This document shows, in pieces, positions 1 to 64,000 of a stretch of 64,000 bases of DNA (the first letter of the stretch is position 1; the number at the start of each line of letters is the position of its first letter). This stretch comes from Sphingobium sp. 15-1 (GTDB taxonomy: Bacteria; Pseudomonadota; Alphaproteobacteria; Sphingomonadales; Sphingomonadaceae): contig NZ_JABXJG010000001.1 of assembly GCF_013375535.1 (NCBI RefSeq), positions 1 through 64,000 on the forward strand, in the 5' to 3' direction. A model generated the notes under the pieces. That model had not been told where the DNA came from. It searched no databases and saw only the letters and a program-made list of their open reading frames with translations. Made by a program: the position numbers and the translations under genes.

Positions 1-1416
1 ATGAAGGATATTGCGGCAGTGATTGGAAGTTTGAGCGGTCTCGACACGCAGCAAAGCGCGCGCCTGGAGACTGTCTGGGCGACCATTCGCGCCGGCCTGC
101 GCCGCGACATTGGCGCGCGCATGTTCGATCAGTGGCTGAAGGCCGCGCAACTGGGCGACTATTGCCCCGAATCGCAGACGCTCGATCTGCTGTTCGCTTC
201 CGACTTCACGGCGAACTTCGTGTCGGGTCAGTTCGGTGACCGCCTGCGCATGGCATGGCGCTGCGCGGGGGCGGGCGTGCGCGAGGTCCGCCTGCGACGG
301 GCGCCCAATGCGGTGGGTCCGCGCGTCCTTGAACTGCACCAGACGGAGACGGCGGCCGCCGCCGACAGCGTCGTGATGGACGTTCAGGGCCCCGCCTCGA
401 ATTTTCAGCCGCGCCACAGCTTCGACGAATTCGTGACGGGCGAAACCAATCATCTCGCCTTTTCGGCGGCGCAGGCCTTGGCCGGCAAGAGCCAGCCACG
501 GTTCAGCCCGCTCTTCATCCATGGCGGCACCGGCCAGGGCAAGACGCATCTGCTCCACGCCATCGCCCGGCTCTTCTCGGAGCATTCTCCGTCGGCGCCG
601 GTCCTCTATATGTCGGCCGAGCGGTTCATGATGGAATTCGTGAACGCGATGCGGGCCAATGAGACCATGATGTTCAAGGCGCGGCTGCGCGCCGCCCGCT
701 TGCTGCTGATCGACGACATCCAGTTCATCGCCGGCAAGGGATCGACGCAGGAAGAGTTTCTGCACACGATCAACGATCTCATCGATTCGGGCGCCCGCAT
801 CGTCGTGACCGCCGACCGCGCACCGCAAATGCTGGACGCGATCGATGCGCGCATCCTCTCGCGCCTGGCCGGCGGGCTGGTGGCGGACATCCGCCCGGCG
901 GGGCTCGACCTGCGCCTCGCGATCCTGGAGGCCAAGCGCGCCATTGCCGGCGATCCGCCGGTGCCCGACGCCGTGGTGGATTTCCTTGCCCGCTCGATCC
1001 GCTCCAATGTCCGCGAGCTGGAGGGCGCGTTCAACAAGCTGATCGCTTATGGCCAGCTCACCGGGCGGTCGATCGATCTGGAGTTCGCGCAGGCGATGCT
1101 GGCCGACGCGGTGCGCGCCAATGCCCGCCGCATCACCGTCGACGAGATCCAGAAGGCCTGCGCCGCGCATTACAAGATCGACGCGGCGGAAATGCGGTCC
1201 AAGCGCCGGGCGCGCGCGGTGGCTCGTCCCCGCCAGGTGGCGATGTATCTCGCCAAGAAGATGACGCCGCGCTCCTTGCCGGAGATCGGCCGCATCTTCG
1301 GCGGACGCGACCATAGCACCGTTATCCATGCCGTGCGCACAATCGAGGAATTGCGGCAGAGCAATCCGGATATCGACGCCGATATCCGCGCTTTGCAGCG
1401 CCAGTTGGAAGGCTGA
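1..1416 (+). CDS. dnaA: Chromosomal replication initiator protein DnaA
   Basis: DnaA binds DnaA boxes at oriC as an ATP-bound oligomer and opens the origin. The 471-residue protein shows all the expected parts. A short N-terminal interaction domain comes first, then an AAA+ core with Walker A GGTGQGKTH (about residues 174-182) and Walker B LLLIDDIQF (about 234-242). The C-terminal DNA-binding domain carries the DnaA signature GRDHSTVIHAV near residues 435-445. The ATG is the first base of the window, so upstream promoter and origin sequence cannot be judged. A cyclophilin gene follows 31 bp downstream on the same strand. Identification is secure. Confidence 0.98.
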   Translation: MKDIAAVIGSLSGLDTQQSARLETVWATIRAGLRRDIGARMFDQWLKAAQLGDYCPESQTLDLLFASDFTANFVSGQFGDRLRMAWRCAGAGVREVRLRRAPNAVGPRVLELHQTETAAAADSVVMDVQGPASNFQPRHSFDEFVTGETNHLAFSAAQALAGKSQPRFSPLFIHGGTGQGKTHLLHAIARLFSEHSPSAPVLYMSAERFMMEFVNAMRANETMMFKARLRAARLLLIDDIQFIAGKGSTQEEFLHTINDLIDSGARIVVTADRAPQMLDAIDARILSRLAGGLVADIRPAGLDLRLAILEAKRAIAGDPPVPDAVVDFLARSIRSNVRELEGAFNKLIAYGQLTGRSIDLEFAQAMLADAVRANARRITVDEIQKACAAHYKIDAAEMRSKRRARAVARPRQVAMYLAKKMTPRSLPEIGRIFGGRDHSTVIHAVRTIEELRQSNPDIDADIRALQRQLEG

Positions 1417-1447
1417 CAGGCGAGCGGCTTTGGATTAGGCTTCACGC

Positions 1448-2053
1448 ATGATCCGACAGCTTGCTCTTTTCCTCGCCGCTTTTTTCTGTCTTGGCCCTGC
1501 CTTCGCGCAGACCGTTTCTGCGCCGTCACCCGCCGATGTGCGGGTCGCGCTCGAAACCAGCGTCGGGCGCATTGTTGTAGCCGTGCATGTCGCCAAGGCG
1601 CCGGTCACGGCCACGAACTTCCTGCGCTATGTCGATCAGAAGCGGCTGGACGGCACGCTATTCTATCGCGGTGTCGGCACGGCCGATTATGGCTTCGTGC
1701 AGGGTGGCGCGCAGAACAATCCCAAGCGCGTCCTGCCGCCGATCAAGCATGAACCGACAAGCCAGACGGGCCTTACCCATGATGATGGCGCGCTTTCCAT
1801 GGCCCGCTATGCGCCGGGCAGCGCGACCGGCGATTTCTTCATCGTGCTGGGCAAGATGCCGGGCATGGACGCGCATCCGGAGGCGGGGGGAGACAATCAG
1901 GGTTTCGCCGTCTTCGCCCATATTGTCGAAGGCATGGACGTGGTGAAGGCGATCCTGGCCGCGCCCAAATCGCCCACGGCTGGCGAGGGCGTGATGAAGG
2001 GGCAGATGCTGGAGCAGCCGGTGAAGATTCTGACGGCGCGGCGCATGCCCTGA
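1448..2053 (+). CDS. Secreted cyclophilin-type peptidyl-prolyl cis-trans isomerase
   Basis: This 201-residue protein begins with a cleavable signal peptide (about residues 1-21, ending in AFAQ) and is otherwise one cyclophilin domain, so it probably assists folding of periplasmic or outer-membrane proteins. Visible cyclophilin landmarks are the FYR segment containing the catalytic arginine, GFVQGG in place of the usual FMIQGG, and GSATGDFFI in place of GSxTSQFFI. These changes suggest a divergent but probably folded enzyme. It sits 31 bp after dnaA, possibly cotranscribed. The ATG at 1448 is the only start that retains the signal peptide. Confidence 0.9.
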   Translation: MIRQLALFLAAFFCLGPAFAQTVSAPSPADVRVALETSVGRIVVAVHVAKAPVTATNFLRYVDQKRLDGTLFYRGVGTADYGFVQGGAQNNPKRVLPPIKHEPTSQTGLTHDDGALSMARYAPGSATGDFFIVLGKMPGMDAHPEAGGDNQGFAVFAHIVEGMDVVKAILAAPKSPTAGEGVMKGQMLEQPVKILTARRMP

Positions 2054-2084
2054 AGGATGGCGATTGAGGGTGGGTTGCGGACTT

Positions 2085-2195
2085 TCAGTTTCCGTTCGCC
2101 CTGGCTTGTCGAAGGGCCCTGCTGAGCGAAGGCGAAGCATGGGAGCCTCGCTCTGCTCGGTTGAGGGCTTCGACTTCGCTCAGCCCGAACGGATA
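2085..2195. repeat. Long imperfect inverted repeat, CCGTTCG...GTCGAAG family, copy 1
   Basis: The left part (about 2092-2118) reads CCGTTCG, then CTTGTCGAAGGGCC. The right part (about 2166-2192) is its approximate reverse complement and ends in CCCGAACGG. The element lies in the gap between the cyclophilin gene and the DUF4136 lipoprotein gene. A second copy of the same family lies at 5794-5911. No coding sequence is visible here. It resembles the intergenic palindromes common in sphingomonad genomes. Confidence 0.7.
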
Positions 2196-2250
2196 TCCCA
2201 CGTCAGCAATTGGCCAAAACCCATCCATCAACAAGCCGAACGCTTCTCCC

Positions 2251-2282
2251 AAAAGAAAACCCGGCGATCCTAGACCGCCGGG
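2251..2282 (-). terminator. Rho-independent terminator of the DUF4136 lipoprotein gene
   Basis: Read on the minus strand, the seven-base arms CCCGGCG (2282-2276) and CGCCGGG (2266-2260) form a GC-rich stem. It is followed at once by the T-rich tail TTTTCTTTT (2259-2251). It lies 40 bp after the lipoprotein stop codon, in the right orientation for that gene. Confidence 0.8.
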
Positions 2283-2322
2283 TCATTGGGCTAGGCCGGG
2301 AGCCGCTCGTCTGGAAAGCCGC

Positions 2323-2973
2323 TCAGCCCTTCTTTTCGGGCGGCAGGGTGATCTTCACATTCTCCCCATTTTGCCCAGGGAAGCCGGTGAACATCGCGTC
2401 GATCAGGTTCGGCACCAGATAGGTCAGCTTGTTAGACAGCGACTGGGCCTGCGCCTTGCCTTCGAACAGGCGGCGATTGTCGGCGGCGCGGTCGATCTTC
2501 ATGCTGAGGTCGCTGGTATAGACCGTATAGCTGCTGATGTCGTTATAGCTGCCGGGGCCGAACAGCCACGGGTCATAGAAGCCATAGCCCCAGGGACGGC
2601 CCCAGCGCCCGCGCCAACCCCAGCCGCCGTAGAAGAAGGGGTCAGGCGCACTGATGCCGGTCGAGCGCACCTTCTCGCGCCCATTGTCCACGCCGTAGGA
2701 CACCCTGACGATCAGGTCGGCCCGCGCCGGGTCACCGGCCGCGACATAGCCGGTTTGGGTCAGGCGCTGGCCGACGAGATCGGCATAGTGCGAAAATTCA
2801 AGACCACCGGCGAGACGCGGATCGTCCGCGACGATGGTGAAGCTCTGCCCGGCGGGCGCCGGGAGCTGCTGAAAGCGGGCGACATCCGCCTTGAAGGAAG
2901 TTGCGCAGCCCGACAGAGCCACGAGCGCCAAAGCGGGCGCCGCGATCAGGCCGATCTTTTTGAAACGGGTCAT
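2323..2973 (-). CDS. DUF4136-type outer-membrane lipoprotein
   Basis: The chosen start gives 216 residues beginning MTRFKKIGLIAAPALALVAL and then a lipobox ending LSGCATS. The mature protein would therefore be lipid-anchored at Cys 22 or so. The frame is open further upstream, but that extension would bury the lipoprotein signal, so the ATG at 2973 is preferred. The body (VARFQQLPAPAGQSF near the start, then a Gly/Trp/Pro-rich stretch in mid-protein) matches the general pattern of DUF4136 proteins, whose function is unknown. A clear terminator follows. Confidence 0.8.
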   Translation of the reverse strand: MTRFKKIGLIAAPALALVALSGCATSFKADVARFQQLPAPAGQSFTIVADDPRLAGGLEFSHYADLVGQRLTQTGYVAAGDPARADLIVRVSYGVDNGREKVRSTGISAPDPFFYGGWGWRGRWGRPWGYGFYDPWLFGPGSYNDISSYTVYTSDLSMKIDRAADNRRLFEGKAQAQSLSNKLTYLVPNLIDAMFTGFPGQNGENVKITLPPEKKG

Positions 2974-3171
2974 TTTTCTGCGTCCTGTATCAGGCACTAC
3001 GCCTGCCAAACATCTTGCGTCTTGCCATAGCAAAACGCAACTGAACATCGTTTGAACGCGCGTAACGGGCGAACGGGCGCAAACCATGTCCTGCCATCCT
3101 TACGACGGCGCGGGCAGGATTATTCCGTCGCGGGCAGGGAAGGGGCCGCCGCTTTGGCGACCCCTGTGGCA

Positions 3172-4176
3172 TCAGCGCATCAGTCCCATGGCGTCATAAG
3201 CGGCACGCAACGTCGGCGCGGCTGCGGTGGATGCCTTGGCCGCGCCTTTTTCCAGGATCGCGTCGAGCGCGGCGTCATCCGTGCGCAATTCCATGAACCG
3301 CGACCGGATCGGCCGAAGCGTTTCGACCAACAGCTCGCCCAGCGCGGGCTTGAACGCGCCGAAGCCCTTGCCCGCAAACTCGGCGCAGACGGCGTCGGCA
3401 GTGGTGCCCGCCAGCGTCGCATAGATGCCGACCAGATTGTTCGCTTCAGGACGCCCGGCCAGCCCTGCGGCGGTTTCGGGCAGCGGCTCGGGATCGGTCT
3501 TGGCCTTCTTCACCTTCTGCATGATGGCATCGTCATCGTCGGTCAGGTTGATGCGGCTCATGTCGGAAGGGTCGGACTTCGACATCTTGGCCGTGCCGTC
3601 GCGGAAAGACATGATGCGCGCCGATTCCTTGGGGATGATCGGATCGGGCAGGGTGAACAGCTCCACGCCGAAATCAGTGTTGAACTTGGTGGCGATGTCG
3701 CGGGCCAGTTCCAGATGTTGCTTCTGGTCCTCGCCCACCGGCACATGGGTGGCGTTATAGACGAGGATGTCCGCCGCCTGGAGCACCGGATAGACGAACA
3801 GGCCGATGGAGGCGCCTTCGCGGTCCTTGCCGACCTTGTCCTTGAACTGGGTCATGCGGTTGAGCCAGCCGATCCGCGCCGTGCCGTTCAGCAGCCAGCA
3901 AAGCTCGGCATGGGCGGGCACCCGCGCCTGGTTGAAGAGTACCGAGCGGTCGGGATCGATCCCCGCGGCGACCAGAGCCGCGGCCATGTCGCGGACGTTG
4001 CGGATGCGTTGCTCGCGCCCTTCATGCACGGTGATCGAATGCATGTCGGCCAGGAAGAAGAAGCACTGGCTGTCGGCGTCCATCTCATCCTGCATCCGCA
4101 CCCAGTTGCGGATCGCGCCCAGATAATTGCCCAGGTGCAGATTGCCGGTCGGCTGGATGCCGGAAAGGACGCGCAT
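3172..4176 (-). CDS. trpS: Tryptophanyl-tRNA synthetase
   Basis: TrpS charges tRNA-Trp with tryptophan in the cytoplasm. The 334-residue class I synthetase has the HIGH-like motif GNLHLGNYLG near residues 12-21 and the KMSKS motif (AKMSKSDPSD) near residues 200. It begins SGIQPTGNLHLG, as is typical for TrpS, and the length is normal. The ATG lies 3 bp after the murJ stop codon, so the two genes are almost certainly cotranscribed and perhaps translationally coupled. Confidence 0.97.
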   Translation of the reverse strand: MRVLSGIQPTGNLHLGNYLGAIRNWVRMQDEMDADSQCFFFLADMHSITVHEGREQRIRNVRDMAAALVAAGIDPDRSVLFNQARVPAHAELCWLLNGTARIGWLNRMTQFKDKVGKDREGASIGLFVYPVLQAADILVYNATHVPVGEDQKQHLELARDIATKFNTDFGVELFTLPDPIIPKESARIMSFRDGTAKMSKSDPSDMSRINLTDDDDAIMQKVKKAKTDPEPLPETAAGLAGRPEANNLVGIYATLAGTTADAVCAEFAGKGFGAFKPALGELLVETLRPIRSRFMELRTDDAALDAILEKGAAKASTAAAPTLRAAYDAMGLMR

Positions 4177-4179
4177 GAC

Positions 4180-5784
4180 TTATCCGTTCTCTTCTTTGGT
4201 TGCACTTTTGCGACGCATCAGCGCCTTGAGGTCGGACAGCCGATAGGCGCCCGTGATGAAACAGGCCACCCCGTAAAGCGCAATGCCGGCGCCGACAAGC
4301 AGGGCAAGCGCCACATAACGCTGGAGCATCACCCCGCCGAGCCAGGGATCGAGCAGGCCTTCGCCCGCATAAAGCGCCGCGCCCATGGCGATCGCCGCCA
4401 GCGCGAGGCGGGGCAGGCGCCGCCGCAATTGCGCGTCGGCGGCGAAATGGCCGCGCTTCACCAGCGTCGAATAGAGCATGGCGACATTAACGGTGGAGGA
4501 CAGCGCCGTCGCCAGCGGCGGGCCGACATGCCCCATGCCCACCCGAGCCAGCAGCGGGATCAGCAGGAAATTGCCGATGATGTTGATGACGATCGACAGC
4601 ATCGCATAGCGCACCGGCGTCCTGGTGTCGCCCCGCGCATAATAGCCGGGCGTCAGCACTTTCACGAGGACATAGGAGGGCAGGCCGATGGAGAAGGCCG
4701 ACAGGGCCCAGCCGCAGCGCTGCGCATCCTCGACCGTGAAGCGGCCATATTGGAACAGGCCGCGCACGATCGGCTCGGCCACGGTGATGAAGGCGACGGT
4801 GGCGGGCAGGGTCAGGAACAGCGCCAGCTCTATGCCGCGATTCTGCGTGTCCATCGCCACTTGCTCCTGCCCCGTCGACAGCAGGCGCGAGACGGTGGGC
4901 AGCAATATGGTGCCAAGGCCGATGCCGATCAGGCCCAAAGGCAACTGGTTCAGCCGGTCGGCATAATAGATATAGGTGATCGATCCCGAAGCGAGCAGCC
5001 AGCCCGACAAGGCGGTGGAGATCAGCAGGTTGATCTGTGACGCGCCCGCGCCCGCCGCTGCCGGAACGATCAGGCGGAGCAACTCCTTCACATCCGCGTC
5101 GAAACGCGGCCGCTTGAGCTTCATCGACACGCCCGCCCGGCGGCAGGCCCAGACCAGCCAGAGCAATTGCAGCGCGCCACCCACAGTGACGGAAATCGCC
5201 TGTACCCGCGCCGTTTCATATTCATTGGCACCGTGGAACAGCCAAAGTCCCGCGATCATGGCGACGTTGAGCAGGATCGGCGCGGCGGCATTCACCCAGA
5301 ATTTGTCGAGCGAGTTCAATATTCCACCCAGCAGCGAGGCTAGGCTGATCAGCGCCAGATAGGGCAAGGTGATGCGCGACAGCATGACCGCGAAGGCGAA
5401 TTGCTCGGCCGTCGGATGCTGGCGCGAAAAGCCGCCGGATAGCGCCCAGGTGATCGGCCAGGCCGCCGCGATCAGCAGCGCGGTGAAGACCACCAGCACC
5501 GGCAGCAGCACTGCCAGCGCCCGCTCGGCAAAATGATAGCCTTCCGCGATCCCGCCCGGTCCCGCCGCCTTGCGGTTGAACATCGGGATGAAGGCGGCGG
5601 AGAAGGCCCCCTCGGCAAAGAGGGCGCGGAACATGTTGGGCAGGCGGAAGGCGACGCCGTTGAACGCGTCCGACGCGAAACCCGCGCCGACATAGCGCGC
5701 CGCCAGCGAATCGCGCACCAGCGCGAGTATCCGGCTGGCGAGCGTCAGTCCGCCGACCGAGCCCAGCGCCCTGGCCAGTTTCAT
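4180..5784 (-). CDS. murJ: Lipid II flippase MurJ (MviN family)
   Basis: MurJ moves the peptidoglycan precursor lipid II across the inner membrane. This 534-residue protein has the length and repeated hydrophobic segments of the 14-helix MOP-superfamily flippases. The N-terminus (SRILALVRDSLAARYVG, then FRLPNMFRALFAEGAFS) contains the most conserved MurJ motifs, including the FRLPNMxRxLxAEG element. The C-terminus ends in a charged tail (RRKSATKEENG). It is followed 3 bp later by trpS. A long inverted repeat (5794-5911) separates it from secB. Confidence 0.96.
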   Translation of the reverse strand: MKLARALGSVGGLTLASRILALVRDSLAARYVGAGFASDAFNGVAFRLPNMFRALFAEGAFSAAFIPMFNRKAAGPGGIAEGYHFAERALAVLLPVLVVFTALLIAAAWPITWALSGGFSRQHPTAEQFAFAVMLSRITLPYLALISLASLLGGILNSLDKFWVNAAAPILLNVAMIAGLWLFHGANEYETARVQAISVTVGGALQLLWLVWACRRAGVSMKLKRPRFDADVKELLRLIVPAAAGAGASQINLLISTALSGWLLASGSITYIYYADRLNQLPLGLIGIGLGTILLPTVSRLLSTGQEQVAMDTQNRGIELALFLTLPATVAFITVAEPIVRGLFQYGRFTVEDAQRCGWALSAFSIGLPSYVLVKVLTPGYYARGDTRTPVRYAMLSIVINIIGNFLLIPLLARVGMGHVGPPLATALSSTVNVAMLYSTLVKRGHFAADAQLRRRLPRLALAAIAMGAALYAGEGLLDPWLGGVMLQRYVALALLVGAGIALYGVACFITGAYRLSDLKALMRRKSATKEENG

Positions 5785-5793
5785 GCCATGGCT

Positions 5794-5911
5794 TCCCGTT
5801 CGTCCTGAGTAGCCGCTGAGCGAAGTCGAAGCGGCGTATCGAAGGATGGTTGCGGAGCTGCTTCGATACGGGCCTTCGACAAGCTCAGTCCCTACTCAGC
5901 ACAAACGGACA
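5794..5911. repeat. Long inverted repeat, CCGTTCG...GTCGAAG family, copy 2
   Basis: Two arms of roughly 50 bp, about 5796-5843 and 5862-5911, are imperfect reverse complements. Shared blocks include CCGTT, TGCTGAGTAG versus TCCTGAGTAG, GTCGAAG and CGTATCGAAG. The element fills the secB-murJ gap and is palindromic, so it could form a long hairpin in RNA read in either direction. It belongs to the same family as 2085-2195 but is longer and better preserved. Confidence 0.8.
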
Positions 5912-5931
5912 GGAGAATATTCTGGCTTTGC

Positions 5932-6429
5932 TCAGGCGTGACCGGCCGGCTCGCCCGTCGTCTGCGCCATGGCTTCGGCCTGCTGGACATAGAGGCCGCC
6001 GAAATCGATCGGGTCGAGCAGCAGCGGCGGGAAGCCGCCGTCGCGGATCGCGTCGGCCAGCACGCGGCGGGCGAAGGGGAAGAGCAGGCGCGGCGCTTCG
6101 GCCAGCATGAAGGGCTGCATCTGGTCCTCCGGCACGTTGCGCATGCCGAAGATCGCGGCATAGACCAGCTCCACGGCGAAGGCGGTGCCCTGCGGCGCGG
6201 TCGCCTTGACCTCGATCTTCAGGGAGACTTCGACCACTTCGTCGCCCACCTTGTCGGCGCCGATGTTGAACTGCACGTCGATCTGCGGCTGGTCCTGCCA
6301 CTGGTAGACGGCGGGTGCGTTCGGGTTCTCGAACGACAGATCCTTCACATATTGGCTGATCAGCGCGATTTGCGGGCCGTTGTCGGCGCCATTGCCGGTG
6401 GTCTGAATGGTATCGGCTTCCTCGGCCAT
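5932..6429 (-). CDS. secB: Protein-export chaperone SecB
   Basis: SecB holds preproteins unfolded and delivers them to SecA. The 165-residue protein has the normal SecB length and acidic character. Recognisable stretches are ISQYVKDLSFENPNAP near the N-terminus, the EVSLKIEVKAT strand, and the Phe/Pro-rich LLFPFARRVLADAIRDGGFPP segment followed by LDPIDFGGLYVQ. It is divergent from the Tim44-like gene, with about 190 bp between them. It is a standard alphaproteobacterial SecB. Confidence 0.97.
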   Translation of the reverse strand: MAEEADTIQTTGNGADNGPQIALISQYVKDLSFENPNAPAVYQWQDQPQIDVQFNIGADKVGDEVVEVSLKIEVKATAPQGTAFAVELVYAAIFGMRNVPEDQMQPFMLAEAPRLLFPFARRVLADAIRDGGFPPLLLDPIDFGGLYVQQAEAMAQTTGEPAGHA

Positions 6430-6622
6430 CTTATTTCCCTGGGTGTTTAGGTTTGCCTTGGCAGGCAGAATGCCCGCGCATGTCGATCCGCGCGCTTAGC
6501 AGGGGCGGCAGGGCGGAGCAATGGCGGCCCCGCGAAAAGCCGCCATTTGAATATGCGGGGAAACATGCTTATGTTGGTTGCGTTACAGTAATTCAGATTC
6601 AATCCAAAGGGTGCCTGACCCC

Positions 6623-7279
6623 GTGTATGTGATCGTCATCCTCGCCATGATTGCCGGTTTTCTGGCGCTGCGGCTCTATTCCGTGCTCGGCAAGCGGACC
6701 GGGCATGAACAGGAGCCTGCTCTGCGTCCGGCGGAGGAACGCGCCAAGGTGACGATCGTGCAGCCCCGGCCGGTCACGGAAATGGCGGGCGATTCGGTAC
6801 GGCTGTCCGATGGCCTGATCGCGCCCGGCGGCGAGGCGTGCGTGCGCGCCTTGATCGCGGCGGACCGCAGCTTCGACGTGCCCCAGTTCGTCGAAGGCGC
6901 CAAGGCTGCCTATAAGATGGTGCTGGAAGCCTTCTGGCGGGGCGACCGGCAGGAACTGGAATGGCTGTGCGACGCCGATGTGCTGGCGTCGTTCGAGGAG
7001 GCGATCGCGGCGCGGGAGGCGGAGGGCCATGTCCTCGACAACCGTCTGGTCCGCATCGAGAAGGCGCAGATCGTCGACGCCAGCGTCACCGGCCGAATGG
7101 CGGAGATTTCCCTGCGGTTCGAGGCGGACATCGCCGCCGTCACCCGCGACAGGGACGGCCATGTCGTCGCCGGTTCGCTGACCGACGCCGTCGGCACCAA
7201 CGATATATGGACCTTCTCGCGCGATCTGCGCAGCACCGACCCCAACTGGAAGCTTAGCGAGACCGACGAGGCGGCATGA
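6623..7279 (+). CDS. Tim44-like domain membrane protein
   Basis: The protein has one N-terminal transmembrane helix (VIVILAMIAGFLALRL) followed by a Tim44/TimA-like domain. That domain includes the FVEGAKAAYKMVLEAFWRGD helix and the WLCDADVLASFEEAI segment typical of bacterial Tim44-like proteins. In alphaproteobacteria such proteins sit in the inner membrane; their substrate is unknown here. I chose the GTG at 6623, which places AAAGGG about 10 bases upstream and starts just before the membrane helix. A GTG at 6611 and a TTG at 6578 are in-frame alternatives. Its stop overlaps the mltA start by 4 bp (ATGA), so the genes are coupled. Confidence 0.88.
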   Translation: MYVIVILAMIAGFLALRLYSVLGKRTGHEQEPALRPAEERAKVTIVQPRPVTEMAGDSVRLSDGLIAPGGEACVRALIAADRSFDVPQFVEGAKAAYKMVLEAFWRGDRQELEWLCDADVLASFEEAIAAREAEGHVLDNRLVRIEKAQIVDASVTGRMAEISLRFEADIAAVTRDRDGHVVAGSLTDAVGTNDIWTFSRDLRSTDPNWKLSETDEAA

Positions 7280-8550
7280 GCCTGCGGTCATTGGGTGGCG
7301 TGCGGGCGGGAGGCGCGCTGGCCACGGCCCTGCTGCTGTCCGCTTGCGCCGGCGGCGTGATTCCGCCGGGTGCGGGCGGTCCCGCGCCAGCCCGTCCGCC
7401 CCGCGGCAGCGGCGAGACGACGACCCGGCCGATTCCCTCAACGCCCAGGCCGCCCGTGCCCGTCACTCCGCCACCGACGACTATGCCCGCCGATACCGCC
7501 AATGCGGCCAGCGCGGGCGTCACGCGCGGACCCGACATTGCCGATCTCATTCCCTCGGGCGAACGCTCGCGCAAGGCGTTGCAGGCTTTCCGCCTCTCCT
7601 GCCCCTCGCTGATGAAGCGCGGTGACCAGAGCGGGCTGACGCGGGGAACGGACTGGAACAGCGCCTGCGCCGCCGCCTCTAGCTGGCCCGAGGCATCGGC
7701 CAACGAGTTTTTCTCCCGCTATTTCGAAGCGGTGCAGGTGGGCGAGGGGAAGGCCTTCGTCACTGGCTATTATGAGCCGGAGATCGCCGGATCACGCAAC
7801 CGCCAGCCCGGCTATCAGGTGCCGATCTACCGCCGCCCGGCCAATCTGATCGACGTCAATCTGGGCCTGTTCAGCGACAGCCTGAAGGGCAAGACCATCA
7901 GGGGCAAGGTGGACGGCAGCAATTTCGTTCCCTTCGACGACCGGTCGCAGATCGTGGGCGGATCGCTGGCGGGCAAGGGGCTGGAACTGGCCTGGGCCGC
8001 CGATCCGGTCGAATTCTTCTTCCTCCAGGTGCAGGGCAGCGGCCGGTTGCTGCTGCCCGATGGCGGGGTGATGCGGATCGGCTATGACGGGCAGAATGGC
8101 CGCGATTATACCGGCATCGGCAAGCTGATGAAGGATCGCGGACTGATCCAGGCCGGGTCGATGCAAGACATCATGGCTTATTTGCGCGCCAACCCCGCAG
8201 AGGGCGCGGCGATCATGGACGAGAATAAGAGCTTCGTCTTCTTCCGCGAGCTGACCGGCGCTGGGCCGCTGGGGGCGCTGGGCGTGCCGGTCACGCCGGA
8301 GGCGACGGTGGCGGCCGACCCCAAATATGTGCCGCTGGGCGCGCCGGTGCTGCTGTCGCTCGACCGGGCCGAACCCAATGGCATCTGGATCGCGCAGGAT
8401 ACGGGCGGCGCGATCAAGGGCGCCAACCGCTTCGACAGCTTCTGGGGCGCGGGGGCCAGTGCGCGCAGCATCGCGGGCGGCATGTCGGCGCGGGGCAGCG
8501 CGCTCATCCTGCTGCCGCTGGGGTCGGCGGCCCGGCTCGGCCAGAACTGA
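7276..8550 (+). CDS. mltA: Membrane-bound lytic murein transglycosylase A
   Basis: MltA cleaves the glycan strand of peptidoglycan, leaving 1,6-anhydro ends. The 424-residue protein has a lipoprotein signal with lipobox LLSACAGG, then a Pro-rich linker. The MltA domain contains FVTGYYEPEIAGS near residues 158-170, and the C-terminal 3D domain has IAQDTGGAIKGANRFDSFWG, whose Asp residues are the catalytic region. The long Pro/Thr-rich linker (about residues 30-75) is longer than in enterobacterial MltA. It overlaps the upstream Tim44-like gene by 4 bp and is followed 12 bp later by the Smr gene. Confidence 0.95.
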   Translation: MSLRSLGGVRAGGALATALLLSACAGGVIPPGAGGPAPARPPRGSGETTTRPIPSTPRPPVPVTPPPTTMPADTANAASAGVTRGPDIADLIPSGERSRKALQAFRLSCPSLMKRGDQSGLTRGTDWNSACAAASSWPEASANEFFSRYFEAVQVGEGKAFVTGYYEPEIAGSRNRQPGYQVPIYRRPANLIDVNLGLFSDSLKGKTIRGKVDGSNFVPFDDRSQIVGGSLAGKGLELAWAADPVEFFFLQVQGSGRLLLPDGGVMRIGYDGQNGRDYTGIGKLMKDRGLIQAGSMQDIMAYLRANPAEGAAIMDENKSFVFFRELTGAGPLGALGVPVTPEATVAADPKYVPLGAPVLLSLDRAEPNGIWIAQDTGGAIKGANRFDSFWGAGASARSIAGGMSARGSALILLPLGSAARLGQN

Positions 8551-8562
8551 CGCCATGCTGCC

Positions 8563-9093
8563 ATGGGTCGGCGCAATCTCTCCTCCGAAGAACAGGCGCT
8601 CTGGACGGCGCTGACCCGGTCGGTAAGGCCGCTGCGTCCTGGCGCGCGGACGCCTTCTCCGCCGGCGGTGCCAGTCAAGGCTGCGGACGCAACAGGGTTA
8701 ACGCTTCCCTCCGTTCAGACGGGGGCCGCAGCCCCGGCGCGAACCCCGACGGCCACGCTGGATTCAAGCTGGGAGCGCAGAATCCGTAGCGGAAATATGG
8801 CGCCGGACATGGCCATCGACCTGCACGGGCATAGCCTTGCGGCGGCGCATGCCCGGCTTAACCAGGCGCTGGCGGCGGCATGGGCACGGGATGCGCGCAT
8901 CCTGCTGGTGGTCACCGGCAAACCGCCGAAAACCGCCTCTGCCGGCGGATCGCGCCGGGGAGCCATTCGCGGCGAGATTGGTCACTGGCTGGAGACCAGC
9001 AGCTATGCCGACCGCATCGCCAGCGTGCGGATCGCGCATCAGCGCCATGGTGGCGAGGGTGCGCTCTACGTCATCCTGCGGCGCAAGAAATAA
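8563..9093 (+). CDS. Smr-domain protein
   Basis: This 176-residue protein ends in an Smr (small MutS-related) domain. Its signature is IDLHGHSLAAAHARL, followed by LLVVTGKP and, near the end, HGGEGALYVILRRKK, which matches the HGGxGALYVxLRR end of the bacterial YdaL/SmrA-like branch. Such domains can nick DNA or RNA. About 85 N-terminal residues are low in conservation and Pro/Arg-rich. It is the last gene of the Tim44-mltA-smr run; the 12-bp gap suggests an operon. The cellular substrate cannot be inferred. Confidence 0.9.
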   Translation: MGRRNLSSEEQALWTALTRSVRPLRPGARTPSPPAVPVKAADATGLTLPSVQTGAAAPARTPTATLDSSWERRIRSGNMAPDMAIDLHGHSLAAAHARLNQALAAAWARDARILLVVTGKPPKTASAGGSRRGAIRGEIGHWLETSSYADRIASVRIAHQRHGGEGALYVILRRKK

Positions 9094-9183
9094 GCCCTTT
9101 TCGAGCGATACACTGACCTTTTCTTAACCACTGTCCTTCATATCCGGCTGATCCGGGATCGGATCGCGCGGGTAGGGAGGCAC

Positions 9184-10860
9184 ATGCAGGGCGTGACATT
9201 GACGAGCCGCGCCACTGCCTTCGCCTGCGCCGCGGGGGCGCTGGTGTTCATCCTGTCGCTGGTGCTGGGCCAGGGGCAGGCCACGGATATTGACGGCATC
9301 GGCCGGTCCCTCATCATCGCGATCCTGTGCGGCACTTTGAGCTGGGCTTCGGCGCGCCGAACCGTGGCGACGACGGCCAGCGCCATTGACGGGGCGACGG
9401 AGCGGTTGCTGGCGGCAGCGCATGGCGACCTGCAATCCGCCGTGCCCGCCGACATAGGCCAGGAACTGCCCGACCTGTCGGTGGCGATGGAGAGCCTGTT
9501 CAGCCAGGTGCGCACCAATCTGGATCATGTGCAGGCGCTGGCCCTGTTCGATCAGGTGACCGGCCTTGCGAACCGCGCCAGCTTTTGCCGGCAGGTTGAA
9601 CGGATGCTGGCCGAGCGCAGCGAGGAGGGGCTGGCGGCGCTGTTCTTCATCGATCTCGACGGGTTCAAGGGCGTCAACGACACGCTGGGCCATGCGGCGG
9701 GCGACCAGTTGCTGGCCCGCGTCGCCGGTCGACTGCGCGAAGTCGCCATGGCGCAGGCCAGCGCGGGGACGGGCGATTGCCTGATCGGCCGTCTGGCGGG
9801 GGATGAATTCACCCTGTTCGTGCCCGCCATGCCTGATCTGGACACTGCCGGCCGCATCGCCCGCGCCATCCAGTTCGCGCTGCGCGAGCGCTTCGACCTG
9901 GGCAGCCAGCATGTCGATCTGGGCGCGTCGATCGGCATCGCCTGCTATCCCGAACATGGCGACACGCTGCCCGCGCTGCTGCGTTCGGCCGACATCGCCA
10001 TGTATCATGCCAAGCATCAGGGCCGTAACCGGGCCGAGATGTTCACCACCGAACTGGCGCTGGAAGCCGCCGACCGCGCCGAACTGGAGCGCGATCTGCT
10101 GCTGGGCCTGCAGCGAGACGAATTCCTGCTGGAATTCCAGCCGCAGATCGAGATCGGCAGCGGCCGCGCGGTCAGCGCCGAAGCGCTGGTGCGTTGGGTC
10201 CATCCGGAACGGGATCTGGTCATGCCCGGTTCTTTCGTGCCGGTGGCGGAGGAAAGCGGCGCGATCGTGGCGCTGGGCGATTGGGTGATGGGGCGGGTGT
10301 GCGAAACGGCGGCGCGCTGGGCGCGGGCCGGGGTTGGGCAGCGCATCGCGGTCAACATTTCTTCGCGGGAATTGGCGCAGGCCGATTTCTTCCTGCGCCT
10401 GCGTCATGCCATGGACGCGCATCAGGCTCCGGCGGTCATGCTGGAACTGGAAATCACCGAATCGCTGGCGATGGACATGAAGGCGCAGACGCTCGATCAA
10501 TTAAGCGCCCTGAGGCGCGATGGCGTGCGCGTGGCCATCGACGATTTCGGGACGGGCTATTCCAACCTGTCGCGCTTGCGCGAACTGCCCGTCGACCGGG
10601 TGAAGATCGACCGCTCTCTGGTCCGCGACATCGCCGTTTCGGCCGAGGCGCGCACGATTTGCAGCGCCGTCGTCGGGCTGATCCAGGGCCTTGGCATGGA
10701 AGTGGTGGTCGAGGGCGTGGAAACCGAGGCGCAGATGGAGATGCTGCGCGTGATCGGCTGCTCGCTGTTCCAGGGCTATCATCTGGCGCGGCCGACGGGG
10801 GAGGCGGATTATCTCGCCCGTTTCGCCTTCGTGCCAATGCCGGAGCGGCGCTCGGTCTAG
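9184..10860 (+). CDS. Membrane GGDEF-EAL protein (cyclic di-GMP turnover)
   Basis: The N-terminus has two hydrophobic segments (about residues 8-25 and 38-55), a short linker, then GGDEF and EAL domains, 558 residues in all. The GGDEF domain has DLDGFKGVNDTLGHAAGDQLL-type residues and the active-site variant LAGDEF (AGDEF in place of GGDEF, which is often still active). The EAL domain retains EALVRW, the ITES glutamate, DDFGTGYSNL, KIDRS and EGVET, so phosphodiesterase activity looks intact. No separate sensory domain is seen. The SD GGGAGG lies just upstream of the ATG. A run of palindromes follows. Confidence 0.95.
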   Translation: MQGVTLTSRATAFACAAGALVFILSLVLGQGQATDIDGIGRSLIIAILCGTLSWASARRTVATTASAIDGATERLLAAAHGDLQSAVPADIGQELPDLSVAMESLFSQVRTNLDHVQALALFDQVTGLANRASFCRQVERMLAERSEEGLAALFFIDLDGFKGVNDTLGHAAGDQLLARVAGRLREVAMAQASAGTGDCLIGRLAGDEFTLFVPAMPDLDTAGRIARAIQFALRERFDLGSQHVDLGASIGIACYPEHGDTLPALLRSADIAMYHAKHQGRNRAEMFTTELALEAADRAELERDLLLGLQRDEFLLEFQPQIEIGSGRAVSAEALVRWVHPERDLVMPGSFVPVAEESGAIVALGDWVMGRVCETAARWARAGVGQRIAVNISSRELAQADFFLRLRHAMDAHQAPAVMLELEITESLAMDMKAQTLDQLSALRRDGVRVAIDDFGTGYSNLSRLRELPVDRVKIDRSLVRDIAVSAEARTICSAVVGLIQGLGMEVVVEGVETEAQMEMLRVIGCSLFQGYHLARPTGEADYLARFAFVPMPERRSV

Positions 10861-10868
10861 AGCATCGT

Positions 10869-10962
10869 GCGCAAAAGTGGGAACCGGTTTTGCGCTTAAA
10901 ATTATGCGACAACAAAAGCTTAGAGCGCGCGGCCTGCGTCCGATTTAACGCAGTGCGCTCTA
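10869..10962. repeat. Two adjacent short palindromes downstream of the GGDEF-EAL gene
   Basis: The first (10869-10895) pairs GCGCAAAA with TTTTGCGC around GTGGGAACCGG, a motif seen widely in alphaproteobacterial intergenic repeats. The second (10921-10962) has outer arms TAGAGCGC and GCGCTCTA with a nested CTGCGT and ACGCAG pair. Either could form an RNA hairpin in the 3' region of the GGDEF-EAL transcript. Neither has a clean U-run. Confidence 0.65.
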
Positions 10963-10974
10963 AATCCGATATTC

Positions 10975-11040
10975 GTGTTCCTGCGAAGGCAGGAATCCAG
11001 TTCGGGCGGTGGAACTGGACTCCTGCCTTCGCAGGAGTAC
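10975..11040. repeat. Inverted repeat, TCCTGCGAAGGCAGGA family, copy 1
   Basis: Arms of about 29 bp (10975-11003 and 11012-11040) are near-perfect reverse complements, separated by only 8 bp. Each arm also contains its own small palindrome, CCTGCGAAGGCAGG. The element sits between the convergent GGDEF-EAL and dapE genes. Two further copies are at 14597-14683 and 20374-20460. Confidence 0.8.
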
Positions 11041-11062
11041 GGCTTGCGTTCGGGACGGGTTC

Positions 11063-12205
11063 TTATTCGCTCAAGGCGCGCATTGTCACCAGCCGGTAGA
11101 TTTCCGTCAGATCCTTGAGATCGGCCAGCGCCACCGCCTCGTCCAGCTTGTGCATGGTCGCATTGTTCAGGCCGAATTCCACGACCGGGCAAAGGCGCGA
11201 GAGGAAACGGGCGTCCGACGTCCCGCCGGTGGTCGACAGTTCCGCCTCCACCCCCGTCACTTCCCGGATCGCGCCCGCCACCAGGTCCGACAGCGTGCCC
11301 GGCTCCGTCAGGAAGGGTTCGCCGCTGATCTTCGCCTCCACCGTGCCGCCTTCGGTCGCGGCGAGCGCCGTGATGAGGTCGACCAGTTCCGCGCCGCTAT
11401 GTTCGTTGTTGAAACGGATCGAGATGCGCGCCTGCGCGGCGGCGGGGATGACGTTGGTGGTGGGATTGCCGACGTCGAGATTGGTGATCTCGATATTGCT
11501 GGCCTGGAACCAGTCATTGCCCTCGTCCAGCACAATGGCGTCGATGGCCGACAGGATGCGGATGAGGCGCGGGATCGGGTTGTCGGCCAGATGCGGATAG
11601 GCGACATGGCCCTGCACGCCCTGGACATTGATCCACATGTTGACCGAGCCGCGCCGGCCGATCTTGACGACGTTGCCCAGCCGTTGCGAGGATGTGGGCT
11701 CGCCCACCAGGCAGAGGTCGGGGCGCAGGCCATGGGCGGCCATGCGATCCATCAGGGCGAGCGTGCCGTGGACAGCCGCGCCTTCCTCATCGCCGGTGAT
11801 GATCAGGCTGATCGTGCCGGGCAGGTCTTCGGGCAGGTCGTGCAGCGCGGCGACATAGGCGGCGATGGCGCCCTTCATATCCACCGCGCCGCGGCCGTAG
11901 AGCAACTCGCCGCGCCTTTCCGGCTGGAACGGATCGCTGGCCCAGCCATTGCCCGGCGGGACCACGTCCAGATGCCCGGCGAAGGCGAAATGCCTGCCCG
12001 GCCCGGTCGTCCGCCAGGCCAGCAGATTTTCCACTGGTCCGTCCGGCGCCTCGCCGGTCAGGAAGCGATCGACGGTGAAGCCCAGCGGCTTCAGCATCGC
12101 TTCCAGCACCGCGAAAACCTCCCCCGTGGCGGGCGTGACGGATGGGCAGGCGATCAGCTTCTCGGCTATGATGATCGGGTCGGCATCGGTGCTGGTCTTG
12201 GTCAT
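11063..12205 (-). CDS. dapE: Succinyl-diaminopimelate desuccinylase
   Basis: DapE releases succinate from N-succinyl-LL-diaminopimelate in lysine and peptidoglycan-precursor synthesis. The 380-residue M20-family zinc peptidase has AFAGHLDVVPPG (metal-binding His and nearby Asp), GRGAVDMKG (bridging Asp) and the GDEEG pair of acidic residues. The length is normal. It is divergent from the cupin gene across a region carrying two tandem palindromes, and convergent with the GGDEF-EAL gene. Confidence 0.96.
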   Translation of the reverse strand: MTKTSTDADPIIIAEKLIACPSVTPATGEVFAVLEAMLKPLGFTVDRFLTGEAPDGPVENLLAWRTTGPGRHFAFAGHLDVVPPGNGWASDPFQPERRGELLYGRGAVDMKGAIAAYVAALHDLPEDLPGTISLIITGDEEGAAVHGTLALMDRMAAHGLRPDLCLVGEPTSSQRLGNVVKIGRRGSVNMWINVQGVQGHVAYPHLADNPIPRLIRILSAIDAIVLDEGNDWFQASNIEITNLDVGNPTTNVIPAAAQARISIRFNNEHSGAELVDLITALAATEGGTVEAKISGEPFLTEPGTLSDLVAGAIREVTGVEAELSTTGGTSDARFLSRLCPVVEFGLNNATMHKLDEAVALADLKDLTEIYRLVTMRALSE

Positions 12206-12220
12206 GCGGTTGCGTTAGAG

Positions 12221-12322
12221 CATTTTGAAGCCGGCTGGAACAGCCGGCGGCTCGCAAAATGCGGCGGAAAACGGCAGGGCATTTTGAAGCCGGCTGGAAC
12301 AGCCGGCGGCTCGCAAGATGCG
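12221..12322. repeat. Tandem pair of 43-bp palindromes between dapE and the cupin gene
   Basis: Copy 1 is 12221-12263 and copy 2 is 12280-12322, a period of 59 bp. The copies differ at one position (CAAAATG versus CAAGATG). Each is itself a hairpin: outer arms CATTTTG/CAAAATG and inner arms GCCGGCTG/CAGCCGGC. The pair starts 15 bp upstream of the dapE start and ends about 44 bp upstream of the cupin start, so it occupies the shared upstream region of both genes. Confidence 0.85.
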
Positions 12323-12366
12323 CCTGCAACGGCGCCGGGCAGCTTTGCCGGCAAGGAGGATGTGTC

Positions 12367-12810
12367 ATGCCCAAGATCGACCTTGCGGCCATCGAACAGA
12401 GCAATCGGACCGGCTATCCGCCGCAATATGCGGGCGCGGTGGCGGAACGATGGGTGCGCAAACTGGGACCGGCGACCGGCCTTTCCGATTTCGGCGTCAG
12501 TCATGTGGTGCTGAAGCCCGGCGCGGCATCCTCCCAGCGGCACTGGCATGAGGATGAGGACGAGTTCGTCGTCATGCTGAGCGGCGAGGCGGTGCTGGTC
12601 GAGGAAGGCAGCCGGACCAAGTTGCGTGGCGGCAACATGGCGTCCTTCCCCAAGGGCGAGCCCGATGGCCATCATCTGGTCAATGAGAGCGACGCGGACT
12701 GCGTGTTCCTGGCGGTGGGGCGCGTTCCGCTGGGGGATGCGCACTATCCCGACATCGACATGCAATGGGTCAAGGGCGCCTATCGCCGCAAGAATGGAAG
12801 CGGCTTTTGA
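12367..12810 (+). CDS. Small cupin-domain protein
   Basis: This 147-residue protein is a single cupin domain. Motif 1 (HWHEDEDEFVVMLSG, about residues 59-73) supplies His 59, His 61 and a Glu for metal binding. Motif 2 lies around GNMASFPKGEPDGHHL. The substrate is unknown; many such proteins bind sugars or small acids. The ATG at 12367 has a strong AAGGAGGA sequence just upstream; the frame is open further 5' but would run through the palindromes. The stop codon TGA overlaps the TTG proposed as the start of the next gene. Confidence 0.88.
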   Translation: MPKIDLAAIEQSNRTGYPPQYAGAVAERWVRKLGPATGLSDFGVSHVVLKPGAASSQRHWHEDEDEFVVMLSGEAVLVEEGSRTKLRGGNMASFPKGEPDGHHLVNESDADCVFLAVGRVPLGDAHYPDIDMQWVKGAYRRKNGSGF

Positions 12811-13838
12811 AGCTGGACCGGCGGGCGTCGATGGCGTTGCTGGGCGCGGCGATGGCGGCTCCCCGGGCCTTGGCCGCGGCTCCGGCGGGGGTGGTGAAGC
12901 CGCCCCGGCTGCGTCCTGGCGACATGGTGGGGCTGGTCGAGCCGGCGGGCTTCACCGATGACGCCTTCGACCTCGATCTGGTCAAGGAAACGATCGTCGC
13001 CATGGGGCTGGTGCCCAAGCCGGCGAAGCATCTGGTGGAACGCTACGGCTATCTGGCGGGGACGGATGCGGACCGGGCGGCGGACATCAATGCGATGTTT
13101 GCCGATCCGCAGGTGCGGGCCGTGTTCGCGACGCGGGGCGGATGGGGGTGCGCGCGGCTGCTGCCCTATCTGGATTTCAAGGCGATCAGGGCCAATCCCA
13201 AGCTGCTGATCGGCTTTTCCGACATCACTGCGCTGCATCTGGCCTTTGCGGCGCGGGCGGGGTTCGTCACCATCCACGGGCCCAATGCGGCGAGCAGTTG
13301 GCCGCGCTTTTCCTGGGATGCCTTTCGCGCCATTGCTTTCGATGGGGCGACGCCCTTGCTCGCCAATCCGGAGGGGCGTGAGGACCGGCTGGTGCAGCGG
13401 AGCGGGCGTATCCGGACCTTTCGCGGCGGGAAGGCGAGCGGGCGGTTGCTGGGCGGGAACCTGACCGTGCTTTCGACGCTGATGGGCACGCCCTGGGTGC
13501 CGGATTTCGACGGGGCGATCCTGTTCATCGAGGATGTGAGCGAGCAGCCTTATCGGATCGACCGGATGTTGACGCAGCTCTCGCTGGCCGGTGTGCTGGG
13601 CAAGGTGGCGGGCGTGGTGTTCGGGCAATGCACCGATTGCGGACCGAGCGGGGCTTCCTATGGCGGCTTCACGCTGTCGGAAGTGTTGCAGCAGCATCTG
13701 GCGGGCTTGGGCGTGCCCGCCTTTCAGGGCGCGCTGTTCGGGCATGTCGCCAGCCAGTTCAGCCTGCCGGTCGGATGCCGGGCGGAGATTGATGCCGATG
13801 CGGGAACGATCCGGTTGCTGGAGGCGGCCGTCCGATAA
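12807..13838 (+). CDS. LD-carboxypeptidase (peptidase family S66), probably Tat-exported
   Basis: Family S66 enzymes remove the terminal D-Ala from murein tetrapeptides or related substrates. The nucleophile motif IGFSDITALHLAF, the FIEDVSEQPYRIDRML segment with the catalytic Glu, and GHVASQFSLPVG with the catalytic His are all present. I propose the TTG at 12807, overlapping the cupin stop, because it gives a twin-arginine-like leader (KLDRRASMALLGAAMA) ending in ALAAAP; GGAAG lies upstream. An ATG at 12831 would lose the Arg pair. LdcA of E. coli is cytoplasmic, so an exported version would be a difference. Confidence 0.87.
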   Translation: MKLDRRASMALLGAAMAAPRALAAAPAGVVKPPRLRPGDMVGLVEPAGFTDDAFDLDLVKETIVAMGLVPKPAKHLVERYGYLAGTDADRAADINAMFADPQVRAVFATRGGWGCARLLPYLDFKAIRANPKLLIGFSDITALHLAFAARAGFVTIHGPNAASSWPRFSWDAFRAIAFDGATPLLANPEGREDRLVQRSGRIRTFRGGKASGRLLGGNLTVLSTLMGTPWVPDFDGAILFIEDVSEQPYRIDRMLTQLSLAGVLGKVAGVVFGQCTDCGPSGASYGGFTLSEVLQQHLAGLGVPAFQGALFGHVASQFSLPVGCRAEIDADAGTIRLLEAAVR

Positions 13839-13867
13839 GCGACGCCATGATAGAGCGCCGCAGCGGT

Positions 13868-14221
13868 TCAGTCCTTCTCGTCGGCAGGGCGGACATAGGC
13901 GCCATGGCCGTCGGGCGGGATCAGGGACTTGCCCTTGATGGTGAGGGCGAGGGTCTGGAAGCCGGGTTCGGGCACGTCCCTGGTCTTTTCCGCCGCGAGG
14001 ATGACGGTGCCGTCTTTCTCTGTCCATCTGCCCTCCGCGAAGAGGTCCAGCGCGCCATAGACCAGATACCATTGGAACCGGCCGTCCGGGTGGAGCATCA
14101 GTTCGGAGCCGGTTTCCATGACCCCGCGTAAATAATAATGACCGGCGCGTTCGGGGGTTTGCGCCCATGCCGGACTGGCGAGGAAGGCGGCGAGGGGCAG
14201 GAAGGCGGTGAGGACGCGCAT
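13868..14221 (-). CDS. Small secreted protein of unknown function
   Basis: From the ATG at 14221 the product is 117 residues with a clean signal peptide (MRVLTAFLPLAAFLASPAWA then QTPER). The mature part has a run typical of a small beta-rich domain (GHYYLRGVMETGSELMLHPD, then WYLVYGALDLFAEGRW). I do not recognise the family. An ATG 21 bp further upstream would spoil the signal peptide. It is convergent with the LD-carboxypeptidase gene and in the same orientation as the 58-residue gene upstream of it. Confidence 0.7.
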   Translation of the reverse strand: MRVLTAFLPLAAFLASPAWAQTPERAGHYYLRGVMETGSELMLHPDGRFQWYLVYGALDLFAEGRWTEKDGTVILAAEKTRDVPEPGFQTLALTIKGKSLIPPDGHGAYVRPADEKD

Positions 14222-14259
14222 CCGGCGATGATGGCACAGCATGGCGCGGGGGAACAGGC

Positions 14260-14436
14260 TTACCAGGCGCGGGGGCTGTGGCCGACGCGATGGGAGACCT
14301 GCTGCTCGATCTCGTTGAGCTGGGCCTGGCTGAGCACGCCGGACAGGAGCAGCTTGCGCATCAGCTCGTCCACCAGCGCCGCGAGGAAGTGCAGCTCCGC
14401 CCGTTCGGACAGGGTGTCGTTGCTGTCGACGTTCAT
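14260..14436 (-). CDS. 58-residue hypothetical protein
   Basis: A short gene with ATG at 14436 and a good Shine-Dalgarno GGAGGG about 8 bases upstream. The product is predicted all-helical and charged (ERAELHFLAALVDELMRKLL, then QAQLNEIEQQVSHRVG), with no signal or membrane segment. I do not recognise it. The length, RBS and separation from the downstream secreted-protein gene (38 bp) support it as real, but nothing shows what it does. Confidence 0.55.
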   Translation of the reverse strand: MNVDSNDTLSERAELHFLAALVDELMRKLLLSGVLSQAQLNEIEQQVSHRVGHSPRAW

Positions 14437-14596
14437 GGCTCGGGCCCTCCGGCGTAAAGGCTTAATTTTACGAGGGAACACAGCAAGGCATAGAGCGCGG
14501 GGACGCAGGGCATCCCTCATTCGAGGCGGCCTGGCGAATATGGTTAAGGATGAGGAAGGCGTGAGGGCCGCGGGTGGCCAATTTCCTGATGTGCGC

Positions 14597-14683
14597 CATG
14601 TTCCTGCGAAGGCAGGAACCCAGTCCAGACGGTGCGATGATGCTCTAAGAGCGGGACTGGGCTCCTGCCTTCGCAGGAGCATG
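14597..14683. repeat. Inverted repeat, TCCTGCGAAGGCAGGA family, copy 2
   Basis: Arms of about 30 bp (14597-14626 and 14654-14683) are reverse complements apart from two mismatches. The loop of about 27 bp contains GATGCTCTAAGAGC. It lies in the 280-bp gap between the vgr-related gene and the 58-residue gene, where I see no other gene. Confidence 0.8.
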
Positions 14684-14716
14684 TTTTGACCGAACATCAA
14701 TTGCCCGCCTTCCACC

Positions 14717-15181
14717 CTAGCCCGCCGTGAACGGCAGCAGCGCGTCATAGACGGGCAGGGGCGGTTTGCCCTCCACTGGAACCCCGCGCCGCAGCAGAAA
14801 GGCATGGCGCGCAATCTCCGCCTGCTGCTCCAGCCCATAGCGGCGGAAGGGCCGCCCCGGCACGATCTCATAGCCATAGCGGCACAAGGGATGGCGCATC
14901 AGCGGCAGATACCATCTGCCGCCCCGCTGCGCCTGCCAGACATGGGTCATCTCATGGATGAAATGGCCCTGGATATGCAGAGGGCTGTCGCAGAAATCCG
15001 CGCAGAACAGGCCGCCTTCCGGATGGAACCAGAGGTCGCCGTCAGGCGCCATGGTGACGCCCCTGGGCTGAAGCGGCCACCATTTGCGATTATGCACCCG
15101 CACCCGCCCATAATCGATCGCGTCTCCGAAAACCGACCGAGCGAGGGCGGTTTCCGCCGCCGTCAGCGGGCGGCCGGTCAA
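14717..15181 (-). CDS. HExxH putative metalloprotein ('vgr-related' family of sphingomonads)
   Basis: The 154-residue product contains HEMTHVWQ (about residues 76-83), an HExxH zinc-peptidase-like motif, followed later by EQQAEIARHAFLL, which could supply a third ligand. I associate this pattern with proteins named 'vgr-related' in sphingomonads, whose function is not established. There is no signal peptide. The start is a TTG at 15181 that overlaps the preceding PCuAC stop (TTGA), so translation is probably coupled; no good ATG exists near the N-terminus. Confidence 0.75.
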   Translation of the reverse strand: MTGRPLTAAETALARSVFGDAIDYGRVRVHNRKWWPLQPRGVTMAPDGDLWFHPEGGLFCADFCDSPLHIQGHFIHEMTHVWQAQRGGRWYLPLMRHPLCRYGYEIVPGRPFRRYGLEQQAEIARHAFLLRRGVPVEGKPPLPVYDALLPFTAG

Positions 15182-15657
15182 TGCGCCGCATGCTCCCCGG
15201 TCTGGGGGGCGGGAGCGGCCGCGCCGGGCTTCTGAATGACGGCGTCGACCAGCAGGCGGTCGCCATTGGCGAGCAGGAAGGTGAGCGTCATCTTGCCCCG
15301 ATTGATCGCCGTGTCGTTGATACCCCAGAGCATCAGATGCTTGCCGCCCGGCGCGAAGGCGACCTTCGACTTGGCGGGGATGGGCACGCTGTCGAGCGGC
15401 TTCATCGTCATCTTGCCGCCTTCGCTCATGCTCTCATGCATCTCTACCTTCAGCGCATAATCGGTCAGCACACCGCGCAGGGCTGTGTCCACATCGCCGC
15501 CATGGGCGACGAAATAGCCGGAGGACGGCGTATCCTTATTGGGGCTGAGCCGCACCCAGGCCTGGTCGACATAGGTGGGCGCGGGGTCGCCGCAGGCCGC
15601 CAATGCAAAGGGCAGCGCAAGGGGGACAAGGGCGATAAGGGAGAAATAAGCGCGCAT
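15178..15657 (-). CDS. Periplasmic copper chaperone PCu(A)C
   Basis: PCu(A)C proteins carry Cu(I) to cytochrome oxidase in the periplasm. The 159-residue product has a lipoprotein-like leader (MRAYFSLIALVPLALPFALA then ACGDP). It carries the copper-site pattern HESMSEGGKMTM... followed by GGKHLMLWG, that is the His/Met set expected for the H(M)x10Mx21HxM motif. A C-terminal tail ends EHAAH. The start ATG 15657 excludes an upstream extension without a signal. It overlaps the vgr-related gene by 4 bp. Divergent from dnaK. Confidence 0.9.
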   Translation of the reverse strand: MRAYFSLIALVPLALPFALAACGDPAPTYVDQAWVRLSPNKDTPSSGYFVAHGGDVDTALRGVLTDYALKVEMHESMSEGGKMTMKPLDSVPIPAKSKVAFAPGGKHLMLWGINDTAINRGKMTLTFLLANGDRLLVDAVIQKPGAAAPAPQTGEHAAH

Positions 15658-15717
15658 GGACAAGGCCTTTGTGACTGTCTCGTTTCCGGTCGATTGACTA
15701 GCTAATGTCCGCAGCTT

Positions 15718-15748
15718 CTTGTGCCAAGCAAAAGCGCGCCTATATCCC
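15718..15748 (+). promoter_or_regulatory. Heat-shock sigma-32-type promoter upstream of dnaK
   Basis: CTTG (15718-15721), a 17-base spacer, then CCTATAT (15739-15745) match the alphaproteobacterial RpoH consensus CTTG-N17/18-CYTATNT. The promoter lies about 90 bp before the dnaK ATG and in the right orientation. The match is read directly; the function is inferred. Confidence 0.65.
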
Positions 15749-15833
15749 TTGCGCAAACGCCCTTGCCTTGGCGCTTTCGTGAGGTATGGGGCCGTCAACC
15801 GCTGAATATGATTTGGGGTTCAAAGAGGACAAG

Positions 15834-17732
15834 ATGGCAAAAGTAATCGGTATCGACCTTGGCACCACCAATAGCTGCGTCGCCGTGATGGACGGCGGCA
15901 AGCCCAAGGTGATCGAAAATGCGGAAGGCGCGCGCACGACGCCCTCGATCGTGGCCTTCACCAAGGATGGCGAACGCCTGATCGGCCAGCCCGCCAAGCG
16001 TCAGGCCGTGACCAATCCCGACAATACGGTTTTCGCGGTCAAGCGCCTGATCGGCCGCCGCTTCGACGATCCGATGACCAAGAAGGACATGGAACTCGTC
16101 CCTTATGAAATCGCCAAGGGTCCGAACGGCGACGCCTGGGTGCAGGCTGGCGGCAAGGATTATTCGCCTTCGCAGATTTCCGCCTTCACCCTCCAGAAGA
16201 TGAAGGAAACCGCCGAGAGCTATCTGGGCGAGACGGTCACGCAGGCGGTCATCACCGTTCCCGCTTATTTCAACGACGCCCAGCGTCAGGCGACCAAGGA
16301 CGCCGGCCAGATCGCTGGCCTGGAAGTGCTGCGCATCATCAACGAGCCGACCGCGGCGGCGCTGGCTTATGGCCTCGAAAAGCAGGACGGCAAGACCATC
16401 GCGGTCTATGACCTTGGCGGCGGCACCTTCGACATCTCGATCCTGGAGATCGGCGATGGCGTGTTCGAGGTGAAGTCGACCAATGGCGACACTTTCCTGG
16501 GCGGTGAGGATTTCGACGCCAAGCTGGTGGAATATCTGGCGGAGGACTTCAAGAAGGCTGAAGGGATCGATCTCACCAAGGACAAGCTGGCGCTGCAACG
16601 TCTGAAGGAAGCGGCTGAAAAGGCGAAGATCGAGCTGTCGTCCGCGCAGTCGACCGAAGTCAACCTGCCCTTCATCACCGCTGACCAGAATGGTCCCAAG
16701 CACCTCGTCAAGAACATCACCCGCGCCGATCTGGAGCGGCTGGTGGCCGACCTCATCAAGCGGACCATGGAGCCGTGCAAGAAGGCGCTGGCCGACGCTG
16801 GCGTTTCCGCGAGCGAGATCAGCGAAGTCGTCCTCGTCGGCGGCATGACCCGCATGCCCAAGGTGCGCGAGGCCGTGAAGGATTTCTTCGGCAAGGAACC
16901 GCATACCGGCGTCAACCCGGACGAAGTCGTCGCCATGGGCGCTGCCATTCAGGCTGGCGTGTTGCAGGGCGACGTCAAAGACGTGCTGTTGCTGGACGTG
17001 ACTCCGCTGTCGCTGGGCATCGAGACGCTGGGTGGCGTGTTCACCCGCATGATCGACCGCAACACCACCATCCCCGCTAAGAAGTCGCAGGTCTATTCGA
17101 CCGCCGACGACAATCAGCAGGCGGTGACGATCCGCGTGTTCCAGGGCGAGCGTGAAATGGCGGCGGACAACAAGCTGCTCGGCCAGTTCGATCTGGTCGG
17201 CATCCCGCCCGCGCCGCGCGGCGTGCCGCAGATCGAAGTCACTTTCGACATCGACGCCAACGGTCTGGTCAACGTCCATGCCAAGGACAAGGGCACTGGC
17301 AAGGAACAGCAGATCCGCATTCAGGCTTCGGGCGGTCTGTCGGACGCCGACATCGACCAGATGGTCAAGGATGCCGAGCGCTTTGCCGAGGAAGACAAGA
17401 AGAAGCGGGAGTCGGCCGAGGCGAAGAACAATGCCGAGAGCCTGATCCACACCACCGAGCAGCAGCTTTCCGAGCATGGCGACAAGGTGGACGCTGGCCT
17501 GAAGTCGGAGATCGAGACCGCGATCGCCGCCACCAAGTCGGCGGTCGAGAGCGGCGATGCGGAAGCCATGAAGACCAAGGCGCAGGAACTGGCGCAGGTC
17601 GCCATGAAGCTGGGCCAGGCCATTTATGAGAAGGAGCAGGCGGCTGCGGCTGCTCCGGGTGCGGATGCTCCGAAGGCGGACGATGATGTCGTCGATGCCG
17701 AATTCTCCGAAGTGGACGACAACAAGGCGTAA
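15834..17732 (+). CDS. dnaK: Molecular chaperone DnaK (Hsp70)
   Basis: DnaK binds unfolded peptides in an ATP-dependent cycle with DnaJ and GrpE. The 632-residue protein begins [21 protein letters not shown], the phosphate-1 motif. It also shows [31 protein letters not shown] and the substrate-binding start [20 protein letters not shown]. The tail is rich in acidic residues and ends [14 protein letters not shown]. Ser/Thr, Gly and length features are normal. A heat-shock promoter candidate precedes it and dnaJ follows after a hairpin. Confidence 0.98.
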
Positions 17733-17744
17733 GCTGATGTGCTT

Positions 17745-17777
17745 GCCCCGTCAGGACTGTTATGGCCGTGACGGGGC
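17745..17777 (+). promoter_or_regulatory. Hairpin between dnaK and dnaJ
   Basis: GCCCCGTCA (17745-17753) and TGACGGGGC (17769-17777) are perfect nine-base arms around a 15-base loop. The hairpin begins 12 bp after the dnaK stop and has no U-tract, so it is more likely an RNA processing or attenuation element than a strong terminator. DnaK is normally made in excess of DnaJ, which such an element could bring about. Confidence 0.6.
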
Positions 17778-17795
17778 AGGGACGCCGGGGGCGAG

Positions 17796-18926
17796 ATGAG
17801 CACCGAAATCGATTATTACGAACTGCTCGAAATTGAGCGCACGGCGGATGCCGGGGCTATCAAGAGCGCCTATCGCAAGCTGGCGATGAAATATCATCCG
17901 GACAAGACCGGGGGCTGCACCGACAGCGAGGCCAAGTTCAAGGCCGTTTCCGAAGCCTATGAGTGCCTGAAAGACCCGCAGAAGCGCGCGGCCTATGATC
18001 GGTTCGGCCATGCGGCGTTCCAGAATGGCGGCGCGGGCTTTGGCGGCGGGCGCGGCGGCGCGGGCGGCTTTTCCGACCTTGGCGATATTTTCGAGACGAT
18101 CTTCGGCCAGGCGGCGGGCGGTTTCGGCGGCGGGCGTCAGGCCCAGCGGCGCGGGGCTGACCTGCGCTATGACATGGAAATCACGCTGGACGACGCCTAT
18201 CACGGCAAGAAGACCGAGATCGAGATCGAGGTTTCGGCGTCTTGCGAAAGCTGCGACGGCTCCGGCGCGCAGCCGGGCACTGGGGTCAAGAGCTGCGGTA
18301 CCTGCCATGGTCATGGCCAGGTGCGAGCGCAACAAGGCTTCTTCGTGGTCGAGCGGACCTGTCCCGCCTGCCATGGCGCGGGTCAGGTGATCGAAAGCCC
18401 CTGCCGTAGCTGCCGGGGCGAGGGACGGGTGGACAAGCCCAAGACCCTCTCCGTCAACATCCCCGCCGGCGTCGACGAAGGCACCCGCATCCGCCTGTCC
18501 GGCGAGGGCGAGGCCGGGGCGCGGGGGGCTCCTGCGGGCGACCTCTATATCTTCCTGCATGTGAAGCGGCACTCGATCTTCGAGCGGGACGGGACGACCC
18601 TGTTCGCTCGGGCGCCGGTCAGCATCACGACGGCGGCTCTGGGCGGCGTGATCGAAGTGCCGGGGCTCGACGGCCAGCGGCACGAGATCAAGATTCCGAG
18701 TGGCATCCAGTCGGGCAAGCAGATCCGCCAGCGCGGCGCGGGCATGCCGGTGCTGAACGGGCGCGGGCAGGGCGATCTGGTGATCCAGGTCGATGTCGAG
18801 ACGCCAACCAAGCTGAGCGCCAAGCAGCGAGAATTGCTGGAGGCGTTCCGCGAGACGGAGACGGGCGAGGAATGTCCGCAATCGACGGGATTCTTCAGCA
18901 AGCTCAAGGAATTGTGGGGGGATTGA
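17796..18926 (+). CDS. dnaJ: Chaperone DnaJ (Hsp40)
   Basis: DnaJ stimulates the DnaK ATPase and presents substrates. The 376-residue protein has an intact J domain ([11 protein letters not shown] motif near residues 33-35), a Gly/Phe-rich linker, and four CxxCxGxG zinc-finger repeats ([32 protein letters not shown]). A C-terminal client-binding region follows. It is therefore a full type I DnaJ. It lies 63 bp downstream of dnaK on the same strand. Confidence 0.98.
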
Positions 18927-18975
18927 TTTCTCCCCATATCTTTTAAGGGATTCGCAGGAGTACGGAGCGCCAAGT

Positions 18976-20262
18976 TTATCTGCTTCTGCGCTCCCGCCGC
19001 GCCCAGGCGTAAAAGGGAAAGCCCCCCGCCATCAGCAGGAAGCTGGCCCCGCTCGGCACCAGCCCCGCGCCCCATAGCGTCCATAGCGCATAACCCAACC
19101 CGACCAATGCCGCCGGAACCACCAGCCGGAACCTGAGCGCCGCCAGCGCGCACCCAACATAAAGCCACAATGTGGCAGAGGTCGACAGCAGCGCCATCGC
19201 GGTGAACAGCGCGACCAGCCCCTGCAGGCTGTTGGCGATCAGCATCAGCGTCCCCAGCATGCAGGACAGCAGCAGTGCGCGGACCGGCGTGCCGCGCCCA
19301 TTGGTCCCGGCCAGCCAGCGCGGCAATTCCCCGCCCCGCGCCATGGCGAGCGGCACTTCGCCTTGCAGCAGCGTCCAGCCGTTGAGGGCGCCAAGGCAAC
19401 TGATGGTGGCGAAGAGGGCGATCAAATGCGCCGGGCCGGGTGACCAGTAATGGGCGACGAAGGCGGCGAAGGGGGAGCCGGACTGGCTCTCCGCCGCAGG
19501 CAGGGTGAGCGCTATGCCGGAACATACGAGCAGGTAGATGAGGCCCGTCACCGCCGTGCCGATCAGCGTGGCGCGGGGGATGGTCCGGGCGGGGTCGCGA
19601 ACCTTGTCGGCGGCGACGCTGGCGGATTCGAAACCGAGCAGCGCCCAGAGGGTCAACGCGGCCGATGCGGTGATGCCGGCGCTGGTGAAGCCCTGGGTGG
19701 GGAAGGGGGCAACCTCCGCCATGCCACTGCCCAGCGTCAGCGCGAGCAGGATGAGGACCGCGACGATCGGCACCAGCTTGAGCGCGGTGGTGACGAGCTG
19801 GGTCATGCCCGCCGCCCGCGCGCCGATCAGGTTGATGCCGGTCGTGGCCCAGAGAAAGCCGATGGAGACGAGCGCGCCAATGCCGGGGCGGTTCAGCGCG
19901 GGCAGGATGCTGCTAAGGTTGGCGGTGGCGGCGACGGCGATGGTGACGTTGGTGAAGATCACCGAAATCCAGTATATCCAGCCGATCGCGAAGCCCGCGA
20001 GCGGACCATAGGCGCGGGTGATGAACTGCGCGGTGCCGCCCGCATCGGGCATCAGCACCGTCAGCCGGGCGATGACATAGGCGAGAATCAGCGATCCGGC
20101 GATGGTGAAGACCCATCCCGCCACCGCGTCCCAGCCATAGGGCGCAAGCGAGGCGGGGAGGAGGAAGACGCCCGACCCGATCATATTGCCCATGACCAGC
20201 GCGATGCAGGCGGCCAGGCCCAAGCTGCGCGGGGTTCCGATGCTGCCGTGGCTGGCGTTCAT
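18976..20262 (-). CDS. APC-family amino acid permease
   Basis: The 428-residue protein has about 12 hydrophobic segments and the APC signature near the N-terminus (ALVMGNMIGSGVFLLPASL), matching the GSGIF substrate-binding loop. Overall it resembles the AdiC/YjeH side of the family, so an amino acid or amine substrate is likely but cannot be named. It is convergent with dnaJ. Upstream lies a repeat-bearing gap before the acyl-CoA dehydrogenase gene. Confidence 0.88.
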   Translation of the reverse strand: MNASHGSIGTPRSLGLAACIALVMGNMIGSGVFLLPASLAPYGWDAVAGWVFTIAGSLILAYVIARLTVLMPDAGGTAQFITRAYGPLAGFAIGWIYWISVIFTNVTIAVAATANLSSILPALNRPGIGALVSIGFLWATTGINLIGARAAGMTQLVTTALKLVPIVAVLILLALTLGSGMAEVAPFPTQGFTSAGITASAALTLWALLGFESASVAADKVRDPARTIPRATLIGTAVTGLIYLLVCSGIALTLPAAESQSGSPFAAFVAHYWSPGPAHLIALFATISCLGALNGWTLLQGEVPLAMARGGELPRWLAGTNGRGTPVRALLLSCMLGTLMLIANSLQGLVALFTAMALLSTSATLWLYVGCALAALRFRLVVPAALVGLGYALWTLWGAGLVPSGASFLLMAGGFPFYAWARRERRSR

Positions 20263-20373
20263 GGCGGAATGCTATCCGTGCCGGTGGAGCTTGGCCAGTG
20301 CGGATTGGGGCGCGATTTCTGGGTGGTTGGCGGACAGTCCGCTTCCTTGAAGTACACCGTCCTTGAAGCGCGC

Positions 20374-20460
20374 CGTGCTCCTGCGCAGGCAGGAGCCCAG
20401 TTCAGATGGTGCAATGATCCACTAAGGGCAGGACTGGGCTCCTGCCTGCGCAGGAGCACG
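20374..20460. repeat. Inverted repeat, TCCTGCGAAGGCAGGA family, copy 3 (TGCGCAGGCAGGA variant)
   Basis: Arms of 30 bp (20374-20403 and 20431-20460) are reverse complements apart from one mismatch, around a 27-bp loop containing ATGATCCACTAAGGGCA. The internal core reads CCTGCGCAGGCAGG rather than CCTGCGAAGGCAGG. It occupies the 245-bp space between the permease and acyl-CoA dehydrogenase genes. Confidence 0.8.
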
Positions 20461-20507
20461 TGCCGCTTAATGGCAGCCAATGGCCGACTCCAGTCACGGG
20501 GCCGGGC

Positions 20508-22310
20508 TCACGCCGCCAGGAACATCTCCGGGTCGAGCGCCATCAGGCTGTCGGCGCCGCCCTCGATCTTGCGGCGGAGCGCTCCGGCGTCGGGCATGAT
20601 GCGTTCCGCGAAGAAGCGGGCGGTCACCAGCTTGGCTTCCAGGAATTTGGCGTCCTCCGCCCCCGTCGCAAGCTGGGCCGCAGCCGCCTTCGCCATGCGC
20701 AGCCACATCAGGCCGGTCGCGACGATGCCCAATATGTGCATATAGTGCACGGCGCCCGCCCCGGCATTGTCGGGGTTCTTCATCGCATTCTGCATCAGCC
20801 ACATGGTCGCCGCGCCGAGCTGGGCGCTCGCCTTTTCCAGCGCTTCGGCCAGCGGTGCCAACTTTTCGTCGCTCTTGGCCCCGGCCACCTCGTCCGCGAC
20901 AATCTTCAGGAAGGCCTGAAGCGCCCGGCCGCCGTTCATGGCCAGCTTCCGCCCGACAAGGTCCATCGCCTGCACGCCGTTGGTGCCTTCGTAAATCTGG
21001 GCGATGCGGGCGTCGCGGACATATTGTTCGACGCCATTTTCCCAGATGTAGCCATGGCCGCCGAACACCTGCTGCGCCGTCACCGCGACGTCGAAGCCCT
21101 TGTCCGTGCCATAGCCCTTGATCACTGGGGTCAGCAGTTGGACCAGATCGTCGGCGGCCTGCCGTTCCTCTTCCGTGGCGGCCTGATGGGAAAGGTCGAC
21201 CTGGAGCGCGCCCCAGAGCATCAAGGCGCGCAGCCCTTCGGTGAGCGCCTTCGCCTCCATCAGCATGCGGCGGACGTCGGGATGGACGAACAGCGTGTCG
21301 GCCTTCTCCTCCAAATCTTTAGGGCCGGTCAGGGCGCGGCCCTGGCGGCGGTCATGGGCATAATGAGCGGCGTTCTGATAGGCGATCTCCGCCTGGCCAA
21401 GCCCCTGGAGACCGACGCCCAGCCGCGCCGCGTTCATCATGATGAACATGGCGGCCAGGCCCTTATTCTCCTCGCCCACCAGCCAGCCGGTCGCGCCGTC
21501 ATAGTTCATGACGCAGGTGGCGTTGCCGTGGATGCCCATCTTATGTTCCAGCGAGCCGCAGGAGACGGCATTGCGATCGCCCAGTGAGCCGTCCTCTTTC
21601 ACCAGGAATTTGGGCACGACGAACAGCGAAATGCCCTTGCTGCCCTCCGGCGCGCCAGGGGTCTTGGCGAGGACGAGGTGGATGATGTTCTCCGCCAGGT
21701 CATGCTCGCCCGCCGAGATGAAGATCTTCGTCCCGTTGATCGCATAGCTGCCATCGTCGCGCTGGACCGCCTTGGTCTTGATGAGGCCAAGGTCGGTGCC
21801 GGCATGCGGTTCCGTCAGGTTCATCGTGCCGGTCCATCGGCCCGACACCATGTTGGGAAGATAGGTCCGCTTCTGCTCCTCGCTGCCCTTGGCGATCAGG
21901 GCGGCCACGGCGCCGCTGGTCAGGCCGTGATACATTTCGAAGCTGTGATTGGCGGAGAGGATATATTCGCTGACGGCGGTCGCGACGACATGGGGCAGGC
22001 CCTGGCCGCCATATTCGACCGGCGCGTGCAGCGTGGTCCAGCCGCCCTCGACATAGGCGTCATAGGCCGCCTTGAAGCCGGTCGGGGTGGTGACGCTGCC
22101 GTCCGGGTGGCGGGTGCAGCCTTCCTTGTCGCCCACCGCGTTCAGCGGGAACAGCACTTCGGCGGCGATCTTGCCGCCTTCGGTCAGGATCGCTTCCACC
22201 AGGTCAGCGGTCGCATTTTCGAAGCCGGGCAGGTTGGTGTAGCGGTCCAGCCCCAGCAGATGGTCGAGCACGAAGCGGGTGTCGCGGATGGGGGCGGTGT
22301 AGCTGGGCAT
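20508..22310 (-). CDS. Acyl-CoA dehydrogenase, large (about 600-residue) type
   Basis: The 600-residue flavoprotein has the acyl-CoA dehydrogenase core plus the extra C-terminal domain of the DmdC/FadE-like subfamily. Visible signatures are [36 protein letters not shown] and [19 protein letters not shown], whose Glu is the likely catalytic base. The substrate chain length is unknown; relatives act on fatty acyl- or methylmercaptopropionyl-CoA. It lies 37 bp downstream of a MerR-type regulator on the same strand, so an operon is likely. Confidence 0.93.
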
Positions 22311-22347
22311 GATCTTCTCCGGACGATTCTGTTCTGGGGGAGGGGGA

Positions 22348-22755
22348 TTATTTGTGAAGGACGGCCACGAACTGGGCCAGTTCCGCTATGGCGGCGTCGA
22401 TGTCGTCCTTTTGCCGGGTCAGCAGGTCGATGCGCGCCTCGCACTTCGCGATGGTGACGCGGCGCTGTTCCTCATGCCCCTCGTCAGCGTCGTAGAGGTC
22501 GATCATCTCGCGTATGTCGGACAGGCTGAAGCCGACCCGCTTGCCGCGCAATATCCAGGCGAGGCGGGCGCGGTCGCGGCGCGAATAGATGCGGGCGAGG
22601 CCCTGACGTTCCGGCGCGATCAGTCCCTCATCCTCATAGAAGCGCAGGGCGCGGGCGGTAACGCCGAATTCTTCCGACAGGTCGGTGATGGTATAGCTCT
22701 GCCGATCGCTGTGATCGGGCAGTTCGATGCCGGCGATGCTGGTGCGTTTGTCCAT
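22348..22755 (-). CDS. MerR-family transcriptional regulator
   Basis: The 135-residue protein has an N-terminal winged helix ([32 protein letters not shown]) and a predicted coiled-coil dimerisation helix to the end. Cys residues of metal-sensing MerR proteins are absent apart from one ([10 protein letters not shown]), so a metabolite rather than a metal ligand is likely. Its place upstream of the acyl-CoA dehydrogenase gene, with a palindrome in its own promoter region, resembles LiuR-type control of acyl-CoA catabolism. This assignment is inference. Confidence 0.88.
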
Positions 22756-22775
22756 GCTCGGTGATGTAGCGATGC

Positions 22776-22791
22776 TTTACGTTTACGTCAA
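22776..22791 (-). promoter_or_regulatory. Palindromic operator/promoter of the merR-acyl-CoA dehydrogenase operon
   Basis: On the plus strand 22776-22791 reads TTTACGTTTACGTCAA, a 16-bp dyad with two mismatched pairs. Its minus-strand TTGACG is followed at 17 bp by TACATC, plausible -35 and -10 boxes ahead of the MerR start. MerR-type regulators often bind such sites within the spacer. Confidence 0.6.
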
Positions 22792-22859
22792 GGTGAGTAT
22801 GGGCCATGGCGCTTTTGTCCTAGTGACAGGGCCGGTCCCCGCCGCTAGAGCCTGGCGCC

Positions 22860-23282
22860 ATGATGGGGGCAATCAGAGGATCGGAGCGCGCGAGGGGCCT
22901 GTTGGCCGCGCTGGCTCTGCTCGTGCTGGCGATCCAGCTCATTGCGCCGTCGGGCTTCATGCCAGTGCGGACCGATCGGGGCGTCGTGGTGACGCTGTGC
23001 ACAGGGCAGGGCGCGGTCAATGTCGTGGTCGACCGGGGTGCCTTCGACCGGCATGGTGCGTCGGGCGAGCATCGGACGCCGGATGACGGCATGACGGGGC
23101 AGCAGCATTGCCCCTTCGCCGCGTCGGTGCAGCCGGCGGTGCCGCCGCTGGTGCTGGCCGACCTGCCCTTGCCCGCTTGGCAGCTTGGCTTCGGGCCGAT
23201 TGCCTTCGCGCTCAAGACCGGGCTGATCGCCCGCCTGGCCGCGCCGCCGCCGCCTTCCTCGGGACCGCCTGCCGCCTTCTGA
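22860..23282 (+). CDS. DUF2946-like small membrane or exported protein
   Basis: The 140-residue product has one N-terminal hydrophobic segment (LLAALALLVLAIQLIAPSGF) and then a Cys/His-containing region (TLCTG, then QQHCPFAAS) typical of DUF2946 proteins. The family has no established function but is often found with metal-uptake or heavy-metal genes. ATG 22863 is an alternative start. A TonB-dependent receptor starts 42 bp downstream on the same strand, suggesting a shared role. Confidence 0.7.
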   Translation: MMGAIRGSERARGLLAALALLVLAIQLIAPSGFMPVRTDRGVVVTLCTGQGAVNVVVDRGAFDRHGASGEHRTPDDGMTGQQHCPFAASVQPAVPPLVLADLPLPAWQLGFGPIAFALKTGLIARLAAPPPPSSGPPAAF

Positions 23283-23324
23283 AATCCGCCGGTTTTTGCG
23301 CTTTTTCAGTAAGGTTGTCTGTTC

Positions 23325-25349
23325 ATGTCCCTATTTTCCGTTTCGCGCGGCGTTTCGTTGTGCGCGCTTGCCTGCTCGTTGTCCTCTCCCGCTTTGGCCG
23401 ATGAGGCGGTGGAGCAGAGCCGGATCATCGTCACCGCCAGCCCCGTGGTCGAGGAGGCGGCGGCGAAAGTCGTCCGCACGCCCGGCGGGGTGGATGTCGT
23501 GTCCGCCGAGGATTTCGACGACAAGCTGGCCGTCTCGCTGCGCGACGCGCTGAGCTTTTCGCCCGGCGTCTATACCCAGCCGCGCTTCGGGCAGGAGGTG
23601 CGGATTTCCATTCGCGGGTCTGGCCTGTCGCGTGGTTATCATATGCGCGGGCTGACGCTGTTGCAGGACGGCATTCCGATCAACATGGCCGACGACAATG
23701 GCGATTTTCAGGAGCTGGACCCGCAGGTCTTCCAGCATTTGGAGGTCTATCGCGGCGGCAATGCGCTGCGGTTGGGCGGGTCGACGCTGGGCGGCGCGAT
23801 CAATGCGGTGACGCCGACCGGGCGGACGGCGCCGGGTGCGGAGATGCGGGTCGATGGCGGGTCGTTCGATACGCTGCGGGCCAAGGCAGCCTATGGCTAT
23901 AGCGACGGGCGGGGCGACGCCTGGGCGGCCGTCACCGCCGACCGGTCCGATGGCGATCGCGACCATGGGCGGCGCAAGGCGTTGCGCTTCAACGGCAATG
24001 TTGGGTTGAAGCTCAATGACCGGGTGGAGACGCGCTTCTATGCCAGCGTGCAGACGATCCGGCAAAAGTTGCCGGGCGCGCTCAATGAAAGCGACGCACT
24101 GGAACATCCGGCGAAGGGCAATTTTGTCGGGGATCAGGCGCGCAACATCGATTCGATCCGCTTGCAGAACCGCACCACGGTCGCGCTGGATAGCGGGGAA
24201 CTGGCGTTCGGCGTCTATTACAACGCCAAGGCGCTGAATCATCCGATCTATCAGGTCGTGGACCAGAAATCGGAGGACCGCGGCGTATTCGCCAGCCTCG
24301 ATCTGGCAGGGGAACTGGGCGGGATGCCGGTCGAGCTGACGCTGGGCGGCCAGGCGCGTTTCGGCCAAGGCCGCTTCCGTCAGTTCGTCAATCTGAACGG
24401 CAGACCCGGCGCACCGACCTCCTATCAGAAGGCGCGGGCGCAGACGATCAACAGCTATGGCGAGGTGAGGATCGCGCCGCTTGCGGGGCTGTGGCTGATC
24501 GCGGGCGGGATTTACACCCATGGCGAGCGGCGGCTGGACAATCGTTTCGCTCCGGCGCGGAGTGGCGATGTATCGTTCGATGCCTTCGCGCCGAAATTCG
24601 GATTGCTGTTCGATGCGGCTCAGACGATGCAATTTTATGCGAACTATAGCCGGTCGGTGGAATTGCCGGGCTTTATAGAGCTTGGCCAGACGCAGTTCGA
24701 TACGCTGGCCGTCGGCTTCGTCCCGCTCCAGCCGCAAAAGGCAAGGACAGCGGAGATCGGCACTCGCGGGACGCTGGGCATGGCCCGTTGGGACATCAGC
24801 ATCTACCGGGCCGATCTTCGCGGCGAGATGCTGCAATATGGCGCGGGCGACAGCGCCATTCCGGCGGCGACCTTCAATGCGGGCCGCACGCGCCATCAGG
24901 GCGTCGAGGCAGGACTGGACCTGACGCTGACGCCTTGGGCGACGCTGCGGCAAGTCTATCAATATAGCGATTTCCGCTTCCGCGACGATGCGCGCTACGG
25001 GGACAACCGCTTGTCGGTGGCGCCGCGCCATTTCTACCGGGCGGAACTGAAGCTGGGGACGGACCGGTTCAGCGTCTCGCCTGCTGTCGAATGGCTGCCG
25101 CAGGGTGCCTGGGTGGACTATGCCAACACGAAGCGGGCGGGCGATTACGCGACGCTGAACCTGGGCGCGCAGGCGGAAGTGCGGAAGGGGCTGGCCCTGT
25201 TCCTCGATGCGCGCAACCTGACCGGCGAGCGGGCGGTCGGGGACATCAGCGGCGTGGTCGACTATTCGAAGCTGGCGCCTGCGAGCCGGGCGATCTTCTA
25301 TCCGATCGAAAGGCGGGCTCTTTATGGCGGGCTAAGGGCCCGCTTCTAA
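23325..25349 (+). CDS. TonB-dependent outer-membrane receptor (FecA-like plug)
   Basis: The 674-residue receptor has a signal peptide (ending LSSPALADE), a TonB-box-like stretch RIIVTASPV, and a plug with RGSGLSRGYHMRG, QDGIPINMADDNGDF, VYRGGNALRLGG and STLGGAINAVTPTG. These resemble the ferric-dicitrate receptor group (COG4772). The barrel ends in a normal aromatic-terminal strand (ALYGGLRARF). The ligand cannot be assigned. It lies downstream of a DUF2946 gene, and an FAD oxidoreductase follows 42 bp after it. No Fur-like box is visible upstream. Confidence 0.92.
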   Translation: MSLFSVSRGVSLCALACSLSSPALADEAVEQSRIIVTASPVVEEAAAKVVRTPGGVDVVSAEDFDDKLAVSLRDALSFSPGVYTQPRFGQEVRISIRGSGLSRGYHMRGLTLLQDGIPINMADDNGDFQELDPQVFQHLEVYRGGNALRLGGSTLGGAINAVTPTGRTAPGAEMRVDGGSFDTLRAKAAYGYSDGRGDAWAAVTADRSDGDRDHGRRKALRFNGNVGLKLNDRVETRFYASVQTIRQKLPGALNESDALEHPAKGNFVGDQARNIDSIRLQNRTTVALDSGELAFGVYYNAKALNHPIYQVVDQKSEDRGVFASLDLAGELGGMPVELTLGGQARFGQGRFRQFVNLNGRPGAPTSYQKARAQTINSYGEVRIAPLAGLWLIAGGIYTHGERRLDNRFAPARSGDVSFDAFAPKFGLLFDAAQTMQFYANYSRSVELPGFIELGQTQFDTLAVGFVPLQPQKARTAEIGTRGTLGMARWDISIYRADLRGEMLQYGAGDSAIPAATFNAGRTRHQGVEAGLDLTLTPWATLRQVYQYSDFRFRDDARYGDNRLSVAPRHFYRAELKLGTDRFSVSPAVEWLPQGAWVDYANTKRAGDYATLNLGAQAEVRKGLALFLDARNLTGERAVGDISGVVDYSKLAPASRAIFYPIERRALYGGLRARF

Positions 25350-25391
25350 CAGCACTGGAGCCGACTCGGTAATAGGTTTAGGGGCAGGCGG

Positions 25392-27014
25392 ATGTTGCGC
25401 CTTTCCGGATTGAAACTGCCCCTCGACCATCCCGCCGAGGCGATGCCCGTCGCCATTTGCGAGCGCCTCGGCCTCGAACCGCAGGAATTGCTAGGCCATG
25501 TCATCGTGCGCCGGGGCAATGATGCGCGGCGGAAGAACGCGATCCAGCTCGTCTATACCGTCGATGTCGAACTGACCGACGAAGCGGGCGTGCTGGAGCG
25601 TTTCGCGGGTGATCATGACATCCGTCCGCGCCCGGACACGGACTATAAGTTCGTGACCAGGGCGTCGCCGGATTGGTCGGGCAAGCGGCCGGTGGTGATC
25701 GGCGCGGGGCCGTGCGGGCTGTTCGCGGGGCTGATCCTCGCGCAGATGGGCTTCCGTCCGATCATCCTCGACCGGGGCAAGGTGGTGCGGGAGCGGACCA
25801 AGGACACATGGGGCCTGTGGCGCCGGGCCGAACTCAATCCCGACAGCAATGTCCAGTTCGGGGAGGGCGGGGCCGGGACCTTCTCCGACGGCAAGCTTTA
25901 TTGCCGGGTGAAGGACCCGCTTTTCCTGGGCCGCAAGGTGCTGGAGGAATTTGTCGCGGCGGGCGCGCCGGACGATATTCTAACCGAGGCGCATCCGCAT
26001 ATCGGCACCTTCCGCCTGGTTTCCATGGTGGAGGCGATGCGGCGGCAGATCGAGGGGCTGGGCGGTGAATATCGCTGGCAGCACCGGGTCGATGAGCTGG
26101 AGCTGGAAGAACAGGCGGACGGCACGCGGAAGCTGCGCGGTCTCCACCTGCACGACGGTACTTTTATCGAGACGGATCATGCCGTCCTGGCGGTGGGCCA
26201 CAGCGCCCGCCCGACCTTCGAGATGCTCCATGCCAGGGGCGTGCATATCGAGGCGAAGCCCTTTTCCATCGGCGTGCGCATCGAACATCCGCAAAGCTGG
26301 ATCGACCGGGCGCGCTACGGCAATTGCGCGGGGCATCCGCTGTTGGGCGCGGCGGCCTATAGCCTGGCCCATCATTGCGCCAATGGGCGCACGGTCTACA
26401 GCTTCTGCATGTGCCCCGGCGGGCGGGTGGTGGCCGCGACTTCGGAGGAAGGACGCGTCGTCACCAACGGCATGAGCCAATATTCGCGGGCCGAATTCAA
26501 CGCCAATTCGGGCCTGGTCGTCGGCATCGATCCGGAACGGGACTATCCCGGCGGGCCGCTGGCGGGGATCGCATTGCAGCGCCATTGGGAAAGCATGGCC
26601 TTCGTCGCGGGCGGGGAAAGCTATCATGCGCCGGGGCAGAAGGTGGGGGATTTCCTCGCGGGCCGGGCTTCGAGCGAACTGGGCGAGGTCATCCCCTCCT
26701 ACAAGCCGGGCGTCACCATGACCGACCTGTCGCGCTGCCTGCCTGAATTCGTGCTGGAGGCGTTCCATGAGGCGATTCCGGTCTTCGGCCGCCAGATCGC
26801 CCATTATGATCATCCCGACGCGGTGATGACCGGGGTGGAAACCCGCACCTCTTCCCCGATCCGCATCACCCGGGGCAAGGATTTCCAGAGCCTCAACGTC
26901 GCGGGGCTTTATCCCGCCGGGGAGGGGGCGGGCTATGCGGGCGGCATCCTCTCCGCCGCGATCGACGGGATCAAGGCGGCGGAGGCGGTGGGCCTGAGCA
27001 TCGCGGCGGGCTGA
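25392..27014 (+). CDS. FAD-dependent oxidoreductase (COG2509-like)
   Basis: The 540-residue protein carries an N-terminal FAD/NAD(P)-binding Rossmann motif (VVIGAGPCGLFAGLILAQMG, about residues 100-119). It has NVQFGEGGAGTFSDGKLYCRVKD, characteristic of the 'uncharacterized FAD-dependent dehydrogenase' family, and a C-terminal NVAGLYPAGEGAGYAGGI glycine-rich end. The reaction is unknown. A roughly 90-residue N-terminal domain precedes the FAD site. It lies 42 bp downstream of the receptor gene on the same strand. Confidence 0.9.
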   Translation: MLRLSGLKLPLDHPAEAMPVAICERLGLEPQELLGHVIVRRGNDARRKNAIQLVYTVDVELTDEAGVLERFAGDHDIRPRPDTDYKFVTRASPDWSGKRPVVIGAGPCGLFAGLILAQMGFRPIILDRGKVVRERTKDTWGLWRRAELNPDSNVQFGEGGAGTFSDGKLYCRVKDPLFLGRKVLEEFVAAGAPDDILTEAHPHIGTFRLVSMVEAMRRQIEGLGGEYRWQHRVDELELEEQADGTRKLRGLHLHDGTFIETDHAVLAVGHSARPTFEMLHARGVHIEAKPFSIGVRIEHPQSWIDRARYGNCAGHPLLGAAAYSLAHHCANGRTVYSFCMCPGGRVVAATSEEGRVVTNGMSQYSRAEFNANSGLVVGIDPERDYPGGPLAGIALQRHWESMAFVAGGESYHAPGQKVGDFLAGRASSELGEVIPSYKPGVTMTDLSRCLPEFVLEAFHEAIPVFGRQIAHYDHPDAVMTGVETRTSSPIRITRGKDFQSLNVAGLYPAGEGAGYAGGILSAAIDGIKAAEAVGLSIAAG

Positions 27015-27321
27015 TTCCCGCCATCGCCGCCGCTCCGCCGAAGCGCCGAGTCGACGCGCCGGGGCGACCGGCGCCGGTCGCAAAAGCGCTTGATTAAAAT
27101 CACTTGGGAATGGGCCTTGCGACGGCGCGGAAGCATTGCATCAAAATGGGACAATATGGCCGGATTTTGAAATATTATTTATGTCGATGAGATCATTCAT
27201 TTATATTGGTTACTCAATCGCTCGCCTTTGTAATATATAACATCACGCAGCTTTTCGGCCGGCGAGGATGCCGCCGCAGCCGCTTCAGCAATAATCCGAC
27301 ATTATGGCAGAGGAGGCCCTC
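27015..27321. other. AT-rich intergenic region with an 18-bp palindrome
   Basis: This 307-bp space has a perfect 18-bp palindrome GCGACCGGCGCCGGTCGC (27064-27081) followed by AAAAG, which may act as a weak terminator of the oxidoreductase gene. Then comes an AT-rich stretch (about 27155-27245) that is unlike the surrounding GC-rich sequence. I see no gene in it; the SD GAGGAGG of the next gene lies near its end. Confidence 0.6.
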
Positions 27322-27828
27322 ATGCATGCCAAGCCCTTGATTTTGGCGCTTTGCTCATCCCTGCTGCTGTCAACAGGGGTGAGTGCCAGACAGCCAGGCG
27401 ACCAATTGACCGTCATCGCGTCACCGGAAAAGGAGATGACCTTCGAAAAATGGCAGGACCGGACGGCGAACCGCCTGACCAGCAGCATCCGCCGGACCGC
27501 CGGCCTGGATTTCGACCATAGCGCGACCGGCTATGCCAGGGTCCAGTTCCGTCTGGATGAGGGGGGACGGCCCCAAGCCATCGCCCTTGCCCAGCCTTCA
27601 TCGTCGCGCGCCATCGACAGGATCTCCGTGCGGGCGGTCAGGACGATGGGGCGCCTGACGCCCCTGCCGTCGCAAATCGGTGCGGATTCCAAGTTCGAGG
27701 CGTGGATCATCGTCGCCAATGATGCGTGGGAGCGCGACGATATGCTGAGCCGACTGCGCACGGACCATCGGGCGCAGACTTTGGCGCGGGCAGGCGGCGA
27801 ACAGCCGGTTCTGATTGCGTCGCGCTGA
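27322..27828 (+). CDS. Secreted TonB-C-terminal-domain-like protein
   Basis: From the ATG at 27322, which has the strong SD GAGGAGG just upstream, the product is 168 residues with a signal peptide (LALCSSLLLSTGVSA). The rest resembles the TonB C-terminal fold: YARVQFRLDEGGRPQAIALAQ, then SSRAIDRISVRAVRTMGRLTPLP. There is no membrane anchor or Pro-rich spacer, so it is not a conventional TonB. An in-frame ATG at 27304 would place charged residues ahead of the signal. Function is unknown. Confidence 0.72.
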   Translation: MHAKPLILALCSSLLLSTGVSARQPGDQLTVIASPEKEMTFEKWQDRTANRLTSSIRRTAGLDFDHSATGYARVQFRLDEGGRPQAIALAQPSSSRAIDRISVRAVRTMGRLTPLPSQIGADSKFEAWIIVANDAWERDDMLSRLRTDHRAQTLARAGGEQPVLIASR

Positions 27829-27958
27829 ATGCCGCCCTTCCCCCGGATGGCGTGAGCGCGATGCGGAGTCTGGAGGAGCGGGCCGGTTGGCGGCACGATG
27901 CGGCGCGGGTTAGCCGGCGCTCATCCGCCTCCTTCGCTCTTCCAGCTTCCGCTTGTCC

Positions 27959-28966
27959 TCAATGGACATGCACGGCGGTATAGGGGAGCTGGAAATAGTT
28001 GAGCCCGCTGCCGATCGCGCGTCCCAGGCGCGATCGGCTGTTGCGGAAGAAGAGCTGCTTGATGTTGAGGCCGACGCCGAAGAAAATGTCGCGATCCGGC
28101 CTTATCCCGGCGGCGCGATCCGCATTGGTGAAATTCTTGCCGCGATAGCCGACTTGCAGTTCGACGAAGCGCAGCGGGCCGTCTCGCAATCCTTCGAAAC
28201 CCGCCAGTTCAAGCGAGAGCAGAAAGCGCTGCTGCTCATAATGGCGTTTGCCCTTGAAGCTGTAGACCTCTGAATTGGGCATCATCAGCAGACGGAAATC
28301 CAGCTTCTCCTCCAGCCCCGGCACCGTATGGCGGAGCACCGAAAAGGCTGCGCCGCCCGTGTTGAAGAGGACGTCCTGCGGCGAAAAGCCGCTGTCCTTC
28401 TTATGCGCGTCCCACATCTCGCCATAGAGCATCAGCCCGATGGAAAGCAGCGCGGCCGGAGCAGCCGCCCTGGCCCGGTCATCGGTCTTGCGGGCGATCC
28501 GCGCCCCCAGAAATTCCGCGAACAGATAGGCGTTGAAGGCATGGGTCAGCTTGTCGATGCCCAGATTATTGGTGTTCTTGCCGAACCAGCCTTCATCCTT
28601 GAAGTGGAAATCAGTCGTGCCGTCCGTCCAATAGGCCTGCGTCGCAGTGATATAGGCGAAGAGGCCGATGGTTTCCCATTTGGCGGCGCCGATGCGGCTG
28701 CCCAGCGAGCGGTAGCGCGGTTTCGTTTCCTTATCCGGGGCGTCCGGGGGCGGCGGCGCGCTTTGCGGATCGACGGGCCCCTGCGGTGCGCTGCCCGCAG
28801 GTGGGGCTTGGGGCGTCATGGCGGCAAGGTCGAACGCGGTGTCCACCAGGGCCATTTGGCCGGAGGCGCCGGAGCGAAGGTTCGGATCGCCGCCACTTTG
28901 CGCGATTGCGGGGGTGGAGCCGATGCCCAGCGACAATGCGGGCAGGAAGGTCCATGCAGGGTGCAT
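27959..28966 (-). CDS. DUF2279 family protein, probably exported
   Basis: The 335-residue protein begins with a signal peptide (WTFLPALSLGIGSTPAIAQ), then a Pro/Ala-rich linker (about residues 45-85). The DUF2279-like core starts near KWETIGLFAYITATQAYWTD and includes GIDKLTHAFNAYLFAEFLG and YGEMWDAHKKDSGFSPQDVLFN. Function is unknown; E. coli YfiM belongs to the same broad family. It is convergent with the TonB-C-like gene. An AT-rich 515-bp gap lies upstream. Confidence 0.82.
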   Translation of the reverse strand: MHPAWTFLPALSLGIGSTPAIAQSGGDPNLRSGASGQMALVDTAFDLAAMTPQAPPAGSAPQGPVDPQSAPPPPDAPDKETKPRYRSLGSRIGAAKWETIGLFAYITATQAYWTDGTTDFHFKDEGWFGKNTNNLGIDKLTHAFNAYLFAEFLGARIARKTDDRARAAAPAALLSIGLMLYGEMWDAHKKDSGFSPQDVLFNTGGAAFSVLRHTVPGLEEKLDFRLLMMPNSEVYSFKGKRHYEQQRFLLSLELAGFEGLRDGPLRFVELQVGYRGKNFTNADRAAGIRPDRDIFFGVGLNIKQLFFRNSRSRLGRAIGSGLNYFQLPYTAVHVH

Positions 28967-29481
28967 CCCATACTCCCCCTTTTACCCATGCCCATTTGGT
29001 CATTTCGCATGAGTTATTGATTTATCGGGATAAATTAGCGCCGACCGATGATGCGGGACAATTTGCGAAAATGGGTACTGGGCTGTCCATTAATGCTTAT
29101 TTCCTCCGTCAGATGGCGGGATATGCATGGCTATATGGCTTTGGTCGCGGTCGCGATGCGGCCCGCGGATTGCGGCGCAGATCCGGCGGCGAGCGATCAG
29201 TCCGATATATCCGATGGCATATGGTGAACGAAGGGAATTTATTCTTTCGTGTCAAAGCGATACAGACTTGTTGGAATATTGCAAAAATTCGGGTGAAGAG
29301 ATTGATGGACGGCTTACAGATGGATTTCTCGGTCCAAAATTGAGGTGGGGCTGGGGAATTCGGCGGGGCGCGCGCAAGCAAGGAGAGGTCGCGCTCGCGA
29401 CTGGGCCTGGGGACGGCGATGATGGGGAGAGGATATGATCTGTAGCCTGGACGCCGCGCCGATCATGATGGGGCGGGAAGA
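28967..29481. other. 515-bp gap with no supported gene
   Basis: Open frames exist here on both strands (for example about 29127-29438 plus and 29109-29381 minus), but none has a convincing ribosome-binding site, recognisable domain or GC-rich codon use. A noticeably AT-rich patch spans about 29200-29345. I see no repeat or operator beyond the DUF2279 upstream region. Confidence 0.5.
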
Positions 29482-29850
29482 GTGATCACCGGCCTGTTCT
29501 TCGCAGCCGCCTTGACGGTGGTCGATGGCGGCATGCTGCGCGTCAATGGCGAACGCATCCGGCTTTTGGGCATCGAGGCTCCGGACGTCGCCCGCCGCTG
29601 CGGCAAGGGCGGGACTTGCGTGCCCGTCAGTTCCCGGCAGAGCAAGGAGAGCCTGAAGCACGCCTTGCGCGATCCCATCACCATCGTTCCGGTGGCGCGC
29701 GACGCCAATGGCCGGACCGTCGCGATCGTCTATGCCGGAGGGCTCAACATGTCCTGCGAACAGCTTCGCAAGGGCATGGCCGTTTATAGGCCCGCATGGG
29801 ATATGGGCCGCCGTTTGGCGAAGGAATGCCGTTTTCTGTCGAGGCGATGA
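29482..29850 (+). CDS. Thermonuclease-like (SNase-fold) protein with altered active site
   Basis: The 122-residue product is the right size for a single SNase-like domain and shows LTVVDGGMLRVNGERIRLLGIEAPD. Compared with staphylococcal nuclease, the Asp in DGDT is Gly (position 17), the Asp-Thr of VDTPE are Glu-Ala, and the catalytic Glu is Asp (35). The two catalytic Arg positions (27 and 78) appear retained. The start is a GTG at 29482 with GGGAAG upstream. It may be weak or inactive as a nuclease. Confidence 0.7.
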   Translation: MITGLFFAAALTVVDGGMLRVNGERIRLLGIEAPDVARRCGKGGTCVPVSSRQSKESLKHALRDPITIVPVARDANGRTVAIVYAGGLNMSCEQLRKGMAVYRPAWDMGRRLAKECRFLSRR

Positions 29851-29918
29851 CCGGGCTTGCCTAGAGAAGCCCGGCGCAGCGCGTTTCGCCGGCGATGTGC
29901 GCTTTTCGAGGAAAAGTC

Positions 29919-29992
29919 TGGATGCCCGACAAGGATTCGAACCTTGATTGACGGAGTCAGAGTCCGCTCTCTTACCATTAGAGGATCGGGCA
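29919..29992 (-). tRNA. tRNA-Gln (anticodon CTG)
   Basis: On the minus strand a full cloverleaf is visible: acceptor TGCCCGA/TCGGGCA, D-stem CTCT/AGAG, anticodon stem GCGGA/TCCGT around CTCTGAC, T-stem CAAGG/CCTTG with TTCGAAT, and an encoded CCA end. The total is 74 nt. The anticodon CTG reads CAG. The weak U1-A72 pair fits tRNA-Gln. It lies downstream of rpoC on the same strand. Confidence 0.95.
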
Positions 29993-30107
29993 TCAGGGTG
30001 GGCCAGTGGCTCACCGGAGAGGCGCAAATAGGCGGCGATTCCGGATTGGTCAAGAGGGTTTGCGACAGGCTTGCCGGACAATTTCATGGCTTGCCGGGCG
30101 CCACCCC

Positions 30108-30146
30108 AAAAGAAAACCCGCCGGACAGGCTGTCGCTTCCGGCGGG
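30108..30146 (-). terminator. Rho-independent terminator downstream of rpoC
   Basis: On the minus strand, arms CCCGCCGG (30146-30139) and CCGGCGGG (30124-30117) enclose a 14-base loop and are followed by TTTTCTTTT (30116-30108). The structure lies about 80 bp after the rpoC stop. Confidence 0.8.
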
Positions 30147-30180
30147 CTCTTCATCGACCCCTTATAGGGTACGAAGGGCT

Positions 30181-30213
30181 GGGAGCCGCTTCCCGAGATA
30201 GGAAGCGGCTCCC
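30181..30213. terminator. Strong 13-bp stem hairpin just after rpoC
   Basis: GGGAGCCGCTTCC (30181-30193) and GGAAGCGGCTCCC (30201-30213) are perfect arms around a 7-base loop. On the plus strand it is followed by TTATTTTC; on the minus strand it starts 15 bases after the rpoC stop and lacks a U-tract. It may act as a bidirectional terminator or 3'-end stabiliser. Confidence 0.65.
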
Positions 30214-30228
30214 TTATTTTCAAAGCGC

Positions 30229-34485
<4,257 letters not shown>

Positions 34486-34565
34486 GATTCATGTCCCTCT
34501 AGAGGGTAAAATTTCTCGGGCGAAGAAGGGGAGGGGCGCCGCCGACAGGCAGCGCCGGACACGCC

Positions 34566-38732
<4,167 letters not shown>

Positions 38733-39002
38733 TGCGTATCCTGCCTGTTTGTTCGTCGCATTTTTTCGCATCGCAGCGAAAATTCAGCCTGGCATGTCGA
38801 TTTCGGGGGTGATTCGCCCTTCTATCGCCACGCAAAAAAGTGCGGGCCGGGACTGTCCGATCCGCACTGTCAGCATGTTGTAACCCGCCGTTTTCGCCCC
38901 ATTCCGCCGGCTTCGCGCGCTAATCGAAGCCGGTCCCCGGGCGATCCGGGGGACGGTTCCCACCCTGCCCTGGGGCATGGCGCGAACCGGATTTGAAGAA
39001 CC

Positions 39003-39031
39003 CATATAGACCCCGCCCCTTGCTTTGTGAA
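39003..39031 (-). promoter_or_regulatory. Candidate sigma-70-type promoter of rpoB
   Basis: On the minus strand TTCACA (39031-39026), a 17-base spacer, and TATATG (39008-39003) form plausible -35 and -10 boxes. They lie about 270 bp before the rpoB start, implying a long leader. The remaining space 38733-39166, between rpoB and the divergent receptor gene, shows no other gene. Confidence 0.4.
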
Positions 39032-39082
39032 GAGGGGAGGATGTCTGATCCAGTTTAGTTGCCGGGGTAAGTCGTTGCTGTA

Positions 39083-39103
39083 GAGAGATGGAATGATTCT
39101 CTC
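39083..39103. promoter_or_regulatory. Short palindrome upstream of the TonB-dependent receptor
   Basis: GAGAGA (39083-39088) and TCTCTC (39098-39103) flank TGGAATGAT, a 21-bp dyad located about 65 bp before the proposed receptor start. It could be an operator of a metal regulator, but I cannot match it to a specific one. It is unlike the TCGCAATAG-type sites of the terminal receptor cluster. Confidence 0.35.
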
Positions 39104-39166
39104 CGGCATTCAACTCCTTCCGACCATGGCGCGCCTGGCATGGGGATTGGGCATGAGGGAGCGGGC

Positions 39167-41467
39167 GTGAAAGGGTGGGCGCGCCTGTGCTGGCTGTCCG
39201 CGCTGGCGATGGCGGGGCCTGCCTTTGGTCAGGATGAGGATGAATCCCAGGGCCAGTTGGCGGGTCACAGGATCGTCTTCGTCACGGCCCGGCGGGTGGC
39301 CGAAGCGCAGGACAAGGTGCCGATCAGCCTGGTTCGCCTCGACCGAAACGATCTGGAGCGGCGCGGCATCGACACGCTGGCCGACCTGGCCGGGGCGGTG
39401 CCCAATCTGACCATGCCGACGGTTGGCGCTTTCGGGGCGCGGCAGCCTGTCATGCGCGGCGTCTTTTCCCCCATCGGGGCGTCCACGGTGGGCCTTTACG
39501 TCGACGATGTGCCGGTGCAGATCCGGTCGCTGGAGGTGGCGGGCAATCCTGACCTGCGCCGGTTCGACCTGGAGCGGGTGGAGGTGCTGCGCGGGCCGCA
39601 GGGGACGCTGTTCGGCGCGGATTCCATGGGGGGGACGATCCGCACCCTGACCCGCCAGCCGCAACTGCAAGGCCTGGAGGCGCGGGCCAGCGGCGAGGCG
39701 GCGGTGGTGAGGGGCGGCGGCCTTACCCGCGAGGTGCAGGCGGCGCTGGGCGGCGCGATCGTCCCGGACCGGATCGGCGCGCGGGTGAGCGGCTATTATC
39801 GCCGGGATGCGGGCGTGATCGACCGGTTCGATCCCGCTTCCGGGGCGTTGCTGACGAAGAATGCCGATCATGGCGAGGCGCTGGGCCTGCGCCTGGCGGC
39901 CAAGCTGGCGCCGGGCGAGCATCTGGAACTGACGCCCTCCCTTTTTTACCAGAGGACCGATCGAGGCGACCTGCCTTTCTACGAAAGTGACCTCGGGCCT
40001 TTCCGCCAGTCCGCGACCTTGCGCCAGCCGGGGCGCGACCGCTTCCTGCTGCCGAGCCTGACGGCGCGGCTGGACCTGAGCGGCGCCACGCTGACCAGCG
40101 TCACCGCCTGGCTGGATCGCCGGAACCGCCAGATCGTCGATTATTCGGGCTTTTTCGGGGAGATCGTGCTGGGCGGCGCGGTGCCCGGCATCCGCACGCC
40201 GGGCGGCAGTTATAGCCGCACCATGGTGGACCAGCGCAATTTCACGCAGGAAGTGCGGATCGTTTCGGATAGGGAAGGGTCGGTCCGCTGGCTGATCGGC
40301 GGCTTTTACGGCCAGTCGCGCATCGTCATGGAACAGCGGGTGGTGGAACCGGGCATCGCGGACCTCGCCCAATCGCAGCTTGGTCTGTCGATCGAGGAGA
40401 TTTTCGGCCTGCCGCTGCTGCGGGGCGGCCAGAGCTATCATAGCCGCCAGCAGATAAGGGAACGCACGCTGGCCGCCTTCGGCCAGGCGACCTGGGCGCC
40501 CGCGCCCCGCTGGGAGGTGACGGCGGGACTGCGCGTGTCGCGCAATCCGCTGACCTTCCGCCTGATGTCGGAGGGGCCGTTCGCGGGCGGCAGCAACGCC
40601 GTCGGTCCCCGGCGACAGACCGGCACGCCCGTCACCCCGCATGCCAGCCTGTCCTGGCGTCCGGGCGGCGACAGTCTGATCTATCTGAGCGCGAGCAAGG
40701 GTTTCCGCAGCGGCGGCACCAATGGGGCGGTGCCGACGGGCAGTTGCGCCGCAGATCTGTCCGCGCTGGGGCGCGCCGCCGCGCCGGACAGCTATGGTTC
40801 GGATTCGCTCTGGAGCTATGAGGCGGGGGTGAAGGCGGAGTTTCCGCGGCGTGGGCTCCATCTCTCCGTGGCGGCCTTCCGCATCGACTGGCGCCGCATC
40901 CAGCAGTCGATCACCTTGCCCAATTGCGGCTTTTCCTATGTCGATAATCTCGGTTCGGCGCGCAACCAGGGGGTGGAGCTGGCGGTGCGGGCGGAGCCTT
41001 TGCGCCGGCTGACGCTGGATCTGGCGCTGGGCTATGTCGATGCGCGGTTCCGGCGGAATGTCGGACCGGGCGGGGCGGGTAGCATCGTCGCCGCGGGAGA
41101 CCGGGTACCCTACGTGCCGCGCTGGTCGGGGACGCTGGCCGCCGATTATGGCTTTGCGCTGCCGGGCCGGCTCGACGGATTCGTCCGGTCGGAATGGCGG
41201 TATGCGGGCCATTATCGCCGCGCGCCTTCGATGCAATCGGTCGCCTATGATCCCCGCGTCTATGCGGGGGATGGGAGCGACCTGCTGTTCCTGCGCGTCG
41301 GGCTGGGCCGGGACGGATGGCAATTGTCCGCCTTTGCCGACAATCTGCTGGACAGCCGGGCGGTCCTCTACCGCAATGCGGAACTGGTGCCGGTTACCGG
41401 ATCGCCGCTGCGCGAAATGGCGCAGCGCCCGCGCACCATCGGCCTGTCAGCCAGCATCGGCCTTTGA
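39167..41467 (+). CDS. TonB-dependent outer-membrane receptor
   Basis: The 766-residue product begins with a signal peptide (WARLCWLSALAMAGPAFGQ) and has a TonB-box-like HRIVFVTARRV. The plug includes LADLAGAVPNLTMPTVGAFG, RQPVMRGV, DDVPVQIRSLEVAGN, RFDLERVEVLRGPQGTLFG and ADSMGGTIRTLTRQP. The start is the GTG at 39167, supported by GAGGGAG just upstream; ATG 39140 would lengthen the leader. The gene ends 21 bp inside the convergent MFS gene. Substrate unknown; the neighbouring LuxR and MFS genes may belong to the same system. Confidence 0.9.
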   Translation: MKGWARLCWLSALAMAGPAFGQDEDESQGQLAGHRIVFVTARRVAEAQDKVPISLVRLDRNDLERRGIDTLADLAGAVPNLTMPTVGAFGARQPVMRGVFSPIGASTVGLYVDDVPVQIRSLEVAGNPDLRRFDLERVEVLRGPQGTLFGADSMGGTIRTLTRQPQLQGLEARASGEAAVVRGGGLTREVQAALGGAIVPDRIGARVSGYYRRDAGVIDRFDPASGALLTKNADHGEALGLRLAAKLAPGEHLELTPSLFYQRTDRGDLPFYESDLGPFRQSATLRQPGRDRFLLPSLTARLDLSGATLTSVTAWLDRRNRQIVDYSGFFGEIVLGGAVPGIRTPGGSYSRTMVDQRNFTQEVRIVSDREGSVRWLIGGFYGQSRIVMEQRVVEPGIADLAQSQLGLSIEEIFGLPLLRGGQSYHSRQQIRERTLAAFGQATWAPAPRWEVTAGLRVSRNPLTFRLMSEGPFAGGSNAVGPRRQTGTPVTPHASLSWRPGGDSLIYLSASKGFRSGGTNGAVPTGSCAADLSALGRAAAPDSYGSDSLWSYEAGVKAEFPRRGLHLSVAAFRIDWRRIQQSITLPNCGFSYVDNLGSARNQGVELAVRAEPLRRLTLDLALGYVDARFRRNVGPGGAGSIVAAGDRVPYVPRWSGTLAADYGFALPGRLDGFVRSEWRYAGHYRRAPSMQSVAYDPRVYAGDGSDLLFLRVGLGRDGWQLSAFADNLLDSRAVLYRNAELVPVTGSPLREMAQRPRTIGLSASIGL

Positions 41468-42661
41468 CGGGCGCACCAGCGCGATGACCGGCGCGGCGGC
41501 CAGCGCCAGCGCGGCATAGACCAGGACGGGCAGGCCATAGCCGCCGCCCGCCGCCCGCATCTGGTCGGTCCAGAGCGGCGCCAGCGCGCCGAGCAGGCTG
41601 ATGATCGCGGTATTGAGGCCGAGCAGCCGGGGAAAAGCCTCCGCCTCCACCGCATCGGCCAGCAGCATCGATCCGGACTGGCCAGGCAGCGCGCTCGCCA
41701 CGCCCCACAGCAGGACGAACAGCCAGACGCCGGTCATGTCCATGGCGCGGACTCCCAGCAGCGCGGCCGTCCCCGCCGCCAGCAGCAGCGCGGTTGCGAT
41801 CAGGCTGCGCCGGGGGCCGATGCGGTCGGCCAGCATGCCGCCCATCAACAGCGCGGGCAGGCCCAGCAGATTGGCGCTGCTATAGGCAAGGACCGCACTG
41901 GATTGCGTCAATCCCTGCGCCATCAAACTGTCCACCGCCGCGAACAGCACGCCGTTGATCGCAAGCTGTAACAGCGTCATCGCCAGGACGATCCGGCAGA
42001 AATTAGCGCTGCGCAGGGCGGCTCCCGTCGCGTGCGGTCCGGCTGCCGTCCGGCCGCTGTCGATCCGTCCGCCGGGCACCAGCAGGACCAACGGCGGACA
42101 GGCGAGCGCTATGACTGCGGCGCAGAGCAGCATGGCCGGGCGCCAGGACCAGAGCGCCATGGCCGATCCGACGAAGGGCGGCACCACCGCGCCCGCCACG
42201 ACGGCGGCGCCCAGGAAGACCGCCAGCGCCATGCCGCGCCGCGCCGCATGACGCCGGGTGATGACGGCGATGCCGGGCACGATGGTGGATGCCCCGACGC
42301 CCAGGCCCGACAGCGCGAGGGCGGCGGTCAGCGCGATCCGGTCCTGCGCCAGCGCGGCAAGGCCATATCCGGCGGCGCTGAGCGCGATGCCCGCCAGCAG
42401 GACCGACCGGGCGCCGACCCGGCCCAGCGCCCAGCCGACCGCCAGGCTGGCCAGGCTCATCGCCAGCAGGAAGGCCGTGGCCGCGCCGCCCGCCCGTCCC
42501 CCGAAATCGGGCGCAAGGCCGGGCAGAAGCACGCCCAGCGACATCAGCGTGCAGCCCTGGATCAGCAGGGTGATCGCGGACAATGCGACGACCGGAGGCC
42601 AGGGGTTTCGCGCACCGCCATCTGCGGAAACCGGGGGAAGGGGGAAGAGGCGGCGGAGCAC
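41447..42661 (-). CDS. MFS transporter
   Basis: The 404-residue protein has about 12 transmembrane helices and an MFS-type loop (SLAVGWALGRVGARSVLL, the GxxxDRxGxR-like region between helices 2 and 3). Substrate not recognisable; efflux is as likely as uptake. The start is a GTG at 42661 with no clear Shine-Dalgarno sequence, so the true N-terminus is uncertain. It is convergent with the receptor gene, overlapping it by 21 bp at the 3' ends, and divergent from the LuxR regulator. Confidence 0.85.
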   Translation of the reverse strand: MLRRLFPLPPVSADGGARNPWPPVVALSAITLLIQGCTLMSLGVLLPGLAPDFGGRAGGAATAFLLAMSLASLAVGWALGRVGARSVLLAGIALSAAGYGLAALAQDRIALTAALALSGLGVGASTIVPGIAVITRRHAARRGMALAVFLGAAVVAGAVVPPFVGSAMALWSWRPAMLLCAAVIALACPPLVLLVPGGRIDSGRTAAGPHATGAALRSANFCRIVLAMTLLQLAINGVLFAAVDSLMAQGLTQSSAVLAYSSANLLGLPALLMGGMLADRIGPRRSLIATALLLAAGTAALLGVRAMDMTGVWLFVLLWGVASALPGQSGSMLLADAVEAEAFPRLLGLNTAIISLLGALAPLWTDQMRAAGGGYGLPVLVYAALALAAAPVIALVRPSKADAG

Positions 42662-42785
42662 GATAGCAGCAATATCCGTTTTTTCAGCGATTTGAATGGG
42701 CTGATGTCCGATTTGTGCAATGCGGCAAGTGGAAGCTGCGTATATTCCCCCTGACGCCGGATGGCGTGGGGAGTAAGGACAGCTT

Positions 42786-43880
42786 GTGATCCGGACGGAG
42801 GAAATCTACGACGCGGCGACCGATGACGCGCTGTTCGAGCGGTTGGCCTCCACCTTGGCCGAAGCGGTCGGCGCCCGATCGGGCGTTCTGCATTGGGGGC
42901 GGGCGCCCCAGCATGTCGCGGAAATCTCCTATTCCGGCTATTTTTCCGACGCGCAAATGGCCCTTTACGATCAGGAATTCCAGGACGACGATATTTGGGG
43001 CGTGGCGCTCGACCGGGCCGAAGCGATCAATCGCCTCTGGAATATCGAAGCGTTCGTGCCGAGCAAGGCCTATGAAGGCAGCCGGATCTATAATGAGTGG
43101 ATCAGGGGCATGGGCGACGACACCTTCCGCTGCCTGGGCGGGGTGATCCAGAAGGATGGGACGACCGGCCATATCGGCCTGCATCGCGGGCGCGCGCAAA
43201 AGCCCTTCAGCGAGCGCGAGGTGCGGGCGATGCAGGACAGTATCGATCATATCGGCCGCATGTTCGCGATCCGCAGCAAGCTGGACCGCGCCCATCATTA
43301 TGGCCGGTCGCTGCACGCGACGCTCGACATGGTGGGCCATGCCGTCTTCACCTTGCGTCCCAATGGCGTGCTGATCGACTGCAACCGCCCGGCGGACGCG
43401 CTGCTGCGGCGGGCCGACGCGCTGACCCTGCGCCAGCGGCAATTGAAGGCGCGGGAGCCGCGTGACGACGAAGCCTTGCAGACCGCGCTGAGGGCGGCGG
43501 CGGCGCGGCAGGGCGGTCAGGCGAGCGCGATCTTCATCCATCGCGAACAGGGTCTGCCCTATGTGCTGTCGATCGCTTCGGTGCGGGTCGGCATGGAGCG
43601 GCAGATCGTCGCGATCGCGACCGATCCGGCCGACCGGGATCTCAGCCTCACCAGCCGTATCCGCGCGCTTTACGGCCTGACCCGGGCGGAGGCGGAGGTG
43701 GCCGAAGCGCTCTGCGCCGGGCGCGGGCTGGAGGAGCTGTCGCAGGAACGCGGGGTGGCGCTCAATACGGTGCGCACGCAGATCAAGAATATCTATGTGA
43801 AGCTGGATTGCAGCCGCCAGTCCGAACTGGTCGCCCGCATCGGCGCGCTGCCGCGCCTGAGCAGGTTCGACGAGGAATAG
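42786..43880 (+). CDS. LuxR-type transcriptional regulator with an N-terminal sensor region
   Basis: The 364-residue protein ends in a LuxR/FixJ-type HTH domain: LTRAEAEVAEALCAGRGLEE, then NTVRTQIKNIYVKLDC. The first 250 residues hold an unidentified, possibly PAS-like sensing region (TLRPNGVLIDCNRPADALLRR). It is not a phospho-receiver or acyl-homoserine-lactone-binding domain that I can recognise. The start is a GTG at 42786 with AAGGA upstream. The divergent MFS gene suggests it controls that transporter. Confidence 0.86.
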   Translation: MIRTEEIYDAATDDALFERLASTLAEAVGARSGVLHWGRAPQHVAEISYSGYFSDAQMALYDQEFQDDDIWGVALDRAEAINRLWNIEAFVPSKAYEGSRIYNEWIRGMGDDTFRCLGGVIQKDGTTGHIGLHRGRAQKPFSEREVRAMQDSIDHIGRMFAIRSKLDRAHHYGRSLHATLDMVGHAVFTLRPNGVLIDCNRPADALLRRADALTLRQRQLKAREPRDDEALQTALRAAAARQGGQASAIFIHREQGLPYVLSIASVRVGMERQIVAIATDPADRDLSLTSRIRALYGLTRAEAEVAEALCAGRGLEELSQERGVALNTVRTQIKNIYVKLDCSRQSELVARIGALPRLSRFDEE

Positions 43881-43889
43881 CCCTTCCTC

Positions 43890-45230
43890 TTACGGCTTGA
43901 CCGGCGGGACCATGACCTGGGGCGGGGTTGTGGGCGGCGCGATCTTCACCACCTCGAACCGTTCCTTGCGCCGGACGCCCGCCAGTTCCGGCGCGGCGGC
44001 GGCTGGCGGCGCCGTGGCTGTGGCCGCCGGAACCCGCTGGCGCATGCATTCGTCCTTATTGCCCCTTGGCGTCAGGATGCAGTTCCACAGCGACCGCTGC
44101 AAACCCGTCGCGCTGTTGTGGATATAGGCGAAGGCCATGCTTTCCATCTGATCGCCCGACAGGGGCAGGCCGGCCGGCGCGGTGCCGGTCCGCCAGGCCA
44201 TGATCCGGCATTCCGGCCGGCCGGCGCAGAAGGTCTGCGACAGCATCGGCCAACTGTCGGGCGAAGCGGCGCGGCCCAGTTCGACGAGGAAGCTCTTCGC
44301 CCCCGGCGCGATGGCGATCAGCCGCACGCCCGCCATCATCCGGCCCACGGATTCCGTCCCGATCATCTGTTGGGGCAGGGCCGCGAGATCCACGACCGTG
44401 CCGCCGGCCGGAACCGGCATCCCTGCGGCTCCATCCGGCCCGCCCTGATGCACGGCGGACAGGCGGGCGATGCGCTCGACCAGCGGTTCGCCGTTCTCCC
44501 CCATGCGGCGGAAGGCGGGCGGCGTCCCCCACCAGCCCTTCCAGCGGAAGAAGAGATGGGTGCCGACCGCGCCGATCTTGTCCAGGCTGTCGCTCCAATA
44601 GGGGACGACCCAGTCGGTGTGATAATGGGTGGCATAGCCGACCGGCTTGTAGACCTTGCCCGCCAGCGCCGATTTCGCGATGTCCCGCGCCCTTTCCCAC
44701 GCCGCCTGGGTCGGGGTGCGGGCGAGCGCGCCATCGCAGGTGAAGGTGAACTGGCACCCGGTCGCGCGTTCCTGCCCCTGGAAGACGACGCCGCAGACCG
44801 TCTTGGGAAAGGCGGGATGCCGCACGCGGTTCAGCACCACCTGTGCGACCGCCCGCTCGCCCACGGCATCGTCGCCCGCTTCATAGATTTGCGCCGCCGC
44901 CAGACAATCCGTGGCGCGGGCGAGGTCGATCTGCGAGCCTGAGAAGATGAACGGCCGGGCCGCCGGATTGGGCAGGCGGGAAATGGGGATGCCCGCGTTG
45001 AACGCCCGGGCCTGATCGCGGTCCAGCGCGTAGAGCTGGACCGGCGCGACCGCCGGGGGCGGGGTGGTTGGGCGCTTGAACCGGGCGGCGGCGACCGCCT
45101 CCAGACGCGGCTTGCCTTGCGGCACCCGCGTCTCCCACGCGGCGACAAAAGCGGGCAGGCCGACGAACAGCATCAGCCAGAGCAGCCACATCGAACGATG
45201 CGGCTGGCCGGTGGAGGTGGCGTCGGTCAT
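43890..45230 (-). CDS. SleB-type cell-wall hydrolase, membrane-anchored
   Basis: The 446-residue protein has one N-terminal transmembrane helix (WLLWLMLFVGLPAFVAAW) and a Hydrolase_2/SleB domain. It shows LAAAQIYEAGDDAVGERAVA, where a conserved Glu lies, then VLNRVRHPAFPKTVCGVVFQG and CQFTFTCDG. Such enzymes cleave peptidoglycan glycan strands. Downstream are long Pro- and Val-rich regions and a C-terminal Pro tail. It is convergent with the LuxR gene with only 9 bp between them. Confidence 0.9.
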   Translation of the reverse strand: MTDATSTGQPHRSMWLLWLMLFVGLPAFVAAWETRVPQGKPRLEAVAAARFKRPTTPPPAVAPVQLYALDRDQARAFNAGIPISRLPNPAARPFIFSGSQIDLARATDCLAAAQIYEAGDDAVGERAVAQVVLNRVRHPAFPKTVCGVVFQGQERATGCQFTFTCDGALARTPTQAAWERARDIAKSALAGKVYKPVGYATHYHTDWVVPYWSDSLDKIGAVGTHLFFRWKGWWGTPPAFRRMGENGEPLVERIARLSAVHQGGPDGAAGMPVPAGGTVVDLAALPQQMIGTESVGRMMAGVRLIAIAPGAKSFLVELGRAASPDSWPMLSQTFCAGRPECRIMAWRTGTAPAGLPLSGDQMESMAFAYIHNSATGLQRSLWNCILTPRGNKDECMRQRVPAATATAPPAAAAPELAGVRRKERFEVVKIAPPTTPPQVMVPPVKP

Positions 45231-45260
45231 GCCCGGTCCGGCTCTTGCCCGTTTCTGGCC

Positions 45261-46178
45261 TTATTCGGGCAGGAAATCGGGCACCGACAGATAGCGTTCG
45301 CCGGTGTCATAGTTGAAACCCAGAACGCGGCTGCCCGCCGGGAGTTCCGGCAGCTTCTGATGGATGGCCGCCAGCGTCGCGCCGGATGAGATGCCGACCA
45401 GCACGCCTTCCTCCCGGGCAGCGCGGCGAGCAAACTCCTTGGCGTCGGCGGGATCGACCTGAATCACGCCGTCCAGCAACTGGGTGTGGAGGTTCGCGGG
45501 GATGAAGCCCGCGCCAATGCCCTGGATCGGGTGCGGGCCGGGCTGGCCGCCGCTGATGACATGGGACAGGGTGGGCTCGACCGCATAGACCTTCAGATGG
45601 GGCCAGAGCTGCTTAAGCACCTGCGCCACGCCGGTGATATGGCCGCCGGTGCCGACGCCGGTGATCAGCGCGTCGATCGGGCTGTCCGCAAAGTCGACGG
45701 CGATTTCCTGCGCGGTGGTGCGGACATGGACGTCGATATTCGCCGGATTCTCGAACTGCTGCGGCATCCAGCTATTGGGCGTCTGCTCGACCAGCTCCAA
45801 TGCGCGCTCGATCGCGCCCTTCATGCCCTTTTCCCGCGGTGTCAGATCGAAGCTGGCGCCATAGGCCAGCATCAGGCGCCGCCGCTCCAGGCTCATGCTC
45901 TCGGGCATGACCAGGATCAGCTTGTACCCCTTGACCGCCGCGACCATGGCCAGGCCGACGCCGGTATTGCCGGACGTCGGCTCGATGATGGTGCCGCCGG
46001 GTTTCAGGTCGCCGGACGCTTCGGCGGCCTCGATCATGGAGAGGGCGATTCGGTCCTTGATCGACCCGCCGGGATTGGACCGTTCGGACTTGATCCACAC
46101 TTCGGCGTCACCGAACAGCCGGTTGACGCGAATATGCGGCGTATTGCCGATGGTTTCCAAAATGCTGGATGCCTTCAT
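45261..46178 (-). CDS. cysK: Cysteine synthase A (O-acetylserine sulfhydrylase)
   Basis: CysK makes cysteine from O-acetylserine and sulfide using PLP. The 305-residue protein has the PLP lysine in [13 protein letters not shown] (residues about 35-47), [12 protein letters not shown], and the phosphate-binding loop [11 protein letters not shown]. Length and motifs are standard. The start overlaps the stop of the upstream MFS gene by 4 bp (ATGA), so the two are cotranscribed and translationally coupled. Confidence 0.96.
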
Positions 46179-47479
46179 TGCGCTTTCTCCTGCATGGGCT
46201 CGGCCGCCCTTGTTTCGGGTGGGTCGAAAGTACGGGCAAGGCGGAGTTCTGGAAAGAGCCGTGCCCAGATAAGGGTTATCATAATGGCGCCGATGCCGCC
46301 GCCGATCACCGCCGCGACCGGGCCGACGAGCGCGGCGAGGAAGCCGGATTCCGCCTCGCCCAGTTCGTTGGAGGCGGAAATGGTGAGCTGCGACAGGCTG
46401 GACACCCGGCCGCGCATCTCGTCCGGCGTATGGAGCTGGATCAGCGACTGGCGGACATAGACCGACACCATGTCGGCCGATCCCAGCAGGACCAGCGCCG
46501 CGATGCCCACTTCCGGCGCGATGCGGCGCGGCAGGAAGGCGGTGGAGCCAAAGATGATCGTGGCGATGCCGAACAGGACGACCGCGCCCAGCATCTTGAG
46601 CCCGACCTCCGTCTTCATCGGTCGGAAGGAGAAGAAGAGCGCGGTAAGGCCCGCGCCGACGCCCGGCGACGCGGCGAGATGGCCGAGGCCCGCCGATCCC
46701 ACGTGCAATATGTCGCGGGCATAGACCGGCAGCAGCGCCGTCGCCCCCGCCAGCAGCACCGCGAACAGGTCGAGCGTGATGGTCGCCAGGACCAACCGGT
46801 TGGTGCGGACATAGGTGAGGCCGTCGATCATCTGGCGCACTGGATGGCGGCTGGTGTCGCGGGGCGGCTGGGGCACCGGGCCGATCAGCATCATGCAGAG
46901 CAGGGCGACGGCGAACAGGCCCGACGCCAGCGCATAGGCGCCCCAGGGCTGCATGGCATAGGCATAGCCGCCCAGCGCCGGGCCGGCGATCATGCCCGTC
47001 TGCCAGACGACGCTGGAAATGGCGATGGCGTTGGGCAGCACTTCACGCGGCACCAGATTGGGGGCGAGCGCGCTATAGGCCGGGCCGTTGAAGGCGCGGG
47101 CGATGCCGACGACGGCGGCGATGCCGAAGATCAGCGGCAGGCTGACCCGGCCTTCATAGGTGGCGAAGGCCAAAGCTCCCGACGCCAGCATCATCAGCAG
47201 CAGGGTGAAGCGGGTGATCATGCGGCGGTCGAAATGGTCGGCCACCCAGCCGGTCACTGGGGTCAGGAAGAAGAGGGGCAGGAATTGCGCCAGGCCGATG
47301 AGGCCGAGCTGGGCGGAGGCGGCGCCCGTGCTCATCGTTTCGCGGGCGACATTATAGGCCTGCCACGCGAGCACGATCATCATGCTGTACTGCGCCAGCA
47401 CCGCCGTGAACCGCCCCAGCAGATAGGCCCGGAAATTGCCGAAGCGCAGGGGATGGTGGGGAACGGAGGGGCTATGCAT
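46175..47479 (-). CDS. MFS exporter, EntS-like (MFS_3 type)
   Basis: The 434-residue transporter has 12 predicted helices. The N-terminus ([26 protein letters not shown]) and the loop [17 protein letters not shown] resemble the enterobactin-exporter/MdtG-like group. Substrate unknown. It overlaps cysK by 4 bp, so its expression is tied to cysteine synthesis. The association might point to export of a sulfur compound, but that is speculation. Confidence 0.88.
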
Positions 47480-47600
47480 GGCCCCTCCTTAGCGCCTGCA
47501 CAACGACTCTCGCAACCGCGCCGGTAGAGAAAAGGGACAGCAATATTTGGGGTGGGGAAGGTGTGGCTTTAGGTGGGATTGGGGGAGTTCTTTAGCCATT

Positions 47601-47690
47601 CGTCATGCTGAACTTGTTTCAGCATCCATTCCTCCCCACGAGATGCGGCCTGTGGGGCACGATGGATGCTGAAACAAGTTCAGCATGACG
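47601..47690. repeat. Perfect 27-bp inverted repeat, CGTCATGCTGAA family, copy 1
   Basis: Arms 47601-47627 and 47664-47690 are exact reverse complements, beginning CGTCATGCTGAACTTG, around a 36-bp loop. The element lies in the 254-bp gap between the MFS and small secreted protein genes, both on the minus strand. It may end the transcript of either or be a mobile palindrome. A shorter relative lies at 54647-54675. Confidence 0.8.
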
Positions 47691-47733
47691 GTTTTCCGAT
47701 GGGTAAGCTTTTCGTCTCGAGTTGAGTTGAACC

Positions 47734-48147
47734 CTACCGATCCGGCTGCAACATGATCCCGCTCACAGATCCATTCCGCACAGAACAGACGAAAGGCACC
47801 GACCGCCGGTCGCCAAAGGGGCCGACTTCGCCTTCCACCTCCCAGCCGGTGGACATGGTGCTGGCGGCGATCCTTCCCAGGATTTTCGCGCCCGGTCCCG
47901 CCTCTTCCCGCACCTTGGCGGCGCAGACGTTGCGGGCCGCCGTGGCGCTATGGATCGGGCCATAGCCGGGCGAGGCATAGGGCTGACGCTTGGCATCGCG
48001 CTCGGCCTGACGGTCGCGGGCGATGTCGCTGGCGATGGCGGCGTCGGCGGCGCGGTGCAGGTCGCGATAATCCTGTGCATGAACGGGAATGGCGAGCGCC
48101 AGACCCAAGGTGCATATGCCCCCAATGCAGATGATCATCTTCCGCAT
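47734..48147 (-). CDS. Small exported protein of unknown function
   Basis: From the ATG at 48147, with GGAGGAAC upstream, the product is 137 residues with a signal peptide (MRKMIICIGGICTLGLALAI then PVHAQDYRD). Two Cys residues of the mature part (RNVCAAKV and VPFVCSVRN) could form a disulfide. I do not recognise the family. The frame runs far upstream, but that part overlaps the HerA-like gene in another frame. It lies 16 bp downstream of the HerA-like gene. Confidence 0.7.
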   Translation of the reverse strand: MRKMIICIGGICTLGLALAIPVHAQDYRDLHRAADAAIASDIARDRQAERDAKRQPYASPGYGPIHSATAARNVCAAKVREEAGPGAKILGRIAASTMSTGWEVEGEVGPFGDRRSVPFVCSVRNGSVSGIMLQPDR

Positions 48148-48163
48148 GACGTTCCTCCCGCGC

Positions 48164-49792
48164 TTATTTGAACAGGCTGCCCAATATGCCCCGCACCAGT
48201 TGTCCCGCGATTCCGCCGGAGCTTTTGCGGCTGGACCCGCCGAACACCGCGCGGCCCAGCTCATTGGCGACCTGACGGCCGACCGATGAGGCGGCGGAAC
48301 GGGTCGCGGACTGGATCGCCTTGTCGATGCCGGATGGCCTGGCGGCGTCGCGGGCCGCCGCGGCGTCCTGCCGGGCCTGTTCCTTGAGTTGCGCCTCGCG
48401 CTGCTTGGCCTCGATCTTGGCCTGGGCGGCGGCGGCCTTGTCGGCTTCGGCCTGCGCCTTGGACGCCTGGGCGGCGGCAGCGGCGGCCTGACCGCGCGCG
48501 GCCAGAATCTCCTCGGCGGATTCGCGATCCACCGTTGCATCATATTTGCCCGCGCAGGGGGAGATGGACTGGATGATCGCCCGCTCCTTGGCATCGACCG
48601 GACCGAGGCGTGAGCGGGGCGGGGCGATCAGCGTGCGCTGGACGATGCCGGGCGAACCATCCTCCTGCAACAGCGATACCAGCGCCTCGCCCACCTTGAG
48701 TTCGATGATCGCGGTTTCGACGTTCAGGTCCGGATTGACGCGGAAGGTCTCCGCCGCCGCCTTGATCGCCTTCTGGTCGCGGGGCGTGAAGGCGCGCAGC
48801 GCGTGCTGGACGCGGTTGCCAAGCTGGCCTGCCACATCCTCCGGAATGTCGATCGGGTTCTGCGTCACGAAATAGACGCCCACACCCTTGGAGCGGATCA
48901 GGCGCACGACCTGCTCGATCTTGTCGGTCAACGCCTTGGGCGCGTCGTCGAACAGCAGATGCGCCTCGTCGAAGAAGAAGACGAGCACCGGCTTGTCCGG
49001 GTCGCCTACTTCGGGGAGCGTCTCGAACAGTTCTGAGAGCAGCCAGAGCAGGAAGGTGGCGTAGAGCTTGGGGCTCTGCATCAGCTTGTCGGCGGCCAGC
49101 ACGTTGACATAGCCGCGCCCCTTGTCGTCGAGCTTCAGCATGTCGTGAATGTCGAGCGCGGGTTCACCGAAGAAATGCGCGCCGCCCTGGCTTTCGAGCT
49201 GGAGCAACTGGCGCTGGATCGCACCGACGCTGGCCTTGGTCACATTGCCATATTGGGCGGACAGACTGTCGGCATTTTCCGCGCAATAGGCCAGCATCGC
49301 CTGCAAGTCGCCCAGATCGAGCAGCAGCAGCCCTTCCTCATCGGCATATTTGAAGGCGATCGAAAGGACGCCCTCCTGCGTCTCGTTCAGATCCATCAGC
49401 CGCGACAGCAGCAGCGGCCCCATTTCGCTGACGGTGGTGCGGATCGGATGACCCTGCTCGCCATACAAGTCCCAGAAGATGGCGGGATTGTCGGCATAGC
49501 TGTAATGTTCGAGGCCGATTTCCTTGGCGCGGGCGACCAGCTTGTCGGCATTTTTGGCGGTGGGGGAGCCGGCCATGGAAATGCCCGCCAGGTCGCCCTT
49601 CACATCCGCAAGGAAGACGGGGACGCCGAGCGCGGAGAAGCTTTCGGCAATGCCCTGGAGCGTCACGGTCTTGCCAGTGCCGGTCGCGCCCGCGATCAGG
49701 CCGTGGCGATTGGCCCTGCGCAGGTTCAGCGTCTGGGGGATGCCGCCATCCTTGTCCGGCGCGCCAAGGCCGATGAAAATGCCGTCGCTCAT
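48164..49792 (-). CDS. HerA-like ATPase (DUF853)
   Basis: The 542-residue protein has the DUF853/HerA-type ATPase core. Walker A is [16 protein letters not shown] (about residues 35-50), and Walker [14 protein letters not shown] lies near residues 268-280. The C-terminal half is Ala/Lys/Gln-rich and predicted coiled coil (about residues 430-490), ending in a Gly/Ser tail. Relatives are DNA-translocating or end-processing ATPases, but the bacterial DUF853 function is unsettled. No HerA partner nuclease (NurA) is adjacent. Confidence 0.9.
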
Positions 49793-49913
49793 CTCGCGTC
49801 ATGCTCCCTCAATGCTGCGGGCCGCGCCCGCCGGAGTCTGCCGCCATCGTTGTAGATGGGAGACAGGGCTTCCGGCAAGCGCGGCCCATAACGATCGGCT
49901 TTATTTCAGCCTT

Positions 49914-51431
49914 TTATTTGTCGCGCAGCCGCACGGGCAGGAATACGGCGGGCTGGCCGCGGCGTAGCACTTGCAGAAGGATTGCACTGCGGCCCTGCGC
50001 CGACACTGCCTTCACCTGCGCGTCCAGTTCCGCCTGGGTGGCGACCGGACGATTGTTGGCGGTGATGATCACGTCGCCACGGCGCAGACCCTTGGCGCCC
50101 GCATCGGTCGAACCATCCACCGCCGTGATCACGATGCCGCGCGTGTCGGCTGCAATGCCGAGCTGGCGGATGATGGTCGAGGTCAGCGGGATGGCGGAAA
50201 TGCCGAGGGACTGCTGCGTCGCCTGACCACTGCTGGACTGGTCGTCCTGCTGCTGCTGGCTGAAATCGTCATCCTGCTGCTGGGCGAAGGCGTTCAGTTC
50301 GTCCTCGGAAGGACGCTCCCCGACTATGGCGGTCACCGTCTGGCGCTGGCCGTTGCGCAGCAGCACGATGGGGACGCGGCCGCCGATGGGTTGGTTGGCG
50401 ACGATGGACGAGAGATTCTGGTCCGGCGTCACTTCCTGGCCCGCCACGCTGACGATCACGTCGCCTGCCTTGATCCCAGCCTTGTCGGCGCCCTTGCCGG
50501 GCTCGACGCCCTGGACGAACTCGCCGCGATTCTTGGCAAGGCCGAGCGAATCGGCCAGATCCTCGCCCAGCGGGCTGATCTGGATGCCGAGATAACCGCG
50601 CTTGACGGCCTGACCCTTGCGCAGCGTGTCCACGATCGGCGCGGCCTGTTCCGACGGGATGGCGAAGCCGATGCCGACATTGCCGCCCGAAGGCGAGAGG
50701 ATCTGGCTGTTGATGCCGATCACATTGCCGCGCATGTCGAACATCGGGCCGCCGCTATTGCCCTGGTTGATCGACGCGTCGGTCTGGATGAACTTGTCGT
50801 AGGTGCCGCCGGTGCCGCGATGCACGGCGGAGATGATGCCCGCCGTCACCGTGCCCGACAGGGCGAAGGGATTGCCGATGGCGATCACCCAGTCGCCCAC
50901 GCGCGCCTTGGTGCTGTCACCGAACTTCACGAAGGGCAGGGCTTTTTTCGGCTCGATCTTCAGCACGGCGATGTCGGTCGCGGGGTCGCGGCCGATCAGC
51001 TTCGCCGGATATTCCTCGCGGTTGGTCAGCGTGACGGTGATCGAGTCCACCGACGCGCCTTCCGCGCCCGCCGACACCACATGGTTGTTGGTGACGATAT
51101 AGCCGTCGGCCGAGATGATGAAGCCCGATCCCAGCGACTGGGCTTGGCGGGTCTGGGGCTTGCCGCCCTGCTGCCCCTGGCCGAAGAGGTCGCCAAAGGG
51201 GGTTCCGGCGAAGGGATTCTGCACCTGCACCCGCTGGCGGGTCGAGATGTTGACGACGGCGGGCTGCAGCTTTTCGACCATGTCGGCCAGGCTGGCCGGG
51301 GCGCCGGCGGGCGCGGCGGCCTGCATGCCTTCATTCTGGGCGACTTGCGCGCCGACATTGGAGCTGGTCGTGACGGCGATGGCGGTGCCGCCGAGCAGCA
51401 GGGCGCCGGTAATGGCATAAGCGTAACGCAC
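49914..51431 (-). CDS. Periplasmic serine protease DegP/HtrA (MucD type)
   Basis: The S1C protease has the catalytic triad visible as NNHVV (His), ATDIAVLK (Asp) and QGNSGGPM (Ser), followed by two PDZ domains (KRGYLGIQISPL and, C-terminal, RGIVITAVDG). The N-terminus is a signal or anchor segment (YAYAITGALLLGGTAIAV). I favour the GTG at 51431, with AGAGGA upstream, over the ATG at 51449, which lacks an SD. The protein would be 505 residues. It follows hflC by about 120 bp and degrades misfolded periplasmic proteins, matching the hflK-hflC quality-control context. Confidence 0.93.
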   Translation of the reverse strand: MRYAYAITGALLLGGTAIAVTTSSNVGAQVAQNEGMQAAAPAGAPASLADMVEKLQPAVVNISTRQRVQVQNPFAGTPFGDLFGQGQQGGKPQTRQAQSLGSGFIISADGYIVTNNHVVSAGAEGASVDSITVTLTNREEYPAKLIGRDPATDIAVLKIEPKKALPFVKFGDSTKARVGDWVIAIGNPFALSGTVTAGIISAVHRGTGGTYDKFIQTDASINQGNSGGPMFDMRGNVIGINSQILSPSGGNVGIGFAIPSEQAAPIVDTLRKGQAVKRGYLGIQISPLGEDLADSLGLAKNRGEFVQGVEPGKGADKAGIKAGDVIVSVAGQEVTPDQNLSSIVANQPIGGRVPIVLLRNGQRQTVTAIVGERPSEDELNAFAQQQDDDFSQQQQDDQSSSGQATQQSLGISAIPLTSTIIRQLGIAADTRGIVITAVDGSTDAGAKGLRRGDVIITANNRPVATQAELDAQVKAVSAQGRSAILLQVLRRGQPAVFLPVRLRDK

Positions 51432-51509
51432 TCGTGACGGTCCTCTCATGAACTGGGCGAAGGAAAGGCGGGACTCTGCGAAGAGAGCGGGATGCGCCGC
51501 CTTGCCTTA

Positions 51510-51535
51510 ACCGACTTTGAATGGCGCTGGTTCCG
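51510..51535 (-). promoter_or_regulatory. Candidate EcfG-type (general stress) promoter of degP
   Basis: On the minus strand GGAAC (51535-51531), a 17-base spacer and GGTT (51513-51510) approximate the EcfG consensus GGAAC-N16/17-CGTT of alphaproteobacteria. It lies about 80 bp upstream of the degP start. The -10 differs by one base, so this is tentative. Confidence 0.3.
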
Positions 51536-51554
51536 TAATGAATTCAACGCCTAC

Positions 51555-52400
51555 TCAACGTCCCTGAAACTGCTTCAGGAAATCATTGTCGCGGGAGAGG
51601 ACCATGGAGGTCGACCCCTGCTTGTCAGGTGAGAAAGTATAGCGATAGGCCTGCATGGCGCGATAGAAATCGTAAAATTGCGGATCCTTGCCGAAACTGT
51701 CCGAATAGATGCGCGCGGCGTTGGCGTCGGCTTCGGCGCGGATGATCTGCGCCTGCTTGGCGCCCTGCGCGCGGATGGTGAGCGCTTCCTGCTCGCGCGC
51801 GGTGCGCATGCGGGTGAAGGCGCTTTCCAGCGGCGCGCCGTCGGGCAGGTCGGCGCGCTTGATCCGCACGTCGACGATCTGCGCGCCATATTGCCGGGCG
51901 ACGCGGTTCAGGCCCGCCTCGATATTGTCCATCACCTGCCCGCGCTCCGGGCTGAGCAGCGCCGCGAAGGGCCGCTTGCCCAATTCGTTGCGCAGCGCGG
52001 AGCCCAATATCGGGCGCAGCGCGTCGGATACGCGTTCCTCGCTGCCCGCCGCGATATACATGCGCAGCGGATCGACGATGCGGTAACGGGCGAAGGCGTC
52101 GACCTGCAACCGCAACTGGTCGGTGGACAGCACTTGCTGGCGCTCCATCTCGACCGACAGCACGCGCTTGTCGATCCAGACCACCTGGTCGATGAACGGC
52201 CAGCGCAGGATGATGCCCGCGCCGGTCTTGCCGAAATCCTCGTTCGGGCGGTAGCGGTTGATGATCTTCTTGGGATCACCGAAGCGCACGACCACGCCCT
52301 GCTTGGTTTCAGGCACGATGGCGATGGTGCTGCCGATCAGCAGCAATGCGGCGATGGCGAGCAGCGCGAGCGCGACGGGATGACGGATCAGGCCCTGCAT
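51555..52400 (-). CDS. hflC: HflC, modulator of FtsH (SPFH/prohibitin family)
   Basis: HflC with HflK forms a periplasm-facing ring around FtsH. The 281-residue protein has one N-terminal transmembrane helix (LALLAIAALLLIGSTIAI), an SPFH domain (VVRFGDPKKI, then RPNEDFGKTGAGIILRWPFID) and a helical C-terminal half with ALTIRAQGAKQAQIIRAEAD. The ATG at 52400 overlaps the hflK stop (TGATG); an adjacent GTG 3 bp upstream is possible. Confidence 0.95.
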   Translation of the reverse strand: MQGLIRHPVALALLAIAALLLIGSTIAIVPETKQGVVVRFGDPKKIINRYRPNEDFGKTGAGIILRWPFIDQVVWIDKRVLSVEMERQQVLSTDQLRLQVDAFARYRIVDPLRMYIAAGSEERVSDALRPILGSALRNELGKRPFAALLSPERGQVMDNIEAGLNRVARQYGAQIVDVRIKRADLPDGAPLESAFTRMRTAREQEALTIRAQGAKQAQIIRAEADANAARIYSDSFGKDPQFYDFYRAMQAYRYTFSPDKQGSTSMVLSRDNDFLKQFQGR

Positions 52401-53518
52401 CACTGGCCCTCCCCGGCGGCGGCGCCCTGCGCGGCGCTAGCCTGCGCCCTGCGCTTGAGTTCGGGCAGCGGCAGGAACGGCGTCACATTGCCGCTTTCGA
52501 CGATGGTCTTGTCGACGTTCGACAGGACGCCCTCCATGGTTTCATAATACATGCGGCGGCGGGTCACGTCGGGCGAGAGCTTATACTGCTCATAGACCTT
52601 GTCGAAGGCGGCTGCCTCGCCCTGCGCCTTGGCCGTCACCTGCTGCGCGGCGGCGCGGGCTTCGTTGAGATAGGTCTGCGCGGTCTGCTGCGCGGCGGAC
52701 ACGGCCTTGAACGCATCGTTGACGGCGGTGGGCGGGTCGGCTTGCTTGATCGCGACGCCCTGCACGCGGATGCCGGACCGGTAGCCGTCGAGGATTTCCT
52801 GCATCCGCTGCTCGACCTGCTGCTCGATCTCTGTGCGGCCGGCGCCCAGCGCATCCTCCAGGCTGACGCTGGCGACGACGGAGCGCATCGCGCTTTCCGC
52901 GACCTCGCGGACGGACGCGTCGGGATCGGACAATTGGAACAGATAAAGTTCCGGGCTGCGGATGTTCCAGCGCACCGAATAAGCGAGGTCGATGATGTTC
53001 TGGTCGCCGGTCAGCACCAGATTCTCGCTCTCCGCCCGCGTCGATCCGATGTCGATGGTGCGGATTTCCTCCACATCGACGGTCGTCACATTTTCCAGCG
53101 GCGCGGGCAGGGTGAGGCTGATGCCGGGGGAAAGGGTGCGGCTATATTTGCCAAGCAGGGTGACGACGCCGCGTTCCTGCGGGCCGACGCGGTGGAAGCA
53201 GGTCAACACCAGCCACAGCACGACCAATATGCCGATGGCGGCGGGCCACAGCGCCTTGCCCGAAGGCCGGGGCGGAAGATTGCCGAAGCCGCCCCCGCCG
53301 CCCTGGCCGAAGCTTTCCTTGCTGCGGCGGAGCAGTTCCTCGATCGCGGAAGGACCCTTGGCGCCGAGGCGTCCGGGTTGGGTCCAGGGGTTGCGCGGGC
53401 CGCCTTCGCCCCCTTTGCCCTGACCGTCATTGCCATCCGGCCCGTCGCTCTTGCCGCCCCAGGGACCCTGGGTCATGGCGCTCGCACTGCCCTGCATCCA
53501 CCCGAAAATTCTCTTCAT
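52400..53518 (-). CDS. hflK: HflK, modulator of FtsH (SPFH/prohibitin family)
   Basis: The 372-residue protein has a Gly/Pro-rich N-terminal tail, one transmembrane helix (ALWPAAIGILVVLWLVLTCF), and an SPFH domain with VGPQERGVVTLLGKYSRTLS and GISLTLPAPLENVTTVDVEE. The start at 53518 has GAGGAG upstream; an in-frame ATG 48 bp earlier lacks one. Gene order hflK-hflC-degP is a conserved quality-control set. Divergent from the Mrp gene. Confidence 0.95.
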   Translation of the reverse strand: MKRIFGWMQGSASAMTQGPWGGKSDGPDGNDGQGKGGEGGPRNPWTQPGRLGAKGPSAIEELLRRSKESFGQGGGGGFGNLPPRPSGKALWPAAIGILVVLWLVLTCFHRVGPQERGVVTLLGKYSRTLSPGISLTLPAPLENVTTVDVEEIRTIDIGSTRAESENLVLTGDQNIIDLAYSVRWNIRSPELYLFQLSDPDASVREVAESAMRSVVASVSLEDALGAGRTEIEQQVEQRMQEILDGYRSGIRVQGVAIKQADPPTAVNDAFKAVSAAQQTAQTYLNEARAAAQQVTAKAQGEAAAFDKVYEQYKLSPDVTRRRMYYETMEGVLSNVDKTIVESGNVTPFLPLPELKRRAQASAAQGAAAGEGQ

Positions 53519-53655
53519 CGCTCCTCTATAGGAAGGCTTTCCGGCGAAAAACAGTGCCCTTCGCAACGATTATTGTTTCGAATGATGTCGCTACGGGACA
53601 AAAAAGGGGTTGGGCCGGTTTCGCCGGATGTCGAAAGCCATTAGATGGCGCTCCC

Positions 53656-54624
53656 ATGACCGAGCTTGAAGATTTCGCCGCCCGCCTGAAAACGCTGACC
53701 GAAGGGCGCGCCAGCGCGCCGCGGTTGAAGGACGGGATTATGACGTTGGCGCTGGACGTGGCGGGCCTGTCGTCCGATCAGCGCGACGCCGTGGCCGCCG
53801 CGATCCGCGAGGGCGCGCTGACCGTGCCAGGCGTCAGCGACGTGCGCATCGCCATGACCGCCGAGCGCAAGCCGCTGAAGATCATCGCTGTCGCTTCGGG
53901 CAAGGGCGGGGTCGGCAAATCGACCCTGTCGGCCAATCTGGCGGTCGCGCTCCAGCGGCTGGGGGTGAAGGTCGGGCTGGTCGACGCCGATATTTACGGC
54001 CCGTCGCAGGCGCGGCTGATGGCTAGCGAGGACCGGAAGCCGCAGGCCAAGGACAAGCAGCTCATCCCGGTGCAAAGCCCGCTGGGTATTCCGATGCTGT
54101 CCATGGGACATCTGGTCGAGCCGGGCAAAGCGCTGGCCTGGCGCGGGCCGATGGCGGGCAACGCGCTCGCCCAGTTGATCGAGGCGGACTGGGGCGATGC
54201 GGAGGTGCTGATCGTCGACATGCCGCCGGGCACCGGCGACGTGCAATTGTCGATGGTGCAGAAGCATAAGCCTGCCGGGGCCGTCATCGTTTCGACGCCG
54301 CAGGATCTGGCGCTGATCGACGCGACCCGCGCCGTCAGCCTGTTCGAGCAGACCCATGTGCCGATGATCGGGCTGGTCGAGAATATGGCGGGCTATGCCT
54401 GCCCCCATTGCGGGGAGTCGTCCGATCCCTTCGGTCAGGGCGGCGCGGAGGCGGCCGCCGGGGAGATGGGCATGCCGTTCCTTGGCCGGATACCGCTCGC
54501 CATCGACATTCGCCGCCGCTCCGACGCGGGCGATCCTCCAGCGGCGGGGGACGATGTGCATGGCGCCGCCTTCCGCGCGATTGCGGAGAAGGTGGTGGCG
54601 TGGCTGAGGGGCGGTGGGATTTAA
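53656..54624 (+). CDS. apbC: Mrp/ApbC-type Fe-S cluster carrier ATPase
   Basis: The 322-residue protein has an N-terminal MIP18-like region (TLALDVAGLSSDQRDAVAAA, then VPGVSDVRIAM), the deviant Walker A GKGGVGKST, DADIYGPSQ, DMPPGTGD and the C-terminal CPHC (Cys-x-x-Cys) that holds a bridging Fe-S cluster. It likely delivers Fe-S clusters to apoproteins. The ATG at 53656 is used; upstream sequence in the same frame is unconserved. It lies upstream of the CoA-binding protein and divergent from hflK. Confidence 0.95.
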   Translation: MTELEDFAARLKTLTEGRASAPRLKDGIMTLALDVAGLSSDQRDAVAAAIREGALTVPGVSDVRIAMTAERKPLKIIAVASGKGGVGKSTLSANLAVALQRLGVKVGLVDADIYGPSQARLMASEDRKPQAKDKQLIPVQSPLGIPMLSMGHLVEPGKALAWRGPMAGNALAQLIEADWGDAEVLIVDMPPGTGDVQLSMVQKHKPAGAVIVSTPQDLALIDATRAVSLFEQTHVPMIGLVENMAGYACPHCGESSDPFGQGGAEAAAGEMGMPFLGRIPLAIDIRRRSDAGDPPAAGDDVHGAAFRAIAEKVVAWLRGGGI

Positions 54625-54646
54625 GGGGCAGGTCTTTCCCCCAACT

Positions 54647-54675
54647 CGTCATGCTGAAACAAGTTCAGCATGACG
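54647..54675. repeat. Palindrome, CGTCATGCTGAA family, copy 2
   Basis: CGTCATGCTGAA (54647-54658) and TTCAGCATGACG (54664-54675) are perfect 12-bp arms around ACAAG. This is a short version of the 47601-47690 element. It lies 22 bp after the apbC stop and could act as its terminator-like hairpin, though no U-tract follows. Confidence 0.75.
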
Positions 54676-54795
54676 GGGGATGGGGCGTTGGTTCGGCTAC
54701 GACCGCCTGTGTTCGTCCCGCATCGTCATTTCAAGGGAACGGCTTGTGTCCCTCCCGCGTGCTTCCCATGTCCGAGGAATATGGAGGTCCGTTAC

Positions 54796-55230
54796 ATGCC
54801 GCTTACCGCTGCGCAGGATATTGCCGATCTGTTGAACGAAACCCGCACCATCGCGCTGGTCGGCATTTCCGACCGGCCCGACCGACCCAGCTATGGCGTC
54901 ATGAAGACCCTGCAGGACCACGGCTATCGCGTGCTGCCGGTCAATCCGCAGATCGCGGGCGAGCATGTCCATGGCGAGTTCGTCTGGGCGAGACTGTCCG
55001 ATATCGGCGTGCCGGTCGACATGGTCGACATCTTCCGCCGCAGCGAGGCCGCTGGGGACGCGGTGGACGATGCCATAGCCGCCGGCGCCAAGGCGGTATG
55101 GATGCAGTTGGCCGTGATCGATGATGCCGCGGCGGCCCGAGCGGAGGCGGCTGGTCTCAAAGTGGTGATGGACCGTTGTCCGGTGATCGAGATACGCCGT
55201 CTCCAGCTCCAGCCGGTCGACGCGCAATAG
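54796..55230 (+). CDS. CoA-binding-domain protein (YccU-like)
   Basis: The 144-residue protein has a Rossmann-type CoA-binding domain: RTIALVGISDRPDRPSYGV, then GYRVLPVNPQIAGEHVHGE, VDMVDIFRRSE and GAKAVWMQLAV. Function unknown; it resembles the small YccU-like proteins. The ATG at 54796 has GGAGG about 9 bases upstream. An in-frame ATG at 54781 starts inside that RBS. The palindrome at 54647-54675 separates it from apbC. Confidence 0.86.
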   Translation: MPLTAAQDIADLLNETRTIALVGISDRPDRPSYGVMKTLQDHGYRVLPVNPQIAGEHVHGEFVWARLSDIGVPVDMVDIFRRSEAAGDAVDDAIAAGAKAVWMQLAVIDDAAAARAEAAGLKVVMDRCPVIEIRRLQLQPVDAQ

Positions 55231-55269
55231 GGCTTTCCAGAGCTTCCAAGCCTCTTTATCAGCGGACTT

Positions 55270-57537
55270 ATGGGGCGCGCACCGCGGAAGCAGGGTCAGC
55301 AGACGGAAAAGGGTTTGAACCGGCGCACGCTGTTGATCGGCGGGGGCGCTGCGGCGGGGCTGTTGCTGGCATGGGCGGCGTGGCCGCGAGCCTATCGCCC
55401 CAATCTCAACACCGCGCCGGGCGAAACCGCCTTCAACGCCTTCCTCAAGATCGACCGGTCCGGTCAGGTCATCGTCATCGTGCCGCAGACGGAGATGGGG
55501 CAGGGGATCAGCACGCTTTTGCCGCAGATATTGGCGGACGAACTGGGCGCCGACTGGCGCACCGTGGGGGTGCAGAGCGCGCCTGTCAGCCCGCTTTACG
55601 CCAATAATCTGCTGGCGCGAGAATGGCTCGCCAATGACTGGAGCCGCTTGGCGGGCGAAGCAGGCGAATGGGCCATCGATCAATATGCCACGCGCAGCGC
55701 GCTGATGCTGACCGGCGCGGGCACGTCGATCCCGATGTTCCATCAGGCCTATCGCGAGGCGGGCGCGGCGGCGCGGGTGCTGTTGTGCAAGGCGGCGGCG
55801 GCGCGCTGGGACGTGGCGTGGGAAAGTTGCGACATCCAGAACGGCATGATTTCCGATGGCGGGCAGCGCAAGCTGAAGCTGGGCGAGGTGGTGGAGGATG
55901 CCGCGACCTACGACCTTCCGGACATTTTGCCTTTCCGTCAGGCGGATGTGGACCGGCTGGCGGGGCAGGAGCTTCCCCGGCTCGACACGCCGTCCAAGAT
56001 CGACGGCAGCCATAATTTCGCCGCCGACATCCGCCTGCCCGACATGGTCTTCGCCTCCATCCGGCAGGGGCCGATCGGGGACGCGGTGCTGAAAAGCGTC
56101 GATGAGGGCGCGGCGAAATCCGTCACCGGTTTCCTGAAGCTGGTCCGGCATGAGCGTTGGGTGGCGGTGGTCGCCAGCAACTGGTGGGCGGCGAACAAGG
56201 CGCTGGACCTGGCCGATCCTGTGTTCGAGCTGTCCGGCAGGCCTGTGGACAGCGCCGGGATGGAGGCGGCGCTGGAGCAGGCCTTTTCCGGCTCCGGCGA
56301 GCGGCTCTATGCGCGGGGCGATTTGAAGCCGCTGTTCGAGGACGCGACCATCCTTGCCAGCGAATATCGGGTGCGGCCCGGCCTGCATCTGGCGCTGGAG
56401 CCGATGAGCGCCACGGCGCGGATCAGCGAAGACGGCGCGGAAGTCTGGATGGCGACGCAGGCGCCCGGCCTGGCCCGCGCCGCCATCGCCAGCGCGCTGG
56501 GGCTGTCGGCGGAGGCAGTGACGCTCTATCCGCTGCATGCTGGCGGGGGCTATGGCCGCCATATGGAGTTCGGGGCGGGCGTGCAGGCGGCGCTTCTTTC
56601 CCGCGCAATGGGGCGGCCGGTGCAACTGCTCTGGTCGCGGCTGGAGGATGTGATCCAGGACCGGCCCAGCGCCCCGGCCCATGCGCGCATGGCGGGCAAG
56701 CTGGGTCGCAACGGCGCGATCGAAGGCTGGTCCGCGAAGGTCGCCGCCCCTTGCGCGATGACCCAGACATGGGCGCGCATCGCCCGTGGCAAGCTGCCGC
56801 ATGAGGCCAGCGCCGAAGCTGCGGGCGTTTCGACCCGGCTGGCGGTGGCGGGCATGGAGCTGCCCTATGCCGTGCCCAATTGGGCCGTGGATCATTTCCC
56901 CGCCGATGTCGGCCTGCCCTTGGGGTTCGCGCGGGGCAACGCGCATCTGCACGGCGCCTTCTTCACCGAAAGTTTCATAGACGAGCTGGCGCATCAGGCG
57001 CAGATGGAGGCGATGTCCTTTCGTATCCAGATGCTGGGCGGCAATCCCCGGCTGGCGCATTGCCTGACCACGGTGGGCGCCATGGGCGGCTGGCAGGGCG
57101 GCATCGAGGGAAGTGGGCAGGGGCTGGCCGCGCATGTCATGAACGGCGCCTTCATTGCGATCATGGTGGAGGCGGGCATCATCGAAGGCAAGTTGCAGGT
57201 CGGGCGGATCGTCGCCGCCGTCGATGGTGGGGAGCAGGTCAATCCCGACATCGCCCGGCAGCAGATCGAAAGCGGCCTGATCCATGGCTTGGCGCTCGCC
57301 ATGGGGGCGTCCGTGCCCTATGCGAAGGGCATGCCCACGCGGGCGATATTGGGCCGCATGGGTTTGCCACGTCTGGGGGATGTCGGGGAAGTGACCGTGG
57401 AACTGATCCGCAGCACCGCGCCGCCCGCCGGACTGACCGATCTGGGCGCGCCGCTGGTGGCGCCCGCGGTCGCCAATGCGCTGTTCACCACTACCGGGCG
57501 GCGCTTCCGCAGCCTGCCCTTGCTGATGGAAGGGTGA
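55270..57537 (+). CDS. Molybdopterin-binding subunit of a xanthine-dehydrogenase-family enzyme (IorB-like), orphan
   Basis: The 755-residue protein has a twin-arginine signal (NRRTLLIGGGAAAGLLLAWA, about residues 17-36) and two molybdopterin-binding halves: PQTEMGQGISTLLPQILAD near the N-terminus, HAGGGYGRHMEFG mid-protein and SFIDELAH near residue 570. It resembles isoquinoline 1-oxidoreductase large subunits. These normally pair with a small 2Fe-2S subunit, which is absent nearby. In the C-terminal segment where relatives have GVGE, the sequence reads GLTDLGAPLVAPAV, so the catalytic Glu appears to be Asp 724. Confidence 0.9.
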   Translation: MGRAPRKQGQQTEKGLNRRTLLIGGGAAAGLLLAWAAWPRAYRPNLNTAPGETAFNAFLKIDRSGQVIVIVPQTEMGQGISTLLPQILADELGADWRTVGVQSAPVSPLYANNLLAREWLANDWSRLAGEAGEWAIDQYATRSALMLTGAGTSIPMFHQAYREAGAAARVLLCKAAAARWDVAWESCDIQNGMISDGGQRKLKLGEVVEDAATYDLPDILPFRQADVDRLAGQELPRLDTPSKIDGSHNFAADIRLPDMVFASIRQGPIGDAVLKSVDEGAAKSVTGFLKLVRHERWVAVVASNWWAANKALDLADPVFELSGRPVDSAGMEAALEQAFSGSGERLYARGDLKPLFEDATILASEYRVRPGLHLALEPMSATARISEDGAEVWMATQAPGLARAAIASALGLSAEAVTLYPLHAGGGYGRHMEFGAGVQAALLSRAMGRPVQLLWSRLEDVIQDRPSAPAHARMAGKLGRNGAIEGWSAKVAAPCAMTQTWARIARGKLPHEASAEAAGVSTRLAVAGMELPYAVPNWAVDHFPADVGLPLGFARGNAHLHGAFFTESFIDELAHQAQMEAMSFRIQMLGGNPRLAHCLTTVGAMGGWQGGIEGSGQGLAAHVMNGAFIAIMVEAGIIEGKLQVGRIVAAVDGGEQVNPDIARQQIESGLIHGLALAMGASVPYAKGMPTRAILGRMGLPRLGDVGEVTVELIRSTAPPAGLTDLGAPLVAPAVANALFTTTGRRFRSLPLLMEG

Positions 57538-57542
57538 AGGCG

Positions 57543-58514
57543 ATGGGCAGGATCGGTATCCTTATCATCAATCTCGGCACGCCGGACGGGCCCGATCCGG
57601 CGTCGGTGCGGCGTTATCTGGCCGAATTCCTGTCCGACCCGCGGGTGGTGGAGATTCCGCAACTGCTCTGGCAGCCGATATTGCGCGGCCCGATCCTGCT
57701 GACCCGGCCGAAGAAATCAGCCCATGCCTATCGCCAGGTGTGGATGAAGGAGGGATCGCCGCTCGCCGTCTACACCCGCGACACGGCGCGGGGATTGCAG
57801 GAAAGGCTGGGATCTGCCGCGATGGTGGATTGGGCCATGCGCTATGGCAATCCCTCCATCGGCGCGCGGCTGGCGGCGATGACGGCGGCGGGGTGCGACC
57901 GCATATTGCTGGCGCCGCTCTATCCCCAATATTGCGCGGCGACGACGGCCACCGCGCTCGACGCCGCTTATGCGGCGCTGGGCAAGATGCGGTCGCAGCC
58001 GGCGGTCCGCACCCTGCCGCCTTATTACGCCGATCCTGCTTATATAGAGGCCCTGCGTGCATCGACGCAGGCGCAGCTCGCCGCGCTGGATTTCGCGCCC
58101 GACCTGTTGATCGCCAGTTTCCATGGCATGCCGGAGCGGACGCGGCAATTGGGCGACCCTTATCGCGACCAATGCGTGGAGAGTGCGCGCCTGCTGGGCG
58201 AGGCTCTGGGGCGCGAGGTGCGGGTCACGTTTCAATCGCGTTTCGGTCGCGCGAAATGGCTGGGTCCGGCGACCGATGCGGTGCTGCGTCAGCTCCCCTC
58301 CGAAGGTGTCGGAAATGTTGCTGTCCTGACCCCCGGATTCTCGGCGGATTGCCTGGAAACCCTAGAGGAAATCGCCCTGCGCGGCAAAGAGGATTTTATC
58401 GCTTCCGGTGGTAATAATTTTGTCCATTTGAGTTGTTTGAACGCGTCTGCGGACGCTATGAACCTATATGTGAATCTGGCCCGGCGCGAACTGGCCGGTT
58501 GGTTGGAGAGGTAA
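57543..58514 (+). CDS. hemH: Ferrochelatase
   Basis: HemH inserts Fe(II) into protoporphyrin IX, the last step of haem synthesis. The 323-residue protein has INLGTPDGPDPASVRRYLAEF at the N-terminus, ASFHGMPERT with the active-site His, and LTPGFSADCLETLEEI with the conserved Glu. The length is normal. It begins 5 bp after the molybdopterin-subunit gene, so the two are probably cotranscribed, although no functional tie is evident. Confidence 0.97.
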   Translation: MGRIGILIINLGTPDGPDPASVRRYLAEFLSDPRVVEIPQLLWQPILRGPILLTRPKKSAHAYRQVWMKEGSPLAVYTRDTARGLQERLGSAAMVDWAMRYGNPSIGARLAAMTAAGCDRILLAPLYPQYCAATTATALDAAYAALGKMRSQPAVRTLPPYYADPAYIEALRASTQAQLAALDFAPDLLIASFHGMPERTRQLGDPYRDQCVESARLLGEALGREVRVTFQSRFGRAKWLGPATDAVLRQLPSEGVGNVAVLTPGFSADCLETLEEIALRGKEDFIASGGNNFVHLSCLNASADAMNLYVNLARRELAGWLER

Positions 58515-58550
58515 GTTTCGTCCCGTCATTTTTTGCTGAGGAGAGCCACT

Positions 58551-59273
58551 ATGAGCAAGGTTGCAGTCGTCACGGGCGGAACGCGTGGAATTGGCGAGGC
58601 GATCAGCCTGGCGCTCAGGGAGATGGGGTTCACGGTCGCCGCCAATTATGCGGGCAATGACGCAAAGGCGCAGGCCTTTTCGGACAAGACGGGGATCGCA
58701 TCCTTCAAATGGGATGTGGGCGATCACCAGGCCTGTCTGGACGGTTGCGCACAGGTGGCTGAAGCGCTCGGCCCGATCGATGTCGTCGTCAACAATGCGG
58801 GCATCACGCGGGACGGCGTGCTGGCGAAGATGAGCTTCGACGACTGGAACGAAGTGATGCGCATCAATCTGGGCGGTTGCTTCAACATGGCGAAGGCGAC
58901 CTTCGGCGGGATGCGGGAGCGTGGTTGGGGCCGTTTCGTCAATATCGGATCAATCAACGGGCAGGCGGGCCAATATGGCCAGGTCAATTATGCCGCCGCC
59001 AAGTCGGGCATTCATGGTTTCACCAAGGCGCTGGCGCAGGAGGGCGCGAAATATGGCGTCACCGTCAACGCCATCGCGCCCGGCTATATCGACACCGACA
59101 TGGTCGCCGCCGTTCCTCCGGCCGTGCTGGAGAAGATCGTCGCCAAGATTCCGGTGGGCCGTCTGGGCCATGCCGATGAAATCGCGCGCGGCGTGGCCTT
59201 CTTCTGCAGCGAGGATGGCGGCTTCGTGACCGGCAGCACGCTGTCGATCAACGGCGGGCAGCATATGTACTGA
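58551..59273 (+). CDS. phbB: Acetoacetyl-CoA reductase (SDR family)
   Basis: PhbB reduces acetoacetyl-CoA to (R)-3-hydroxybutyryl-CoA for polyhydroxybutyrate. The 240-residue short-chain dehydrogenase has VTGGTRGIG (cofactor-binding), NNAGITRDG, the active-site Ser (IGSINGQAG) and YAAAK. The ATG at 58551 is preceded by GAGGAGAGCC. No phaA or phaC is adjacent in the window, so a broader 3-oxoacyl reductase role is possible. The stop overlaps the next ATG by one base (TGATG). Confidence 0.9.
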   Translation: MSKVAVVTGGTRGIGEAISLALREMGFTVAANYAGNDAKAQAFSDKTGIASFKWDVGDHQACLDGCAQVAEALGPIDVVVNNAGITRDGVLAKMSFDDWNEVMRINLGGCFNMAKATFGGMRERGWGRFVNIGSINGQAGQYGQVNYAAAKSGIHGFTKALAQEGAKYGVTVNAIAPGYIDTDMVAAVPPAVLEKIVAKIPVGRLGHADEIARGVAFFCSEDGGFVTGSTLSINGGQHMY

Positions 59274-59548
59274 TGGAGGAAGAGGGCGCTTCCGATGACG
59301 CCTCGGCGTTGGCGGGATCGCCCTTCGCTCCGCCCATCAAGCGCAGCGTGACCATTGCGGGCCATCAGACCGCGATCAGTCTGGAACCGATCTTCTGGCA
59401 AGCCCTCCGTGCGGTCGCCGCGCGGGAGGGCTTGCCTGTCAATGCGCTGATCGCGCGCATCGACGTCGCGCGCATGGCGGCGGCCGATCCCCCCAATCTG
59501 GCGAGCGCTATAAGATGCTGGCTTTTCAGGGATAATATGCAGCCATGA
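59273..59548 (+). CDS. Small ribbon-helix-helix-domain protein
   Basis: The 91-residue product has a stretch typical of small RHH proteins of sphingomonads (KRSVTIAGHQTAISLEPIFW, then QALRAVAAREGLPVNALIARI). It is likely DNA-binding, though a target is not evident. It overlaps phbB by one base, implying coupled translation. A Fur-like operator region follows, 11 to 50 bp downstream. Confidence 0.75.
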   Translation: MEEEGASDDASALAGSPFAPPIKRSVTIAGHQTAISLEPIFWQALRAVAAREGLPVNALIARIDVARMAAADPPNLASAIRCWLFRDNMQP

Positions 59549-59559
59549 GATAATAATTA

Positions 59560-59600
59560 TTCGCAATAGCATTGACTATGCGAACGAGTCGCAATAGCAG
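59560..59600 (+). promoter_or_regulatory. Fur-like operator and promoter of the siderophore receptor
   Basis: TTCGCAATAG (59560-59569) and TGCGAACGAGTCGCA (59579-59593; arms TGCGA/TCGCA) flank TTGACT (59572-59577), a -35-like hexamer followed 17 bases later by TAGCAG. The same arrangement occurs at 63289-63330 and a single dyad at 62424-62442. Repression by Fur or a similar iron regulator is inferred. Confidence 0.6.
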
Positions 59601-59633
59601 AAGCCCCAAGGTTCAAAAAGGGGTTCTGTTTTC

Positions 59634-62222
59634 ATGTCCAAAGCAATGTCACGTCCTTCCTTCCTGGCGCTGAGTTGCGTCGGCGCGATGGCCTTCGCCT
59701 CCACCGCCCATGCGCAAAATGCTACGCAGGACGGCGCGCAGGGCGCCAAGCTCGGCGGGATGACGGTCACCGACACGGCGATCGACGAGTCACCGATCAA
59801 GGTCGAGAAGGCGGAATCGCCCAAATATACCCGGCCGCTGCTGGACACGCCGCAGACCATCATGGTGATCGGCAAGGAAACCATCCAGCAGCAGAATTTG
59901 CTGACGCTGCGCGAAGTCCTGTCCACCGTGCCCGGCATCACCTTCGGCGCGGGCGAGGGTGGCTTCGGCTATGGCGACCGCATCATCCTGCGCGGCCAGG
60001 ACGCCAAGAACGACGTCACGGTCGACGGCGTGCGCTCCGGCGCGTTCCTGAACCGCAACGAAGTCTATAATATCGAGCAGGTCGAAGTCACCAACGGCGC
60101 CAATTCGGTCATGAACGGCGGTGGTTCGGTCGCGGGCACGATCAATCTGGTGACGAAGCGTCCGCTGGCCGATGATCAGACCATTTTGAATGCAGGCATC
60201 GGCACCGACAACTATTATCGCGCGACCATCGATACCAACAAGCGGGTCAACGATCTGATCGCTGTGCGCCTCAACGTCGTCTACCACAGGAACGACGTAC
60301 CGGGCCGCGATGTCGAGGATTATGAACGCTGGGGCATCGCGCCCGCCATTACCATCGGTATCGACGGGCCGACCAGCCTGACACTCCAGGGCGAATATCT
60401 GGATGACAAGGCAATGCCGCAATATGGCATTCGTTACTTCCCGGCGATGGGTGGCATCGTCAAGGACTTCGATCGGTCGGGCTATTATGGTTTCGCCAAT
60501 CTCGACCATCAGGACAGCAAGACCAAGTCGCTTCAGGCGATCTTCAGCCATGCCTTCAGCGACACGGTCAAGATTCGCAACCTGACGCGCTACGAACATA
60601 TCCGCCAGGACACGGTGACCAGCCAGCCGAACGGCGTCTTCTGCCTCGACAACGGCACGGCGGGCGGCTTCAATCCCGATACCGGCGGCGCGTGTACGCT
60701 GCGCGTCGGATCGACCGCCGCAGGGCAGACGCTCACCATTCCGGTCGGCTATTATGTCCCGACCGGCGGTCGCGGCAACCAGCGCTTCATCACCAATGAG
60801 ACCGCCTATGACCAGATCGACCTGAGCGCCGATTTCGACACCGGCGGCATCGGCCATACGCTGGTCGTCGGCGGCTCGGCCTTGTGGGAGCGCTACGATC
60901 AGTTGCAGGGCAGCATCGGCCGCACCGCCACCGGTTTCGATCCCTATGCCGCGCCGTTCAGCGCACCGGCCAGCGGCAATGGCACGGCCACAGCGACCTA
61001 TAGCGCCGGGAGCAGCCTTGGCTTCTACCTTCCGCTCGTCAACATAGCCGATCCGTCTTCGGGCATCGTCGGCCCGGCCGCCACCAGCGGCCTGGCGCGC
61101 GTCTATGGCAGCAACGCTTATGTCGGCCCGGTCAACTTCATCCTCGGCGCGCACAATGTTGGCGAGCAGACCAGCTATGCCGCCTATCTGTTCGATACGA
61201 TGAAGTTCACCGACTGGTTCGAGATCAACGGCGGCCTTCGCTACGAGAGGGTGAAGGGCTTCAACCGGACCTTCAGCTATGTGACCGCGCCGGGCGCCAC
61301 GCTGGGCCAATTGTCGGTGCCGGCGGCGGGAGCGACCAATCCCACCTATTTGAAGGTGGAGGATAATCTCTTCTCCTTCCGCGTCGGCGCGGTCGTGAAA
61401 CCGACCCCGAACACCAGCCTCTATGTCGCCTATGGCAACAGCAAGTTGCCCTCCAAATCCTCGGTCGACGGAAGCTGCACGGCAGACAACGCATCGGGCG
61501 GCAGCGGCACCTGCAACGTCAAACCGGAAACGACCAAGAATTACGAGATTGGCGCCAAGGCGGACCTGTTCGAAAAGAAGCTGCTGCTGACCCTGGCCCT
61601 GTTCCGCAACGACCGCGACCAGATCAAGGTGGTGTCGGGCGATCCGACCCTGCCCGATCAGGCGACGGATGGCTTCCAGCGGGTGGAGGGCGTGTCCTTC
61701 GGCGCGTCCGGCAACATCACCAGCAACTGGACGATCTCCGCCAACTACATGTACCTCAAGAGCAGGATCAAGCAGGGCGTTTCAGACTATTGCCTCGCCC
61801 ACCCCGGCGCGACCGATCCGGCGGCAGGCACTTGCGCCAACAGCGCCGCCTTCCCCGATCCGACGGCGGGCTATGCGCTCACCAACACGCCCAAACATTC
61901 GGGCAGCCTGTTCACCACCTACCGCTTCGGCTTCGGTCTGGAACTGGGCTATGGCCTGACCTATCAGGGCAGCTTCCTGCTCAACCAGCCGACTCTCGCC
62001 CAGTTGGTCGCCAACAGCTATGTCGGCTATCGGGTGCCGAGCTACACCATTCACCGCTTCATGGCCTCCTATCCGATCACGGAGAATCTGAAGGCGCAGG
62101 TGAATGTGCAGAACTTCACCAATGAGAAATATGTGACGACGGTGCGCAACAACACCAACAATAGTTGGGCACAGCCGGCCCCGACCCGGTCGGCGGTGTT
62201 CAGCCTCAACTATATGTTCTGA
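59634..62222 (+). CDS. TonB-dependent siderophore receptor
   Basis: The 862-residue receptor has a signal peptide (SFLALSCVGAMAFASTAHAQ), a TonB-box-like GGMTVTDTAI, and a plug with LREVLSTVPGITFGAGEGG, GDRIILRGQDAKNDVTVDGV, IEQVEVTNGANSVMNGGGSV and AGTINLVTKRP. This is the catecholate-type siderophore receptor pattern (Fiu/CirA-like). The barrel ends with a normal aromatic strand (AVFSLNYMF). The specific siderophore is unknown. It is the first gene of the Fur-like cluster, and a clear terminator hairpin follows. Confidence 0.93.
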   Translation: MSKAMSRPSFLALSCVGAMAFASTAHAQNATQDGAQGAKLGGMTVTDTAIDESPIKVEKAESPKYTRPLLDTPQTIMVIGKETIQQQNLLTLREVLSTVPGITFGAGEGGFGYGDRIILRGQDAKNDVTVDGVRSGAFLNRNEVYNIEQVEVTNGANSVMNGGGSVAGTINLVTKRPLADDQTILNAGIGTDNYYRATIDTNKRVNDLIAVRLNVVYHRNDVPGRDVEDYERWGIAPAITIGIDGPTSLTLQGEYLDDKAMPQYGIRYFPAMGGIVKDFDRSGYYGFANLDHQDSKTKSLQAIFSHAFSDTVKIRNLTRYEHIRQDTVTSQPNGVFCLDNGTAGGFNPDTGGACTLRVGSTAAGQTLTIPVGYYVPTGGRGNQRFITNETAYDQIDLSADFDTGGIGHTLVVGGSALWERYDQLQGSIGRTATGFDPYAAPFSAPASGNGTATATYSAGSSLGFYLPLVNIADPSSGIVGPAATSGLARVYGSNAYVGPVNFILGAHNVGEQTSYAAYLFDTMKFTDWFEINGGLRYERVKGFNRTFSYVTAPGATLGQLSVPAAGATNPTYLKVEDNLFSFRVGAVVKPTPNTSLYVAYGNSKLPSKSSVDGSCTADNASGGSGTCNVKPETTKNYEIGAKADLFEKKLLLTLALFRNDRDQIKVVSGDPTLPDQATDGFQRVEGVSFGASGNITSNWTISANYMYLKSRIKQGVSDYCLAHPGATDPAAGTCANSAAFPDPTAGYALTNTPKHSGSLFTTYRFGFGLELGYGLTYQGSFLLNQPTLAQLVANSYVGYRVPSYTIHRFMASYPITENLKAQVNVQNFTNEKYVTTVRNNTNNSWAQPAPTRSAVFSLNYMF

Positions 62223-62229
62223 CCGGTCC

Positions 62230-62280
62230 AGGGCATGTTCGATTTGCTGAACCGGAACATGCCCTGATGGTCTTTTGTTT
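62230..62280 (+). terminator. Rho-independent terminator of the siderophore receptor gene
   Basis: AGGGCATGTTC (62230-62240) and GAACATGCCCT (62255-62265) are perfect 11-base arms around a 14-base loop, followed by TCTTTTGTTTT. It starts 8 bp after the receptor stop codon. Confidence 0.8.
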
Positions 62281-62423
62281 TCCGCGATTTCCTGACGGTC
62301 AGATGGTCCGGCTTGAAATCGCTTCGGTCCCCCCGGCACTCGTCCCTTGCCGGGGGAAACGGGCGGGCGGCGATGCACTCCTCTCCTCCTCGGGTCGCCG
62401 CCCGTCCGGTCCCTTCTTAAAGG

Positions 62424-62442
62424 TGCGATTGATTCGCATTAG
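62424..62442 (+). promoter_or_regulatory. Fur-like operator upstream of tonB
   Basis: TGCGATTGATTCGCATTAG contains perfect TGCGA/TCGCA arms around TTGAT and resembles the operator sites at 59579 and 63309. It lies 52 bp before the tonB start. Confidence 0.6.
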
Positions 62443-62493
62443 AGTTCTCGTTATGACCGGGCCTTCCCGGCACGGCCGCAAAGGGGATCTGGC

Positions 62494-63252
62494 ATGCTTC
62501 GCGTAGCGGATAGATTTGGTGAAGAGGCGGTGGATGGCCCGTTCGTCTCGCCACCGGCAGCTCTGGCGCTTGTTTCCAGCGCGGCCATGCAACCCGGCGC
62601 GCCGCCCGCCCGCTATGGAGCGCGGAGCGGGGTGAATGTGCCGGCGGTCGTTTTGATCGTGCTGCTTCACGCTGTCCTCATCGCCGCGCTGATCCAGGCC
62701 CGGCAGCATGTGCAGCGCGTGCGGGAAACGCGCTTGTCGGTGGTGAACCTGCTGCCGCCCCCCCCTCCACCGGCGGCTGATACGCCGCCTCCGCCTTCGC
62801 AACCGCAGATCGTCGCGCCGCCGCCGCTGGTGCAAGTGCCCGTGCCGCCCATGCCGACCGTGGCCACCACGCCGGAAAGCCTGCCGCCCGCGCCGACAGC
62901 TCCCCCCGCGGCGATCTCCGCTCCGCCCGCTCCGCCGGCCGCATCGCCAGGCGCCAGCATCGTTCAGGGCGGCGACCTCGGCACGCAGATGGTCGCGGGC
63001 AAGCCGCCCCGCTATCCGATCGAAAGCCGCCGCAAGCGGGAGCAGGGCACGGTCGTCCTCGCGCTGACGCTGGGCCTCGACGGCGGGGTGGACAGTCTGG
63101 ACATCGCCCGGAGCAGCGGCTTCCCCCGGCTCGACAATGCGGCCCGCGACGCGGTGCGCGGCTGGCGCTGGAAGCCTGTGATGCGCGACGGGCAGGCCTT
63201 CCGCGTGAAAGGGGTCGTCGAAATCCCCTTCATTCTGCGCACCGACGGATAA
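62494..63252 (+). CDS. tonB: Energy-transducing protein TonB
   Basis: TonB transmits proton-motive force energy to outer-membrane receptors. The 252-residue protein has a 49-residue N-terminal stretch before the single membrane helix (PAVVLIVLLHAVLIAALI, with His 59 matching the functional His of E. coli TonB). A Pro-rich periplasmic spacer follows (about 88-155), then the C-terminal domain (PPRYPIESRRKREQGTVVLA, near 173-190). The ATG at 62494 has AAGGGGA upstream. It stands between two siderophore receptors and shares their operator type; exbB/exbD are not in the window. Confidence 0.94.
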   Translation: MLRVADRFGEEAVDGPFVSPPAALALVSSAAMQPGAPPARYGARSGVNVPAVVLIVLLHAVLIAALIQARQHVQRVRETRLSVVNLLPPPPPPAADTPPPPSQPQIVAPPPLVQVPVPPMPTVATTPESLPPAPTAPPAAISAPPAPPAASPGASIVQGGDLGTQMVAGKPPRYPIESRRKREQGTVVLALTLGLDGGVDSLDIARSSGFPRLDNAARDAVRGWRWKPVMRDGQAFRVKGVVEIPFILRTDG

Positions 63253-63288
63253 AAAAGGGTCTGCCTTTTCCGCTTGCGCTGCTTTTGT

Positions 63289-63330
63289 TTCTCAATAGTG
63301 TTTGACTCTGCGAACGCGTCTCAATAACTG
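63289..63330 (+). promoter_or_regulatory. Fur-like operator and promoter of the second siderophore receptor
   Basis: TTCTCAATAG (63289-63298), TTGACT (63302-63307), TGCGAACGCGTCTCA (63309-63323) and TAACTG 17 bases after TTGACT repeat the layout at 59560-59600. The two regions are clearly related. Confidence 0.6.
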
Positions 63331-63368
63331 GGCCTCCAAAATAAGGCAAGAAAAGGGGACCGACCGCC

Positions 63369-64000
63369 ATGCAATCCGATAACCGCCGACGCTCGGCGCC
63401 CGCCTTTCTGGCGCTTGGCTGCGTCGGGGCCTTCGCCTCGAGTCCCGCTTTGGCGATCGACAAGGCGGACGAGGCGGCGGTCGACCAGCAGGCGGACGCA
63501 GGCCAGATCGTCGTCAACGGCCGCTACAATCAGGAAATCATCTCGCCCAAGGCGACCGCGCCGCTGATCAACACGCCCCGGTCGATCGCGATCGTCAGCG
63601 AAAATGTGATCAAGGACACGGGCTCCGCCACACTGGTCGAGGCGCTGCGCACCGTGCCGGGCATCACCTTCGGCGCGGCGGAGGGCGGCAATCCGATCGG
63701 GGACCGGCCTTTCATCCGTGGCTTCGACAGCCAGGGCAGCACCTATGTTGACGGCGTGCGCGATACCTCGGCCCAGTCGCGGGAAACCTTCGCGATCGAG
63801 CAGATCCAGGTGGTGCGCGGTTCCGACAGTTCGCTGGGCGGGCGCGGCAGCGCGGGCGGTTCGCTCAACATCATCACCAAGCTGCCCCGCGACCGCGATT
63901 TCGCCGCCATGGACCTGTCCTACGGCACCGCCGACTACAAGCGGATCACGGCGGACATCAATTACAAGCTGACCGACTCGGTCGCCTTCCGCGTGGCGGG
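63369..64000 (+). CDS. TonB-dependent siderophore receptor, N-terminal part (window-truncated)
   Basis: The visible 210 codons give a signal peptide (PAFLALGCVGAFASSPALA), TonB-box-like GQIVVNGRYNQ, and a plug with LVEALRTVPGITFGAAEGG, GDRPFIRGFDSQGSTYVDGV, IEQIQVVRGSDSSLGGRGSA and GGSLNIITKLP. It is a paralogue of the 59634 receptor in layout and leader. The gene runs past the window end; nothing can be said of the barrel. Confidence 0.92.
   Translation, partial: MQSDNRRRSAPAFLALGCVGAFASSPALAIDKADEAAVDQQADAGQIVVNGRYNQEIISPKATAPLINTPRSIAIVSENVIKDTGSATLVEALRTVPGITFGAAEGGNPIGDRPFIRGFDSQGSTYVDGVRDTSAQSRETFAIEQIQVVRGSDSSLGGRGSAGGSLNIITKLPRDRDFAAMDLSYGTADYKRITADINYKLTDSVAFRVA

Follow-up and report, generated by a model that had tools for sequence, protein, structure and literature searches.

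Receptor and tonB genes at one end of the window, i.e. the whole stretch of 64,000 nucleotides of Sphingobium sp. 15-1 analysed here, are preceded by dyads that are very probably operators of the iron-sensing repressor Fur. This prediction is supported by the sequence itself, a 19-bp motif, its conservation, and the presence of a Fur protein with known DNA- and metal-contact residues, among which there is one conservative change. With enough iron in the cell, Fur dimers loaded with Fe(II) would occupy and mask the promoters of both receptors and of tonB, while under iron shortage the dimers would leave and the outer-membrane iron receptors would be made. Five putative Fur boxes, two of them weak, are recognized at the cluster, which comprises the following features.

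59549..59567, no strand assigned: putative distal Fur box of receptor 1, GATAATAATTATTCGCAAT; 21.7 bits, strongest in the window
59572..59577, + strand: probable -35 TTGACT, between both boxes of receptor 1; its TTGAC abuts the proximal box
59577..59595, no strand assigned: putative Fur box proximal to receptor 1, within the promoter spacer; 18.5 bits, rank 2
59595..59600, + strand: weak -10-like hexamer TAGCAG, 17 bp after TTGACT; poor match to TATAAT
59634..62222, + strand: receptor 1, predicted TonB-dependent siderophore receptor, 862 aa; Pfam Plug and beta-barrel
62229..62266, + strand: possible terminator behind receptor 1, a 12-bp hairpin with a T-rich stretch downstream of it; MFE -22.9 kcal/mol, z -1.99
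62422..62440, no strand assigned: putative tonB Fur box; 18.2 bits, rank 3
62429-62434, + strand: probable -35 of tonB, TTGATT, in the centre of the box; same place in 28/39 orthologs
62452..62457, + strand: -10-like TATGAC of tonB, 17 bp after TTGATT; begins with TA in 31/39 orthologs
62494..63252, + strand: tonB, 252 aa; Pfam TonB_C, 3e-20
63278..63296, no strand assigned: putative, degenerate distal Fur box of receptor 2; 7.1 bits, rank 6
63302..63307, + strand: probable -35 TTGACT of receptor 2, from sequence and promoter comparison
63307..63325, no strand assigned: putative proximal Fur box of receptor 2; 11.0 bits, rank 5
63369..64000, running past the window to C1:65861, + strand: receptor 2, predicted Fiu/PiuA type, 830 aa; best solved chain 5nec

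Judging by its domains and its nearest solved chains in a structure-sequence comparison (5fok, 5nec, 5fp1 and Fiu, 6bpm), receptor 1 is predicted to be a siderophore receptor, the best-aligned stretches covering the plug and early barrel of these chains. Receptor 2 aligns over its full length with 5nec (E 4.8e-181), 5fok (1.9e-157) and Fiu 6bpm (1e-76); 5nec, 5fok and 5fp1 are chains that we take to be Piu-type receptors. In addition, a PKHD-type oxygenase gene (piuC/cciO; L020:10607-11290, PKHD_C and 2OG-FeII_Oxy_3) neighbours receptor 2, with a single gene, sel1, in between. Full-length similarity and neighbouring oxygenase together point to a receptor of the Fiu/PiuA type, with ferric catecholate transport as its putative function. 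The gene order receptor-tonB-piuC recurs in many relatives, and the cluster tonB is one of three TonB_C genes above cut-off in the genome. A recent duplication of the two receptors together with their promoters was considered and is unsupported, the proteins being about 30% identical and the promoters sharing mainly the operator block. The hairpin behind receptor 1, which 6 of 200 shuffles equal in folding, did not appear in a terminator scan that permits loops of 3-8, its own loop being 14.

The 19-bp motif was learned de novo from 51 orthologous receptor 1 promoters, the window being excluded, and corresponds to the classic (canonical) Fur box, an inverted repeat. Having been derived from receptor 1 orthologs, the profile offers no independent test of the receptor 1 sites, whereas it does so for those of tonB and receptor 2. 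Two of 60 loci, in which the match begins after residue 20, were dropped from the receptor 1 promoter counts, leaving 58; the subsets of 51 and 48 are non-redundant promoters obtained by two different cut-offs, and gene-body controls contained a box in 0/48 cases. For the alphaproteobacterial box, the study of Sphingobium sp. SYK-6, to which we return below, apparently refers to Rodionov et al. 2006. For calibration, the profile yields 14.2 bits on the DNase-footprinted feoAB1 operator of Magnetospirillum Fur (MgFur) and 14.3-25.2 bits on published putative boxes of A. baumannii (22/22 scored; boxes as given in PMC3055841), while the E. coli consensus Fur box scores merely 12.6 bits.

The promoter of receptor 1 features two boxes 28 bp apart, separated by 9 bp that end in TTGAC. 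This spacing is kept in 38 of 58 orthologous promoters, and TTGAC directly adjoins the proximal box in 50 of 58; among the 50 orthologs with TTGAC before the box, the -10 hexamer starts with TA in all and with TAGC in 42. Since the -35 lies in the gap between the boxes, two Fur dimers, which we infer to occupy this promoter, would bury the whole core promoter. Moreover, 68 of 94 congeneric genomes contain the double-box pattern, counted as a pattern whatever gene follows it, and none contains its reversed control. The -35-like hexamers are kept at a fixed register in the orthologs. Only weak -10 boxes are present, and a sigma-70 scan of the + strand from 58480 to 63500 called no promoter; the -35 and -10 elements of all three promoters are candidates read from sequence. 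Possibly, though we hold this only tentatively, the fixed 28-bp double box clamping the -35 constitutes a conserved regulatory module, present once per genome in most sampled congeneric species, with cooperative binding of two dimers, tighter control than at single-box genes and a spacing that is itself under selection. Apart from this geometry, which is new to a mild degree, the locus belongs to a known kind of iron-uptake locus; the literature on tandem Fur boxes, Sphingobium Fur boxes and alphaproteobacterial regulators, covered mostly by titles and abstracts of the main articles, contained no title or abstract on such a 28-bp pair.

The promoter of receptor 2 repeats the layout of receptor 1 with weaker boxes and a spacing of 29 bp. 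In three other fetched loci with receptor 2 in the cluster, the proximal box scores nearly unchanged at 11.0-13.8 bits, the distal one at 4.9-12.2 bits. At tonB, on the other hand, a single box would cover the -35. The first-pass annotation had reported dyads upstream of all three genes, and all three are found where it placed them: TGCGA-5-TCGCA at 59579-59593 and 62424-62438, and TGCGA-5-TCTCA at 63309-63323. Its count of three operators proved too low, since the boxes at 59549-59567 and 63278-63296 had been missed. Likewise, TTGACT does precede both receptors (59572-59577 and 63302-63307), but the proposed -10 boxes 17 bp downstream, TAGCAG and TAACTG, agree poorly with TATAAT (3/6 and 2/6), and the placement of the operator within the promoter spacer applies to the receptors but not to tonB, where the box lies on the probable -35.

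How far iron controls tonB is the point at which a different reading fares best. In Sphingobium sp. SYK-6, gel shifts show binding of Fur1 to the promoters of tonB2 and fiuA; iron changes tonB2 just 1.6-fold and fiuA 8-fold, and read-through from tonB2 is blocked at the fiuA box (PMC7376174). Given the 1.6-fold change, control of the cluster tonB by iron may likewise be slight. It is thus possible, though we would not favour it, that the receptors alone are truly Fur-controlled, the tonB box being a weak modulator of a nearly constitutive gene and the receptor 2 box serving mainly to block read-through from tonB, as the SYK-6 precedent would suggest. Consistent with read-through, the gap of 116 bp between tonB and receptor 2 is no more stably folded than its shuffled versions (z 0.03), and the terminator scan stays at chance level with 4 sites versus 3.8 expected, one of them at the end of tonB (63211-63227). 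Against this stand the strength of the tonB box (18.2 bits), its location on the probable -35 and the TTGACT that receptor 2 has of its own. Moreover, tonB2 and the cluster tonB may be non-equivalent, because no tonB of ten sphingomonads is said there to be more than 40% identical to tonB2 (PMC7376174).

With respect to the regulator, the genome encodes two members of the Fur family, L001 and L002, and the fur gene whose presence had been named as a check is indeed there: L001 (gene at C1:1193 kb) is identical to MgFur, its nearest solved Fur, at 88/120 positions. It keeps the MgFur residues Tyr56 and Arg57 as well as the metal-site residues His33, His90, Glu108 and His125, while the position of Lys15, described in PMC4506495 as required in vivo, is taken by Arg, the one conservative change. 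The existence of a second family member would allow L002, or another metal sensor, to be the regulator and the signal to be other than iron; this is very improbable, as L002 has zinc regulators among its best solved chains (7dh7, named only as fur family, is followed by 4mtd, which regulates zinc uptake), the motif corresponds to the Fur box, and mutation of fur2 in SYK-6 left the tonB2 and fiuA promoters unchanged (PMC7376174).

Within the window, the dyads reported by the first-pass annotation rank 2, 3 and 5 in the profile, rank 1 being the missed box at 59549-59567. By chance, 0.77 sites of at least 10 bits are expected per window. A site at 17815 (11.3 bits) was set aside, as it lies inside a dnaJ-like reading frame; it scores as high as the proximal box of receptor 2 (11.0 bits), which taken alone is near chance level. 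That the dyads merely reflect chance or composition can practically be dismissed: the 10-letter dyad alone lacks enrichment (4 sites with one mismatch versus 5.3 expected in the window) and one site alone is close to chance, but three sites reach at least 18 bits versus none of at least 16 among 60 equally long simulated sequences, and the boxes are conserved across genera and within the genus. As bare dyads the sites hardly exceed chance, while as 19-bp boxes two of the three originally reported do so clearly. The designation as Fur-like operators, put forward from the letters alone, is hence borne out as a prediction by the de novo motif, conservation, genome context and a true fur gene.

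Beyond the cluster, sites were gathered from pattern searches and receptor regions. The genome-wide dyad scan that had been proposed gave little: TGCGAN5TCGCA occurs 9 times versus 6 for its reversed form in the 5.8-Mb genome, several times inside long reading frames (e.g. L005, L007), and was rejected as a genome-wide marker. The stricter palindrome TRMKARTNAYTMKYA is also barely above its control (4 versus 2), and TGMGAN5TCKCA performs better than the plain dyad (17 sites versus 7). Plug matches numbered 126; the last, a fragment beside another match, was omitted, and strong boxes lie in five of the 125 receptor regions scanned, the tonB site counted among the five. Upstream of feoA there is a further box of 17.0 bits, whose end lies just 5 bp from the presumed start codon, and an Rrf2 regulator gene has one of 17.9 bits that ends just 10 bp from its presumed start; strong boxes also precede genes without a clear role in iron uptake, namely a methyltransferase gene (25.3 bits), a DUF6628 gene and nuoA. 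The notion of one iron regulon in a compact cluster with its own tonB is supported in that predicted Fur boxes stand at all three genes, but not in its confinement to the cluster: as feoA has a box too, the regulon probably extends further.

While the general picture of iron control is unchanged by these findings, they flag the few among about 125 receptor genes of a sphingomonad that likely serve iron. The 19-bp motif, checked against published boxes, is usable to predict the Fur regulon of the genus, and the conserved 28-bp double box offers a natural series for studying how repression depends on the distance between Fur dimers at a promoter.

The closest known counterpart, compared by description, is the tonB2-fiuA locus of Sphingobium sp. 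SYK-6 (Fujita et al. 2020, PMC7376174), where a Fiu-like receptor gene and a putative hydroxylase gene likewise come after tonB, in this order, and Fur box-like sequences precede both tonB and the receptor. In SYK-6, however, the gene upstream of tonB2 is hypothetical, whereas here it is receptor 1; sel1 intervenes between receptor 2 and the oxygenase gene only here, and the boxes, paired here, are described for SYK-6 without mention of pairs in the promoter account of that paper. Similarly, cciT-cciO of Caulobacter crescentus and the piuA/fiu-piuC pairs combine a Fiu/PiuA-type receptor under Fur control with an adjacent 2OG-Fe(II) dioxygenase, as portrayed in PMC12004947, comparable to receptor 2-sel1-piuC; these systems comprise one receptor, in contrast to the two receptors and tonB of the present cluster. 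At the level of the operator, the footprinted feoAB1 site of MgFur contains ATCGCAACTCATTCGCAAT, which fits the 19-bp motif, though PMC4506495 describes one protected operator, bound by a Fur with Lys15 where the protein considered here has Arg.

The three TGCGA/TCGCA-type dyads, which the first-pass annotation had read as Fur-like operators before receptor 1, tonB and receptor 2, as well as two TTGACT hexamers were confirmed in the sequence at the places assigned to them. The ten-letter dyad alone proves little and occurs genome-wide at 9 sites, compared with 6 for the reversed pattern. A palindromic motif search among the upstream regions of receptor 1 orthologs (51 non-redundant regions, window excluded) yielded AtTGAGAATcATTCTCAaT, which is the classic Fur box. 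The window covers the first 64 kb of one contig of a 5.82-Mb genome, and its closest receptor 1 ortholog among the matches listed is that of Sphingobium fuliginis (90% identical); its genus assignment derives from such close public relatives. The sites scored with the resulting 19-bp profile and the neighbouring genes are as follows.

Fur-box sites and genes of the locus
17815: site within a dnaJ-like reading frame, 11.3 bits
right end of the window, followed by receptor 1: hemH, a short-chain dehydrogenase gene and a small ribbon-helix-helix gene
59549-59567: distal box of receptor 1, best-scoring box in the window, 21.7 bits
59577-59595: proximal box of receptor 1, 18.5 bits
59634-62222: receptor 1
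62422-62440: box before tonB, 18.2 bits
62494-63252: tonB
63278-63296: lower-scoring box before receptor 2, 7.1 bits
63307-63325: box before receptor 2, 11.0 bits
63369 to 65861 (contig coordinate): receptor 2
beyond the window, after receptor 2: a Sel1-repeat gene, then a PKHD-type 2OG-Fe(II) oxygenase gene (piuC-like)
beyond the window, after the piuC-like gene, opposite strand: genes for ApbE and for a PepSY-like membrane protein

Because 60 simulated windows contained no site of at least 16 bits, the proximal receptor 1 box and the tonB box are far beyond chance. The annotated receptor 2 site has a low score and does not surpass the site in the dnaJ-like frame, which probably arose by chance; simulated windows contained 0.77 sites of at least 10 bits each. 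All three annotated sites exist, but the set was incomplete, as the strongest box had been overlooked. Since the profile was built from receptor 1 orthologs, the receptor 1 sites do not constitute an independent test; this role falls to the tonB and receptor 2 sites.

Two boxes 28 bp apart, with TTGAC ending the 9-bp gap, were found in 38 of 58 orthologous receptor 1 promoters and, after stricter thinning, in 28 of 48, and TTGAC immediately adjoins a box in 50 of the 58; equally long gene-body controls featured a box in 0 of 48 cases. In three receptor 1 promoters (L092, L105 and L074) the distal-to-proximal distance is 57 bp, about twice 28. A 35-letter double-box pattern, allowing at most two mismatches and counted whatever gene stands downstream, occurs in 68 of 94 congeneric genomes, one copy each, and in 6 of 119 genomes sampled family-wide, each figure including the genome of the window itself; the module hence mainly characterizes this genus. 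Neither set contained the reversed pattern (0/94 and 0/119). Within the own genome, the perfect TTGAC-plus-box half is confined to both receptor promoters, while two mismatches admit six more places as opposed to two in the control. The putative -10 hexamer of the receptor 1 promoter begins with TA in 50 of 50 orthologous promoters having TTGAC; TAGCAG and TAACTG, the putative -10 hexamers of the receptors, match the usual consensus poorly.

The receptor 2 promoter shares the receptor 1 layout with one additional base (29 bp) and weaker boxes, and is much alike in three related loci (L056, L061 and L082). The tonB box overlies a probable -35 element: TTGATT occupies the middle of the box in 28 of 39 orthologs, and a hexamer starting with TA lies 17 bp downstream in 31 of 39.

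As to the origin of the cluster, piuC follows tonB at 10-64 bp in 32 of the 35 loci in which both genes were measured (in the others of 60 loci tonB, piuC or both were absent from the fetched stretch, or the locus was cut), whereas receptor 2 and sel1 intervene in the other three (L056, L061 and L082) and in the window (63369 onward, corresponding to L020:7369-10613 of the own genome). This suggests that the receptor 2-sel1 pair was inserted together with its own Fur promoter. In L097-L104, L107, L109 and L112 a receptor 1 relative (42-48% identical) is directly followed by piuC, and a tonB match sought in these fetched loci was not found. A convergent cluster adjoining piuC (L020:11444-14763) encodes ApbE and a PepSY-like membrane protein, separated by two reading frames (298 and 176 aa); the ApbE/PepSY-like cluster also lies beside piuC in several relatives and, as a guess, may constitute a periplasmic reductase system.

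Outside the window, pattern searches of the own genome retrieved these additional strong boxes.

Boxes elsewhere in the genome
before feoA: 17.0 bits, ending 5 bp ahead of the assumed start codon
before an Rrf2 regulator gene: 17.9 bits, ending 10 bp ahead of the assumed start codon
before nuoA: 20.7 bits
before a DUF6628 gene, L006 (C1:956384): 17.0 bits, then AGC
before a methyltransferase gene, L017 (C1:2929781): 25.3 bits
no assigned gene: 15.4 bits

Iron control would suit some of these genes. For the methyltransferase and DUF6628 genes no iron link is apparent, and they count against a strict reading; a further caveat is the closeness of the feoA and Rrf2 boxes to the assumed start codons. 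The site before the methyltransferase gene, itself without evident iron role, is the strongest Fur-type box retrieved outside the window. Only 5 of 125 own-genome receptor regions contain a site of at least 14 bits, namely receptor 1, the tonB site ahead of receptor 2, L210, L149 and L150; therefore, the box is rare among receptors and no general receptor feature. The latter three, with boxes of 14.4-18.6 bits, are candidates for the remaining iron receptors. The receptor set of the genome is very large, with 126 matches to the Plug domain as against three TonB_C genes above the cut-off.

Two Fur-family genes are present. The product of L001 is identical to the solved Magnetospirillum Fur (4raz) at 88 of 120 positions and retains Tyr56, Arg57, His33, His90, Glu108 and His125, while Lys15 is replaced by Arg (residue roles in Magnetospirillum Fur according to excerpts of PMC4506495); L002 looks like a zinc regulator. 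With the profile, the footprinted feoAB1 operator of Magnetospirillum Fur scores 14.2 bits, the E. coli consensus box just 12.6 bits, and all 22 of 22 published putative Acinetobacter boxes 14.3 to 25.2 bits.

Judged from sequence, ordinary iron control appears well supported; the earlier Fur-regulon reading was right in kind, yet it comprised too few boxes and was overconfident about tonB. A partial survey of the literature on tandem, Sphingobium and alphaproteobacterial Fur boxes yielded no mention of the fixed 28-bp double box. In Sphingobium SYK-6, according to the parts of PMC7376174 consulted, Fur box-like sequences precede tonB2 and fiuA, gel shifts showed binding of Fur1 to the promoters of both genes, low iron raised fiuA 8-fold and tonB2 1.6-fold, and reporter data support that the fiuA box stops read-through from the tonB2 promoter. 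In Caulobacter, Fur sites that overlap -35 and -10 elements have been described (excerpts of PMC3751524); there, CciT, a receptor related to Fiu/PiuA, is paired with the oxygenase CciO under Fur regulation, and the pair supports iron homeostasis (excerpts of PMC12004947). By analogy with these parallels, the locus belongs to an already known kind of Fur-controlled iron locus.
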